From Arthrinium phaeospermum (taxonomy: Eukaryota; Ascomycota; Sordariomycetes; Amphisphaeriales; Apiosporaceae): DNA of 64,000 nucleotides. The stretch spans positions 1,550,001-1,614,000 of the forward strand of contig QYRS01000011.1 of the NCBI GenBank assembly GCA_006503535.1. The letters are read 5' to 3'. Every line of letters starts with the position of its first letter. Position 1 is the stretch's first letter. A program made the translations under genes and the position numbers. The notes under the pieces are model-generated. The model had not been told where the DNA came from. It worked only from the letters and a program-made list of their open reading frames with translations, and searched no databases. This document shows, one piece after another, positions 1 through 64,000 of this stretch.

Positions 1-938
1 TCAACGTGCAAATCCTCATCAAGGTATATGCAGAGACGGTCCTTTCAGGATGCTGCACATCATTAATGGGCAATGACATGACTAGGGACTTATGGATTGT
101 GTAGGATAGGATAGAGGCTGTAGTACAATTTATATGACCATGCCTCCGATCGCTGCATGCAACCGTCCGATGGGCTTGCGCTTGAACATAGGGGTGGAGC
201 CGATTAGTGACCTGTCATATTCAGCAAAGAGCTACAAGTTCTAGGCTTTTCAGGCCACATGCAAGCGAGGTTGCAGTTTACAGCGCTCTTTGAGGCTGCT
301 AGTTGATGTACATGTAGCGATCGGAGCTGTTCACTCGGGATGGCCTTCAAACTGGGCCTCCCTCACCGTGGGAGACCATTTGTCTACTAGCAAAGCTTTT
401 TCGATTCTTTTACACAATGTAGAGAGTGTTGACCAAGTATAGTCGATCTAAAACCGCCATGGACACTACCTAGGCCTCCAGCGGGTACTTGCCTAGGTAC
501 TTACTTGTCAAGTCCCTGCGAGAATATACCGGTCAAGTCTTCTGGAATAACAACTTCTACAGAGTATTACTACAGTAACGTCTGTTTATTACACTGTTAT
601 AATCTGGAGTAAGCGGAATAATCAAGACAGGTGCTGCCGGAGGAGAACGTACTACGATTTATTCCTGCGGTCACTTGCTTGTATAACACTTTCCCGTTCC
701 CCAGACCTGGCGACCCACTTCGCAGCTATCAATCTGGCAGCAGCAACTCCGCATCTAGGCTCTACTGACGTAGCTTGACTCATATCTGTATGTATCTTGG
801 TGTTATTAGTGAGCTATTCGATCTGTGATCTGAAATCGAGTTGAATCCGCTGGTTCCAGTTTCTTCCTCATTTGCGCACCCACCTGACCCTCAACTTGAC
901 TGCCTATAAGTCAATCGCAGCGTCTTCAGCCACACAAG
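1..938. other. 5' flank of the NmrA-like gene, no gene seen
   Basis: No credible coding region was found on either strand. The stretch contains one copy of a small inverted-repeat element (518-668, listed separately) and then the promoter and leader of the gene starting at 939. Confidence 0.6.
518..668. repeat. MITE-like inverted-repeat element, copy A
   Basis: About 151 bp bounded by imperfect terminal inverted repeats. The left end is GCGAGAATATACCG and the right end reads, on the opposite strand, GCAGGAATAAATCG, with 10 of 14 positions matching. The interior aligns well with copy B at 3671-3825, including the segment around 'gtttatt..cactg..ataat..ggagtaag.ggaataatcaagaca'. It has no coding capacity. 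The shared ends, shared inside and small size suggest a non-autonomous DNA element; the family is not identified, and target-site duplications could not be assigned. Confidence 0.6.
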
Positions 939-1847
939 ATGGCGATTAAGAACGTTGCCCTCCTCGGTGCTGCCGGAGACCTTGGAGCTCCCATGTTGAA
1001 GGTTCTCATCGCAGCGGGCACCTTTCACATCACAGTCCTGCAGCGCCGCTCGTCCAAGTCGGTCCCACCCTCGGACCCCTCCGTCCGCATCGTCACGGTC
1101 GATGACGGCATGAGCCTCGAAAGCCTGCGGGAAGCGCTGGAAGGCCAAGACGCAGTCATCGCCAGCTTCCGCCCACGGGACGTGGATGTACACCTGCGCC
1201 TCGCCGACGCGGCCGCAGCGGCCGGCGTGAAGCGCTTCATCCCCGCCGACTTCGGCAGCTGCGACTCCAGCAGCGAGCGCGTGCAGGAGCTGGTGCCGCT
1301 CTTCCTGGCCAAGGTGCACGTGCGGGAGAGGCTGCAGGAGCTCGCCTTGGCGAAGCCCGAGTTTACCTGGACGAGCTTCGTGACGGGCCACCTCTTCGAC
1401 TGGGGCCTGAAGGAGAACTTCCTGCACTTCAACCTGAAGACCCGGACTGCCGACATTCTGGACGATGGGAAGTACCGGAGCTCCACCTCCACACTGGAGC
1501 GCGTCTCCGAAGCCGTGGTCAAGGTGCTCCAGAACGAGGAGATCGGCCGTAACAAGATGCTATTCGTTCAGAGTTTCTGCGTCTCGCAGCTCGATGTCCT
1601 GGCCTCGCTCGAGAAGGCGACGGGCGACAAGTGGAAGGTGAACTGGCTGGACTCGGAGAAGTTTATCAAGGAGAGCAAGGTGAAGGCCGATGCGGGAGAT
1701 AAGGAGGCCGTCGAGGACCTGGTCTTTGCCCTTGGCGCTGTGGATGGCGATTGGGAAAGCAAGGAAGACTTCGCGATGGAGACATTGGGGCTCAAGAAGG
1801 AGGATTTGGATGATGTTGTCCGGCGGGTCGTGTCTGAAACAAAATGA
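939..1847 (+). CDS. NmrA-like / isoflavone reductase-like NAD(P)-binding protein
   Basis: Single-exon gene of 302 residues. The N-terminus (residues 3-20) carries the Rossmann glycine pattern GAAGDLG after a hydrophobic strand, as in NmrA-like and isoflavone reductase-like (CipA-type) proteins. The middle contains the family-like segment GVKRFIPADFGS (about residues 89-100). The length is normal for the family. These proteins bind NAD(P)H and act as oxidoreductases or redox-sensing regulators in the cytosol; the substrate here cannot be told. The start is the first ATG after a pyrimidine-rich leader, and the reading frame is GC-rich at third positions, unlike the surrounding AT-rich DNA. The 3' neighbour is a repeat-rich block, so no cluster partner is evident. 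Confidence 0.85.
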   Translation: MAIKNVALLGAAGDLGAPMLKVLIAAGTFHITVLQRRSSKSVPPSDPSVRIVTVDDGMSLESLREALEGQDAVIASFRPRDVDVHLRLADAAAAAGVKRFIPADFGSCDSSSERVQELVPLFLAKVHVRERLQELALAKPEFTWTSFVTGHLFDWGLKENFLHFNLKTRTADILDDGKYRSSTSTLERVSEAVVKVLQNEEIGRNKMLFVQSFCVSQLDVLASLEKATGDKWKVNWLDSEKFIKESKVKADAGDKEAVEDLVFALGAVDGDWESKEDFAMETLGLKKEDLDDVVRRVVSETK

Positions 1848-2651
1848 AGGTAAACGCAGCCAGCCGGTGGTGCTCGAAGCGATTTCCTCAGCTCTAACTA
1901 GCAATAAGCAGTAAGGGTTTTTCTATCAAGGGCGCCGTCGAGCACAGCCAGCTGGTAATTGGTACGCCATGCATCAATTTGTTACTAGACAACCATGGAG
2001 AGGCATCGGACAAGCTAATAGAACGGGATATGGGCTTTGCCTCGATTGTCATTGACCATAAATATTAGTGGCATGACAAGCCGGAATAGAGTATTTGGGT
2101 TACTGTCCACTTTGGTAAAACGCGACAATTGCGTATATTGTGACATGAGATATCCCTTTTAGCGAAAGCACTGCCCCCGCCAAACTATGCCGCACAGTCG
2201 CTTGGTGCTATTGAAATAATATTTATTCGGTCAGATAATAGAATACCCGATTAGATAAACTGACCTGTGATTCGTTCACGGGAAGTATGTATACTAAGAG
2301 CAGGGCTATCGCCATCAAGGGGGTACCTATACCAGCGAAATAGCAAGCGCTAGCAACACGTATAATGGCAACCTACGACACTCATATGGTGGACCTGTGG
2401 GTAATTGATATCGTTTCCCGGCGTCGGACAAGTGTTTACCATGTCTATATCCCTGTTTGAGTAAGACTATAATATTGTGCTTCTGGAGGTGGCATTGCCA
2501 TCGGCTGAAACCTAAGAAACAAAATGAAGACAGAAGGATGAAGAAGAAGGGTACATAGTGAAAAAAAGGTCATGCATTTCTCCTTCGTCCTCCAGATAGA
2601 GGCAAAAAAAGATAAAAATTTGAAAGACACATATCTTCCGAGGCAGTTAGA
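1848..2651. other. AT-rich intergenic stretch
   Basis: No gene recognised. Base composition is markedly more AT-rich than in the flanking gene. The stretch ends at the tRNA-Val gene. Confidence 0.5.
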
Positions 2652-2740
2652 TGACTCGGCTGGGGGTCGAACCCAGGACCTTATCCGAATACATGGTAAT
2701 GTATGTGAAGGATACGTGATAACCACTACACCACTGAGCC
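2652..2740 (-). tRNA. tRNA-Val(CAC) with a 16-nt intron
   Basis: Read on the minus strand, the sequence folds as a full cloverleaf. The 5' acceptor strand is GGCTCAG and the 3' strand is CCGAGTC plus discriminator A. The D-arm is TGGTGTAGTGGTTATCAC, as in eukaryotic tRNA-Val. The anticodon stem is TATCC/GGATA, and the T-arm is CTGGG-TTCGACC-CCCAG. The anticodon CAC lies at 2705-2707 (plus-strand coordinates). A 16-nt intron (2688-2703) sits one base 3' of the anticodon, the canonical eukaryotic position, giving a 73-nt mature tRNA. The acceptor stem has one G-U pair and one A-C mismatch, so a functional gene is likely but a decaying copy is possible. Confidence 0.85.
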
Positions 2741-2975
2741 GGTTGTTGAGAACTTTCGCTGTTAATAGGCTATATATACACTATTAGGCTACGGTGATGT
2801 CAAAAGGTATATGCCAGACTATAATATAGACATCAACAAGTCTTGGGTGTGCGTGCAGAGGCATTGCAGTTATATTAAAATGAGCGACTGAAGAAGAATG
2901 ACCAGCCCATTTCATTAATATCGTATGCACCCAGCTTCTTTTACAAAAATTTTATTGAATCTAAGTATGCTTAGA

Positions 2976-3440
2976 TCAATCAACGTTGAGTGGTTTTCTC
3001 AGCATCCAGCTTATTCTTGTCGCAGCTCTGCCGAACTTTGGTCGTCTCGGGCTTGGCATTGCACGAAAGGAGACTTTCTTCGATGCTTCGTTATACGACC
3101 CTTTAATAACAGTCGACTTTACTGTTGCTCTACTGAATCCAGCTAATTGTTCGGAATACGTATCGAAGTGTCCTCTTGTATACTCATAGATCCGAAGTAG
3201 GTTACGTAAGCGGAATATTCTTTGCGACATTGATACCACTACCATCGGCACCCTAACTGCAGACGCAGTCTTGCCAACCATAACATACGAGCGTCCTCCT
3301 CGGTCAGGCTGTCGATCCCTTCGTATTCTTTGGAAGACGTCCAGCCCTCCCATCGACCAAGATTGGCTTATGTTTCTTAGAAAGACACGAGCACCCGCTA
3401 AGGCGAGATACCTAGAGATTCTCGTCAGCCCCCGTTCCAT
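2976..3440 (-). pseudogene. possible Tc1/mariner-type transposase remnant
   Basis: A 154-codon open frame on the minus strand whose second half has a helix-turn-helix-like run: a 'TYSEQLAGFSRATVKST' segment followed about 20 residues later by 'PRRPKFGRAATR'. This resembles the DNA-binding part of fungal Tc1-like transposases, where an 'SR.TV..T' helix precedes a 'P..GRPK' linker. No DDE catalytic domain follows, and the frame runs into repeats. It sits in an AT-rich repeat block, which fits a decayed and mutated transposon, but the match is short and the call is weak. Confidence 0.3.
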
Positions 3441-3660
3441 CGTATGGTCTTCCAGAATACTCTTCTATGTTGCACAGGAATGCGACAAGGGCTATTTTGC
3501 AGAAAGAGTTGCCGGAGGGCCTCGACCGCTCCAGAGTGGCGACCCAGGTAATCTCGCCAGCCCCCGTTCCATCGACATGCTATTCCAGAATGTACCTCCG
3601 TGCTGCATGGGAATGCTACCAAGGCCACTTTGCATGATGAGTTGCCGGAGGGCTTCGACC
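3427..3660. repeat. tandem direct repeat, period about 132 bp
   Basis: Two adjacent imperfect units. 'agcccccgttccatcg' occurs at 3427 and 3559, and 'gttgccggagggc' occurs at about 3508 and 3641, so the period is 132-133 bp. A third fragment carrying the 'gccggagggcctcgaccg' end of the unit lies at about 3845-3878, on the far side of MITE copy B. No coding function is apparent. Confidence 0.75.
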
Positions 3661-3670
3661 CCAAACCCCT

Positions 3671-3825
3671 GCGAGAATAAACCGGCCAAGTCTCTAAGAA
3701 CAAGCAATTCTACTGAATAATACTTATTACTACAGTATTATTCGTTTATTCCACTGCTACAATGTGGGGTAAGTGGAATAATCAAGACATTTGCTGTCAA
3801 TGGAGAAAGTACGGTTTATTCCTGC
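3671..3825. repeat. MITE-like inverted-repeat element, copy B
   Basis: About 155 bp with terminal inverted repeats GCGAGAATAAACCG (3671-3684) and, on the other strand of 3812-3825, GCAGGAATAAACCG, matching at 12 of 14 positions. Two nested internal palindromes are visible: aataatact/agtattatt (about 3717-3742) and ttattccac/gtggaataa (3746-3754 and 3773-3781). The element is homologous to copy A at 518-668. It lies between repeat fragments of the 132-bp tandem array, as if inserted into that array. Confidence 0.65.
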
Positions 3826-3949
3826 GACCGCTTGCCGCATCATTGCCGGAGGGCCTCGACCGTTCCAGAGTGGCGGCCATCGCGACCTGCATCGTGGCCG
3901 TCGATTGTGTAGATTCGTTCCAATCGTCGGTCGTACATAACGTTGAAGA

Positions 3950-4124
3950 TGGTATTCGCATCCTGGTATGGCTTGGATTTGAGACTCGGGGATGCGGTCG
4001 GGCTGGTCACACCAAGGACGACATGAACGATGATGTTCGCATCCTGGTATGGCACAAGAACATATCGTCTGCGACATAAAGCTTGGACTTGAGGGTCGGA
4101 GATTTGATCGGGCTGGTCGCTAAG
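3950..4124. repeat. short imperfect direct repeat pair
   Basis: 'ttcgcatcctggtatgg' occurs at 3955-3971 and 4036-4052. Both copies are followed by a related segment ending in 'tcgggctggtc' (to about 4009 and 4119). The units differ by a short insertion. No gene is apparent. Confidence 0.6.
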
Positions 4125-4260
4125 TAAGTCCATACAAATCATTCAGTCCCCTGCGGTCACCGATCGTGTAGACAGAGGCATCTTGGAGGTTAAATGGCAT
4201 CGAATTCCAAGTCGAGGCGCCTTGACCGAACATCTTCCTTTGGTCGTGATCACAGGCAGC

Positions 4261-4692
4261 AGTGACCTAGTGCATCCATCTGGGGAGTTGCTCCCATCTA
4301 GACTGAACAACCACAGGTGGCAGAGTGGTTGAACCCAGGCGTGCCGCAGCTGATGATTATGACGCGATGGCCACCGTCGGAGCGTGGGTAAGCGACTTTC
4401 GGTGTTTATTCCTTCCTGTTCCAATGTTGATTCCACGTTAATCCAGTGTCTCACGAGGGATGGAATAACCGCTTGTTCCAAAAACTCTACTATTCCCTCT
4501 TGACACATTCTGTTCACCACAGGAAGAGTAAATGCTGACACCGAGAGTCGATAGGTAGTCGTGGAGCGACCTGGTGCACCACCTGGGGAGTCGCTCCCAT
4601 CTGGACTGAACAACCACAAGTGGCGGAGTGGTTGAAACCAGCCATGCCAGAGCTGACGATAATGGCGCGATGGCCACCGTCGGAGCGTGGGT
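4261..4692. repeat. pair of 130-bp direct repeats
   Basis: 4261-4390 and about 4563-4692 are imperfect copies about 302 bp apart. They share 'ctgaacaaccaca.gtggc', then '.gagtggttgaa.cca', and end in 'gcgatggccaccgtcggagc'. A long minus-strand open frame crosses both copies and therefore contains a duplicated peptide, but nothing else supports it as a gene. Confidence 0.7.
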
Positions 4693-5132
4693 GGCAAACG
4701 TGGGGGATGGGGCCAGAAGTGCGTACGACTGCAGAAATTATGTGCAACTGTCCTTGTGCGACATGGGAGGATCATTCTCGTGCTTCATCTCCAGATGCCT
4801 CCCCAGCAGTGTACGCCGTTGCTTCAACATCTCCGGAGACATTGAGTACCTCGCCATGTGGAAAGGTCTCCGGGAAGGTACCTGCCTGTCACCTGATTTC
4901 GGTGTGTGCATAATGAGATCCACTGTGCATTGGTTTGTAGGGGTACAGTCAAAGGTAAGAGTAGGCCCATTACATTAAACATATCGTTATCTAGCCAAGT
5001 TGCCGAAACATGATGCATAACGAGCCTCTAGGCAGGTCACTGTTATCAGTAATGAAGAAGAATGGTTCAATGGCATAGGAACAAGCCATTGGAAAAGCCT
5101 GTGTCAATTCCCAACATCAGTCTCCTGTTTCG

Positions 5133-5530
5133 TATATAAAAAGCTTCCCCTATTACATGCCATCAAGAAGCAGACACTCTTTCCTCACTATTCGCAAACA
5201 ACACAACACCTGCGTCTCCTGGAGAGCTTGCTTTAACCCTTCCACATTATATTCAAAATGTCTCAATATTACGTGCCGCAGTTTCAACTTTCCACTACCA
5301 CGTGGCCCCATCAGTAGGACGACCACATCGTTTCTCAGTATGGGAGGACCTTCGCCTATCCAATATATGTACAGCACATTCAAAATGTCTCAATACTAGG
5401 ACCTTCGCCTATCCAACACACCACGACGTCGTTTCCCCAGTACGGGGGGCCCTCGCATATCCAACACAATCCCTCAACAGCAACAGACCTATGTTGTTCC
5501 GCCCACGGCAGGATTATCTAGCACCCCAGG
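5133..5530 (+). pseudogene. decayed small gene with internal duplication
   Basis: A TATA-like element (tatataaa, 5133-5140) lies 118 bp upstream of an ATG at 5258 whose frame (MSQYYVPQF...) stops after 19 codons. The 5' part of this frame is repeated: 'attcaaaatgtctcaata' occurs at about 5251 and 5378, the second copy stopping after four codons, and 'aggaccttcgcctatccaa' is also duplicated. The downstream piece encodes a Q-rich segment in one frame and ends at a good splice donor (ccccag/gtaagc, 5530/5531). It looks like a small gene broken by stops and local duplication. Its original function is unknown. Confidence 0.35.
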
Positions 5531-5599
5531 TAAGCGGTACTATCAGGACTCCTGACAGCAGAGGTGCCAATATTAACCTTCGCTGAAGGGGCAACATAC

Positions 5600-6577
5600 A
5601 TGATCTGCTAAAGGAGCTGGAGTAGTCATGTGAGCTATGCTTGAGTAAGTACTCCAAGAGTTTGAGTAGGGAGGGTTGAGCAGATAGGGGGGATGGGGTT
5701 GCTTCAAGATGGCGATGGGAAATGGCGATCTTGTCAAGGTTTCCATGGCAGACCGAAGCTGAGAGCTGAGATGATCGAGTGGTGCTTGACCACCTGGAGG
5801 GCTTCAGTGGGACCGATCAGATAATGGAAGAGGAGGCATTGATGTACCTATATGATCTGAAGCGATGACAGACCACCTGAATATCACTGAAAAGCCGGCG
5901 ATCTCCTCGACCTGTCAATTACTAGCACAACACAGCCACTATGCCAAACCATACTCGAAGATCGCAAGGCATTTCTCATTTCATTGCATCCTCAATACTA
6001 GACCTTTGGACATTGCCATACGATCTAATGGTATAGTTGGGGACACGGCCGTCAAAGCTTTAAGAGAATACCTTTCATTCATATACTTAGTAATTATTTC
6101 CTTAATTTCAGCTTGACAGGTAAAGTGCTGCCCGATACCTACAAGAGTGCGTTCGCGGGGTATTGAGTGGAGGGGCTGATAGGTGGTGGGGTAAGGCTTG
6201 GGCCGACTGCAACATCAGAAGCCAGGCAGGTGAAGCGGCCCAGGCAATGCTGCCTACATACATGATAAGAATGCAGACTGTACAAAAGCCACAATGACGA
6301 GCCAGCTGCTGCTAATGACTGCCCTGCATAACACTGAAACCATTAGGTCGATAAGGCCCAATCCTTCAGCTGCAGATGAGCAATTGGCATGTGTCACATG
6401 ATGGGGCTTGCATACGCCTACAGCAGGAAACAGTCGGCGGTCTCCGACAACCGTGGACCGACGCCGGATGCCAACTGCACTGTTGTTGAATTGCCTTGAC
6501 CGTCCGCATGCCAGACCACACCTCCAAAACACCAAGTTAGGGAGTACAACGCCCAACATCATTCACACCAATCAAAA
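5600..6577. other. intergenic, 5' flank of URC4
   Basis: No convincing gene. Open frames are short, with no recognisable motif. The last few hundred bases presumably hold the URC4 promoter. Confidence 0.5.
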
Positions 6578-8077
6578 ATGAACACCAACGAAGATAAAGA
6601 TATCTCGTACCTGCTGAGCCTCCAGGCTGTTCGGGACCGTTCCCGGTTAGTCCTGAAAGCGGCCAAGGAAGGGGCTCTCACCAACTTCGAGTACCACTCC
6701 GAACGCATGCCAGAGGTCGCCGACTTCGTCCTTAATGTCATCAGTGTAAGTTTTACCATCACGACTCCGGAACTCTTGTTCTGTGTCTTGGTCACCTGGT
6801 GATGAGAAAGCTCACCAAGAGATACCAGCGAGACTTTGGCCCTGACCGGTTTGCCGAGATCCCTCCGCACGGTCGCTGGCAGCACTTCGACGTCGGAGGG
6901 GTCGACCGCATCACCCCGCTGTTGAAGAAATGGGAGTCGGAGGGCTGCGACTCGACGGAGAGGACTCGCCGCCTGATCGACTTGTTCTTCGTGTCGGTGT
7001 TGCTTGATGCCGGGGCCGGCGATGTGTGGAACTTCAAGGAACCCGCCACGGACAAGACGTACGGGCGAAGCGAGGGGATTGCAGTCGCCTCCCTGTACAT
7101 GTTCACGGCTGGCGTGTTCAGTACCGTCGAGGGACCGAAAGAATGCGTTGACGGTACGATAGTGCTCTTGTGCTTTGCTACATACTGAGGAGTTGCTGAC
7201 TTTGGCTATAGGTGCTGGTCTCACGGGACTCCAAGAGGGCATCTTCAACCAATACTTCCAGATCTCTTCCGAGAACCCGATGGTTGGAGTGTCGTCTCGG
7301 GTCAAGCTCCTCAACAATGTGGGATCCTCAATGCTCTCCTTGCCCAAGATCTTCGGTCCAACTGGCCGGCCTGGCAACCTTGTTGGTAAGTCGGAATATC
7401 CGAGGGTGATAGGTATACTTCACTAATACGGACTTTCATTTTAAGATTACTTGATCCAGTCGTCAAAGGAACCTCAAGTCTTGGACTACGAGATTTTCTG
7501 GTCTGCCCTCCAGGCCGTCTTGATACCATCATGGCCAAAAGATCGGACACATGTGCGAGGTCAACCCATCGGAGATGCCTGGCCACTCCAGGTGCTTGCC
7601 GATCGCAATCAGGGCGACAAGGAAATCGGGGGCATTCAGCCATTTCACAAGCTGACCCAATGGCTCGGGTACTCCCTCACCGTGCCATTCGTTCGGGTAC
7701 TCGGTTTCCGGGTCGTCAACGGCGAGTTGGGCACGGGATTGCCCGAGTACCGCAATGGCGGTCTGTTTGTCGATCTTGGTGTGCTCAAGCTCAAACCTGA
7801 AACTCTTGAGCAGGGCCGCAAAGCGTCGGGTCAGGCTCTGCCTTCATACTCGGCGACAGGTGACGTTATTGTGGAATGGCGCGCCATGACGGTGGCTCTG
7901 CTGGATGAGTTATACAAGCTCATCTCGGCTCATTTCGCCGAGAAGGGGGTACAGTTCAGCATGGCGCAGATGCTCGAGGCCGGCACGTGGAAGGGCGGAC
8001 GAGAACTGGCCGCCAAACACCGGCCAGAGACGAAGTCTAGCCCCATTCTGATGGACGGGGACGGTACATTGTTCTAG
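6578..8077 (+). CDS. URC4: uracil catabolism protein 4-like (DUF1688)
   Basis: Four exons: 6578-6745, 6811-7153, 7212-7385 and 7446-8077, giving 438 residues, the usual family size. The protein matches the DUF1688/Urc4 (S. pombe Urg3) family along its whole length. It starts with a 'YLLSLQAVRDRS' segment, continues with 'IPPHGRWQHF' and 'RLIDLFFVSVLLDAGAGD', and ends with 'GRELAAKHRPETKSSPIL'. In yeasts URC genes act in a pyrimidine-degradation route starting from uracil; Urc4's exact reaction is not established. Introns are 58-65 bp with GTAAGT, GTACGA and GTAAGT donors, and all junctions keep frame. No other URC gene is seen in this window. Confidence 0.9.
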
Positions 8078-9209
8078 ACGGCGATGCGAATTGGGTCGAC
8101 TAGTTATTTGCATATGGCGTACAGCTGCAGCATACCTTGAATATGCATCCTCCGGTTTCCACATCATATTCAGTGAAATTTAACATATTATCGTTATTAT
8201 CGTTATGTGATGAGCTGATTCTGACACCAGACCGACCACATGCTCGTGAGTCGAGACTCCACCAGCGAGCCCCAGGAAGCCTCGAGGAGAACCATGGGAC
8301 GACCAGCCTCCGATTGGGCACAACCAAGATTTCGTGAGCCGACCACAAGAGCCATGTCAACCGAAGCGCGATATCCGCTCCGCAATCAAGACCCCGCAAG
8401 GCCCGTGTAGTGCCTTATCGTCGAAATTCCTGGTCAGAGAATCGGGAACGGCGATCCAACCCCTCCAGAAACCCCTCCCTTCAGAAGCCGTCCCTTCCAC
8501 TGCCTCACACCGACACAACTTTGCCGAAATTGCTTTGCCCTTCGAATAGCTGATGAATAGAGCTTTCCTAGACCGCCCCAAGGCGATCTAGCTCGGTGAG
8601 GAGACCTACGGATCAATACGGATATGCAAGGGAGGTTGGATTCGTGCCCCACCGCGACGGCATGATTGGAATCATTGGATGAACACATGTGGATATGGTC
8701 CGGGGAGGAAGCCGAATTCAGCACGACGCTTCCATCCGGTGTCCGTACGAGCCATACTCATGGCACGAACACCCGATCCGTGCCCACAGTCGAAGACGTG
8801 TCTGTCGTCCAACGGAGTGATGGTTCGCTAGCTCGTAGAGCTTATGCGCGAGAAAACTCCAAGTAGACAAGCGGTGGTCGAGAAGAGGAGGTGACCCCGT
8901 CGTTCGACCTCGCCGACCCCACCAATCGTCTAGCGGTGAAAGCCTGGATCCCTGCCTGCCCCGTCCGGTCCTCCTCTCAGCGCCGTGGCCCACCCGCGAT
9001 CTCCCTCCCACTGACACACTACAGGACGGGACTATCATATAAGTGGTTGTGCTGCATGCATCTCAGTGGGCTTTCCCTTCTTTTCTCTTTCCCTTCTCCA
9101 ACCCCCTCCAATAACGACTTCTTACGACTAACGACATGTGGCAGGCAGCTTCGCCAGTTCGGAGCGCCGCCACTGCCATGTAAAGACCTTTGGGTTCAAA
9201 GGCAGAAAT
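8078..9209. other. intergenic with probable promoter near 9029-9110
   Basis: No gene recognised. From about 9029 a TATA-like 'atcatataag', a long CT-rich run (about 9066-9105) and a 16-codon upstream ORF precede the gene at 9210, which looks like a promoter and leader. Confidence 0.5.
9136..9183 (+). promoter_or_regulatory. upstream ORF in the leader of the 9210 gene
   Basis: ATG at 9136 opens 15 codons and stops at TAA 9181-9183, 26 bp before the main ATG at 9210. It could reduce translation of the main frame. Splicing it to the main frame would need a 26-bp intron, which is too short. Confidence 0.35.
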
Positions 9210-9990
9210 ATGGCATCCACCTCGTCGTCGTCGAGGCGGCCGGCAGCAGGAGCGATCCTAGCGCCGGCATCGACGACGACCACGACGCCATGGGGGCTTC
9301 TATGTCTCGTCCTGCTGCTCTTCGGCGTCTCTTTCGGATGTAACGGCGGCCAGGCCGCGTTTCAGTTCTTCCCCGTGGCCCCGTTGGCCAGCAGTGCAGC
9401 CACCGACGCTCTTACTTTGGTTTCGGGACAGGCACGATTTCTTGGGGGATCCGCCGCGGATGCGGTTGGGTACCGTCCCTCGACGCACCACACACAACAA
9501 CAACAACGACTCCGCCACCATGCTGCAGCCATGGTTGTGCGGCAACCCATCGACAGTCCGGGTTTGGTTGTCGGTAATGGTACGTCGACGTCGATCTCAG
9601 TCTTAGCTGGCTGCGGCAGTAGCCGCAAGTAGTACCGTTCGTTTGCTGATCCGAATCCCCATCTATCTAGATTCATCAGCCAACAAAATCGGCTCTTGGC
9701 AGACTAGAGAGTTTCTTTCGAGACCCCTTGAGTAAGCACTGCTGCCACACCCCTTGCCCATCAATCCATCCATCGACGAATGGAATGTTCCGTGGGGCGA
9801 CGGCGATCTCTGGTGCTGACCCCGTATTTTTAGCTATGATGCTCCGCCATCTCGGTCCCGTGGAGTCTCAGATCTCTATCGGTCCGTCGCAGCAGAGGCG
9901 ACTAGGTTGGTTGGCATGTCAACCGACGACCGGACGAAGTCGCGACGGTTCAAACCATTTGAAGAAGCGTCGCCTTCAACCGGCTTATAG
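9210..9990 (+). CDS. hypothetical protein with N-terminal membrane segment
   Basis: Hand-built three-exon model: 9210-9579, 9671-9731 and 9834-9990, 195 residues. The donors are G/GTACGT and GA/GTAAGC, and the acceptors are 'ctatctag' and 'gtatttttag'. Both junctions keep frame and the last exon stays open to a TAG. The N-terminus is Ser/Thr/Ala-rich, followed by one strongly hydrophobic stretch (about residues 28-45, PWGLLCLVLLLFGVSF). The middle is low-complexity with HTQQQQ. The C-terminus is hydrophilic (residues 143-195). The hydrophobic stretch suggests a signal anchor or late signal peptide. No family is recognised. The splice-site quality is the main support; without transcripts it remains a prediction. 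Confidence 0.5.
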
Positions 9991-11275
9991 CAATTCGGTC
10001 ACCGCGACCGTGACACGTTCACGTATACGCCAACAGTGTGCGTGCAACTGTAGGAGTCTTTTGAGCACATAGGATGTTCATCGGTCCTACTTGCTTTCTA
10101 TTCCGCGCAACGTTTGCGACTCGAAGTCCGAACAGGGAACGTTACCTATATATATGAACCCCTAGTACGACAACAGCGTCGCAGGTTCCAGGAGGAGAAA
10201 AGCAGGAGTCATAGTCGCGGAATGCACCAAATCGTGCAATGGGGAGCCCACTTTTGGGAAGGAGGAAGGGTTTTGTCTTTACCGGCAAGACTCGTTCGTT
10301 ACGCATCTGGAAAGATGTGTGTGATGGGGAGGAACGTACACCAACTATATTCGTAGCACCAAGAAATCTCTTTTGTCTCTTCTACTCTTGACTCTTCTGC
10401 AATATTTCTCTGTGACATGAGGGTGATATTTGATGCTTTCTAGTGAATGAAGTGAGCACCTATCGTCGACTGTACGCACAGCATTTGCGTTACTTGGTAG
10501 AATGTCTATTATATGTTTCCATTGGGAAACTGTCTTCTTGGGTCTAAGTTGCCAATGTGTGTCAATATGCGCCCTTACTGACCCAGCATCTCATTAGAAA
10601 ATGCAACCCTACAGGACCTAAGTCTCGAAGTCGGTTCTGGCCGCCTCACCAGGGCTAACTGCGGCGTATGGCGGCGATTAGGAACCAGCAATCAGCTCGG
10701 ATGCCCTGGACAATCCCTTGGGACTCGATGCAGGGCGGGTCAGCCGTGGGGATATGGACGGAGGTGGCGCCCACCGCATCGGGCACCGGGGTCCTCAGTC
10801 ATCACCGTTCCCCTGAGAGTACATCCGCCTGGCACACCGATCCCCGCCGGTTCGATACGGCATACTGCAGTCACGCCGGATATACCATTTAAATCGAATG
10901 TAGGCAGGCGGTGGTCCGGGAAGACTCTTAGAGCAATAGCGGCTGGTCACACGGCATGACATCATCAAGATGTGACCCAGATTATACAAGGCGAGTAATC
11001 GTGCCAAGAAAATAATGTTCGACTGGTTATTCCATTCAGCTTACCAAAATTCATCTGCCAACTCGGAATTCTCCGGTAACCAATAAAGGGGTACTAGCCT
11101 ATGCAGCTGCTGATTAGTCAGTAACAAGTATCTAGTGTAACAACTGCGGCGGCCTAAAAGCAAGAACTTCACCAGTCATGCATGCTTGCATCAACCAAAC
11201 AGACGCCTCCTCATCTCACTCACCAACAGCAAGTCCGTTCAGTAAGCAATCTCGCAATCGTATCTACATGACACC
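9991..11275. other. intergenic, no gene seen
   Basis: Only short frames without motifs. It presumably holds the 3' end of the preceding transcript and the promoter of the GST gene. Confidence 0.5.
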
Positions 11276-12108
11276 ATGGCCGCACTGCCCACGCCCGAGA
11301 TCGTCTTGTACGACCTGGCCTGTACGAAGAACGTCTGCTTCTCGCCCGTCGTGTGGTGCACACGCCTAATGCTGAACTACAAACAAATCCCGTACAAGAC
11401 CGTCTTCCTCGAGTTTCCGGACATTGAGCCCGCACTGAAAGAGCTGTAATGCCCCCCGCCCCCCAAATCGCATCATCCATCTCCCGCGTCCCCGAGGTAG
11501 TAAGTACTTAACCATGTGTGTTCTTTCCTAGCGGCTTGCCCCCCAACGAGACGGGCCACAAGTACACCGTCCCAGCCATCCAGCACGTGCCGACGTCGAC
11601 GCACCTAATGGGCTCCATCGCCATCGCGCAGTTCCTGGAGACCACCTACGCGAACGGCCACCCGGCGGTGCCGCTGACGTCGGAGCTGGGCAACGAGATC
11701 GGGACGCGGGCGCGGGCGGCTATCGGGCCGGTCCTGACCAAGTCGCTGATGCCGCGCGAGGTGCGGATCCTGTCGGCGCGGTCCCAGGACTACTTCCGGC
11801 GCACGCGCGAGGCCGCCATCGGGCGCCCGCTCGAGGACCTGCTTGGCGACGAAGACGGCGAGGAGGAGCAGGGCCGCTGGGACGCCGTGGATGAGGAGCT
11901 GCGCGCCCTCGGCGGGCTGCTGCAGACCCGCAAGGCCGAGGGGCCGTTTGTGCTCGGAGCGCGGCCTAGCTATACGGACTTCTTCATCGCGGGGTCCATG
12001 CAGTGCGCGAGGACGGTGGACGAGGGGGTGTTTGAGAGGGTTGCTATGTATCCGGGGTTTAAGGACATTTATGCGGCATGCCAGCCTTACATGGAGAAGA
12101 AGGATTAA
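11276..12108 (+). CDS. glutathione S-transferase-like protein
   Basis: Two exons (11276-11445 and 11532-12108), 248 residues. The donor CT/GTAATG overlaps an in-frame TAA that is removed by splicing, and the acceptor is 'tttcctag'. Residues 8-90 form a thioredoxin-like GST N-domain: 'VLYDL', then 'SPVVWCTRLMLNYKQIPY', 'LEFPDIEP', and the cis-proline/substrate-binding 'YTVPAI' followed by 'MGSIAIAQFLE'. A helical C-domain follows, with 'GARPSYTDFFIAG' near the end. This arrangement resembles fungal etherase-type (LigE/GST FuA-like) enzymes. It probably conjugates or reduces substrates with glutathione in the cytosol; the substrate is unknown. It is convergent with the xylanase gene. Confidence 0.85.
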
Positions 12109-12366
12109 GAACAAAAGACAGTAAGTAGACGAGTTATGAATGTAAGGGACTAAAGGGACAAGTGAGCAGAGCACCCGGTAAGAGATCGGGTATTGGTCCA
12201 GTATATACCATGGCCATTGACAAGGTTTACTGAGTATAAAGGCGATGTCTTTCGCTCCATCAAACAGTTTGATGGCGCTTGAGAATTGAATATGTACAAG
12301 AAGCTTATCACAATCACCCGTGCCCCCGTCATCCCCAGGCCTACTACCACCCATCACAAAACCTTC

Positions 12367-13547
<1,181 letters not shown>

Positions 13548-13631
13548 CGTGAAAGAGCTCAGCTATAAAGGGCCGGTTTGCTGTGGTGCTCAATCAAGAA
13601 AAAGATCATCCCTCCCGGGGACACAGCTTTC

Positions 13632-13638
13632 TATATAT
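13632..13638 (-). promoter_or_regulatory. TATA box of the xylanase gene
   Basis: 'tatatag' on the minus strand (plus strand ctatata), 85-91 bp upstream of the xylanase ATG at 13547, within a run of alternating T and A. Confidence 0.5.
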
Positions 13639-13639
13639 G

Positions 13640-15019
13640 CCTGAATCGTCGCCCCCCTTGCTTGCCTTGTCTTGGTCGACCGACTGCAGTATTACTGATC
13701 TAGTACCGATCTAGTATTACTGATATCCGCAGTTCCGCCCAACTGGGGTGATGTATTGTTTGCCCATAAGCCTAGACGAACCTTCGAACGATGAGTAGCC
13801 ATGGTCGTGCTTTCATGGCGCGCGCCAAGCTGCATCCATGCCCGTGTCATTGGAGGAATTTCCCTCACTTAGGTTAACGGGACGGGATCTGACCCCGGGC
13901 GCGATAGATGAGAGGGGTGCGCTAGGGGCCACCCCACGACACGACATGCCCCCATCCCGTCGTCCGCACTCATTCGCATGGTGCCGGTTCCGGGCCTCCC
14001 GCAACAGAGCGGCGGTGGCATCCAAGACACTGGGGGTGGGATGCAGGTGGCGGTCTCATGCGCAAAGAACGCCGAATCTAGATGCACTGTTTGAATCTTC
14101 GACCTTCCTAAAATTAGAAAGGAAAGAGAGAAAAGGCAGGTTTTGATAGGGCGGTGTCGGGATATTTCCAGGGATCTCGCCATCGGTTATTAATCTGGAG
14201 CTTGGGTCCCCCCTTCAGTATCTTGGCTTCGGCTTGGCAGCGGCTTGGCTCGCGGAGGAACGTGCGTGTCTGCCTCCGAATTACTATCCTGAGAGCCCCC
14301 GAAGGCCCACCGCTGTTCTCTTTTGAGACAGATTAAAGCTCCGGGATCCGGTGGCGCGCGAAACATGCGCCATTGGCCTGAGGCCCGCCGAATGTGCAAG
14401 AATGTGTGTGATGGACCATGGGCAGCGAGCGCATGGCGCCGGAGCTGTGGAAGCGAGGGCGGGTGACCACATATCAGCCTCACCATAGGCCGATCTCATG
14501 GTGTTGCGAGCCATCTAGTGGTATGACAATTCCATTGGGTCGCAAGTGTGAACGGAAGCCCTTGTAATGGCAAAATGGATGCAACACGAACCTGGGCACC
14601 TCTATCGTTCATTTTGAAAACAGATTACAGCGCACGCCCTTGCGTGCCGTGCGGTGAAGCAGAGATGATGCGATGAGTCCCTCCAATTAAATAACACGGC
14701 TGAGAGCGTTGGTTAAACAAAAATAACCGAGATATAGGGTAGCGTCGGGTAGCCGGCCTGTCGTGGTTTCCTGTACCCCTATTCACTCCAAGCCCGACAA
14801 AGGAAAGGGACTAATACGGCGACTATCCAAGTACCTCCCAAACACTCCGCTTGCTTATCATCTGAGGTGATGCGGTCTGATCGGTTCTTTTCCAGAGCGA
14901 AATACTTACCATTGGAAACCAACTATGCACCTCGTATTCGAGTATGCTGAAGTCGCGTCTTGTACGTCGAAGCATGGTCGGAGCTGCTACGACTGACTGC
15001 CCATGCCTGGGAGATCTAT
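13640..15019. other. intergenic, xylanase upstream region
   Basis: No gene was supported. Several short overlapping frames exist on both strands, none with a motif. The xylanase promoter lies in the first part. No clear XlnR-type GGCTAA site was found by eye. Confidence 0.45.
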
Positions 15020-15997
15020 CTACCAAGGCAAAATGTCGCCCTTGTAGTGAACAAACCTCCCTCCGTTGGTTTCCTTGGTAGCCATGGCAATAGCCCGCAT
15101 GATCCCGTCACAAGAGTCATTCGGCTCGTCGGGAGCTCGAGGCAGCCCAGCAAGCCCAGCTGGAGTAGATGCCCATGTCGGTTTTTGACCAGCCGGGATC
15201 CGCCACACAAGCAGAGATGGAATCTTCCTCAGCGTTCATCCTCTTGGTGTACCAGTGCACCATGGCCTTGGATGGGGCCATGGACGCCGTTGGGGAGAGA
15301 GGTTTGGTTACTGTCGGGTGTAAGGGGTGGTGATAAGCTCTAGTAGACTGTCAAGACGCTGACTTGACAACGTCGTCCTTTTGGGGGTCGGGTTGGCCGG
15401 TTGGTTAGAGCACCGGTTGCAGCGCCGTGACATCGGGGGCCCATGCAATACATTATTCCTATATCTTGTGGGAATGTAGATACTTACTACCGCCCGGTCA
15501 GCATGTAGGTCTCAAATCGTCATCTCAAAGGGGGAAACCTACTTCAAGACCTCCAGCGCTGGAACCCCATCGTCGCCCATTTCGCAACGGGCGACCTCCG
15601 CAGCAATGGCAGCACAGCTTGGTACAGCCATACCACCCCCAACACGTTGGTCGTAATGTGCCTCTGCAGGTCGGCCGTCTTGACCTGCGAGACCGCGGGA
15701 TACAACCCCGATATGCCCGCGTTCGTCACCACGGTGTCCAGCGCCTCGAATCCCTTCCTGCTCCAGCAGCGGCCGGACCGCCGCAGCCGCATCCACCTCG
15801 ACGGCGGAGTCGAGCTTGACAAGAACGACCCGACTGCCCTCTAGCCCTGGGGCAGGCCGTGCAGCGCCCTAGAGGTCCCGCTATCCGGATCGCGGTTCGC
15901 AGCGATCACGACATGATGCGACTTGGCGAGGAAGCACTGGGCTAGGCCTTTCCCCCAGACCCCGGCTGGCGCCGCTGATCAACACGGTAGGCGCCAT
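15020..15997 (-). pseudogene. short-chain dehydrogenase/reductase, frameshifted
   Basis: Pieces of one SDR (norsolorinic acid ketoreductase-like) lie in order on the minus strand but in different frames. The ATG at 15997 opens TVLISGASRGLG, the cofactor-binding glycine motif, followed by a frameshift. Then come RVVLVKLDSAVEVDAAAAV, another frameshift, and DTVVTNAGISGLYPAVSQ with the NAG motif. About 250 bp later is MAPSKAMVHWYTKRMNAEED, where the catalytic Tyr of YxxxK is Met (15279-15281). After a further shift the typical C-terminus ATKETNGGRFVHYKGDILPW ends at TAG 15020. At least four frame breaks and loss of the catalytic Tyr make this a dead gene. Confidence 0.8.
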
Positions 15998-16583
15998 GGT
16001 GGAAGAAGAAGATGCGACTCGAATACCTGACGAGGTTTTCTCTTTACCATGAATAGTTGCTTAAGCATTGCGATTTTGTGGCAATCGATTGCTTACCAAG
16101 CCATCCCGTCTACCCCTCTCTCCCCTCCGCACAAGGCAAGAGATAGATGAAGAAGGCAGGAACTAATAGGCCAATTGCCATGGCCGTTAATCACGTCGGG
16201 GTGGAACATCCTGGTAGCACACGCATTAGCCGGCCCAGTTTACCTGCAGCGTCCCCGAGAATTTCAAAAGGTAAATCGCATGCGTATCGAACTACTACCT
16301 ACTATATCCACCAGACGAAAACACCGGGCGTGCATTAATTGAGGAGTAGCGTCGCAATCAGACCGCCTTGTTACAGTATATCCTGACAACCCGATAGCTG
16401 ACGGACGTCTGGTCCATTCTCGTCCGATTTTAATTCATCTGTGATTTGAAAATCGAGTCTCAAAGTTGAAGAACGTAGAAGGAAGCAATCAGCCGAGGCA
16501 CGATTGACCTGCACTATATTGTCGTTCCATTTCCAAAAAGGGAATATTCCCCTCCTCATCAACCTCCTCAACCCGCCGCGAAA
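15998..16583. other. intergenic between SDR pseudogene and hydrolase
   Basis: No gene seen. It serves as the 5' flank of both the minus-strand pseudogene and the plus-strand hydrolase. Confidence 0.5.
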
Positions 16584-17447
16584 ATGGGTGCCCTCTCCAT
16601 CGTCCTAGTCCCCGGCGCCGCCGCCCTCCCGGGCGTCTACCAGCCCTTCGTCGACGCCGTCACCAAGCACGGCTTCGACATCCACGCCCTGCACCTGCCC
16701 AGCGTCGGCCTGGAAAACGGCGAGGCCAAGCCGGGCCCGCCGCCGACCCTGCAGGACGACGCGGCCCACGTCGCCGCGCACGTCGCCCGCCTCGCCGACG
16801 CCGGCCGCGACGTGCTGATCGTCACGCACTCGTACGGCGGCGCCGTCGGCACCGAGAGTGTCAAGGGGCTGAGCAAGGCCAGCCGCCAGGAGCGGGGACT
16901 GGAGGGGGGCATCGTGCGGATCGCCTACATCACCTCCCTCGTTCCCGCGCTGGGCCAGTCCCCGGGCAGCATGTTGGCCGCTCTCCCGGCCGAGCACCAG
17001 ATCGCCAGCGAAGTTGATGTTTGTTCTCTTTCTCCGTTAGCCCCGAACAACCACACAAACTAACCAAAACGTACCCAGGAAAACGGCTGGATCCTTTTCA
17101 AAGATCTTGATCGGATAGCTGAGGTGTCGTTCAACCACTTTCCGCCGGAGGAAGGGAAGTACTGGGCTGGTAAGCTGGTAAAGCATTCGGGAGCGAGCTT
17201 CATGAGCCCCTTGACGTATGCTGGTTACAAGGATGTGCCCGTGTCCTATTTGTTCTGTGAAGCAGACCGTCTCATTCCGCCATTCGTCCAGCAAGGAGAG
17301 ATTGACATGATTGAAAAAGAGACGGGCAAGAAGGTCGACGTCACCAGGATTGACAGCGACCACGTTCCCCTTGTCAGCCACCCGGATCTAATGATTGATT
17401 GGGTTGTCAAGCTGGCGAAAGCGGAGCAAGATGGTAAGGGGTCCTAA
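16584..17447 (+). CDS. alpha/beta-hydrolase family protein
   Basis: Two exons (16584-17018 and 17079-17447), 267 residues. The N-terminus has the strand and oxyanion region 'LSIVLVPGAAALPGVYQPF'. The nucleophile elbow is THSYGG with Ser83. The C-terminal half supplies a likely acid in 'LFCEADRLIP' and the His in 'IDSDHVPLVSHP'. Size and layout match small fungal AB-hydrolase-1/salicylate esterase-like proteins. It hydrolyses an ester or related bond in the cytosol, with substrate unknown. The intron is 60 bp with a GTTTGT donor, and the last coding position before it is an Asp codon. The 3' end converges on the NLR gene, 216 bp away. Confidence 0.88.
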
Positions 17448-17663
17448 TGCAACGGGTGCATATCTGTATGATTAACATACACCCCGAGTTGAAAATATTG
17501 GATCAGATCGCCTGTGAAGACTGAAGTTTTCTCATGTTTCCAACTTATGTGATTGTACAACAAGATGGTCTACCATGTTGGAAATCCAAGAATATCGATG
17601 TGGTAGATCTCTGGTCGATCCAACCTACCACCCGCAACGAACCTTCCGGTCAACTGATCCAAA

Positions 17664-20600
17664 CTACCAGAAACCACTAGACTCCCTCCTGAGCGGCAGC
17701 CTCTTCTGTCCCGTACGCTGCCAGAAGAACTCCTCGCTTTCGTACATCTTGGCGAGCTTCAGGCGGGTAGACTGGACGTCATCCTCCGAATAGAGTGCCT
17801 TGTTGCCCAGCTTGGCCTCGATGACCTCGTCGAAGATCTTCTCGGCGCGCTCGAGCGCCTTCTCCCGCAGCTCCTCCTCCGACCGTGACGATACCGCTGC
17901 CGCCAACACCTTCGGCATCGTTTTGGCCTTGATGGACCGTTGATGGGCGCGCTGCCGGTAGCTAAGCGCATGATTCTCGCGCGCCGCAAGGTAGATGGGA
18001 TGGGACGTGCCCAGCGCCTCGCGCATAGTAGTGAACGCGTCGCGGTACATGGCCTCAGACTTCTCAAAGTCGCCCTTGCCGTCCAGGAGTGCTGCGTACT
18101 TCGCTTGCGAGATCGCTGTACTCGGATGCGCCGAGCCCAGCATTGCCTGCTTCACTCGCACCGTGAACCGGAAGAGCTCTTCGGCCTGGGCAAAGGCGCC
18201 TCGCAGCTGTAGGATCTGGGCTAGCTCCTCCGCGGCATCGAGTGTCACGGCGTTGGTGTCTCCCAGTAGCTTCGAGTACGAGAGGTGGGCACGCCTATAG
18301 AGCGCCTGCGAATCGTCCAGCTGGTCTAGATTCTTCATCGCGGCCGCAAATCTGTGAACAGTGAAAATGGTTCTTCCGTCCACAGCCCCCAGATCCTTCT
18401 CTTGGTGCTCGTCAAGATTCCGTAGCTGCGTTTTGACTGCCTCCAAGTCTCCCTCGGCCGCTTCCCCTAATGCTTTGGCCAGTGCGACTGTCCTCCCCAA
18501 CCGGCTGTCCTCGCGTGACACCTCGGCAATTCCGATTTGGCCAAGCATCGATCGAGAGTTGGGAAGATCACCTTTCAACTGGTATAATGATGAAAGCGCC
18601 ATTAGGGTTTCGGCTTTCTCCAACGGTGCCATTTTCTTGGGGCTCTCCAGGGCCAACCTGAAGCATTTTGTCGCCTCAACGCCGGCCCCATGCCTCATGA
18701 ACAGCCCACCAAGCACATGCCACTCTATCTCGGCGTATTTCTCCGAGTCGCTTTTCAGAAGACCCGAAAGCTCGAAACACGCTTTGGCATGTGGCATGAT
18801 TTGCCGCTCAGCGGCCTGAACCTCCTGTAGGCCCGAATTGGCGCCTTGGAGACGAATAAGTCGAACACAACAAAAGGTGGCCATCCAGGTGCTGCGGACT
18901 TTTCGGTCTTTACTTGTCATCCAGGTCTTCTGTATCCATTTTCTTGCACTCTTTTGCAGCAAGAATTGATCGACAGAGCCCGTCATTTCGCCAGTCGACA
19001 ACGTGTCGGACCAGGAGCTACCCTTTGGGACGCGAAGAAGTACGTTGTTGTTCTCCAGGTCTTTCAGGACCGGCACAAGCTTCTCTGTGTGGTCTCCAAT
19101 AGATGCTATTGCAGTATAAGTACGTAAATCATGCAAAAGTACATGTGGTGGATCTTACCCCAACTATCTCGGCGTTCATCAAGCTGGCTTAACTCTTGTG
19201 TAATTTTCTCAATGAACCCAAATGGCAGTGCATGTGATGATAGAACTGAACAGACTTGCAGTAGGCCGGCTGTAAGAGGCGATCCGTGTGACAGCCCGTC
19301 AAGAAAGGTGTCGGGATTCTGCAATAAGCTGAGGAATTGTCCTGGCGATTCTGCACGATCCTTAACGTAGGTGGCTGCACAGGATATGGCCAATGGCTGG
19401 GACCCGAGTGACTTGACAATGTCCCTGATCAGGTCCACTACGATGTCGAAATTAGACACAAGCAGGCTAGAACGGAAGGGAAACTAACCTGTCTTCTCAT
19501 CATCGGAGAGCCGGCTCCCGCTGACTTTCTGGAATAACTCGATGGCATCATCCTCTGCCCATTGAGGTATTTCTATAGTCCGCCCCCATGGACAGTAGCT
19601 TCGTTCCTCTGTTATCAGAATCATCTGACCGTGGCGTGAAAGGGGAAGGAACTCCAGGAAGTTGTATTCTGGGTGAACGTTATCAAACACTAGGAGCCAG
19701 TTGTTGCCTTCTCTCAATAGCCAGTCTTTGGCGCCTTTAACAGCGGACTGCACATCAACAGGCTCGAGGCGTTTCATGCTCTCCACTTCGAGCATCTCTT
19801 CGACATTGCGAATACCCAAGTCTTTTTCAACTTGGGCTCGAGCCTCGCGCGGGTTAGGCAACTTCTTGGCGAAGTATTTCTCGGCGTAGTAGTTGACAAT
19901 GGTCTTCAGCAGTTGCAAGTAGCCAGTGATGACAGTCTCACGGCTCTCCGCATCAATCCAGAAGCTGAAACAAACCGTGTCTTCGACACTTGCGCAGTAG
20001 TTGCGGGCAAGTGTGGTCTTACCCACGCCCTGAGGACCGAAAAGGGTGACGATGTTGAAGTCGATGTCCTTGTGTTGTTCTTGCAATAGCCCCGCGAGGT
20101 TGCTGGTGAGCCCTGAGCGAATGTCAATCTGGGCAGTGCTTTCAGGGATGCTCGAGGGGATCCTGAAATCCGTCTGCAGGTAAGCTATTTTATCACCCCC
20201 TGATGAAGTTAGAATTATCCCAAGTAGAGTAAATTCGGGTGTGCCCACCAAGCATCAGCGTTAGAGATTGCTGTCTCCTAAGCTTCTTGGCCGCTTTCCC
20301 TCTCGCGTCGTCCAAAACAGTTATGAGTCTGTCCAAGAACTTTCTATAACACGGGTCGTTTTCACCATCAAACTTCACCAGTCCGGTGTGTTTTCTCTGT
20401 AGTGTAAGCCTGCTCACATCGCTTCCTGCGTAAATGGTTTGCGGCTCGCCAACGATCTGCCGCTATTCAGCTTAAAGTCATGTATCACCACGTTGGAATG
20501 ACTTACTATATCTTTCACCCCTCTGAATGAGGTCTTCTTCTCTTCATATACCTCAAGGACTCGAATCTCCGACCGGATAGGTTTATAGGCTTCCAGCTCG

Positions 20601-21336
20601 TTATCGAGCCATTGTGCATCGTTCTCCAGCACAGAACCCGAGCGAACCATCCATGGGTCATGGCCAGCACCAAGCCAGGACACCTTTTGAATAATTTCCG
20701 CCAGGGACTTGGGCTCAGTATCGTCGTTAGGCGTGCCGAAGAAGACGACTCCTCCTGTCAATGACTCGATTGACCGCAGATCTTTGTCATGCGACTCGCT
20801 GGAGAAGATGAGTGCCCTCTTCACGATAAGTCCCCCTAAGCTATGGGTGATGAAGACAATAGGTCTATCAGGAGGCGTTTTTGATTGGCGACGGTGCTCG
20901 GCGATGGCTTGGACCAAACTGTGTGCCCTGCTGTAAAGGACCTGGCGAATATGCGAGTGTGATTCGAAGATATCCGGATCATAAGAATACGTGAGAATGC
21001 GTATTCTTTTCCCGCATTCATCTTGTGCTAGCCCTGCTTCGAGCCAGTTCTGCCGCCGTAAAGTCCCGGTGCCCCATGTCCAAGTTTTGAACCCCCGGGC
21101 TAATCCATGGACTGCGACGACACTGTAGCGCATGTCAGTGATCACATAGGAGCATTGGAAGTCCAGTCTCTGATATAATCTTACTCAATTAATGGCCCCT
21201 CTGTTTTCGAGGGGTTATGGACTACTTTAAGCTCGCCGTCGACTTCCCCTGAGTTTGCCGAGTCATTCTTCAATATGGATCTTGCTCGTTGCAGGAATCC
21301 AACCGAGTTGGGTCGTGGCTCAGGTGCCATGAGCAT
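17664..21336 (-). CDS. NLR-type STAND protein: SesB-like hydrolase, NB-ARC, TPR
   Basis: Six exons on the minus strand: 21185-21336, 20507-21122, 20249-20456, 19489-20199, 19159-19437 and 17664-19105, 1135 residues. Residues 51-250 form an alpha/beta hydrolase of the SesB type: VVAVHGLARGFKTW and the elbow THSLGG with Ser145. The NB-ARC domain begins at about 351, with P-loop GPQGVGKTT (380-388) and Walker B-like NWLLVFDNVH, then a winged-helix region. About 700-1100 is helical TPR of the kinesin-light-chain type (AEELFRF, SEAMYRDAF repeats). Such fungal NLRs act in non-self recognition and cell death in the cytosol. All introns are 49-62 bp. The start was placed in an upstream exon because its frame joins cleanly. 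The next gene upstream is the CHAT protease. Confidence 0.85.
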
Positions 21337-22318
21337 GGCATGACCGCGGAGGCGCTGTTGACAAGTTGATTGAAGACCACGAAGAGAGAAAGCAAGAATT
21401 CCCTTGCTATATCATTATTCAATTGACTATCCCGTGATAGATTTTGCTGTAGCACCACAATCGAATGTCGTTATGGAATAGCACACGGGAATACGTTGAA
21501 GGTTGCATAACTTGGAAGTGGAAAAAGCCGCCCGGCGGGTGAGACAAGCACTTTCAGCTGAGCTATGTGGCGTTGTCATTCACGGCAACGAAGCAATGGG
21601 ATCCCCGGGAGTTGTTGCATTTGGTGTGTCTGCAGGTTTGCTTCGCCCAATCAAGGGGGGGCAGTCCAGCATGTCACAGCAAACCAAGCCACCCGCCATT
21701 CGCCAAACGCGATACTGAGATGTAGGCGAAGAATATTCCAGGCTGTGCTGGCCTCAGGCGACCAGACTTGCATCTCGGGGCAAATTGATGTGCAAACCGG
21801 AAATGGAATCAAATTTGTATGGTGCACCAAGGCGAAAACTCGTCAATTGTGTTTCGTGTTAGGAAAACTAAAACGCCAGATCATACTTTGTGGTACCTGG
21901 TCAGAAGTCCACGTAGTCGGAGGAAGTTACACTGCCAAACACCTTGCTAAGAAGCAAGTACCCGTGGATGCCCGGTGGCCACCAGGAACTGGGCTAGGCT
22001 ACCTCCCAGAGCGACCCCCTCTCCCTTTCTCCCAACCAAAACGCCAGAATCCTGGAATCCCATGACAAGACGATTCGCCATCAAAAATGAGCAAACTGCG
22101 CCACCAGAGGACCTTTGATCCACTGGACATAAGATTCCAATCGTGACAGGTTCTTAATACTAGCCGTAAGCCCAAGGCCTGCGGTAAGAAATAATGCCCA
22201 TTTGCAGCTATCTGCCACTGCAGGAATTATAACGTGATCATTGTAAGAATTATTAAATATAGTAAGCTACAGTCTGATTCCCTGGTGCCCACGTTCTAGA
22301 AGATTGTATAGTATGGAT
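21337..22318. other. intergenic between NLR and CHAT gene
   Basis: Holds the NLR promoter and the CHAT gene 3' flank. A 166-codon plus-strand frame (21565-22065) has no motif or domain and is not accepted as a gene. Confidence 0.5.
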
Positions 22319-24386
22319 CTAGAAGAACCCAAAATTACCATGTGCAAGATTAGGTACCAAATCCAGTGCGTTGGGCTTTTCCAGTGCGTCTTCGTACACG
22401 GAGCTCCCGTGCGACCAATATCCCATATCCCTTGGGCGGCTCTTTTCCCATTCCCGTGGCATCCAGTTATTCTCAACCCGAAGGCCTAGGAAAATCACGT
22501 AATCAATAGCGCTGAGTTCGATGAGGAACTTTCGCAGCAGCTTGATCGTGCTCTTTCTGTTCTTGGTCCTTTGCTCAGAACCGCTGCCGAACGGCGGCCT
22601 GAACACGTCATCCAGGCCACTGATTACATGAAGCGTTCCGCCCAACGCACGTGGAAGACGGTGGCCGAGAAAGTACCCATGGGTATGCCTGGACTCTTTA
22701 TGGTGTGGTTTCGGCAGTGTTGTAATGCTACGTGAGTCGTCTTGTGGGATCTCCCGGTAATGGACCTCGTCGATGAAATTCGTACGCAGCCACATCTTCG
22801 AGAGGCTCTGAATCGTCTCTTTCATCTGTTCTTGGTGCTCTTCGGAATCACTTGCGTAGACGATGCGGTGGGTCTGAAGGTAGACCTCCAGTTCGAAAAG
22901 GAGTAATTTTAGCGGGATGATGCCGCCACCATTATCCAGTGCTGGCCTCTGTTGCCCTGGTCTAGCACGACGAAAGAATTTGGCGTTGAACCACGGCGAG
23001 ATATATCTCTTGCATGACTCCAACATCTCAGAAAGAGAATAACGGTGCTCCATGGGCTTGATGGGATTGTCGCGCGAATAGTACACAAAGAGGAAGTCGT
23101 CGCGGTATTGTCTCGCACCCGGCCATCTTTCAGGCACTGAACGAATAACTCGACGTGCGCTATGTATGGCAGCTTCGAAGGATTCATCCTTTTGGAGGAG
23201 TTGAGTGTAGAATGCGTGGTTGAAAGCCGACACGCAGTCAGTCCCTGTAGGACCCCAAACTGCGCACACCCCACGGACGTTAGAGTGCACGAGTTGTCGA
23301 GCCATGCTATAGACAGTCCCGGCTTCTTCATATGCTGACCAGCAAGTTGTCATGACGACATGCTCGATGCGCTCCTTATCAAGTAGCCTCGCAACGTCTC
23401 TGACCTCTTCGCTGGCGACGTCTTTGGGGCTTCCACCAGGCCGATTAGCAAATACAAGTTTAGGGACCGATCCTTTCTTGATGTCTCTATAAGGCCATGG
23501 AGGTTAGAATGCGATGTTATACTGTATATTCGGATCTAGAAGAAGAGGATGCATACTCATCTCCGTGCAAGTCAAAGTGTACGATGTTGAAATGCACTCC
23601 TTGCCTGCTTCTCGAGCCTAGATGCTGCCTCAATCTCTGCAGAGATCCAGGTCGCACGATCTCAAGCAGCACGCGTGTCTTGGCGCGGTTGAGCTTCCAT
23701 TGCAATCTCATCAAGGGCTCCTGGGTCAGCTCAGGTCCGACATCGCGTTTGCCCCCCGTCTTTGTCAGATCCCGAGCTACCACTAGCAAGATCTTTATAG
23801 TGCTGACACCATGCTTCTGCACATCCCCCAATTCTTCATGGTAGTTCTGCCGCACGCCATTCTTGACGTCGATTACGCGCGAGACGGCCAGAGTGTAGTT
23901 GGACGGCCAGCCTTTGCCCAGAGAGGCAGTCTCCAAGAGTTCCCACTTGAGGCATTGTAAACTCAGCTTGGAGTGATGGAAGTGGTAATCGTTCTTAGGG
24001 TCTTGGTCAATTATGTAGATGATGCATCCAGTAGATCCTCGATGGAAAACATGGTGTTGAGTCTGTCTATAAGAATCGAGCTTCAGGATCTCCAAGAGAT
24101 CTTGCGTGTAGGCGATCAGGTTGTCGTGCCATTCGCCAAGGTCGTCGTGCTCTTTGGTCGTGGCCTTGCCCAGACGAGCAAACTTTCGCGCGAGCACGTG
24201 TGCGGATTCGCGGACATAGTCGTTGAGTTGGACCTTGTAGAAATCGGGACGACGGGGATCGTGGATCATAAATTCGTCGATATAGACTCCGTTAATCTCG
24301 AGTCTAATTCTCCATCGTCGAGGGCCGGTGGTGGGGTCGGGCCGTTCCGTCGAAACGTCTGTCACGTAAATCCGATCCAAGCTCAT
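22319..24386 (-). CDS. CHAT-domain cysteine protease
   Basis: Two exons (23557-24386 and 22319-23486) with a 70-bp intron, 665 residues. Residues about 200-430 look like a CHAT (caspase/separase-like) fold. A hydrophobic strand leads to NIVHFDLHGDE with the likely catalytic His274. About 50 residues later EHVVMTTCWSAYE gives Cys325, and the 'GVCAVWGPTGTDCVSAF' region corresponds to the segment after the Cys in CHAT proteins. The N-terminal 200 residues are a mixed region without TPR repeats, and the C-terminal 200 are unassigned. Proteases of this group cleave partner proteins in cell-death pathways. It is divergent from the gasdermin-like gene (923 bp between starts). The intron falls within codon 277, three codons after the His. 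An in-frame upstream extension to 24593 exists but is not needed. Confidence 0.8.
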
Positions 24387-25309
24387 TGCAAGCAACTTAG
24401 GGTGTGTATATCTGGACCTTCGATAGCTTGCCACATCTCGCGCGCTTCCTTTCGACTCTGCCCCGAGAAGAAGAGAGGCTCGAAATTGCGAAAGACCAGA
24501 TTCTTTTCGGTCTCTGGGGTTGCACGAGGGAAAGCCAGCCGCACGATGAAGGGAAATAAAGGGACCCTTGGAGACTGGGACTCCAGCTGGCAAGGGGCTC
24601 GCAGATGCGATGTATGCCAGTCGCGCTTTCCCCAGACAGAAGTTCCAGGCTACTGCATCTCAACCGAACCCATGCAGTCTACCCCAACCTGAGCCGCGTT
24701 TGCCTCCCCCGAGGCGTTCAATTTTCCCCATCTCAACTTGGCGATTGCTTGCTTTCGTACTTTAGGTGCACCCTGTGAACTGCGAGTACATTCCTACTGA
24801 TAAATACAGCTGAGCTCATTGGCATGGACCCTTCAATGTTGTTCAAGCCACGGCGTTTCGAATATGACTTGAAGCTCATATTTCGAGGCGGATTGACGCC
24901 CATAGAAGCGCAGCTGAAAAGCCCCCAGAATTTCTCAATACAAACATCCATCAGAGATTACCCGAGGAGAGCCTTCGCAAGAATCGGGGCGCAGTTATTG
25001 AGGTGCGTGACTCCTCGTTCGCCGTACCGCCACCCAGGCTGTAGAAACCCTGCCTTCTCATTCGCAGGACTGTAAGCCCTGGCGCTTCGTGTGAAGTCAT
25101 ACCAGAATTTTTGCAAGTTTCACAAAACAGGCCTCCAAAGAGGCAACAGAACGACACAGGTCTTCAAATGAAGTCTTTCAAGAGCGACAGCCCCAAGTAC
25201 AAGAGAATTCGAAGGTTATAGTTCAATCTCCGACACTCATCGTACCAGGCACCAAGTCAAGCATACTATTTTCTGGCCAGCCTCACTATTGAGTAGAGCC
25301 ATTGGCACC
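24387..25309. other. shared upstream region of CHAT and gasdermin-like genes
   Basis: A 923-bp region between two divergent starts that must hold both promoters. No coding region was seen. It could allow joint regulation of protease and substrate. Confidence 0.55.
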
Positions 25310-26242
25310 ATGGACAACCTCAAGTCCCGAACCAAGACGCCCATCTTCCTCCTCAGCGAGCCCATCCTCGCCAGCGATTTCCGCGACAAACTGATGGGCG
25401 CGTGCATCGTGAAGCCCTACGACCCGCTCTACGCCTTCTCATCCTTCAGGGGCCCCGTGCCCATCGAGCTGCAGCCGGAGATCGACCCGAACCCGGTGGA
25501 CATCGAGAACTACAGCAGCGTGCTGAACCGAAGCTCGAGCACCAAGGTCAAGGCGACCTTCGAGCGCATCATCAACACCTTCTTCGAAAAGAGCGGCGAC
25601 TCCACCGAGGCGCGCCACGCCGCCAAGGCCAAGTGGTGGAAGATGGTCAGTCCCCACGAGCAGATGGAATCCCTCATGAAGAACCCGGCCTACGAGGACG
25701 CGGTCATGCGCCTCTTCAACCGCAACCCGAAAGAGAAGTATGTCTACTTCGTCACCAACATCCTCGTGCTCTCCACCCTCAGGGTCGAGCGGGGAACCGG
25801 GCGCTCTACCAACGCCGGCGTTGACGTGGGCGTGCCTGACCCCCACACAGGCACCGCGGTCGCCCAGCTCGGCGCCGACCACGGCTCCTCGAACGAGCGC
25901 AACATCAGCGCCGAGTTCCGTCACGAGATGATCGTGGGCCTGGGCCTATACCCCATCCGGCGGCAGGCGGGGAAGAAGCAGGGCCGCGGCGCTGGTCTTC
26001 GGAGCCTATTCAGGGGCCGAAGGAGGGGGGACGAGGGTGATGGCGGCAGAGCGGCGGCAGGGGACCTTTATGCGGGCCAGCCCATCGGCGAGAGGACCCT
26101 GCACGAAATCAAGATGGGCAACTCCATGGCCGAACCTAAAGATTATGCGCAGTTCATGAGCCACAAGAAGGGAAGCGCCGAGTCGTCTCCCAATGCGAGT
26201 TCTGAGAGCGTGCTGAACTTCGAACTTTACTTCCCGGATTAG
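25310..26242 (+). CDS. gasdermin-like pore-forming protein (RCD-1/HET-Q1 type)
   Basis: Single exon, 310 residues. The order of segments follows a gasdermin pore-forming domain. An N-terminal strand (PIFLLSEPI) leads into VKPYDPLYAF, followed by a Ser/Thr-rich loop (about 68-80). Next is a helical stretch with WWKMVSPHEQ (109-118), then YVYFVTNILVLSTLRVERG (144-162), which corresponds to the 'YVVTE-L' strand of animal gasdermins. After a loop comes EFRHEMIVGLGLYPI (202-216). A basic Gly/Arg linker (217-250) then leads to a short tail (251-310). Gasdermins insert into membranes after the tail is cut off and kill the cell. The adjacent CHAT protease supports the call. The first ATG after the leader was used. 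No family search was run, so this is a pattern-based assignment. Confidence 0.78.
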   Translation: MDNLKSRTKTPIFLLSEPILASDFRDKLMGACIVKPYDPLYAFSSFRGPVPIELQPEIDPNPVDIENYSSVLNRSSSTKVKATFERIINTFFEKSGDSTEARHAAKAKWWKMVSPHEQMESLMKNPAYEDAVMRLFNRNPKEKYVYFVTNILVLSTLRVERGTGRSTNAGVDVGVPDPHTGTAVAQLGADHGSSNERNISAEFRHEMIVGLGLYPIRRQAGKKQGRGAGLRSLFRGRRRGDEGDGGRAAAGDLYAGQPIGERTLHEIKMGNSMAEPKDYAQFMSHKKGSAESSPNASSESVLNFELYFPD

Positions 26243-26981
26243 ACTTGCTCTCTGCCGATGGATATTGTGCGCTTAAATGCCCCTATTCCCCTTTGCGTCT
26301 GTTTCTTTTGTTTCTGTTTTCTCCATGGATCTACCAAGCAGGGAGTTGGGAGTGCATGATTGGGTATGCTGCTATGGACAGCCAAAATTGGAAAAGGAGC
26401 TGGGCTATATATTGGAAGATGTGTTATGACGGATTACGAACTTCACGACAATCATGTTTATTAGTTTGACACCAGGACTAAGTTTGGACAATACTCGAGA
26501 CCAGCATGACTCAAACGCTTCGTACGAGATCAAGTTGATTGATTTGGACGTCTCAACATACGATTACGCCCCTTACTTGTAGTCTTTTTCAAAGGAGAGC
26601 AGCCATCCCCTTAGCACTTAAATAACAAATACATAAGTATAACATCCAATCATCGTGCAGGTGAATATGGATTACTGGCAGCTCCTATTCGATTCCTACC
26701 TGGTTGTCTCTGGTCCGGAGTGTATTGCGACCAAAGCGCGGCCCACCTATCCTAGCCCCCGTCAATCGCAATTAGCGGCCGAGCCTCGGTACTTACCTCC
26801 TACGGCCTACAGTCCAGTGACGTCAAGAAAAAAAGGGACCCGAATCCATCACAAACATCACCACCAGACTCACTACTATAACCTCGCTCAGGACTTAAGA
26901 AAACGGACTCCCTGCCTACCTGTGGAAACAATCCAATTCTCACGAACACTTAAGTCACAGCAAGCCTCAGCAGCAAGAAAG
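26243..26981. other. intergenic, 3' of gasdermin-like gene and FUN14 promoter
   Basis: No gene. An open frame runs upstream into the FUN14 gene from about 26655 but has no Met-supported conserved extension. Confidence 0.5.
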
Positions 26982-27748
26982 ATGTCAGCCCTCCTCATGA
27001 GCCGCACCGCGCTCCGTCGCACCGCGCTGCTGGGCACAGGGCTCAGCTTCTCCCTAGGCACCGCCGTCGCACTGCAAGAGCGCCGCCGCCCGCTGCGCAT
27101 GGATGCGCTATCTGCACCGCGGCCCTTCACGTCTCAAAACCCAGCAGAGACGAATCCTGTGGCGGCGACCAAGAGCCAAGGAGGTCTGGACCCCGACATG
27201 CTCAGACAGCTGTCCGGTGGAAGTGTCAGCGGTAAGCGGCCCCCCCGCGTGTTGTTCATCTTTGTATATGACACACGCATATCATTTGATAGACACTTCT
27301 TCGCCTTGGTGCTTTTCACATCTCATTGATGGGATTACGAGTTAAGCACATAACTTACCAACCTCTTTCCACTTGATCCGGTTACATGAAGCTAATCATA
27401 AACCCCCCATCAAGGTTTCCTGGCTGGTCTACTGGTCAGCGTCTTCTCCAAAACGTTAGTACTGCTACTGGGTATTTCCGTGGTCATCGTTCAGGTAAGA
27501 CACTCGGCAGCAGCAATCACAGCCTGAAAGTTTGTCTTCAGGCTTTCTAGGTATCTTTAGCTAACGTCTACTGTGCCCCCGTCTAGGTTGCCGCCCGGTA
27601 CGGAGTTGATCTTGTCGACCAATTGCGGGTGAAACAGCGAGTCAAGAACTCGCGTGTCCTAGAGGCATTGCGCAAAGACCCGGCTTTCAAGCTAAGCTTT
27701 GGCTTCTTCTTTGCCGCTTCTGCCTTCCTTCGATTTGGAAACGCTTAG
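26982..27748 (+). CDS. FUN14-domain mitochondrial outer-membrane protein
   Basis: Three exons (26982-27231, 27415-27494 and 27587-27748), 163 residues. The N-terminal 85 residues are Arg/Ala-rich with a hydrophobic stretch (TALLGTGLSFSLGTAVAL). The FUN14 domain follows, with GFLAGLLVSVFSKTLVLLLG and a second helix, then RVLEALRKDPAFKLSFGFFFAASAFLRFG at the C-terminus. FUN14/FUNDC1 proteins sit in the mitochondrial outer membrane, and in animals act in mitophagy and ER contact; the fungal role is less clear. Donors are GTAAGC and GTAAGA. It converges tightly with aminopeptidase P (stops 69 bp apart). Confidence 0.85.
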
Positions 27749-27817
27749 GAATGTATGTCTTGTAGCTCCATAATAGGTTGACAGAGGAAATGGGCCAGTC
27801 GTAATGTCCTCAGCAAG

Positions 27818-29895
27818 TTAGTAGGGTCCAGTTTCGCTCTTCAGCCAGTTTAATACGACCTCGTCTTTGAAGTATCCGTGTGTCTTGTCCCAGATTTCGG
27901 CATTGTACGCATTCAACCAAGCAATCTCTCCCTCTGTCAGCAGGCTCGTATCGATAAGCTTGCGGCAATATGGTACCATCGTGACGTGTTCGAAGCCCAA
28001 CCAGGGCTTGTCACCAAACGAGTGCTTTGTCTTCACCTCTTTGACCATGATGATGTTTTCGATACGAATACCAAATGACTCGTCCTTATAGAAGCCAGGC
28101 TCGTTGGAGATGACATTCCCAGGAGCCAATGCCACTTCAGCATACTGCACCCTAGTGCCAATGCCGATGGGACCCTCGTGAACGTTCAGGAAAGAGCCTA
28201 CACCGTGTCCAGTCCCATGTCGGTAGTCCAAGCCAAGGTTCCATAGGTGCTGTCGTGCTAGACAATCCAAAGCAAACCCTGTAGTTCCTTTAGGGAACAC
28301 CGCCTTGTCCAAAGCAATGTTTCCCTTCAAAACCAGCGTGTAAGCTTCAATCTCTTCTGCCGTGGGAGTCCCAAAGTGCAGAGTTCGCGTTGTGTCAGTC
28401 GTGCCATCCATGTATTGAGCTCCTGAATCGCAGAGGTAGATGGCGTTCGGGTCGATAGTGGCGCATGCTCCTTTCTCTGGCTTGTAATGGATCACAGCGG
28501 CACTGGGATTTATTAGATACCAGTTGCTAATTGGGAATGTGGCAAACGGTAGACTTACTTGGCGCCGGTGGAAGAAATAGTGTCGAACGACAAGCCGACA
28601 TAGTGCTCCTGCTTCTTGCGAAGGGCCTCGAGCTTGTCGGCAGCATCCACTTCATCGAGGGTGGACTTCTTCACGATAAGCTCTTGCTCGAGCCATGCAA
28701 AGTACTCGATCAGCGCAGCACCGTCTCGGACATGGCAAGCCCTCATTCCTTCCAACTCGGTCTCATTCTTGACCGCCTTGGAGTCGCCAATAGGGCTTCT
28801 TATTTCCTCCACCATCTCGTCACCTCCAAGGGCACGCTTCAAAGCCCAGGATGCTCTATTCGAGATGAGGAACTTCTGCGATTCGCCGGTTTTCGCGCTG
28901 TTGGTTTGTTGGCCTTTCTGGCCCAAAGCGGTAACCTCCTCGAACACCGCATCATATGGCTTGATAGCCACTCCAACCTCAGCCAAAGCAGCCTGGTACT
29001 TCTGGTCCAATTGTGATGAGTCGATATAGAGCGTGGTATCCTCGGGCGTCACGACGGCATACGAGAAGAAGACAGGGTTGTAGGGGATGTCGCTGCCTCG
29101 GAGATTGAAGAGCCAGGCGACCTCATCCAACATGGAAACGACAAACCCCAAGGCCTTCTTCTTCTCGAGCTCCTTGCGCAGTTCCCCGAGCTTAGCCTTG
29201 ACATCCCTGCCAACGTACTTGTCTTCAAGCACGAAGACTGGCTCGCTGGGTCGCGAGGGCCGCTCGCTGGCCCAAACCTGATCGACCAAGTTTCCCTGGA
29301 TGGGCACCAGTTCCTTTCCACCTTCCTTCTTGATCTTCTCGGACAGCTTCTTAGCTATCCCCGCAGTCAGAAGGGTTGGGTCGACCGCAACACTCTTGCC
29401 TCCAGCTGCCTGTTGGGCGCACCATTCCTGCCAGGTCGGGACATTTTCGATTCCCTGCTTCAGCAGGGTCCAGTTGTCATCCAGTTGCTTAGAGGCCTGG
29501 TTGAAGTAGCGGCCGTCGGTAGCCAAAGCAGCCTTATCGTGTGAGATGACAGCGCACCCAGCGGAGCCGGTAAAGCCCGAGATAAAAGCCCGGCGGGCAT
29601 CGCAAGCGGCAATGTATTCGGAAGAGTGACTGTCTTCGGACGGCACAACATAGACATCGACACTATGCTCCTTCATAAACTTCCGCAGGGCGGCCAGCCG
29701 GCTTGTAGTGTCGACCTTCTCCATATCAGCTGCTGTAGTAAATGCTGCTCGGTATCGGCTATTCGAGGGGTTTGCGGGTGTCAAGGGATATCGGCGCGGG
29801 GATCGACGGTTCAGGCAATAGGTTCTCGATAGTGGAGGTGCAGCAAATCCGCGTAGGCTCCTCGATAGAACAGTCAGAGGTCGAAGAAGTCGCAT
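27818..29895 (-). CDS. ampp: Xaa-Pro aminopeptidase P
   Basis: Two exons (28559-29895 and 27818-28502), 673 residues. This is a three-domain aminopeptidase P: two creatinase-like N-domains (from residue 62), then a pita-bread metallopeptidase with dinuclear Mn ligands. The ligands are D471 and D482 in [12 protein letters not shown], His in HGTGHGVG, Glu in NEPGFY, and Glu in RIEN. It removes N-terminal residues in front of proline. The first 57 residues are rich in Arg, Ser and Leu and lack acidic residues, like a mitochondrial presequence. Met58 would start a cytosolic form of 616 residues, the usual size. Both forms from one gene are plausible. Confidence 0.93.
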
Positions 29896-31005
29896 GAGCG
29901 AGTAGGTTCGGCACTCAGCTACTACCTAGAGATAGAGACTCTTAGGTATCGGCTATCCTCGCTCGCGGCTCTAGTCAACGGTCGCTTGCCAACGTGTCTG
30001 CCAAAATGAGCCAAAGGGTGTGTGGTGAATGTAGGAATATGATATCAATGCAAGAAAAAGCCACAGTGAAGTTAATTCCAGCCCCAAGTTGTGGTAGTAG
30101 AGATATTCTTGGTTCTTCTCTAAGTATTGATGCAGTACAGTCAATACCTACTACTGTCCATGTTGATGCGCAATCCTAGCCAGGCAAGGAAGGAGCGAAC
30201 GTAACGGAGGGGCAACGCCAAGCTGCGTATAGCACATGCCTAGTACGGAGTAACATGCCACCTTCCAATGTCGCACCCCACCAGCCCCCCTTGATGTACA
30301 TCCCGTCGATATAAACCTGATCTCAAGCCGTCAGCGCCTCCTTTCTGTCACTCACTCTCAATTGTGCCAATGTATCGAATGTAGGTATATCGCATAATCA
30401 AGGTTTACATCAGTCTGCACATGCAGTAACAAGCGCTGGAGGAATGCTCACCTTTAATCGGGACGTACCTACATGGATTAGGTAATGAGACATGCATGCG
30501 TGGATGCTATTATGCCCTACAGAAGGTAACAGATCATTGTTCCTTTAGCTTTTCAGAGGGGCACTTTAGTGTAAGGACCCAGCTTATGCTCCTTATTGGA
30601 GCTCAAGGGACAGGTACCTTAAAGGCCTGTGTGCCTCAATACATTCTAGATGCACCTCTCGGGATATCAAAGGGTACAGCCTGTTTTAGATGGCTGACTT
30701 GTGTCTGGTCCCAAGAAATAGAATGGCTTTTTCTATAGCAATTTTGACGTTGGTCAACGGGCTTTGTACGTGGTATTTGATGTGTGTGCATTGATTTATC
30801 TTGAGTTGCTAGAGCCAGTGTTACCTTACCGACCTGTGGGGAGTTGGATCTGCCCCGCCATCAACGAATTTCATCGATCAATGACTTTGGGTTCCAAATA
30901 CTTTATATAAGCACCAGGCTGTCCCGAACATCAATCAGGTACCTTCCTACCAAACACTTTCTAAAATCTCGCGACTCGAGTCGCACATGGTTATGGGTCA
31001 GCGTC
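29896..31005. other. divergent intergenic region
   Basis: Lies between the aminopeptidase P and karyopherin starts. No gene recognised. A TATA box at 30904 belongs to the karyopherin gene. Confidence 0.5.
30904..30910 (+). promoter_or_regulatory. TATA-like element of the karyopherin gene
   Basis: 'tatataa' 96 bp upstream of the ATG at 31006. Confidence 0.4.
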
Positions 31006-34000
31006 ATGGACGGAATTCCCCAGCCAGCCAGCATTGATGAGATCGAAAATGTGAGTATTGGTGTCATCTCCGTCTTCAGTGATCCCACTGCCGCCCCAAA
31101 TCCACCTTCATGCAGTCATCTCGGGACTCCTACTAATATGTACAACAGCTAGTCGAAAGTCTGTATCAGCCAAACTCGCCTGCTGTTGTTTCGCGGATCC
31201 AGGAGTCTCTCCAGAGGCTACAGAAGTCGCCAGACGGATGGCAAATTGCAGACGCCTTATTGTCACGGTCCTCTGACAATGTCAAGTTCTTTGGGGCTCT
31301 CACGTTTGTCGTCAAGCTTAACACCGATGCCATTGATGATGATGCGGCCAAACTTCTTGTGCAGAAGCTCATCAGCTGGCTTGCCGCTTCACTTGAAAAC
31401 GGTGCTGGCTCGATAGTCATCAGGAAACTTTGCTCCGCCTTGGTCACCCACTACATCCATTTCTCTCATCTATGGCCTCTCTGTGTCCGAGATCTCGTTT
31501 ACTGTCTCGATCTGAATAAGGGGGATGTCCTAGACGACGCCAAGGATTCAGCACCCATCGGTGATATATTTCCCTCTTTGACTCCACAGAAAGCCATCAG
31601 CGTGGCATGGTTCGCTGCGGCGCTGGCTGAAGAAGGAGAGAAGATAGACTCGAGATCTAGCAAATACATTGCTCTTCATGAACGTCTTGTCAGAAACTCC
31701 CAGGATGTAGCAACTATTGTGGCTATTTCCTTGTCTGGCTCAGCAGGACCGAGAGTTCAAAGGGATGCCATCGACGCTCTGCATGAGTGGATGACCTACG
31801 GCGAGCGCATCCCAAACGACCACCTGACTTCCAACCTGAGGCCTCTGCTTCGCCCGACCATAGAATGTCTTCTTGTCGATGACATTTATGAGGCAGCAAT
31901 AGAGATTCTGACTGACGCTCTGAACAATTGGCAAAGCTTCTTCTCGAAGGATGACTACGACTTGCTCTACTCCCTCTTCGACTCTGACTGGTCACAGAAA
32001 CGTTATCAAGAGCTGGTCCAGGGCGACTTTGATTTTGCTGCGGTGAAGTTTGGCCTTCTCATGATAGCATTCGGCGACGCCCAGATTACCGAGCTACTCA
32101 ACCCAAAGAACGAAAGAGCGCAACGCTTCTTGGCTGGGTTACTGGGACTACTGGCTGCCCAGGGTCATCTGGTCGCCGAAGACAAGATTTTCGTGCCCGC
32201 CCTTGATTTCTGGGCCACCCTCATTGAGTCAATGACGGATGACTTGTTCTCGGACCCGGAGCAGCCTATCAACTGGAACATACCCCCGCTATCCTTTCTC
32301 ATGCAGGTCGTCTCTCATTGCTGGCGCAAAATTCAGTATCCTCACATCAGTGTGTACAATGCTTGGGATTCTACTGAGCGAGTTGGGTTCAGCGACGCGC
32401 GTAAGGATGTGTGCGACTTGCTCCAGACCATGTACACTCTGGCCGGCGACTCGCTGATCACAGTCTTTGTCGATCTAACGACCCAAAGCCTTTCCAATAC
32501 TGCCTGGGCAGAGCTAGAAGCCGCTGCTTTCTGTTTAGGTTCTCTGTCTGATTGCCTACCTGACAACGACTCTTGCGATGTTGCCCTGTCCAAAGTATTC
32601 GGCTCTCAGCTCTTCGATCTGCTGCGACAAGGACACTCGGTCGTACCCGTCCGGACAAGACAGACGTGTCTTTCTCTCATCGAGAGGTACTCGGAGTACT
32701 TCGTACGCCGCGCCGAATTTCTGCCAGCGGCATTGAACCTATTATTTGGCGCCCTGAATGAGTCTCACTTGGCTGGCCCTTCTGCTAAATCCATTTACAG
32801 GCTATGCTCTTCATGTAGGTCCATCTTAACGCCCGAAGTTGGCGCATTCCTTGAACAGTATGGCATGATCAGAAACAGTGTGCCTATGGACTCTCTCACA
32901 GAAGAGCGGGTAGTTGGTGCTATTGCCTCTATCATTCAAGCCGTTCCCGAGGAGCAGCAGCGCCTTAGCGCTTTCCACCAGCTGCTCATGTTGATTGCCT
33001 CTGATATAGAGAAGGCTATTCAGCTTAAGTCAATCACGTTCATGTTGGAACCAAGCGACCCTACAGTGATGCGGGCATTCGATCTGAATCAGCTACCGAC
33101 CCAGCCGGTACCCGGACACGAAGTGGCCCTACAAGTAGCTGTACGGGCCTTGAGGTGTCTCCTTGGGGCAGCGAAAGGCCTCCAGTCACCTTCAGATACC
33201 CCCATCAACCTCGATGCGGATGAAACTTCGATTACAGTCAAGATCAGTCCGGAACTTGAGCAGATACAGACCAACATCATGAGCGTGCTTGCCCAAACGA
33301 AGGCTACATTTCACGACAGCCTCCAAGTGATGTCTGATATCAACCACGTTGTTCGGGCTGGTTTCTCCGAGACTGAGCCTGGACCATTTGTGTTCCCTCC
33401 GCAGATGGTGGTCGACCTTCTCACTAGCCCTTGGCAAGTAGCGGCGCCCACAGCGGTGAATACTGCCCAGGTCTTTCTGAGCTACGTGCAAAACGGGAAC
33501 TATAGGGGTCAGATGCGCCAAGTCATTGATCAGCTCCTGCCCTGGGTTATCAGTTATATTGGGATGCTCGGTCACCCATCAAACGATCCGGAGTTGGCTC
33601 AATTCAGCCTTGAATTCATCCAAAAGGCCATCCAAAGGTGCCCAGACGTTCTGTCACGGGTGCAGCCTCACAGCAATGCCGAGTATATCTTCACATTTGC
33701 CATTGAGATGCTCAATGGGAAGGAGCCTTTGCCAAAAGCAGCTGCGGCTGATTTCTGGGTACGTATCCCCGTTTCTCCACAGAAGTGTTACTCTACACCT
33801 ACCGTGTCTATCGTGCCGCGAATATCATCGTACTCCGTCGCTACAATATGTTGGGCATTGACGACACAGTGGACACGATAGGTGTTGTGTAACTATTTAG
33901 GCCTCATGGAAAAGCTGACTTTTCTAGACCTCGTTTATTACGCTGAAGTCCGACGATGAGGGCACACAAAGAACGATCGAAGGGGCCATGAACCAATTTG

Positions 34001-34376
34001 GTCCCACACTCGCCCAGTCTCTTATCCAGAATATCGGCGGCAACGCCGCTCGAAGCGAACTGGATAAGCTCAGCGACCCGTTGAAGAAGCTTGTTTTCCA
34101 GAATGTCCATGCTCGCCAATGGCTCGAGGCAGCGTTGAACGATGACTCGTTCCCGAGTGATAAGGTCTCCCTTGCTGATAGGTCGATGTTCCTGAAAAAG
34201 ATCACTAGGTAAGTGATTCCCATGGCAGTCGAGCAACTTTGTATCAACCCGATCTCCCTTCGCTACGGTAGCTAACGCCAGGAACCCTTAGCTTGCGCGG
34301 GTCCAGAGCTACAAACCAAGTCGTTAAGGAATTTTGGGTTTCTTGCCGAGGGACAGGTCTTGGTTATACGTCGTAA
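31006..34376 (+). CDS. importin-13/Kap122-type karyopherin
   Basis: Four exons (31006-31050, 31149-33758, 33928-34208 and 34292-34376), 1006 residues. The protein is almost wholly alpha-helical in the HEAT-repeat style of importin-beta family members. Its N-terminus resembles the importin-beta N domain ('ESLQRLQKSPDGWQIADALL...FFGALTFVVKL'). Its length suits the importin-13/Kap122 (Pdr6) branch. These proteins carry cargo through the nuclear pore under Ran control. The first exon is only 15 codons. The final exon was placed at the acceptor 'cccttag' because it restores a conserved-looking end (VVKEFWVSCRG). A competing AG ten bases upstream would stop after three codons. NUP188 of the pore is encoded elsewhere in the window. 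Confidence 0.82.
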
Positions 34377-35261
34377 TGTGATGCCACCCAGTCGATGCCT
34401 ACCTGAGTGAGCTATGAATGACGACAGACAGAGATCTGGTCTCGATCGGAGGGGGGAGGACGCGCATTGAGCCACCATCGATACCCATGAAATGTTCGCC
34501 CTACTATGCAACCGGAGGATTGTCGAGTATCTAGGCAAAGTGCGAGTTGCCACAATTGGTAACAGATAGTGCGGTTCTTCTTGGGTCTTCTACATGGACA
34601 TTGAATGATTGAAGGTAGAGGTACATCATACTACCAAATTAATTGCTACTACGGCGAAGCCCAACATCTCTTATGGGTAAGGCAAACAAGTCGCCCTGCT
34701 AGCTTTCCATTTATTGCTCCTACGGGGGGTTCTCTTATGATGATCGCTCAGCCATGATAGACCTGTTAATAGAGCATCCAAGCCTCGGTTTCTACCAATA
34801 TGATCGATCACATCTCGGTAAGAATAGTGACCTGGAAGTGACGCCGAAGTGGTTCGGGTTCGGTGACAAAGAAAGGTTCAGGTGAAGAACAGACGATGTA
34901 CAGGTACCTGTATTCAATGCTCTGACTGTGGACCAAAGGTCCAGCTTTTGAGGTGAATTGATAACTAGAATTGCCAATGTCTGCAGGTATTTCCTCCCCT
35001 TCCTACACCTAAACTGATCTTGTCTACTCCTCCCCCACCTGTCAAGCAGTGCACATTGTGACTGAGGCCTTGCTATAACGCCTGGTCCAGACCTCGCGTC
35101 ACGGCAAGCAAGCCAACTACCTTTTTATTCTACATTGATGGTGGTTACTGCTCACGTTTCGTTACCCAAGTCTGTAGCACTTCGAATTTCGGACTGCAGT
35201 ACTATTGCACACCGCAGAAGGCAGTGACCTGTGAGCAGTCTCGATCAGTGCATTAGAAACC
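34377..35261. other. intergenic, no gene seen
   Basis: No recognisable coding or RNA gene. It contains the 3' end of the karyopherin transcript and the promoter of the next gene. Confidence 0.5.
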
Positions 35262-36630
35262 ATGGCCAACACCGACGTCCTAATTTCCAATGGCACCTGC
35301 TACATGTCTGCCAACAAGGAATCGTACGAAGACTACATCCCTTGTGGCAATGCCGCCACTGGAAAGCATTACCAATGCTGCAGCAAGGGTGACTCCTGTT
35401 ATCTCAGTAATGCATGCTTCAATGGTGAGTGTAGAAGGCAACATGCCCATGATCAGCCGCACGCAGAACTTCCTTATCCCTCACTCCTTCCTTTCTATTT
35501 GAAACCATGCTGGCCGAGCGACTAACCATGGACTCCGCGTCGGCGCAAAAGGCGATTCCCGCAACACCTACATAGCGGGATGCACCGACAAGGACTACAA
35601 GGCAGGTGTCTGTCCGTTCAAGGGCGACTACGACAATCAAGAGTGGGTGGGCGTTATTCACTGTGTCGGAACGCGCCGCAAGAGAGGCCAGGACGTGGAG
35701 TGGTTCGGCTGTGAGGAGGACCTCGACGTACCTTCTGTGAACTCTGGTAACCAGAGCTGCCGCTGCGACGATCTCACGGAATTCAAGCCGCTCTTCACGG
35801 ACGGCCAGCTGCTCACCAAGTTTGCCGATTTGCCCAGAACCTCGGGCGGCTCCATCAACTTCTTGCCCGGCTACACGCCCACCGCGGTTACTGCGCCCAG
35901 CCCTACGTCGCAGCAGCAGCAGCCGACAAAGGCGGGTGACGGTGGCGCGACCAGCACCGCTGCCGCCGCGAGTTCCCCTGCCGCCGCCGCTGCGGTGAGC
36001 TCCGGGGAATCGGGCCTTTCGACGCCCGCCCTGGCTGGCATCGGTGCCGGTGCTGGCGTCGGTGTGATCATTCTGATCGCATTCGTCTTCCTCGCACTCC
36101 GCTATCGCCGCCTCAAGAACAAGAAGGAACCCGGATACCAAGGTCTACGCCCCTCGCCTGCCGGTGCCAGCGGTGCCAGTACTGGCAACACCGGCGGCAG
36201 CAACAACTATGACGACAAAACCAGCCCCAACACCATCAACAGTGCAGATCTCCCCTCACCGCAGCATCGAATCGGCGATGGCGGCAGCAACGACGGACAC
36301 GCACACGGATTCTACAAGGCAGAGCTCCCAGCCGACAACCCCAACATCGCCATCCCGTCGATCGAGACCACGCCGTCTCCTCTCCACACCCACCAGGAAC
36401 AGCAGCGGCCGCAGCCGCTGCAGTATCAGGCCTACGACCCGGGTCGGGATCGGTGGGTCCCGCCGCTGTCCGCCATCTCCGAGCGATCGAACGAGACCAT
36501 GATGCTGCACTCGCCGGCCTCGCTTGTCAGCCCGCAGAGCACAGGAGGAGAACCCGTTTCGGCCCACGGAACGCAACAACACGGCCAGCGAGGTGGCGGG
36601 ATGGATCCGATCTATGAGATGCAGGCTTGA
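35262..36630 (+). CDS. Cys-rich single-pass membrane protein, hypothetical
   Basis: Two exons (35262-35424 and 35552-36630), 413 residues. Residues 1-160 hold about a dozen Cys in a pattern suggesting disulfides (CYMSANKESYEDYIPCGN, YQCCSKGDSC, CRCDD). A Ser/Thr/Ala/Pro-rich stalk (about 205-255) resembles an O-glycosylated surface segment. Next comes one transmembrane helix (about 262-285, GVGVIILIAFVFLALRY) with a basic stop-transfer RRLKNKK. The long, polar C-terminal tail contains many Pro, Gln and Ser. The layout suits a cell-surface sensor or wall-anchored protein. No signal peptide is visible at the chosen ATG, so an upstream exon may be missing, or the helix itself may direct insertion. 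Family not recognised. Confidence 0.72.
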
Positions 36631-37075
36631 TCGGCGATGGCCCGGAGAGAAGAATTGGTTTGGGCAGGGAAAGGGGCAGTTAGTTCCCTGTGTTGTTTTA
36701 TTAGGAGTGGTTTTGTCGGTATATATCACACACGCAGGATGGCCCTTTCATGAGGAGGCACGGTAGACCTTCGCCATGTTTTTGTTTTGGGACTGCAACA
36801 AGACACCAGTAGAGTATCTTGTTTTCTTTGGCAAACCGGCTCGCAAAAGCTGATATGGCAAATCTCGCTTTCTGACGTCTTTGATGTCTCTCAGTAGCAG
36901 ATGCCTAATAATGATTAGTACAGTTTCTGAAATATGTGAACACAGTATGCGCTGAAATCAGATACCCTGTGGGAGGGCCGAAAGTGTACGATAGAGTACA
37001 TTGCTTGTATACACATTTAGCTTGTAGAGTACACACGGTCTGCTTCGAGTATGGGACCGGATTTTTTCAGCTATA
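36631..37075. other. convergent 3' region
   Basis: Between the stop of the Cys-rich membrane protein and the stop of the mL46 gene. Nothing else seen. Confidence 0.5.
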
Positions 37076-38255
37076 TCACCGGTCTGCCATCATTTTTCGT
37101 ACAGACTTGAAGTACAGATCTGGGAGAAGTTCCTGCAGCTCGTCTTTCGTAAGCCACTTGAATTCCCTGTAGCCTAGGGTGCCCTCCTTCAGGTCGGCCT
37201 GACCGGCCATGATTCTGCCCTTCAAGAAGAAGGTCTTCTCGCCCTTTACGTCTAATGAAGTGCCCTCCTTGAACTGAGGCTGCACAACATGGTGGGCCAC
37301 GGGTACGCGACCTACGATCCAGGTGTTCATATTGGGGCCCGCTGCGGCATCCAATATCCGCTGGGCAGCCTAGAAGAGGTGTTAGCGACTGTTCGATTCA
37401 ACCTAAACCCTGCTTGGCTTACCTGGTGCAGGTTCTCCTCCGTCGACATGTCGTCTGCTGGGAACTGCCACTCTCCATCCGGTTTCTTGACCACCAGGTA
37501 CAAAGTCTGGTCCAGCTTGCGGTCCAGCTTCTGCACATCGTTCTTCTTATCCGACTCGGTGATCCGCGGCTGGGGTTTCTCCACAGGCACGATCTCGTCC
37601 GGCTTGGCCTTCTCACCATCTTCGGTGACCCGCAGTTCGGCATCCTTCAACAGGGTCTCCCGGATTCGGTTCTCGTCGCTGAGCGTACTGCCGACGAGCA
37701 GTTCGTCGTTCCATGCGTTTCGGCCCTTGGCGTAGTACCTGCCCAGCTCCTTGGCCACGAGGCCGCCGCGCTCCTCGAGCTTGATCCTCCAGTCCAGGTC
37801 GGCTGCCGTGTCCTTCTTGAAGAACATGCTGTGTCGGAACTCGGTGGTCAAACGCTCGTTCAGTCGCTTCTGGTAGAAGAAGAAGGCATTTTCGAAGGAG
37901 GTGAGCGGCCGAGTGAGGAGCGGCGCCCGCGAGAGGATGACGCCGGACCGGATCCGGTACTCGGCTGTCCGGGGCACTGTGAAGGGCTCATGAGGTTTTG
38001 ATTGAGTGGGCTTTAAGTGGTGCGCTTCGGCCGTCGCTTGTGCCTCGGCGGCCACTGAGTAGGGACGAAGGAATTGTGTTGTTCTGCAGCTGGCGCATAC
38101 GTTCGGCCTCCCTGATATCAAGTCAGTGGGCAATCCCAGTTATGCATTTTATATACAGAGGATAGATGATTGAGGGGTTCAACCAGCCATTGACCATCCC
38201 ACTTACTCCGTAATAACGCAGCAGCAACACCGCTGCTTCTAGCTGAAGAAGCCAT
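37076..38255 (-). CDS. MRPL17: mitochondrial large-subunit ribosomal protein mL46
   Basis: Three exons (38207-38255, 37423-38111 and 37076-37369), 343 residues. The first exon encodes MASSARSSGVAAALLR, which with the next residues forms an Arg/Ser/Ala presequence. The body begins around RSGVILSRAPLLTRPLTSFENAFFFYQ and carries a Nudix-like fold, with the C-terminus NTWIVGRVPVAHHV...FFLKGRIMAGQADL...KWLTKDEL typical of mL46 (yeast MRPL17). It is a structural protein of the mitochondrial 54S subunit. The first exon was added because the main ORF's in-frame ATG at 38133 lies in the intron, and splicing gives a better presequence. Confidence 0.9.
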
Positions 38256-39029
38256 GTCTGATAAGCACGAAACTCGACGGCCGCCCCAGTTACGTGGAAT
38301 GGGCGAAGAAATGGCGGTTCTTTCTTCAACACTGGGATCCCGCAATTCAGTGGCTTGGGTCGCGCGACATTGAACTTTTTTCGATGAGCTCCCCTGTCCG
38401 CTTAGGTAAGGCACGTTAGCGCAGGTCGGGGGTACCAGCCACAGCTCGATTAGTCATTCAAAGTGGCACAGTGCCCAGGTGCGGTTATGACGAGTGCTAG
38501 TGATACAGATCGGCAGCAGCCGCCAAACAGACGTGCGCGTTCCTGACACGGACGTGGTTGTGAGACTGGATTCTCGAAACGTTCTGGGCCGTGCATTAGT
38601 TGCCGACTGCAGCACAGAACCCCCAGGTCGTCGTCATCTTTGATCCCAGGACCGAATCCAGGCCGGGCAGGACCATCCCTCCCCCAGACGTTTGTACCTA
38701 CAGATTCGAGTGGAGCCAACACCCCCAATCCCAACACTACCCTACAGCCCGCCTACTTCTAACAATGTTGTTCAATTGATCCGATAAAACTGCTGTCGCA
38801 AACACATCTTGCAACCTCCCCTAGAAGCATGCCGCCCAAATAAGAACCCGGATATTCGATTCTGGTATGACTCTTTCGATGCCTATTTGATCCTACGTGT
38901 CTCTATTCTCGCCTGTCTCGATGTAGTGTGCGATCCGGGCCCGCAGATAGAACCCCATCATCTCGCGCTACTCCCCCACCAGGAACCCGACCTCGAAACA
39001 AACCTATCTTTGTATAGCTGTACCTTCAA
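38256..39029. other. divergent promoter region, mL46 and GPHR
   Basis: No gene seen. Divergent starts on both sides imply that two promoters share this 774-bp region. Confidence 0.5.
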
Positions 39030-40679
39030 ATGCACTCCTCGTCGACCGACTGCGGCGATGATCTGTGTACCGCGCCGGGTTCGGCCGCGCTTTCGACAGC
39101 CTCGACCCTGCTAGCCCTCGCGCCCTTCATCCTGACCTTCGGCGTCGTCTCGCTCATCGTCCTGCGGAAGATCTTCCCCCAGCTGTCCCGGGTCCAGAAT
39201 TCCCGCGACGGCGAAGACCACTTCCTGCCCTCAGACGCCCCGCTATCCCTGCAACAAGCACATGCCGAGCATGGCACCAAGTCGCTTCGTAGGCGCGTGG
39301 CAGCGGCCGCTTTCTCGACGACCATCGGCCTTGCTGCCGTGCTGGCTGAGCTGATCCTGTGCGAAATCTCCGAGCTGGTCAGCCCCTATGCGCGCGCAAC
39401 CGCTCTCAAGATCACGGTGCCCACCTTGCTATTCTTCTTGATCGTCGTAATACCGTTTCTTGAGCTCCAATCACTGGTCGCCAGCTCGGGCTGGTCATTC
39501 CAGCGCACCGCCAAGGGCCGCATCCCTCGGACGGCATGGGTCCTCCAATTTGCCGTATTTGGCCTCTGGTTGTTTGCCTTTTGGTCCCTCGGACACCTTG
39601 TGCCGATTGACGGGAAGGATATCCACGCAAGCGTCAAGATGGCGAAATCCAAGGCGCAGAGCACTGGTGGGCTAGCGCGTGCCTGTTTGGAGCGGATTGG
39701 TGTTATTGGCATCTCGCTCATGGCACTGCTGTCTGGCTTTGCTTCTGTCTCCTCACCATGGCATACCTTTGGAAGCCCTGCCTCGAGACGGCCTGTGACG
39801 GAATCCGATATCTCGCGGAAGCAGGCTGGACTGGACGCTACGAACGAGATGCTGCTAACGAAACGCCACCGGCTGCAGACGCTGCAGCGTAAGGTAGCCG
39901 AAACTTCTGCCAAGGAGAAGGGCGGCCTGGTCACCAAAGTGCTGGGTTCAATCCGTGGCGGCGGTGACGCCGGCGAGATCCGTGGCCTGAAACTTGAGAT
40001 TACCGGCCTCGAGGCAATGGAAGCCAACTTGAGCAATTCACTCTCGAACCTGAAGTCGCGCCAAGCAAACTCTGCCCGTGCAGCAACACCCCTCGGAAAG
40101 CTCTTCGTGATTCCAACATACATCTTCAGCCTTTATTGCGTGTATAGAATCTTAGCGACAACGCTCATGAGTCTCCGTCGGTTATACTCCCCATCTGCCT
40201 CCTTTTCTTCGTCGGACCCCATCAATCGCCTGCTGGGCCTCCTCGCCAAGCACTGGGATCCGAAGCTGGACCAAACTGCTTGGGCCCGTCAGATCTCGTT
40301 CCTGCTTTCTGGAGTAATCCTTGCCGCCTCCGCCAATGCCGTCCTCCAGACATTTCACATCTTCGCCAAGTGGGCTCCCGGCCTCCTCTACCAAGCACAA
40401 GCTAACCTCGCGCTCCTCATTGGGCAGATCAGCGCTATCTACGTCATCTCTTCCGCCCTACTGCTGCGCAGCAATCTCCCCAAGGAGGTGGGAAGTGCTG
40501 TTGGTGACGCCCTGGAGAGTGCCCTGGAACCGGGGTTCGTGGATCGTTGGTTCGAGGGCTGGTTCTTGCTGGCTAGCATCATCACGGCGGTCGGTATCTA
40601 TGTGGGCAGGAAGATTGGGGAAATGGGCGAGGATTGGGACGATGTCGAGATGGCCGAGATAGGCCAGAAGAGGTCGTGA
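39030..40679 (+). CDS. Golgi pH regulator (GPHR/ABA-GPCR family)
   Basis: Single exon, 549 residues. Hydrophobic segments fall in the GPHR order: three to five helices in the first 210 residues (LLALAPFILTFGVVSLIVL, LLFFLIVVIPFLELQSLV and LQFAVFGLWLFAFWSLGHLVP), one near GVIGISLMALLSGFASVSSPW, a long coiled loop (about 265-345), then C-terminal helices (FVIPTYIFSLYCVYRIL, ISFLLSGVILAASANAVLQTF and FLLASIITAVGIYVG). 'LMALLSGFASVSSPW' is the family's conserved GPHR_N core. In animals these are Golgi anion channels controlling lumen pH; plant homologs were proposed as ABA receptors. No introns were needed. Confidence 0.9.
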   Translation: MHSSSTDCGDDLCTAPGSAALSTASTLLALAPFILTFGVVSLIVLRKIFPQLSRVQNSRDGEDHFLPSDAPLSLQQAHAEHGTKSLRRRVAAAAFSTTIGLAAVLAELILCEISELVSPYARATALKITVPTLLFFLIVVIPFLELQSLVASSGWSFQRTAKGRIPRTAWVLQFAVFGLWLFAFWSLGHLVPIDGKDIHASVKMAKSKAQSTGGLARACLERIGVIGISLMALLSGFASVSSPWHTFGSPASRRPVTESDISRKQAGLDATNEMLLTKRHRLQTLQRKVAETSAKEKGGLVTKVLGSIRGGGDAGEIRGLKLEITGLEAMEANLSNSLSNLKSRQANSARAATPLGKLFVIPTYIFSLYCVYRILATTLMSLRRLYSPSASFSSSDPINRLLGLLAKHWDPKLDQTAWARQISFLLSGVILAASANAVLQTFHIFAKWAPGLLYQAQANLALLIGQISAIYVISSALLLRSNLPKEVGSAVGDALESALEPGFVDRWFEGWFLLASIITAVGIYVGRKIGEMGEDWDDVEMAEIGQKRS

Positions 40680-41161
40680 AGTGATCCGGTCATAGAGAGC
40701 CTCGTAATGTTATTATTTGACTGCTGGATTCGGTTTTCGGGCAAGTGAGCATCTGGAGTTTGGGTGGCAAAGGTCGATTATTACACAACTAGGTAGGTAC
40801 CAGTCCAATGTAAAGAGCAATTCAAATAAGTTGCCAGTTACCTCCTACTATCTTTATCTTACGTCGAGTTCTCCGGCCGGGCGATCAAGATCAATGAATA
40901 TTTCCTCTTAATCTCACAGTAATAGGGCAGTGGTCTTGCAGTCAAACACATGTGAAGTGGACATATTTGATGGTTCACCCCTCTTTATCTTGATTGTTCC
41001 TTCCTCAAGGGAGCTGCTGATCAACTGGGAATTACAAACACCCCAAGAGTATCCTCTCTCCCGCTCACCTTCTCCTTCCAAAATATCTCAACAACCCACC
41101 CCCAGCTATCGTTACAGAGCCCAACTCCTTCATCCAAGCAACACCATTTATTCTGCCCACG
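40680..41161. other. intergenic
   Basis: No gene. It holds the GPHR 3' end and the promoter of the next gene, with a CT-rich leader just before 41162. Confidence 0.5.
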
Positions 41162-41762
41162 ATGTCTCAATACAGTTCTGACGGTAGCGGCAACGAATCT
41201 GATGAGGACACACTCCCCAGCTGGGCCGACCAAGTCGCCAACTTTCCGCTGCGTACTGCCCACATTAGCATGGTTCAAGACTGGCTGGAACTCTTTCTGG
41301 CGCGCCGCACCTTCGACGACGAAGAGATTAACGAGTTCCTCGTAGAGGTGCGACTGGATGGCGAAGACCTTCACACACTTAGCGAGGACGAGTTGCTCGA
41401 CTGCCTTCCCAAGGACCCGGAGTACCATGGCAGCGAAGGTAGCAACTATCGATTCGAGCAGATGCGCCGACATCTCCTCGCCGACGTCATCCGCGCCCGC
41501 AACGAGGTATGTGGCTTAAATCTCAACCCCAGAGGAAGCGACTTCGACTTGCGTACTATCTATTACCTCTTCTTCTTCTCGATGCTAATACACTATCGTG
41601 GAACAGGTTGGTATCGAGATCGCGACCAAAGTCCAAAAGGGCCCCGAGGTCGCCAACGTACTCAAGTCAGTCCCGGTCTTGCGCGACGTCATGATTGGCT
41701 TCATCGCTGCCTTCGCCGTCATCTTGATTTGGGGCTTGAGTTTGGCTGATGTCCGCGATTGA
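41162..41762 (+). CDS. small acidic tail-anchored protein, hypothetical
   Basis: Two exons (41162-41506 and 41607-41762), 166 residues. The N-terminal 115 residues are acidic and hydrophilic, with Asp/Glu-rich runs (DEDTLPSWADQ, VRLDGEDLHTLSEDELLDCL). The last 30 residues form one hydrophobic helix (MIGFIAAFAVILIWGLSLA) ending five residues before the stop, as in tail-anchored membrane proteins. The intron (GTATGT...ACAG, 100 bp) joins the frames without shift. No family recognised. Confidence 0.7.
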
Positions 41763-42782
41763 GCACGGCGGTTCAATGTCACAGCGCTGGGCTACGAGCC
41801 TTCCAACAGGGAGGATTGATGCGGAATGACTTTACAGGTGGAGGAGGAGAGAAACCAGCTATGTTGACTCCAGCGAAGATCGGAAGATTAGATGGCTCTG
41901 CTCAGGGCCTAGTAGTATGCTCTCCATGGCCTTGAAGGCCGGATCGAGTTTGAGCAATGCACATTGATTCACCCCAGAAAGTGCCTCGTCTCGTGAACGA
42001 CTACAGTATGCTGCAAATCGTGAGAAATGTCTATCTCTTGACCAAGACCGTAAGATTGAAACAAATCTCTATTGATTGTGGAATCCACAAGTCACTGCTC
42101 TTTTGCCCTCCTAACAGCAAAAGGCGCTGATTCCACCATTCTATGCCCTAGTTGTACATACTAACTACACCGGCAGCAGCGCTTCAGCATAGCTGCTGTG
42201 TTCGAGGCACAGTCATGTGTAAGCATGTCTGTCCTTTGCATCATCAGACTGTGCCGTTCAAGAGGGACTGTTCAGAGAGAGCTCTGACTGACGTAATCTG
42301 TTTCCTCTTCTCTTCGTACCGAAGGTTGGCGAACAATCCACAGTACAGTTCCTCGATTGGGGCCTTATGAGGGGGATGTTTTGGGAAGGAAAAATATCCG
42401 CACGGTTGGATGTCTCTACCAAGTGAGCTGGCAGTTGCAAACCGTAGAGTCATGTGAGTTGCAGCTGCCATCTTTACCTCCACTTATGCGTTTGTCAGGA
42501 GTTATTTGTCACTAAAAGGAACACACAATACATTCAACCATGTTCGGGTCTTGTTCAATTCATTGCTCTCGTACATTCATCGCTGCATACCGTCCAACCA
42601 GATCGAATCTACCTTGAAGCCTGTAGGCCCAAATTCGAGGCATGATGCATATCATGAAGCATCGCTCGTACACGAGGCAGAGGAATTCGGCCAGAGCAAA
42701 AGCAGGACAGCTCTTCGTTGGCCGTAGTCGCCCGTAATCCGCTGTCCGTTATCTCCTCGAGAAACCATATGTTGGACATCCA
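41763..42782. other. intergenic, convergent 3' region
   Basis: Lies between the tail-anchored gene and the 3' end of the NACHT gene. Only short frames without motifs. Confidence 0.5.
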
Positions 42783-45700
42783 CTAAGACAACACATGTGG
42801 GTTATTAAAGACGCTCCCAGTATTCGAGGGAGTCTCGTCTGAGACCTTGGTCATCCAACGCCCCAGTGCCTGCTTGACCTCTGTTCTTGCTGTCTTCACT
42901 CGTTCTGAGTTGTGGTCATTTGACCAGGGCGGCAAGACATCCTTAGCTATTTCTAACGGTGTCTTCAGACAAAAGTACTTGAAGTCATCGCTGCTGAAAT
43001 GATCGCTTTCTCTACCTGGAACGTCGAACGCCTTCGGAATATGACCTCCTTTGATGCCACAACCATGAGGGTTCGCTTCGTATTGGAGCAAGGCTTCGAC
43101 CCAATCGATCTCCAAGCACATGACAGCGATTTGAAGAGGGGTGAAAGCGAATTTTTTGGGGATTGGTGGCTTCTCAGCTTCAGGGGCCCGGGGCCTATTA
43201 GGAATGCTCGGTTTGGGGTCGGCTTTGGCGCCATTCTGCAGGACCTTCTCGAATATTCTGAAGCAAATATCCTTATCGTCGCTACGGACGCACAGAGTAT
43301 GCAGCAGACCAAAGAGGACCTCGCTTTCCAAGTCGAAGAACGCCCCTTTGTCGGTGAACAGTTCGAGAAACCCGCAGTTACGAGTCCGTACAACATACGC
43401 CGGGAGCGTGTCATATGTTTCCTTCTCGATGCAGAAAGTCTCTTTCCAGATCGCTTCTTTTCTTTTGAAGCTAAGACTCATGAATTCAGCGCTCTCCATG
43501 TACTTCTTTGCCATATCCAGCCAGCCAAGAAGCACGAGATTGAGCAAAACCCCGACGTGGTCCGCATCCTGGCCCAGCGGTCGCATCTCGATGCCGAAAA
43601 TGAGTTTGTCCCACTGTGGGAAGTTGGCACGCATTGTTCCCCTTATACCGCCCATTTGCTTGAGGTAAGCTGCATGTTGGGAAGAGGGTTTTAGTGACAT
43701 CACAACCAGATCAAATAGATCAGCATTCTCAGTCAACTCTGAGCGGCGGTGGAGAAGGGCATCTTCAGTGACCGCCAGGGCGCATTCGTCGAATGGATGA
43801 ACTTGATTTTTACGCCTTGATTCGACCAGCTGCTTCCTGAAGCCAAATCTCTGCAGTGCTCGAAAGAAGACCATCAGATCAACTTTTTTCAAGAAGTTCT
43901 CAGACAGTGCAAAAAAAGAGGCACTGCCTTTGGTGATGTGCTCTGAGAAAAGGTACTCCTTTACCGTGTAATGTGCCAGAGATACCCTGTGGACAACTCT
44001 GAAATCGGGCCAGGAGAACTTGGTTCCCAGTCTCACATCTTCTCGCTCTGTGATAGCAATGAGGCAGCTACATACAGTTCTTAGGCGGTCCACATTGTAC
44101 ACTCCAATATTTCCAAACTCGATCTTGTACAAAGACGCCTCTACAAGAATCTCGGCGATGGAGATGGTCGTACGAGGGTTGCAGAGCAGGGCAAATGCCG
44201 TGCGGGCAAATTCGCGGTCTTCATCCTTAATCTTGGCAAGAATTCGCTCGTATGTTCCGAACAGGTCGCCGGGAGAGCTTTTGATCTGCTCAAGGATGAA
44301 AGCCTCCTCTCGTGTCTGGTCGCGGCTCAGTCTCCGCACCAGGTCAAGCTGGCATTCGAGCCACCGAAACATGCCCTGGGCCCGATCGACAAGTACACCC
44401 CCCACCCGTGCGACCATTGCTTCATTCCAGTTGGGTATATTTCTGAGTTGTCGGTATGCAAGCTTTCGCATGTCATTCTTGACGCCTGCACCCGACATGG
44501 GAATCTCGACACACCGGGGCGACTGTTGAGTAAAGATCTCTCGGATATCAGCTTCGTCACGGCTGGTCACTAGAAGCGAGATCCTCCAGGAGGATCTGCT
44601 TGTGCCTATCTTGTGAAGCACTTGCGCGATATGCTCACGCTGGTGACTCTCGTCTATTGCGTCAACAATGACGTAGATACGTTCCAGTTTCTCGGCCAGA
44701 TGGTCGAGGCTCTTTAGTAGCTCGTCTTCTGTTGGCCTGACATCTTCAGAGAAGCGCTGCCGAAGCTTCTCTGGGATGTACTTAGAGTTCTTCTCGAGGT
44801 CCTTGATGATACACCGAAGAAAGTCTTCTGCCTCGTCTTTGCCCCTTGAGTGAAGGCAGTAGTAATAGGCGCAGTTCGGTTGTCCTTTGAGGTTCGCGAT
44901 ATAGTCAATGAGATACGATGCCATGACGGTCTTCCCCGAACCAGGAATGCCCCAGATCCAACAGAATCTAGGCGAGATGAGCGGACTCCTGGCAGTGGCG
45001 GCTGCGCCTTTGAGCCATTCGCAGAAGTCCAGCTCCATTGTGATCCACTTGCAAGTGTTTTTCTCCTGATTTTGACGCTTTTCGCGATGCATCTCCCTGA
45101 TCTCTTCGATATTGGTGGTCCACCAGCGTCTGAACTCTCGCATATCCCCATCTGTTTATGTTTTCGAAAATTTCCAGTTAGTCAAATTCTCAAGGGTGTC
45201 CTCATTTGCGACAGCATGGATGCTCGCTGTACAGATTGACACTTTTCCCGTATTTAATTACTTACCAGACAGTTGAGCCACCGCGACGTGGACATTTTTG
45301 CTTACGTTTCTCAAGTCGCCGTGCATTTCTTCCATACTGATCTGCATATCCTTGATTCCTTGTCTGGTTCGTACTCATCAGCATCATGGATAGTGTTATT
45401 GTTCATGAGGGCGGAAATACTCACACAAGACCAATCTGTAGAAAAATGAGGATGTGTTCTCTGAAGGACTTCAGCTGTTGGAGAAGTTTTGTAGCCTTCC
45501 CCTTGTTTACAATCCAAGCGGCTTTGTCGGACCAAACCGGCGGCGGCGGCTGCTGCTGTTCGCCCTTCTCGAGGTCTACCAAGAATGGGGAGAGTTGAAG
45601 ACTATTGGGGTCGGTTTCAACTCCCAGGATCTTTTGGAGCTCGTTGACATAGCCCCAACAGCTCTTCAGGGTGCTCGCGAACAGCTTTGACTGGTCCTCG

Positions 45701-45903
45701 GTCAATTCGTCGCCATGGCACTCTATGGAGGTTTTGAGGGCCGCCAGGTCGTTGGCCAGGAATGACAGCTCGTTTTTGATGTTCATGTAGTCTTGTGGCG
45801 CGCCACGGTAGCGACCGATGATCTGGTTGCCTCGGTGGACCGTCGTCTCTGCGAGGCTCAACAGCCCAGCCACCAGGCTAATAATCTCGATTGCGGTGAC
45901 CAT
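42783..45903 (-). CDS. NACHT NLR-type protein with ankyrin-like C-terminus
   Basis: Three exons (45425-45903, 45266-45363 and 42783-45151), 981 residues. Residues 1-160 form an all-helical N-domain beginning with a hydrophobic helix (IEIISLVAGLLSLAETTV), as in HeLo-like or other fungal STAND N-domains. A short amphipathic linker follows (QGIKDMQISMEEMHGDL). The NACHT domain has P-loop GIPGSGKT (260-267), Walker B VIVDAIDES and LLVTSRDEADI. A helical middle (RVSLAHYTVKEYL) is typical after fungal NACHT domains. The end contains an ankyrin-like unit (FTPLQIAVMCLEIDWVEALLQYEANPHG). Such proteins are thought to sense non-self and trigger death. It lies 16 kb from the gasdermin locus, so a link is not shown. 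Confidence 0.85.
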
Positions 45904-47245
45904 GGTTGGAGAGAGTGCTTGGCTAACACACGCAAAGGTGTGGTGCGCGGCAGCAATATATAATGTGTGTGATGAGGGCTGGGTACGTTTTATTTGGTGT
46001 TTAGTGTTCGGTGTATGTTGTTTGGTGTTTGGTGTTTGGTGTTTGGTGCTTGGTGAAGATGGAAGAGGGCTGAGGGAGATGAGTTAAAGCCTGAAAACCC
46101 AGGAAGAGCAAAGTGTTGTCATGTTTCCAGGTGCAAAGAGCTCTACCATACCTAAACCTAACCAAACAATTGCAGTGCTATTGGTGACTTCCGGGGTAAC
46201 TTAGGAGATGTACAGACGCGACATGAACTCAGGGGGCAACTGTCACCCAAATTAGGTAATGGTCGCGTCCATCTACTGACTGGGGAGCAACGGTATCTAC
46301 AAACCAGTCGCGTTTCCTACATATCAAACCTTTGTTTTACCCCCAGCGGGGCGTCTTCATCTACCGCGTCTTGAGAGATTGAATCTGGTCTGGAATAGGG
46401 GTTTGAAAACATCTAGGCAGATACTTCAGGATAGCCAACTTACGTGCCCTGTGCATCGAAGAACTTCGTTACATTTTCTCCTCTGTAACTCACGACTACA
46501 CTGGCTGAGCGAAAGAGGTCGAATCGCGGCATATGTAAAAAGATTCGACTACATATCTTTCTTGTTCCTAGCAGCCAACAATAAGGTTCGTGATGCAGTG
46601 ATCACAATAGAGGAGACAAGAAAGGGGTCGGAGGAATCATGTTACGTAGTTCTCTCCCAAGACCAAGCTTTTGGAATTCAGTGAGCCCGCAGGGCACTGC
46701 TAAGCTGGCGAGCTCTACGAATTCTAGTTACTTCCCTTTTAAGTCTGAGATACCAGCGATTCTTGCCGCCCGTGAACCCACCCCGAAGAACAATCTTCCG
46801 AAAGCCATTTAGGGTAGAAACGGGTGTACTTGGGATATAACCCGGAGGAGGAGGAGGAGGGAGGTCGTTGTATGTGTATACCGGATATCCTTATATCCAG
46901 TACTATACCCAGTCGACGGCAAAAGAAGAGTCGAGACCTCCACTTTGCGGTGGTGAGCAAGCCCAGTAAATAGCCAACTAGAAGCTGTTATGAACCTGAT
47001 GTGTGTCGAAAGTTGCCAATTCGAAGGGCCTGGGTTGTGTAGATACGCACGAGAGAGAGACCACAGCCCTCATCTCATTAGAGCGGGATATTCCCGTTCG
47101 ACGCCGCAACAAACGGCTCCTAACTTTTGGCCCCATCACGTCACGTCGACCACCAAACCATCTCTCGCAACCTCGTAGCTTACGCACACAGTATAGATAA
47201 TCTCATAGCGCCAGCTTTCATCATCAATCTCAACAGTTGTTGCAA
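45904..47245. other. intergenic, NACHT gene upstream region
   Basis: No gene accepted. It contains the heptamer microsatellite (46021-46055). A 101-codon frame at 46379-46684 has no recognisable feature. Confidence 0.5.
46021..46055. repeat. TTTGGTG heptamer microsatellite
   Basis: Five tandem TTTGGTG units, the last with one change, preceded by degenerate copies from about 45993 (tttggtgtttagtgttcggtg). It lies 118 bp upstream of the NACHT gene start, probably in its promoter or leader. Confidence 0.9.
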
Positions 47246-47335
47246 GCACTAGTGGTTTAGTGGTAAAATCCATCGTTGCCATTTCAATAAAACGAAAAAC
47301 TCGATGGGCCCCGCGTTCGATTCGCGGCTAGTGCA
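47246..47335 (+). tRNA. tRNA-Gly(GCC) with a 19-nt intron
   Basis: Full cloverleaf. The acceptor strands are GCACTAG and CTAGTGC plus discriminator A, fully paired. The D-arm is TGGTTTAGTGGTAAAATC, as in eukaryotic tRNA-Gly(GCC). The anticodon stem is CATCG/CGATG with loop TTGCCA+T, and the T-arm is CGCG-TTCGATT-CGCG. The intron is 47282-47300, immediately after the base 3' of the anticodon, giving a 71-nt mature tRNA. Confidence 0.97.
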
Positions 47336-49676
47336 ATTCCTGATAATCGCAGTTGATTTTCTTTTTGCCGCATAAATGATTGCATATCTCTTCTTTTTGC
47401 CGCATGTATGCATTCGTCTCCCCCTTTTCTAACTTGTTTCTCGACCATTGGACTCGCTTATACTATCGTACTCCTCGCAGGCAGCGACCCACAACATGTC
47501 ACGTGGATATCCAGGCTGCTCGAGTGTCAAACCCCCAAAGTCCCTTGGAGGCGGTGGCGAGACAAGGCATGCCCTAGCGAGGTAGAAGAGGATACGTTAT
47601 ATCTATCTACTGAGGTATTGATAAGTATATAGAATAGGCTCGTGTTGCAATATGACCATCGACTAAATGGACCGGCCACAGCTTGAGTTTAGTAATCTAG
47701 CCTGCCCTTGCAGTTCATCATGCAGTAGAATACCGTGGGCCGACGAGAGTTAACCCTTATATCGACGCTGGCCTCTAATTCGCGCTATATCTCTTGGACG
47801 TGTTCAAGAATTAAAGCAGTTATGGGTCGGCTGTGGTACCTGGGGCGTCTTCATTTCTAGAATTGGCAGCATGTATGACAGGCCAACCCGATATACCCCT
47901 CGTTGCAGCTGTCGTGGTTGCATTGGACAGTGCAGTTGCAATGTGCAAATTGAGCCTGGCAGTTGGGCTTCAATCCGAAGGTAGCTCATTCGTAGCCACC
48001 GTCCACACCAAGCCCCCTGAATGAGCAGTCTCGAGAGCTTTATATCAGCGGGTGTGGGCCTCAGACATTGGGTCAGGGCTCGCATGTAGATTCCGGGAAT
48101 GACCATAAAGATGATGCGGCAGAGGCGGAGTGCAATCCAAACGAGAGAGGAATGCCTGCTAACCATCCGGCATTCCCCTACCAGCAGAGGAACCGAAGGG
48201 CCTTCCGTATTCAGTGATGGGTCTCGTCGCCATATGCACGCATGTAGCCTCTAGTTTCGTCTGAATACTGGCGATGAAATGTCCAACCCCTGAACGCTCT
48301 ATCTGGAGGTCAGTATTTGCTGCCAGTCACCAATTCCCCTTGCATGCCTAAAACACCAGCACTTATCAGCAATTCTGAAGTGATCTTAAAGTTGAAGCCG
48401 CAGGCCTTACACCTACCGCAGTCGCCAACTTGATCTGTTCATTTATCGAGGACTTGACTTCATATCGATAGGATATCCAAAGAGGCAGTTGAAGTGGCGG
48501 TGTTGGTCCTCTACAGCCATGGTGTTGTTTAACTCCTTGCCTTCACGATTGCACGCATATTTGAAGCGCATCCCTGTCGCCGGTCTGGATACATCTCCCA
48601 CTATGTGGGATCTCATCTTGAAGGCTCATGGTTGACGGGTAGTGTTTCACGGTAAGGACGAAGGCTCCAGATATCCTAAATGACGAGTCGCACCTCCAGT
48701 TCGATGTCATATTCATTCCTCGTTATCATAAACCGGGATATCACTTCTCTCCCAGGACGATTGCTTCAATCTGGTGCTGCGCAGGTCGGCGTCGTGACAT
48801 CCGCAGCGGCTAACGCGGCGGGCCCTTCGGCTCTTTCCGGACAACTCGGGTCCAGGCCCAGGCAAATGGTCCGTATTCTGTCCGACTCGAAAAAGAGCAT
48901 CTGTCCTTGATGCCACAGTAATAATTACCGGACAACAGTAGAGGCGCTTTGCGTAGTGATGCCCGCGTTGCACCTAACCGTTGCGAGATATTGAGTCGGT
49001 TATAGACCCGTGCCTTGGGGTGTCTTCTGAATCGTCACCGTACAAATTCCCGGGAATTATCGTGAAATATTTTGTCTTGCGTCAAGAAGCGAATGATATA
49101 TTGAGATTTGAAGACATTATCAACTCCTCGGGCCGAATTGCATCCCTAGATGAGTGAGGGCGACCCCCGAAAACCCAGCCGCATTGTATGTTTAACGTAC
49201 GGTGCAATGCTCAGCTACGGCACGACTGAGTGACATAGCTTCGGATTGGGGCCCTGCATCTACCGTCCTAGCATGCAGATGGTTTGGAATGAAACCGAAG
49301 TGGGAACGAAGGATGAAGCCAGAAGTATCTCCACTGTCGGACGCTGAGTGGCCAGTCGCTCAACAGATTGGGTTTCTAGAGGGATTATTGGATACTAACG
49401 TACGAGGAGGGAGGAAGGTTGGATTGACGATGGCCAGACCCGTGGTGGGTAGAGGAGGAGCTTTTGGCGGGGTCGCTCGAGAGCTTTGTTGCGTTGTTGC
49501 GTCAATGGGACCCCGCCATGCCATGTTCCCGATTCTTCGCGAGTACTTGACAGACCTCAACTTTAGCATTATCTCCCAGCTTTCTACATCTTCTCACTTT
49601 TGATTCTTCTTCATCTTCTATATACCACTTTTCTGTAAATACCCAACATACCAAGAAATCTAACAAATCCGACAAG
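47336..49676. other. long intergenic stretch
   Basis: No supported gene in 2.3 kb. Open frames are short and lack motifs. The last 100 bases before 49677 are CT-rich with 'tatata' near 49617 and form the tpiA promoter and leader. Confidence 0.5.
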
Positions 49677-50689
49677 ATGGCTCGCAAGACTCTCGTTGCC
49701 GCTAACCACAAGATGTACGTGAGCACCTCCTCCCCGTACCTCCAGTATCGCCAGAGCTTCCCCAGCTCTCTGCCACGGAAAAGGCCTCAATAGGGCATTT
49801 AATCTCATCATAACATTTGAATTCGAAGCTAACCAACGTCTCCTCGCAGGAACGGTACTCTCCAGTCCGTCAAGGAGATCTGCCAAAACCTGAACAACGC
49901 TCAATTGGACCCCAACGTTGGTTAGTACCTTCCTTCACCCCCGAGCTCCCGAAACGAGGGGCTTACACCAGTTGTTCCACCAGAGACCGTTGTTGCTCCC
50001 CCGGCCATCTACCTGCTGGCTGCCCGCGAGACCCTGAAGAAGGAGATCGCCGTCGCGGCCCAGAACGTCTTCGACAAGCCCAACGGCGCCTTCACCGGTG
50101 AGACCAGCGCCCACCAGCTCAAGGACGCCAACGTCGACTGGGCCATCCTGGGCCACAGCGAGCGCCGCACCATCCTCGGCGAGACCGACGAGATCGTCGC
50201 CTCCAAGACCAAGTACGCCACCGACAACGGCATCAGCGTTATCTGGTGCTGCGGCGAGTCGCTCGAGCAGCGCGAGGCCGGCAAGACCCTCGAGGTCATC
50301 GCCGCCCAGCTCGCCGCCCTCAAGAAGGAGGTCAGCGACTGGTCCAAGATCGTCGTCGCCTACGAGCCCATCTGGGCCATCGGCACCGGCAAGGTCGCCA
50401 CCAAGGAGCAGGCCCAGGAGGTCCACGCCAGCATCCGCAAGTGGCTCAAGGACAACGTCAGCCAGCAGGCCTCCGACGAGACCCGCATCCTCTACGGCGG
50501 CTCCGTCAGCGAGAAGAACTGCAAGGAGCTCGCCCAGGAGAACGACATTGACGGTTTCCTGGTTGGCGGTGCTTCCCTCAAGCCTGCCTGTAAGTTTATC
50601 CACTCTCCAAAAACACAACTTGACTGTACAAAAGACAAATGCTAACCCGACTCTTTACAGTCGTCGACATCATCAACTGCAAGGCATAA
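49677..50689 (+). CDS. tpiA: triosephosphate isomerase
   Basis: Four exons (49677-49714, 49850-49920, 49984-50589 and 50661-50689), 247 residues. This is the glycolytic enzyme interconverting dihydroxyacetone phosphate and glyceraldehyde 3-phosphate in the cytosol. All active-site elements are present: Lys in AANHKMNG, His in ILGHSERR, Glu in VAYEPIWAIGTG, the phosphate-gripping loop, and LYGGSVSEKN and FLVGGASLKP. The first intron splits the Met of KMNG (AT/G). Codons are strongly biased to C-ending forms, as for a highly expressed gene. The leader is pyrimidine-rich. Confidence 0.98.
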
Positions 50690-51195
50690 ACGGATCATTA
50701 TACCAAGAGCTATCAATGAATGGCCAGGTCTCAGCCTTCGTAGCTGACTTTACGTCTTGATGAAAAGGGGGTACGGCACGGCATGGGTTTAGGTTTAGGT
50801 TAACGATAGAAAGAAAAGTCATGAATACCCCTCCCAAACATCCATCTCTTCTTGCACCGTGTTTGTTGTTTGGTTCCTGGATCGTATTTTAAGACCGTGG
50901 CATAATTCTGCAAGCATATGGCCGATGTATTTGTGTATTTGCTGAATTGTTCGCCTCATTTGACATACGCAGTCTTGCATGCATTCATTTGGCATCTGTA
51001 ATTGTTGGTTTGTTCGTCTTAGTTTTGATATATACACTGGACAGAGATAGTCATTCCATCATGGCAATAATAGTACAATGTAGCCGGGACTGTTTTCGTC
51101 TCGAGGGCCGATACATATTGTACATGCGATATAGCGTCCGTCTACCGCGCCATTTCGGCGTATCGATTGCTGCTCTCCTACCAAATGGTATCTGC
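50690..51195. other. convergent 3' region
   Basis: Between the tpiA stop and the mL43 stop. No further feature seen. Confidence 0.5.
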
Positions 51196-51733
51196 CTACA
51201 CCGCCATGCCGTTGCCGTGGTACGGGGACCATACTCCTCGGACACTGTCGTTGATACTCGTGACGGGCTTGTTGACACGCTTGACCTTGTCTCCGCTGGC
51301 GTCTCGCAGCAGCTCGGCCTTCTTGAGGATCTGCGAGGGCTCCATGTTGGCAACGCAGATGGCCTTTTGCCGGCCGTTGATGTAGTGGCCGATCATGACG
51401 GGGTGCTTCCGCGGCCGGGGCGACACGGCGAACTCGATGGCCGGGTGCGTCTGGGCAAACTTGGAGAGATGGGTCTTGATGAAGGAGCTGGTCCGTGTGT
51501 CAGGATTGGAGTGCTGCTATAGGGAAGCAATGGAGATGCTTACTTCATGCCTCTAGAGCTGCCGGAGTGGTCGCAGTAGTGTATATCCAAGCGCTTGCAT
51601 TGCAAGATGAAGGCGCCGATGCCGTTCTATATGGTTCGGGGTCGAGTCAGCAAATAGCCTGGACGGTGTGGGGTGCCCGGGTTGATCAACGTACCTGGCC
51701 GACAGAGACCTTCTCCAATGCCCTTATAGTCAT
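51196..51733 (-). CDS. MRPL51: mitochondrial large-subunit ribosomal protein mL43
   Basis: Three exons (51695-51733, 51544-51626 and 51196-51487), 137 residues. The sequence follows the mL43 (yeast MRPL51) pattern: an N-terminal basic strand, then GAFILQCKRLDIHYCDHSGSSRGM. A thioredoxin-like fold follows with SFIKTHLSKFAQTHPAIEF and SPRPRKHPVMIGHYINGR, and finally LKKAELLRDASGDKVKR and SINDSVRGVWSP. It is a component of the mitochondrial large ribosomal subunit. Introns are 56-68 bp. Its upstream region is shared with the U1-70K gene. Confidence 0.93.
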
Positions 51734-52250
51734 CTTGAATGTGTGACAGCGAGATAGTTTGCAACCTCGCCCAAGTTACGGAATGGTCGGTTCGAGGCTG
51801 AAGCTGTCGCGAAACTTTTCGGGAGTGGCAGCTCCAATTCGTCGGACCCAACCAGCCCAGGGATCAGAGCATCAATCGGGGCTAAGCCTCAGAGGGGCTA
51901 GTGCACATTTTTCCCTCAGCCTGGCAGGTGTGGTTTGCAGCGCATTAGCAGCAGCACATTGGCATTGTAACCATGTCGCCTAAATGTCGGCCTTTGCTTG
52001 GCGAGAACAATTCAAAGCTGCCTTCCAGCAAAACGCGACCATCGCATCTGTCCCTTTCAGCACCTTCAACTTTCTCAGACACCCCCCCAATCCGCTTCAT
52101 CCCCCCTTCATTGTTTTGGTGTTGATAATCATACAAAGGGAGATGATTGCCTAATTTCCGACACTCACTTAATATTCCACCTCTTCGTTGCTACCGTTTC
52201 TAACCGTCTCTGCGTATCTTCTACCTCCCTGCTCGTGAACTAGACGCGCG
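51734..52250. other. divergent promoter, mL43 and U1-70K
   Basis: A 517-bp region between divergent starts, without coding sequence. Confidence 0.5.
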
Positions 52251-53726
52251 ATGACGGATAAATTGCCCCCTCAGCTTCTTGCGCTTTTTGCGCCCCGGCC
52301 TCCTCTGAGATGGGTCGAACACGCCGACAAAGCGCCCCAGGAGCGCAAGACTGCCGCCATCACCGGCCTGGCCGATTACCTGCCTGCGCTCAACGCGTAC
52401 AAAGACCAAGATGGCTACGTCCCGACAGAGAGCTGGCTGCAAATGCGCGACCGCAAGAAGCTGGAGAAGAAGGCTGCGCAGGAGAGTCTCCAGAAGGAGG
52501 TCCCCCTCAGCTGTAGGTCTACCTGCGATGCGCATCTCTGAATGCGATGACGGACGCTCCTGACATCCAACACTCGCTGACTTACTTGCCATCCAGACAA
52601 ACCAGCCGAGGACCCCAACATTCGAGGCGACCCCTTCAAGACGCTCATCGTCGCGCGACTCAGTTACGATGCGAACGAGACTGATCTCGAGAAGGAGTTC
52701 GGGCGTTTTGGCCCCATCGAGCGCGTATGTTCTAGCCCATCTGCTTGCCCCTGTAAAGTCTACCAAGCTAACGCTGCAACTCGCAGATCCGAATCATTGC
52801 CGACACGCATGCGCATGAGAAGCCTAACAAGAAGAAGAAGTCCCACCGTGGATATGCTTTCGTCGTATTTGAGCGTGAGAAAGACATGAGAGGTAATGCC
52901 GCCATTAATTCCTTCCAGAAAACAAACATGTCCCTCACCAGAGACCTGGCCCTCAAGCTTGCCTATCTCTTCCCTTTCCCAGTTGCCCGTCCCATGACCA
53001 AGGTATAAGATAGTGGTAAGGCTTTACTGACAATTGCGCGTTGCTGCGCACGTGTGAACAGCTGCTCTAGATGGTTGCGATGGAATTCGTATCAGAGACC
53101 GACGTATCAAGGTAGATGTTGAGAGAGGCCGAACAGTTAAGGGATGGAAGCCGCGTCGCTTCGGTGGCGGTCTCGGCGGCCGTGGATACACCAAGAGCGC
53201 CCCTCCTCGCCCTACCGGCCCCGGTCAGTTCGGAGGCGGCGGTGGCTTCGGCGGCCGCGACGGTTTCCGTGGTGGAGGCTTCGGCGGTGGCCGTGGAAGG
53301 GGCGGCGGCTTCCGTGGTGGCGATCGTGGTTTCCGCGGTGGTGGCGGCGGCGGCTTTGGCGGCGGTCGTGATCGTGGTTACGGCCAACAGAACGGCTTTG
53401 GCGCTCCCCCTAACGCACCTGCAGGTCCTGGCTACGGTGGCCGCAGCGGTGGCTACGGTGATCGTGACCGTGGTGACCGAGACCGAGATGGTGGGTATGA
53501 CCGAGGTGGTGGCCGCTCATATGAAGACAGATCTGGCGGACGCGACGGAGGCAGATACGGTGGCGATCGCGACAGACGAGGCGGCGGCGGCGGTGTTAAT
53601 GCCAACTACGAGCCTGTCAGGGGCGGCCGAGAATACCGCGACTACGACCGATCCAGAGAGGACGACAACCGGAAACGTGGGTATGAGGGAGGCTATGAAG
53701 ATCCTCGCAAGTTGCGCCGCTACTAA
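52251..53726 (+). CDS. snp1: U1 snRNP 70 kDa protein
   Basis: Four exons (52251-52512, 52597-52724, 52787-52892 and 53062-53726), 386 residues. The N-terminus has the U1-70K signature [20 protein letters not shown], which contacts other U1 proteins. An RRM follows with RNP2-like TLIVARLSY and RNP1 RGYAFVVFE, binding U1 stem-loop I. After it come the conserved [34 protein letters not shown] and a long RGG/GGR-rich tail (from about 225), ending in DPRKLRRY. It works in the nucleus in 5' splice-site recognition. The third intron (169 bp) is the longest in this gene, and a low-complexity GC-rich tail makes false frames on the other strands. Confidence 0.96.
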
Positions 53727-54806
53727 TATCGGGGCCATTCGTGCAAGCAGCCATCTTGCCCCGATGGTGGGTATCTTCTTGTCTTCACGTCACCTACGAC
53801 GCATCTGCCACGATCTATTCTCATCTTTCCTTCTCCCTTTTGTCACCAGGGGTAAGCGAGGGTAAGAATACCTACCGCACTACACTAGCTTCTGTTTCCG
53901 GATCCACGCACAGCCGACAATCAGAAGGTAAAAGACGCCCGCCCAGTGCATCAGCCTTTGGTTGCCCTTTGCCGACACTTGTACGACAAGCCACGTTTGG
54001 ACGTCCAGTGTTACGAATTCCGTTTATAAGAGCGATAGGAGCGGAGCGATCCCCCGCGTCTGGATACGATACCCAAATACACCAGGACTGCCATCATTGC
54101 ACAGGTAGTATACTTAATCGCATGTACTTTACAGGAATACACATCACCGTGGGGGAGGAAAAGTAGGGTTTTCTACGCCAGAGCTTCTTTCCACTACGCC
54201 TGATTCTGCAGGTTGGAGGATGGGAAATGCTCTTGCGAGGTAAGGTCAGAGGTAAGGAATGATAGCACCATTCAACACCTACTGGCCCATGGATACACGC
54301 TGCGCTTGATTTTTTTTGGTACGACTTATTGTGGAAAAACGGAAACGGGTTGGGAGGATTGGTTCTATCATCCCAATGTACTGGTGTAAGAGTAGGTAGC
54401 TTCCAAGTAACCATGTATTATTGCGCCAAGCGACTTGGAAATAGATGCTAGCGTTTGCTTCGTCTTTCTGAAGTTCTGCTATCACTCATGCTTGCTGCGA
54501 TGGGTGTTGCTTAGAACTTCCACCAGTATAAGGGGCTCCTGTCGATGCGATCTGACATGCACACGATTGACTATTGTTTGGTTTTCACCATGCACGCGGT
54601 TTCTGTATACTTTTTGTTGATGAGAAAGTCTTGAATTGACAATAGTTTTCCCTATACCGGAACGCCAAAATGTCCCCAACCGTGTGAACCGAACCAGATC
54701 ATCGAATATGTGGTATCGCCCTTATGATGCAAATGAATCTAGCAAAAGAAAAATTCCACAAGAAACAACAAGTCGTTTTTCCCATTTTCTCTTTTCTCCC
54801 TGTAAT
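53727..54806. other. convergent intergenic region
   Basis: Between the U1-70K and MRT4 stops. No gene or RNA recognised. Confidence 0.5.
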
Positions 54807-55638
54807 TTACGAGTCGGCCTCCATCTCCTCGGCGGCGTCCTCGTCGACGACGGTGACCTCGCCGCTGGAGGCGCTCCAGTAGGCGCGGACCTTGATGGCG
54901 AAGTCGCTGAGGCAGACGCTGAAGAGCTTGAGCAGGCGGGTCTGGCGGGCCTCGAGCACGTCGCCCTCGCGGCAGACGACGTGGCCCTCGCCGGAGCCGT
55001 CCTCCTCGCCGAGGACGACCTTGCCTTTGACCATGCGCGTGGGGACGCCGAGGCGGCGCAGCTCGGGCTCCAGGGTGTGGCCCATGGGCACGTCGTGCTC
55101 GGCGGGCACCTCGCCGCCCGTGCTGTAGACGTGGCCGGCGGGGATGGTGAAGCCCCGCGGCGCGACGGCGCCGGCCCGCGCAAAGTCGGCCGCCGTCACG
55201 TTGGACAGGTACTCCTGCAGCGCCGCCGGGTCCCGGTTCGTCAGCAGCAGGCCCACGTTGCCCGTCATGTACTTGGACAGCTTGTGCAGGCCTTCGGCGC
55301 TGGCCTCTTCGGGGGTGCGGCCCAGCGCGCGGACCATGAGGGTGGTCTTGCCGAGGAATATGCTGTAAGGGAATGGGTTGTTAGTTGATTTGGTCTATAG
55401 GCGGAAGAGAATGGCAGGAGAAGAAGAAGAAATGGAAGACATACCGGCTGTCATCCCGCAGCTCTTTCCGGACTTCTTTGATGTGGGTGTTGCGCATGTT
55501 CTCGATGCCGAAGACGAAGATGTGCTGGTACTCGGGGATGGCTTCGCGAATGGTCTCGAGGAGGTGCTCCTTGTGTTCCCTCGTCTTCTTGGAGACCTGG
55601 GTCATGTGCACGACCTTATTTCTCTTTGACTTGGGCAT
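54807..55638 (-). CDS. mrt4: ribosome assembly factor MRT4
   Basis: Two exons (55445-55638 and 54807-55362), 249 residues. The protein is an L10/P0 paralog. It opens with [18 protein letters not shown], continues with the RNA-binding segments [10 protein letters not shown] and [14 protein letters not shown], then [29 protein letters not shown] and a C-terminal [16 protein letters not shown]. Mrt4 binds pre-60S particles in the nucleolus and is later replaced by P0. Unlike P0 it lacks the acidic P-protein tail for stalk binding, though an acidic end ([11 protein letters not shown]) is present. The intron joins CG/C codons. Confidence 0.95.
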
Positions 55639-56280
55639 TTTGGCGGTGGTTTATGTATGAAGGAAGCGGCGCGCTCGTTATTCGTTCCAGCGATTGGGGA
55701 TTATTAGAGCTGCAGAAAGGGTATCGTGAAGTTTTGTTCGTCGAGGCGTAAAGGGAATGGCAGAAGGGGACCAAACTATGGCTATCAGCTACTATCAATG
55801 GAATCCACTATCTCGAACTTTTTTTTTGAACCGTTTATCGCCCAAAAAATCCAATCGGCCAAGCGCAGCTGCGGTCTGGGAAATCTGCCATCTGCCCCGC
55901 GAAAAAAAGATGCAGGGGTCCCCTAGAACCAATCAGAGTGCTGAAGGCGGTGAAAGGAAACACCGACGCCGCCAACAAGCCCGTTCAGACGGACCCATCC
56001 TGGCCACTGCAGGCATTGACGACTCCCAGCGGGTACCCACCTGAGCCTTATCTTATCGCTCAGCTCCAAGCTTGATGGCCTGGGGGGCCTGCCTGAGAAG
56101 CTTAACGGGCTGGTGGAGGATGAGGTGCAGTGCAACTTTTCAGTAGTTCGAGTACCAGTACAGACGACGTCAATCTACCATACACCACCCAACATTGAAG
56201 CTCTCTTCTGCCCATCCCATCACGACACACTTTGCCCCCTTTTACCTACCAACTGAAAGACCTTTTCGCTCTTCTTCAAA
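55639..56280. other. divergent promoter, MRT4 and TIM9
   Basis: A 642-bp region between divergent starts, including runs of T and A. No coding sequence. Confidence 0.5.
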
Positions 56281-56764
56281 ATGGATCCCACAGGGTAAGT
56301 AAGCTTGGCAACTGAATTTATATATAAGCCATATATATGGAAGTTATACAGAGGAGCTAACGCATCATACCGCAACATATAGCCTTGGACTGAATGCCAC
56401 CGAGTCGCGTGAGCTCGAGCAGCGCCTGCAGAAGCGCCAAATGAAGGAGTTCATGGGTGTACGTTTCTTCCCTTACCTTGCTCCCTTGAGACCGGCAATC
56501 ATACTCTTTTGGGATGCACTCTCTTGCGTCACTGCAGCGGACAAGACGAGAAAATGAAGCTAACCGAAAAACGAACAGCTCTTCAGCAACCTGGTAGACC
56601 ACTGCTTCATGTCCTGCGTCGACGACTTCACATCCAAGTCCCTGTCGACCCGCGAAACCGGCTGCATCACCCGCTGCGTCCAGAAGCAGATGGCCCTGTC
56701 GCAACGGCTGAGCGAGCGCTTCGCCGAGCACAACGCCGCCATGGGCGCCCAGCCCCCGAAATAA
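56281..56764 (+). CDS. tim9: mitochondrial intermembrane-space chaperone Tim9
   Basis: Three exons (56281-56294, 56383-56458 and 56579-56764), 91 residues. The first exon is only 14 nt (MDPTG). The twin CX3C motif is present (CFMSC and CITRC, 15 residues between), with the family's FSNLVDHCF and [13 protein letters not shown]. Tim9 pairs with Tim10 to escort hydrophobic precursors across the intermembrane space to TIM22. The 88-bp first intron ends in 'acatatag' and the second in 'acgaacag'. Confidence 0.96.
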
Positions 56765-57503
56765 ACCTTTCGTCAGTGCTTTTCTTAAAAAACAGTAGAA
56801 GCGAGCGCGAGAGAGAGAGAAAAGGAGGGGGGGGCTGTTGTATGATGGATAATGGCGATATGATGCATGTAAAAACTTTGGCGACAGCAAAAAGACCCAG
56901 TATACTGTGTATCATGATGAAGTAAGAATGGCCCGGACATAGATGCGCACTATTTCTCGAAACCGGCGAGAAGAAGTAAGGGGCATTGTGTTCGGGGCAT
57001 CTTGCGTGTACTATAGAACAACAGCTCTTTATAGCCATCCACCTGTGGTCTATGGAAGCCGGAAGGATAAATAACGACTCCAAACAATTTCAACTCCGTC
57101 ACGATCATGTTATTTTCGCAGTCTCATTTTGATTTAGAAAGAGAAAGTCAGGGAATTAGGATGGACTATAAGCCGGGACGGAAATGGGTTGATTGCATAG
57201 CGCCTCGAAAAGAAGTTCCCATTTTTTGGCTTCAGACTAGATATTTTCCATCTGCAATGCTTTCCAAACGTGAGGGCACATGAAAAGAAACGCCCCAAAC
57301 TCCACCAAGGAGCCGACCCGCTTGCCGACTGCAGTCTACTACATCTAGATCAGCCAGCAAACAAAGGCATCGCCCTGCTCTTCCGTCGTACATCGGCAAC
57401 GCTCCAGCTGGCGATGGCCTCGTCTCCTCTATCTACGCAACCCAATGTTACTCTAGTCGCTCGCTCTCTCTTGTAAAATACCATCGCCCCGCATAGGTCA
57501 CGC
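56765..57503. other. convergent intergenic region
   Basis: Between the TIM9 stop and the NUP188 stop. It starts with a GA-rich run (about 56796-56828); nothing else seen. Confidence 0.5.
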
Positions 57504-60500
57504 TCATTCCAGACCCTCGGAGAGCACCATTCGGACCTCCTCAAGCTGGCTGACCACCTTCTCCTCCAGCTGGCTCTCGCACCCCCGCGCTTTCCCGGCG
57601 TCGCTCGGCTTCATCCCTTTCCACTCCGCCTCGCGGGTCCCCAGGGGTACCAACCGCTCGCGCAGGAGCTTCCGGCTACCGAGCCAGAACTCGACATTCT
57701 CCAGCAGACCTGCCGAGTCCCACTGCACCTCGGGAATGTCCCGGGCGTTGTTCGCGCGGAGCGCCGACAAAATCCGGGTGATGAGCGCAAGAGAGTGGAT
57801 CTCCGAGGTCGAAAGCGTCGTGATGTAGGAGCCACGGTGGTTCCTGTGTGTGCGCGAGACGCCCGGGGCCTCGAATCGCTCGACGCTGGACGCCATCAGA
57901 CTTGAGAACTGATCCAGCACATACGCCACCTCAGGCGCGATGGTTTGGCCAAGAGCGCTCAGCACGTTCAGGAGAAGCGGCACGATGGCCTTGGCCCAGA
58001 TGCTATAGCAACGCTGTGGGCCAACAGTCTCGGCAAATGGTGACACGTTGGGTCGGTTCAGGTACGAGGCCAGGTTGGCGGACGTAATGTGGTTGAGTAA
58101 TCCGTCGCATGCAAGCTGTTCGGCGACTACAGGAAGAGCCGAGAGTTCGAGGAGAAAGAGGAGAGATAGCTCGCCGTACACGGGGTCGCCTTTCTCGGCA
58201 AGCTTGTCGGACCACGAATAGAGTGACACAGCCACATGTACCGCATCGTGGGCAGCCATGATGTTGACAATCTGTGTCTGACTTTCGTTGATACCAGGAA
58301 TGCAAAGGCAAGCTTGCATTATGGCAGTCAATATCGCAACGTCTTCTGGGAACACAGTCGTATCCGAATCGTGCACTAGTGACACGAGCGTCCGGAAACC
58401 CCTGGCCACGGTACGATCCAGAATGCTCAAGACAGTCTGATGTACGGTAGTGATCGCGCTGTCGATAGCCTTCTTGTCTGCCGCCGTCTTTGATTTGGAC
58501 TCGAGGGCTCGCACCTGGGCACGCAGCGTGACATAAAGTAGCTTGAGCAGAGTACGGTAGAGAGTCAAGTTTTCTGACCCATAGGGCTCTTCAACACTGC
58601 TGACGGTGGACCATAGCGAGGTCAAAAGTTGGGCAACATCACCTGCAGAGGGCGTGTTGTTAACGACGCGCTGGACAAGCATGAGCGCCAGGTTGACTCT
58701 CGAGTCAGTAAGTCGCTCAAAAATCTGTTCGTGGCCTTGGTTGGCTTGGTTGGCCTCGAGACACTGTTCGGCGACCTGTAGCGATTGTTTCTTGAGGTTT
58801 TCGTGCTGCGGTAAGCAATTGCTTAGCTCCAGCAAGAGGAATTCCCAAGCATGGAAAAGCGCCTAGATACAATGTTAGTCACGAAGTTCATCTTTCAGGG
58901 TTGGGTTGACTGACGATTTGAGCATCCACGAGGGACAAGTTGATGTTCGCTCGCTCCATCTCGCTCTTGAATCCATTGTTTCGAGGCCCAATCCACCCAG
59001 CATCGAACTGAAGCATCTTGTCGGCATAGCTCAGCGCATAGTAATACTCGGTACCCAGGGATCTAGGCTCGAGAAGAGTGCGCTTGAAATTGTCCAGGAT
59101 ACACACGGGATATTGTTTGCTAAAATTCCTCGAGAAGTTGGCGTGGAGGGCACCGTTGTAACCCGAAACTAGAACACCCTCGCGGAGGAAGTAGTCAAGG
59201 TCAGCGGCGAGTTCTTTCGCTAAGCTGTTGACCTGTCCCATCTGCCGCAGATGGAAGAGCTGCATTGCGAATGTCTCGGCAATGTAGGCAGCGAGTCTTG
59301 CTTCTTCACATGCCTGCATCGCGTTCACCTTCGCCGTCACATTTGAAGGCTGCAAGTTCCGCACGTAGGCTCGCAGCGCCGCCAGGAAGTTCCCATGGTT
59401 CTGCAGGTTGAAGATCGTCCAGGGCCAATAGTTTTGCGCCGAAGTAACGAAATCCAGTATACAGAGAGCTTCCGAACTAGAAATCGAAGAGATATGTGAC
59501 AATCTCTCGAGCGCCCGCGTCAGGACCGAGTCTGACGACGATTTGGACGTCTTGTCGTGGCCATTCCTGGCATCACGGGGTGTCTTGCCCGTGAGTAAGC
59601 AGTTTGCCATCCATTGCTGTCTATTTCTCACAATCGTAGAGAAGAACCGCCATATGACAGTCACCTCTTCAGTCTGGTCAAAGGGCCTATCAAGGGATGA
59701 CAGAAATAGTAGGAAGGATCGCGATAGCTGTGGGCCCAAATATCCAAGTAGCGAAGGTGGCTCTCCGGTTGCCTTTCCGGCACTGACTACGAGGGCCTCT
59801 AGAAGCACCACCGCTGATCTTCTGTACTGGTCATTGACGGCGGCGATCTTTGCGATAAAGGGTGTGGCTTTGAACAGCTGCTGCTCAATGGTAGTCGACG
59901 ACTGATCAACCGAGTTGGCCACCCGGACAAGTGTTGTGGCCAAGTTAAGCACGGCATTTGTGCGTTGCGTGAATGCCTTGCCTGCGTTAATAAAGACGGT
60001 AGTCTCCGGCCACTGGACTGCGGTGACGAGTGAAGCCAATAGAGGTTGGATTCTTAGGCTTCCGGCAGATGGTGCCAAAAAGCTATCGATAATGTACTTG
60101 GCTGCTGACTGCAGCGGGGCGGTGAGCGTCTTCTTGCTGGTCATCTCATCTGTGCTGAATGTGTACAAGATGGTTTTGTTCATGATCGGCAGAAGGTCCC
60201 GAAGGAGGACCGATCGCTGTACTTCGTTCTGTAGACGCCATGTCGAGGAGCTCTCCAGAATATCTACAGAAGTTTGGGATATCGCAAGAGTGATTTGGCC
60301 AACTATCTTGTCGGAAACTCCAAGCCAAGGATTATCCGCTTGCTTCTGTCGAGTAGAGGTTTTGATTGTCGTTTTTCGCTGTACGGAGCTGCTCATGGCG
60401 GTTTCCACCAAGGATGAGAAAACCCGGACTGCTGACATAAGAAAGTCAAATCGCTCCCTGGACATTTCAAGTGATCCTATCAGGCGCGAAAGCTTTCCAG

Positions 60501-63118
60501 CCCTAGCCTCAGTAGCCAGCAGTGTACATCTGGACATGTAAGACCAGACGCGCCCAGGACACAGGGGTAAGGCCGCGTCCAGGAACTGCAAGCATGCACT
60601 CAAAACGCCCAGAGAGTCAAGATCTGGTTCACCCTCGAGATGCACATCCAGGGTCTCGCATACCACCGATACAATGTCCTTGTTGCGTGGAAGAGATCGG
60701 CTCGCTTCTGCCAATACAGCCAAACCAGCTTCATGGTTACCTGCGGTGCTTGTCCCCTTTGCCACCTCTGAATATTCTGATTTGACAAGTGTGGCCAGCA
60801 GAGTGATGGCATAGCTCATTTCTGAGACAGTAAGGGCAGTCAATTCTTGCTGGTAGATGTTCGGGGTGAGGTTGGCTTCGAGTCGCTTGCCAAGCAACGC
60901 CAGGGTGGAATGTGAATATTCGATCTGAACGGTCCTACCCTCGTCCACAACGAAGCGGCCCAAGGAACCAGCCGGTATCACAAAGCTTTCCTCTTCCCCT
61001 GAGGTTAACCTCCTTTGTGCACTTGCGGTGAAGAGGGGGAGATCCTCGATCAGGCAGATTGTATTGGAGTTGTCTTCCTCATGCGCCAGCTGATACGAGT
61101 TAAAATGTTCGGGGAGCTCAAAGGTAAGAGTTTCCCCTTTTTGCAAGATCTGGCCAACCATCTCGGATACCTCCCCTGCCGTGCTCGGGGCACATGCAAG
61201 AACCCGGCTCAGACTGACAAAGGGGACAAACTCCAAGGGGAATCGATTGACGGCTTGCGTAAAGTAGTTGTTCAGGAACGCGGGGTCCTGGAGAGATCGA
61301 ACCGCGATATTCTGTTCAGGCAATATCGTAGCAGGCCGGCAGGCGGTCCAATAATCAAACTCGCCGCCTGAAAGGACTGAAAGAAGTGCCCCAACTGACT
61401 CGCTCCTGTAGCCGATATAAGGGAAAGTTGAATTCAGAAGATCTAATAGCACGATCCGCATCCGAGATCCAACAGGCGCTGCAAAAGTGGATTCTTCAGA
61501 GGTGCCGAGGAAACCGGCCATGCTGGACACAATTGCAAAGACTAGGCCTCCGTCCGTGGCAGCGGCCGCCAGCATATGGGCTGGTTGGATATCGCGGTCC
61601 AGTTGCGTATTGGCCAAGAAGTCATCGTATCCGGTCTTGTCGATGGTTGTGATGCTGCCAGCAGAGTTGCGTCTGCCACTGCCTGGTATCATCTGTGTCC
61701 CCGAGTCGTAGGTCTCAATGGCCTTCTGGTTCTGGAGCGCATCTCTCCGCTCTGCGCGCTCCTGATAAGAAGCCCACATACCGTGCAGAATTGGCACCCA
61801 TGCAAAGGCAACGGGTATAGCTGGACTAATGTTTCGTTCCGCGCCGGCAATTGCGACCTGATGGACTAGCTCCAGAGCATCCGACGAGCCAATATACTCC
61901 GTGTTGGGATCAATGTCCACATCTCCGGCGAATGATTTGATAACTCGGGGGAGGTTGAACATAGCTAATGAGATCAAGCACACCAGGCACTGTGTGGGCG
62001 ATTCAAGGTCACCCAACCCTTGTGTCGAGCCGATAAGTTCCAAAAATGAAGTGTCTCCAAGGAATTGGAACCATTGTTGCAGCAGCTCGGCGGGCACAAG
62101 GACTTGGTTTGACAGATCCAGCAATTGGAAAGCAACAGTCATGGCATGGATTGCCTCCGTGACAAAAGTTCTCATCCGTTCTATCTGCATGTCATCCCGA
62201 TGCAGAGCTCTATCCTCGGTTGCAGCAGTAATGTCTCCGCATGCCGCAATGCTATCGCTCACAACAGTGAAATAACGTGATATCAACGCATGGTACGTCT
62301 TCGCAGGCGCGTCACTTTGTGGTGTGAGAGAGGTCAACCCATATGCTTCGAGGAAGGAATCGCGAATTTTCGTAGTGGCTTCCGTGGCGGTTGGCAAAGA
62401 TGGGAGCCTCTGTTGCAGCATCAACGTAAAGATGTAGTCGGTAGCCATGGCAAAGTGGCGGCGCTCGTTAAGGTAAGTGGAAAATATTCGCAGCCTTCTG
62501 GATTCGGGCTTTTCGAAGTCGGATTCTAGATCAGCAGCGTCGGGCAGCCCGGACAAGTTGAGGCCAGGGATAACCGTAGAGGTTTGCGCATTCGTTGCGC
62601 CGGCGGCTTCCTGGAGGCTGACCGCATCTTGGCTCGAGATTGCCCCGATGAGCTGGCTCCGAGCTCGCGACTGAAACTCGATGACGACGACGCGCAGGGC
62701 GGCAAGGAGATTGATGCGAGCGTTCTTGCTGAGCCAAAGAGAGTCCTCCTTGATCGTTTTCACGTCGTATTTGTCGTTTGGGGTCGGGGTGACCTGTACA
62801 GCCGAGGTTCGGGTCTCGAATGCTTGCTTGTAAGAATCATTGTCGCCGGTCTCGAATACGGTGTTGGGCTTCGTGAATAGCGATTTGATCTGAGGGTTTG
62901 TGAGGAATTCGACAACGGCCTTGCTGCCCTGGCGATGGCCAGTGGTGTCTGAAAGAGCTGCAGCCAAAAGGCGCCATGATCTAACAGTAAACAAGTCAGC
63001 ATCGCATATGAGGTAGGCGAAAGAAAAGAGAACCATCTACCCACAAGACAACGGTTTCGCCTTTCAAGCAAGGCTCTAAGTCTGGTAAATAAACCTTGTC
63101 GACGGCTTGGGGTGCCAT
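57504..63118 (-). CDS. nup188: nucleoporin Nup188
   Basis: Three exons (63045-63118, 58915-62980 and 57504-58862), 1832 residues, the size of fungal Nup188. The protein is a long alpha-solenoid. A beta-rich insert near residues 670-720 (SFVIPAGSLGRFVVDEGRTVQIEYSHSTLALLGKRL) matches the SH3-like domain that is characteristic of Nup188 rather than Nup192. It is a scaffold of the nuclear pore inner ring. Exon 1 (24 codons, MAPQAVDKVYLPDL...) was joined through a GTGGGT donor because only that site keeps frame and yields LSWRLLAAALSD. The last intron uses GTCAGT. The upstream region is shared with trpC. Confidence 0.9.
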
Positions 63119-63864
63119 CGCTGTAAACGACAGCAGGCACTGGCGACAGCTTAGTGCATCGACTTCACGCGATTGTGGTTGGCAATGCTGGGAATCTGGC
63201 AGCTTTACAGATGGGTCGCGTCTAGACACGCTTTTGTTCGCGCGTGTTTGTTACAAAATGGACTGGTGATGGAGTTTTGGCGGCGCAGGTGTAGCATCCA
63301 AGCTTCCTACGTATTCAGATTTGAGATAAGCTGCCAAAAAAGTTAGCCTAGGATGGCGGGAGTGAAGCTCTCTCAAAAGCCCAAAAGTCCAAGCTCCTAA
63401 ACAAATCTGGTAGGGGGAGACAGCATGTAAACAATCCCTGTACCTGCCCAGAGTTCAATGTGCAGCCTTGCATTAGCGTACTGATCTGTCCAATTATTGA
63501 GCGATTGCAAAACAGGGATGTATCAGTCTGGCGCCCAGGCAAGCAGGTACTGTACAGTCAGCCTTGGTGGGGGGCGGTACCGCATTTTCGTCTCACGCAA
63601 ACATTCACAGCCGGTCTGCGGCCTTGGTTGGTGACATTGGAACTTTATACGAGCAGTTGACCCGACTCCGATCTCATCCCTTCTTGAACCCGGGCTTACT
63701 CACTCTGCAACTGCCGGGCGTGACTCAATTTATTGCCGGGGCCATCATTGAAAAGAGAGTTTTCCTCTGTTTCCTTACATTGTCCACACTTGCTCCAGAC
63801 TTCTTTTTGTCTGGGTGGATATAGATTGTTCTACAGCTCCTCTGAGCATTAGTCACCCAACACA
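63119..63864. other. divergent promoter, NUP188 and trpC
   Basis: A 746-bp region between divergent starts. It contains the TGACTCA site at 63721 and no coding sequence. Confidence 0.5.
63721..63727 (+). promoter_or_regulatory. CPC1/Gcn4-type TGACTCA site
   Basis: A perfect TGACTCA lies 138 bp upstream of the trpC ATG. This is the core site of Gcn4/CPC1/CpcA, which raises amino-acid biosynthesis genes under starvation, including trpC in other fungi. Confidence 0.6.
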
Positions 63865-64000
63865 ATGGCGACCTACCAACAGGAAGACATAATTGACCAT
63901 TCCCCCCATCAGCCCAAGCCTGCTGACCCGGTTCCGACGGCTACGAATCTGATTCTCATTGACAACTATGACTCTTTCACCTGGAACATCTACCAGTACC
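63865..64000 (+). CDS. trpC: trpC, trifunctional tryptophan biosynthesis protein, 5' end only
   Basis: Only the first 45 codons are inside the window. A short leader with 'DHSPHQP' is followed by the glutamine-amidotransferase start [18 protein letters not shown], as in the fungal trpC fusion of anthranilate synthase component II, indole-3-glycerol-phosphate synthase and phosphoribosylanthranilate isomerase. The trifunctional identity is inferred from the N-terminus; a separate amidotransferase cannot be excluded from this piece. The gene continues past the window edge. Confidence 0.85.

What the first reader, a model, noticed from the sequence alone, without database searches (positions are those of the whole stretch)
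17664..26242. NLR, CHAT protease and gasdermin-like gene side by side: a likely fungal cell-death module
Seen: a SesB-like/NB-ARC/TPR NLR (17664-21336, minus), a protein with CHAT-like His274/Cys325 motifs (22319-24386, minus) and a gasdermin-like protein (25310-26242, plus) are adjacent, with no other gene between. Known: fungal gasdermin-like proteins RCD-1 and HET-Q1 cause regulated cell death; HET-Q1 is activated by a protease partner; and fungal gasdermin genes often cluster with subtilisin or CHAT proteases, some within NLRs. Inferred: the CHAT protein cleaves the neighbouring gasdermin tail, and the SesB-type NLR is a sensor or a separate arm. The combination of a standalone CHAT protease with a nearby SesB-NLR is less usual than a protease fused to the NLR.
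Basis: partly seen in the sequence, partly recalled or inferred. Interest (0 to 1): 0.92.

Follow-up and report, generated by a model that had tools for sequence, protein, structure and literature searches.

The report
Split NLR–caspase-like–gasdermin cell-death cluster
A filamentous fungus carries three neighbouring genes that look like a sensor, a caspase-like protease and a pore-forming executioner, made as separate proteins much as in animal inflammasomes, whereas the fungal examples in the reviews read here put the protease inside its sensor.

Summary
The genome is Apiospora-like (Sordariomycetes). The spliced models are clean: an NLR (1137 aa), a CHAT protein (665 aa) and, head-to-head with it, a 310-aa protein. 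CHAT passes Pfam's cut-off, and His274/Cys325 are conserved. The 310-aa protein had no significant sequence match and AlphaFold2 failed twice, but profile-profile comparison ties it to this genome's own gasdermins (one matches RCD-1 at E 9.8e-6; four lie near S8 proteases): score 51.6 against at most 29.3 in 400 shuffles. I read it as a divergent fungal gasdermin. Gasdermin and CHAT locus numbers are consecutive in 5 of 5 named assemblies where both were listed; the NLR is beside them in Biscogniauxia and Seiridium (two orders). New here: the CHAT protein's C-terminal half aligns to a P-loop NTPase, but the P-loop motif is absent from the window protein and 28 of 28 close relatives, while the adjacent NLR keeps its own. 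Best model: the live NLR activates this dead-NOD protease in trans, and the protease cleaves the gasdermin. The gasdermin–CHAT pair is a known kind; the split, dead-NOD arrangement is a new variant. Cleavage, NLR contact and pore formation are inferred.

The parts
17664..21336 (-). NLR gene, 6 exons (21336-21185, 21122-20507, 20462-20249, 20199-19489, 19437-19159, 19105-17664), 1137 aa: SesB-like alpha/beta hydrolase ~52-225, NB-ARC 366-590, TPR ~914-1054
   Evidence: Spliced by eye, one terminal stop; Pfam NB-ARC 32.9 bits over cut-off 23.5, TPR_12 51.5 over 30.1; the hydrolase models are all under their cut-offs. In 13 aligned sequences GxSxG (HSLGG), His281 and Walker A are in 13 of 13; Walker B [VI]FDN in 12 of 13, P0058 reading VLEN
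22319..24386 (-). CHAT protease gene, 2 exons (24386-23557, 23486-22319), 665 aa: CHAT 241-396 with His274 and Cys325; residues ~469-618 align to a P-loop NTPase but lack Walker A
   Evidence: PF12770 over cut-off; Cys325 in 35 of 36, His274 in 33 of 36; hhalign of residues 419-665 to CHAT-NACHT relatives 94.7%, P 6.2e-8; GxxxxGK[ST] in 0 of 28 close relatives and not in the window protein (sequence)
25310..26242 (+). Divergent fungal gasdermin-like gene, single exon, 310 aa; conserved core ~11-220, variable linker ~221-260, short C-terminal tail ending ELYFPD
   Evidence: Nine homologues; hhalign to RCD-1-related gasdermins 90.5%, P 1.4e-6, with controls; conservation by blocks of ten residues
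24387..25309 (.). Head-to-head intergenic stretch between the CHAT and gasdermin start codons; possible shared regulatory region (inferred)
   Evidence: Coordinates; a 98-aa frame in it matches no Pfam family

Best explanation
This is a three-gene regulated-cell-death cluster. The NLR (TPR sensor, live NB-ARC) oligomerises on a trigger. It then engages, in trans, the neighbouring CHAT protein, whose own NOD-like half has lost its P-loop and so probably cannot switch by nucleotide. Brought together, the CHAT protease domains (His274/Cys325) become active and cut the C-terminal tail off the gasdermin-like protein, which oligomerises in the plasma membrane and kills the hyphal compartment. The NLR's SesB-like hydrolase may be a second output. 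Shown here: gene structure, domain identities, conserved catalytic and Walker residues, absence of the P-loop in the CHAT protein, relatedness to gasdermins, and linkage across two orders. Inferred: NLR-CHAT contact, cleavage, pore formation and any trigger.
For: CHAT over cut-off with catalytic residues kept. Gasdermin relatedness by profile comparison: score 51.6 against a best of 29.3 in 400 shuffles; 44.5 against 29.4 in 100 shuffles when the paralogue picked by similarity is left out. In this genome four RCD-1-related gasdermins lie 0.5-5 kb from S8 protease matches, so 'gasdermin beside protease' holds locally; one was found because it lies there, three by whole-genome search. GSDM and CHAT locus numbers are consecutive in 5 of 5 named assemblies where both were listed; the NLR is two numbers from CHAT in Biscogniauxia marginata and is annotated as one 1811-aa protein with CHAT in Seiridium cupressi. 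The CHAT C-terminal half is a P-loop-less NTPase next to an NLR with an intact P-loop. A TPR-bearing CHAT protease activates a gasdermin in Podospora anserina (PMC12881547, section 21).
Against: No cleavage, interaction or expression data. AlphaFold2 models of the gasdermin were poor (mean pLDDT 42.8 and 36.8), and the first gave no gasdermin match; the RCD-1 pair alone gave only 3.7% by hhalign and single gasdermins 4.5-12.7%. Hypocreales relatives of the CHAT protein also lack the P-loop, yet no row of this gasdermin family is from Hypocreales, and in Metarhizium rileyi the CHAT and NLR relatives have distant locus numbers, so the CHAT family can exist outside this trio. Three of those relatives are named 'TPR repeat-containing' by their source, so the CHAT protein may hold divergent repeats of its own that Pfam misses. 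The NLR has an effector domain of its own. The A. phragmitis CHAT model lacks the catalytic stretch.
Confidence: 0.5

Rival explanations
1. Two-gene CHAT-gasdermin unit plus an independent neighbour: the CHAT protein senses and acts alone on the gasdermin, and the SesB-like NLR is a separate immune receptor that happens to be linked.
For: Published clusters are described as two-gene (PMC10197012 section 15); the NLR carries its own hydrolase with GxSxG and His conserved; the NLR and CHAT relatives of Metarhizium rileyi have distant locus numbers; a second NLR lies in the same window at 42786-45155 with no protease among the frames scanned, so NLRs occur here without such a partner; three CHAT relatives are named 'TPR repeat-containing'.
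Against: The NLR is kept beside the pair in Biscogniauxia and Seiridium, two orders; Pfam finds no repeats in the window's CHAT protein, whose NOD-like half has no P-loop.
Confidence: 0.33
2. The 310-aa protein is not a gasdermin but a lineage-specific substrate or regulator of the CHAT protease; the cluster kills, or signals, by another route such as the SesB-like hydrolase.
For: Nothing significant or over cut-off in Pfam, NCBIfam, PADLOC or PDB by sequence; AlphaFold2 low confidence.
Against: Profile-profile match to six RCD-1-related sequences far above shuffled and unrelated controls; a gasdermin of this genome that matches RCD-1 also has no Pfam match, so the negative Pfam result says little.
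Confidence: 0.12
3. CHAT protein and NLR work as one receptor complex in which CHAT is a pseudo-sensor or inhibitor rather than the activating protease, with the gasdermin activated otherwise.
For: The A. phragmitis CHAT model lacks the catalytic stretch while its gasdermin gene remains.
Against: Cys325 is present in 35 of 36 aligned sequences; the A. phragmitis case may be a gene-model error.
Confidence: 0.05

Closest known systems
Fungal gasdermin beside a CHAT protease (Podospora anserina TPR-CHAT pair; Clavé et al. 2022, not held, seen only as cited in PMC12881547 and PMC10197012)
   Same: Gasdermin-like gene next to a CHAT gene; 19% of fungal gasdermins are reported within 10 kb of a CHAT gene (PMC10197012 section 15)
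   Different: The described CHAT partners carry TPR or NLR modules; here the CHAT protein has a P-loop-less NOD-like half and a separate live NLR lies next to it
Fungal CHAT-NLR with the protease inside the receptor ('contracted' pathway, PMC10197012 section 15)
   Same: CHAT, NOD and gasdermin in one locus; the CHAT protein here looks derived from a CHAT-NACHT protein (inference)
   Different: Protease and working NOD are on separate proteins in the window
Mammalian inflammasome (NLR, separate caspase, gasdermin D; details recalled, contrast drawn in PMC10197012)
   Same: Three separate proteins: NLR, caspase-clan protease, gasdermin
   Different: The NLR has a hydrolase at its N-terminus instead of CARD or PYD (recalled for mammals); resemblance in layout, no orthology claimed
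HET-Q1/HET-Q2 and this genome's S8-linked gasdermins
   Same: Gasdermin gene beside a protease gene (HET-Q from PMC12881547)
   Different: Subtilisin-type S8 protease rather than CHAT; this genome's S8-linked gasdermins are closer to RCD-1 in sequence

Membership tests
Fungal gasdermins (RCD-1, HET-Q1) | Detectable sequence relatedness to RCD-1-type gasdermins | tested here: met
   hhalign 90.5%, P 1.4e-6, score 51.6 against at most 29.3 in 400 shuffles; 78.9%, P 1.6e-5 without the paralogue chosen by similarity; but the RCD-1 pair alone 3.7% and single sequences 4.5-12.7%
Fungal gasdermins (RCD-1, HET-Q1) | Gasdermin N-domain fold | tested here: inconclusive
Fungal gasdermins (RCD-1, HET-Q1) | Short inhibitory C-terminal tail removed by a protease | tested here: inconclusive
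   A tail conserved at 0.48-0.70 follows a linker at 0.37-0.56; its inhibition and removal cannot be tested here
Fungal gasdermins (RCD-1, HET-Q1) | Membrane pore formation | not testable with these tools
   Needs liposome or cell assay
CHAT proteases (PF12770) | Domain over curated cut-off | tested here: met
   39.6 bits against 24
CHAT proteases (PF12770) | Catalytic His and Cys | tested here: met
   His274 33 of 36, Cys325 35 of 36; exceptions P0013 (both), P0015 and P0016 (His; N-terminally short models)
CHAT proteases (PF12770) | Protease activity | not testable with these tools
   Needs assay
Contracted fungal CHAT-NLR (protease inside the receptor) | CHAT and live NOD in one protein | tested here: not met
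   Separate genes in the window; the NOD-like half of the CHAT protein has no P-loop
SesB-type fungal NLR | NB-ARC with Walker A and B, and TPR | tested here: met
   NB-ARC and TPR over cut-off; Walker motifs; P-loop in 14 of 14 NLR rows P0045-P0058
SesB-type fungal NLR | SesB-like N-terminal hydrolase | tested here: inconclusive
   PGAP1, Abhydrolase_6 and DUF676 all match but under cut-off (likewise where found in relatives); GxSxG and His in 13 of 13 aligned
HET-Q1/HET-Q2 pair | S8 serine protease partner | tested here: not met
   Partner is CHAT; none of the 33 S8 matches listed for this genome is on the window's contig C11

The most novel reading that the evidence does not exclude
A fungal 'expanded' pyroptosis-like pathway in which a live NLR activates, in trans, a caspase-like protease that descends from a CHAT-NOD receptor whose NOD has died, so that receptor, protease and gasdermin became separate proteins independently of animal inflammasomes.
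Probability: 0.4. Interest if true: 0.85.

Novelty: new variant of a known kind. Interest (0 to 1): 0.62.

Why it matters
The reviews read here describe fungal CHAT-NLR/gasdermin loci as contracted pathways with the protease inside the receptor (PMC10197012). A linked trio with protease and NLR apart, and a dead NOD left in the protease, would suggest how a one-protein receptor can become a receptor-protease relay, and gives a small three-gene system to test how an NLR can switch on a caspase-like protease in fungi. It also adds a gasdermin subfamily that single-sequence, Pfam and PDB searches missed here, so counts of fungal gasdermins and their partners may be too low.

Tried and rejected
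AlphaFold2 on the gasdermin, twice (window query; Biscogniauxia query): too few homologues, low confidence. No structure of the CHAT protein or NLR was predicted.

PDB, Pfam, NCBIfam and PADLOC searches with the gasdermin family and with a 104-column core profile: nothing significant. A HAD-IA match in four members (best E 0.00038) is under its cut-off and covers the helical part, residues about 77-156; rejected. PF04598 (animal gasdermins) found nothing in this genome, not even the RCD-1-related genes, so that miss says little.

Gasdermin relatives in genome contigs and viral contigs: none confirmed. A DNA pattern for the core motif gave 7 matches against 16 for its reversed control, and no gasdermin among the frames printed for them. 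The two other CHAT genes of this genome (C17, C4) showed no gasdermin-like frame beside them by eye among frames of 150 aa or more, and their frames gave nothing significant in the family's profile search.

Seiridium CHAT-NLR fusion as a 'Rosetta stone': held back, because about 112 residues between the two parts align with neither family and the last ~36 CHAT residues have no match, so it may be a gene-model read-through. It still puts the two on one strand, side by side.

Searches of print: searches gave listings, aimed at split or related NLR-CHAT-gasdermin loci, all failed by time-out. My novelty view therefore rests on those listings and on passages or sections of PMC10197012, PMC12881547 and PMC9815663; passages of PMC11760362 were also seen. 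Clavé et al. 2022 and Daskalov et al. 2019 and 2020 are not held, so such a locus could be in their tables.
Full report
WHERE. The window lies at G000:C11:1550001-1614000 of a 48.4-Mb, 19-contig genome. The gasdermin-like product is 95% identical to one of Apiospora marii, and the NLR is 98% identical over 480 residues to an A. marii product, so the source is an Apiospora close to A. marii (Amphisphaeriales). No tool named the species.

GENES. Manual splicing gives uninterrupted models: NLR 1137 aa, CHAT 665 aa and gasdermin-like 310 aa in one exon. CHAT and NLR are read in the same direction, with CHAT upstream; the gasdermin is head-to-head with CHAT. The two gaps are 982 and 923 bases, and one frame checked in each matches no Pfam family.

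NLR. Pfam finds NB-ARC and TPR over cut-off, and PGAP1, Abhydrolase_6 and DUF676 under cut-off at the N-terminus. These three are among the 19 Pfam profiles that a survey used for fungal NLR N-termini (PMC9815663, passage); that they mark the SesB-like class is recalled. In 13 aligned sequences (window plus 12 of the 14 rows P0045-P0058; P0049 cut to its NLR part) GxSxG, the late histidine (281) and Walker A are in 13 of 13, and Walker B reads [VI]FDN in 12 of 13. All 14 rows P0045-P0058 carry a P-loop.

CHAT. PF12770 covers residues 241-396 at 39.6 bits; the Peptidase_C25 model matches under its cut-off. Cys325 is present in 35 of 36 aligned sequences and His274 in 33 of 36; the exceptions are P0013 (both), and P0015 and P0016 (His only; N-terminally short models). 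Residues 419-665 have no Pfam match, but a profile of this half, from the window and 19 of the 28 close relatives, aligns over residues 469-618 with five CHAT relatives that carry a P-loop domain (hhalign 94.7%, P 6.2e-8). Of the two of those scanned, P0039 has NACHT over cut-off and P0041 has NACHT at 24.3 bits, just under it. Where P0041 reads GPPGAGKS, the window reads ASDSEEHQEQ. None of the 28 close relatives P0010-P0037 has a GxxxxGK[ST] motif anywhere, against 6 of 7 of P0038-P0044; the seventh, P0038, departs at the first glycine only. The protein is thus a CHAT protease with a dead NOD-like half. That it descends from a CHAT-NOD receptor is an inference. Three of the relatives are named 'TPR repeat-containing' by their source (P0028, P0034, P0037), so divergent repeats in this family are not excluded.

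GASDERMIN. The 310-aa family has nine listed homologues (of 3248 candidates). The named ones are four Apiospora, Biscogniauxia, Seiridium and Neopestalotiopsis; the first three genera are Xylariomycetidae, the last by recall. Direct searches gave nothing significant, and AlphaFold2 failed. I therefore looked for this genome's own gasdermins. Twenty stretches of about 10 kb around S8 protease matches were fetched. Among 1706 frames from the 37 loci then held, the best frame outside the family itself in the family profile search was one in L023, at only 7.0 bits, E 0.27. It shares the core pattern by eye, lies 0.6 kb from an S8 match, and matches RCD-1-1 in the PDB at E 9.8e-6 and RCD-1-2 at 0.058. 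Searched against the whole genome it gives six matches at E up to 10: itself, one on C2 (6.9e-37), one on C7 (2.2e-8), two pieces on C12 (5.5e-6 and 6.8e-5) and a last at 9.1 that I did not count. The four genes lie 0.5-5 kb from S8 matches; the S8 match near the C7 gene has stops inside. The gasdermin tested against Pfam has no match.

A profile of four of these sequences (one as a single exon piece) plus the two RCD-1 stretches aligns with the window family over 98 columns (90.5%, P 1.4e-6, score 51.6). Controls: reversed profile 21.3; 200 column shuffles at most 25.8; 200 block shuffles at most 29.3; two CHAT and four NLR profiles at most 18.4 against the gasdermins, and four NLR profiles at most 16.9 against the window family. 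Because one paralogue had been picked by its similarity to this family, I repeated the test without it: 78.9%, P 1.6e-5, score 44.5, against at most 29.4 in 100 block shuffles. Other subsets are weaker: three paralogues without RCD-1 61.5%; RCD-1 pair alone 3.7%; single sequences 4.5-12.7%. The match rests on the core strand region, about residues 117-223, and the rest aligns only loosely. I conclude that the protein is a divergent gasdermin, with the fold itself unproven.

TAIL. Conservation falls to 0.37-0.56 over residues 221-260 and is 0.48-0.70 over 261-310 (one truncated model lowers the latter). A short conserved end after a variable linker fits a short inhibitory tail, as described for HET-Q1 (PMC12881547, passage). 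No cleavage site is proposed.

LINKAGE. By locus numbers: A. marii PG985_000484 (GSDM), 000485 (CHAT); A. saccharicola PG996_008571, 008570; A. phragmitis PG994_009009, 009010; Biscogniauxia marginata 368784, 368783, and NLR 368781; Seiridium cupressi 08343 (GSDM) and 08342, an 1811-aa protein with CHAT over cut-off and the NLR. That is 5 of 5 named assemblies in which both GSDM and CHAT were listed. What lies at 368782 is unknown. A JGI contig length of 16107 is shared by a GSDM, a CHAT and an NLR row (P0005, P0015, P0050), which suggests but does not prove one contig. Not informative: A. aurea, Neopestalotiopsis and P0009 have a GSDM row but no CHAT row, Apiospora sp. TS-2023a the reverse, and the Apiospora NLR rows come from other assemblies (rows stand for 90% clusters, so members can be hidden). 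Against a fixed unit: in Metarhizium rileyi the CHAT (ED733_008429) and NLR (ED733_005619) relatives are apart, and no GSDM row is from Hypocreales. Biscogniauxia is in Xylariales, Apiospora and Seiridium in Amphisphaeriales. Whether the flanking genes are also syntenic was not tested.

HOW IT COMPARES. A review states that about 80% of fungal gasdermin genes are clustered with protease genes, about 63% with S8 and 19% with CHAT, and that CHAT-NLR proteins make 'contracted' pathways, whereas in mammals the NLR controls a separate caspase (PMC10197012 section 15). A TPR-bearing CHAT protease activates a gasdermin in P. anserina (PMC12881547 section 21). The gasdermin-CHAT pair here is therefore a new member of a known kind; the separation of protease and NLR, with a dead NOD in the protease, is what I did not find in the passages read. 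The original survey was not held, and five later paper searches timed out.

VERDICT. Gasdermin beside CHAT: likely. NLR as the upstream partner: about even. The split, dead-NOD arrangement raises the interest above an ordinary gasdermin-protease pair.

Noticed in passing
window 42786-45155 (-): A second NLR-like frame (NPHP3_N/NACHT, 790 aa) about 16 kb from the gasdermin gene; other frames scanned nearby look like housekeeping genes (MRP-L46, GPHR-like, Nup188).
   Followed up: no
G000 C6:231804-232673, C2:451756-452505, C7:2909258-2909884, C12:1793059-1793977 (L038-L042): Other RCD-1-related gasdermin genes of this genome, each 0.5-5 kb from an S8 protease match; useful positive controls.
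   Followed up: partly
P0013 (Apiospora phragmitis CHAT model): The annotated protein lacks the stretch with the catalytic His and Cys and reads other letters there: either a decaying protease or a gene-model error.
   Followed up: partly
P0003 (Apiospora saccharicola gasdermin model): The annotated protein ends in the variable linker and lacks the conserved C-terminal tail; could be a tail-less form or a model error.
   Followed up: no
P0017-P0037 (named ones mostly Hypocreales by recall): A widespread P-loop-less CHAT family, without a listed row of this gasdermin family in the same species; its role is unknown.
   Followed up: partly
G000 C4:3254776-3255462 and C17:124296-125294 (L001, L002, L007-L010): Two further CHAT genes of this genome with no gasdermin-like frame seen beside them.
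   Followed up: partly
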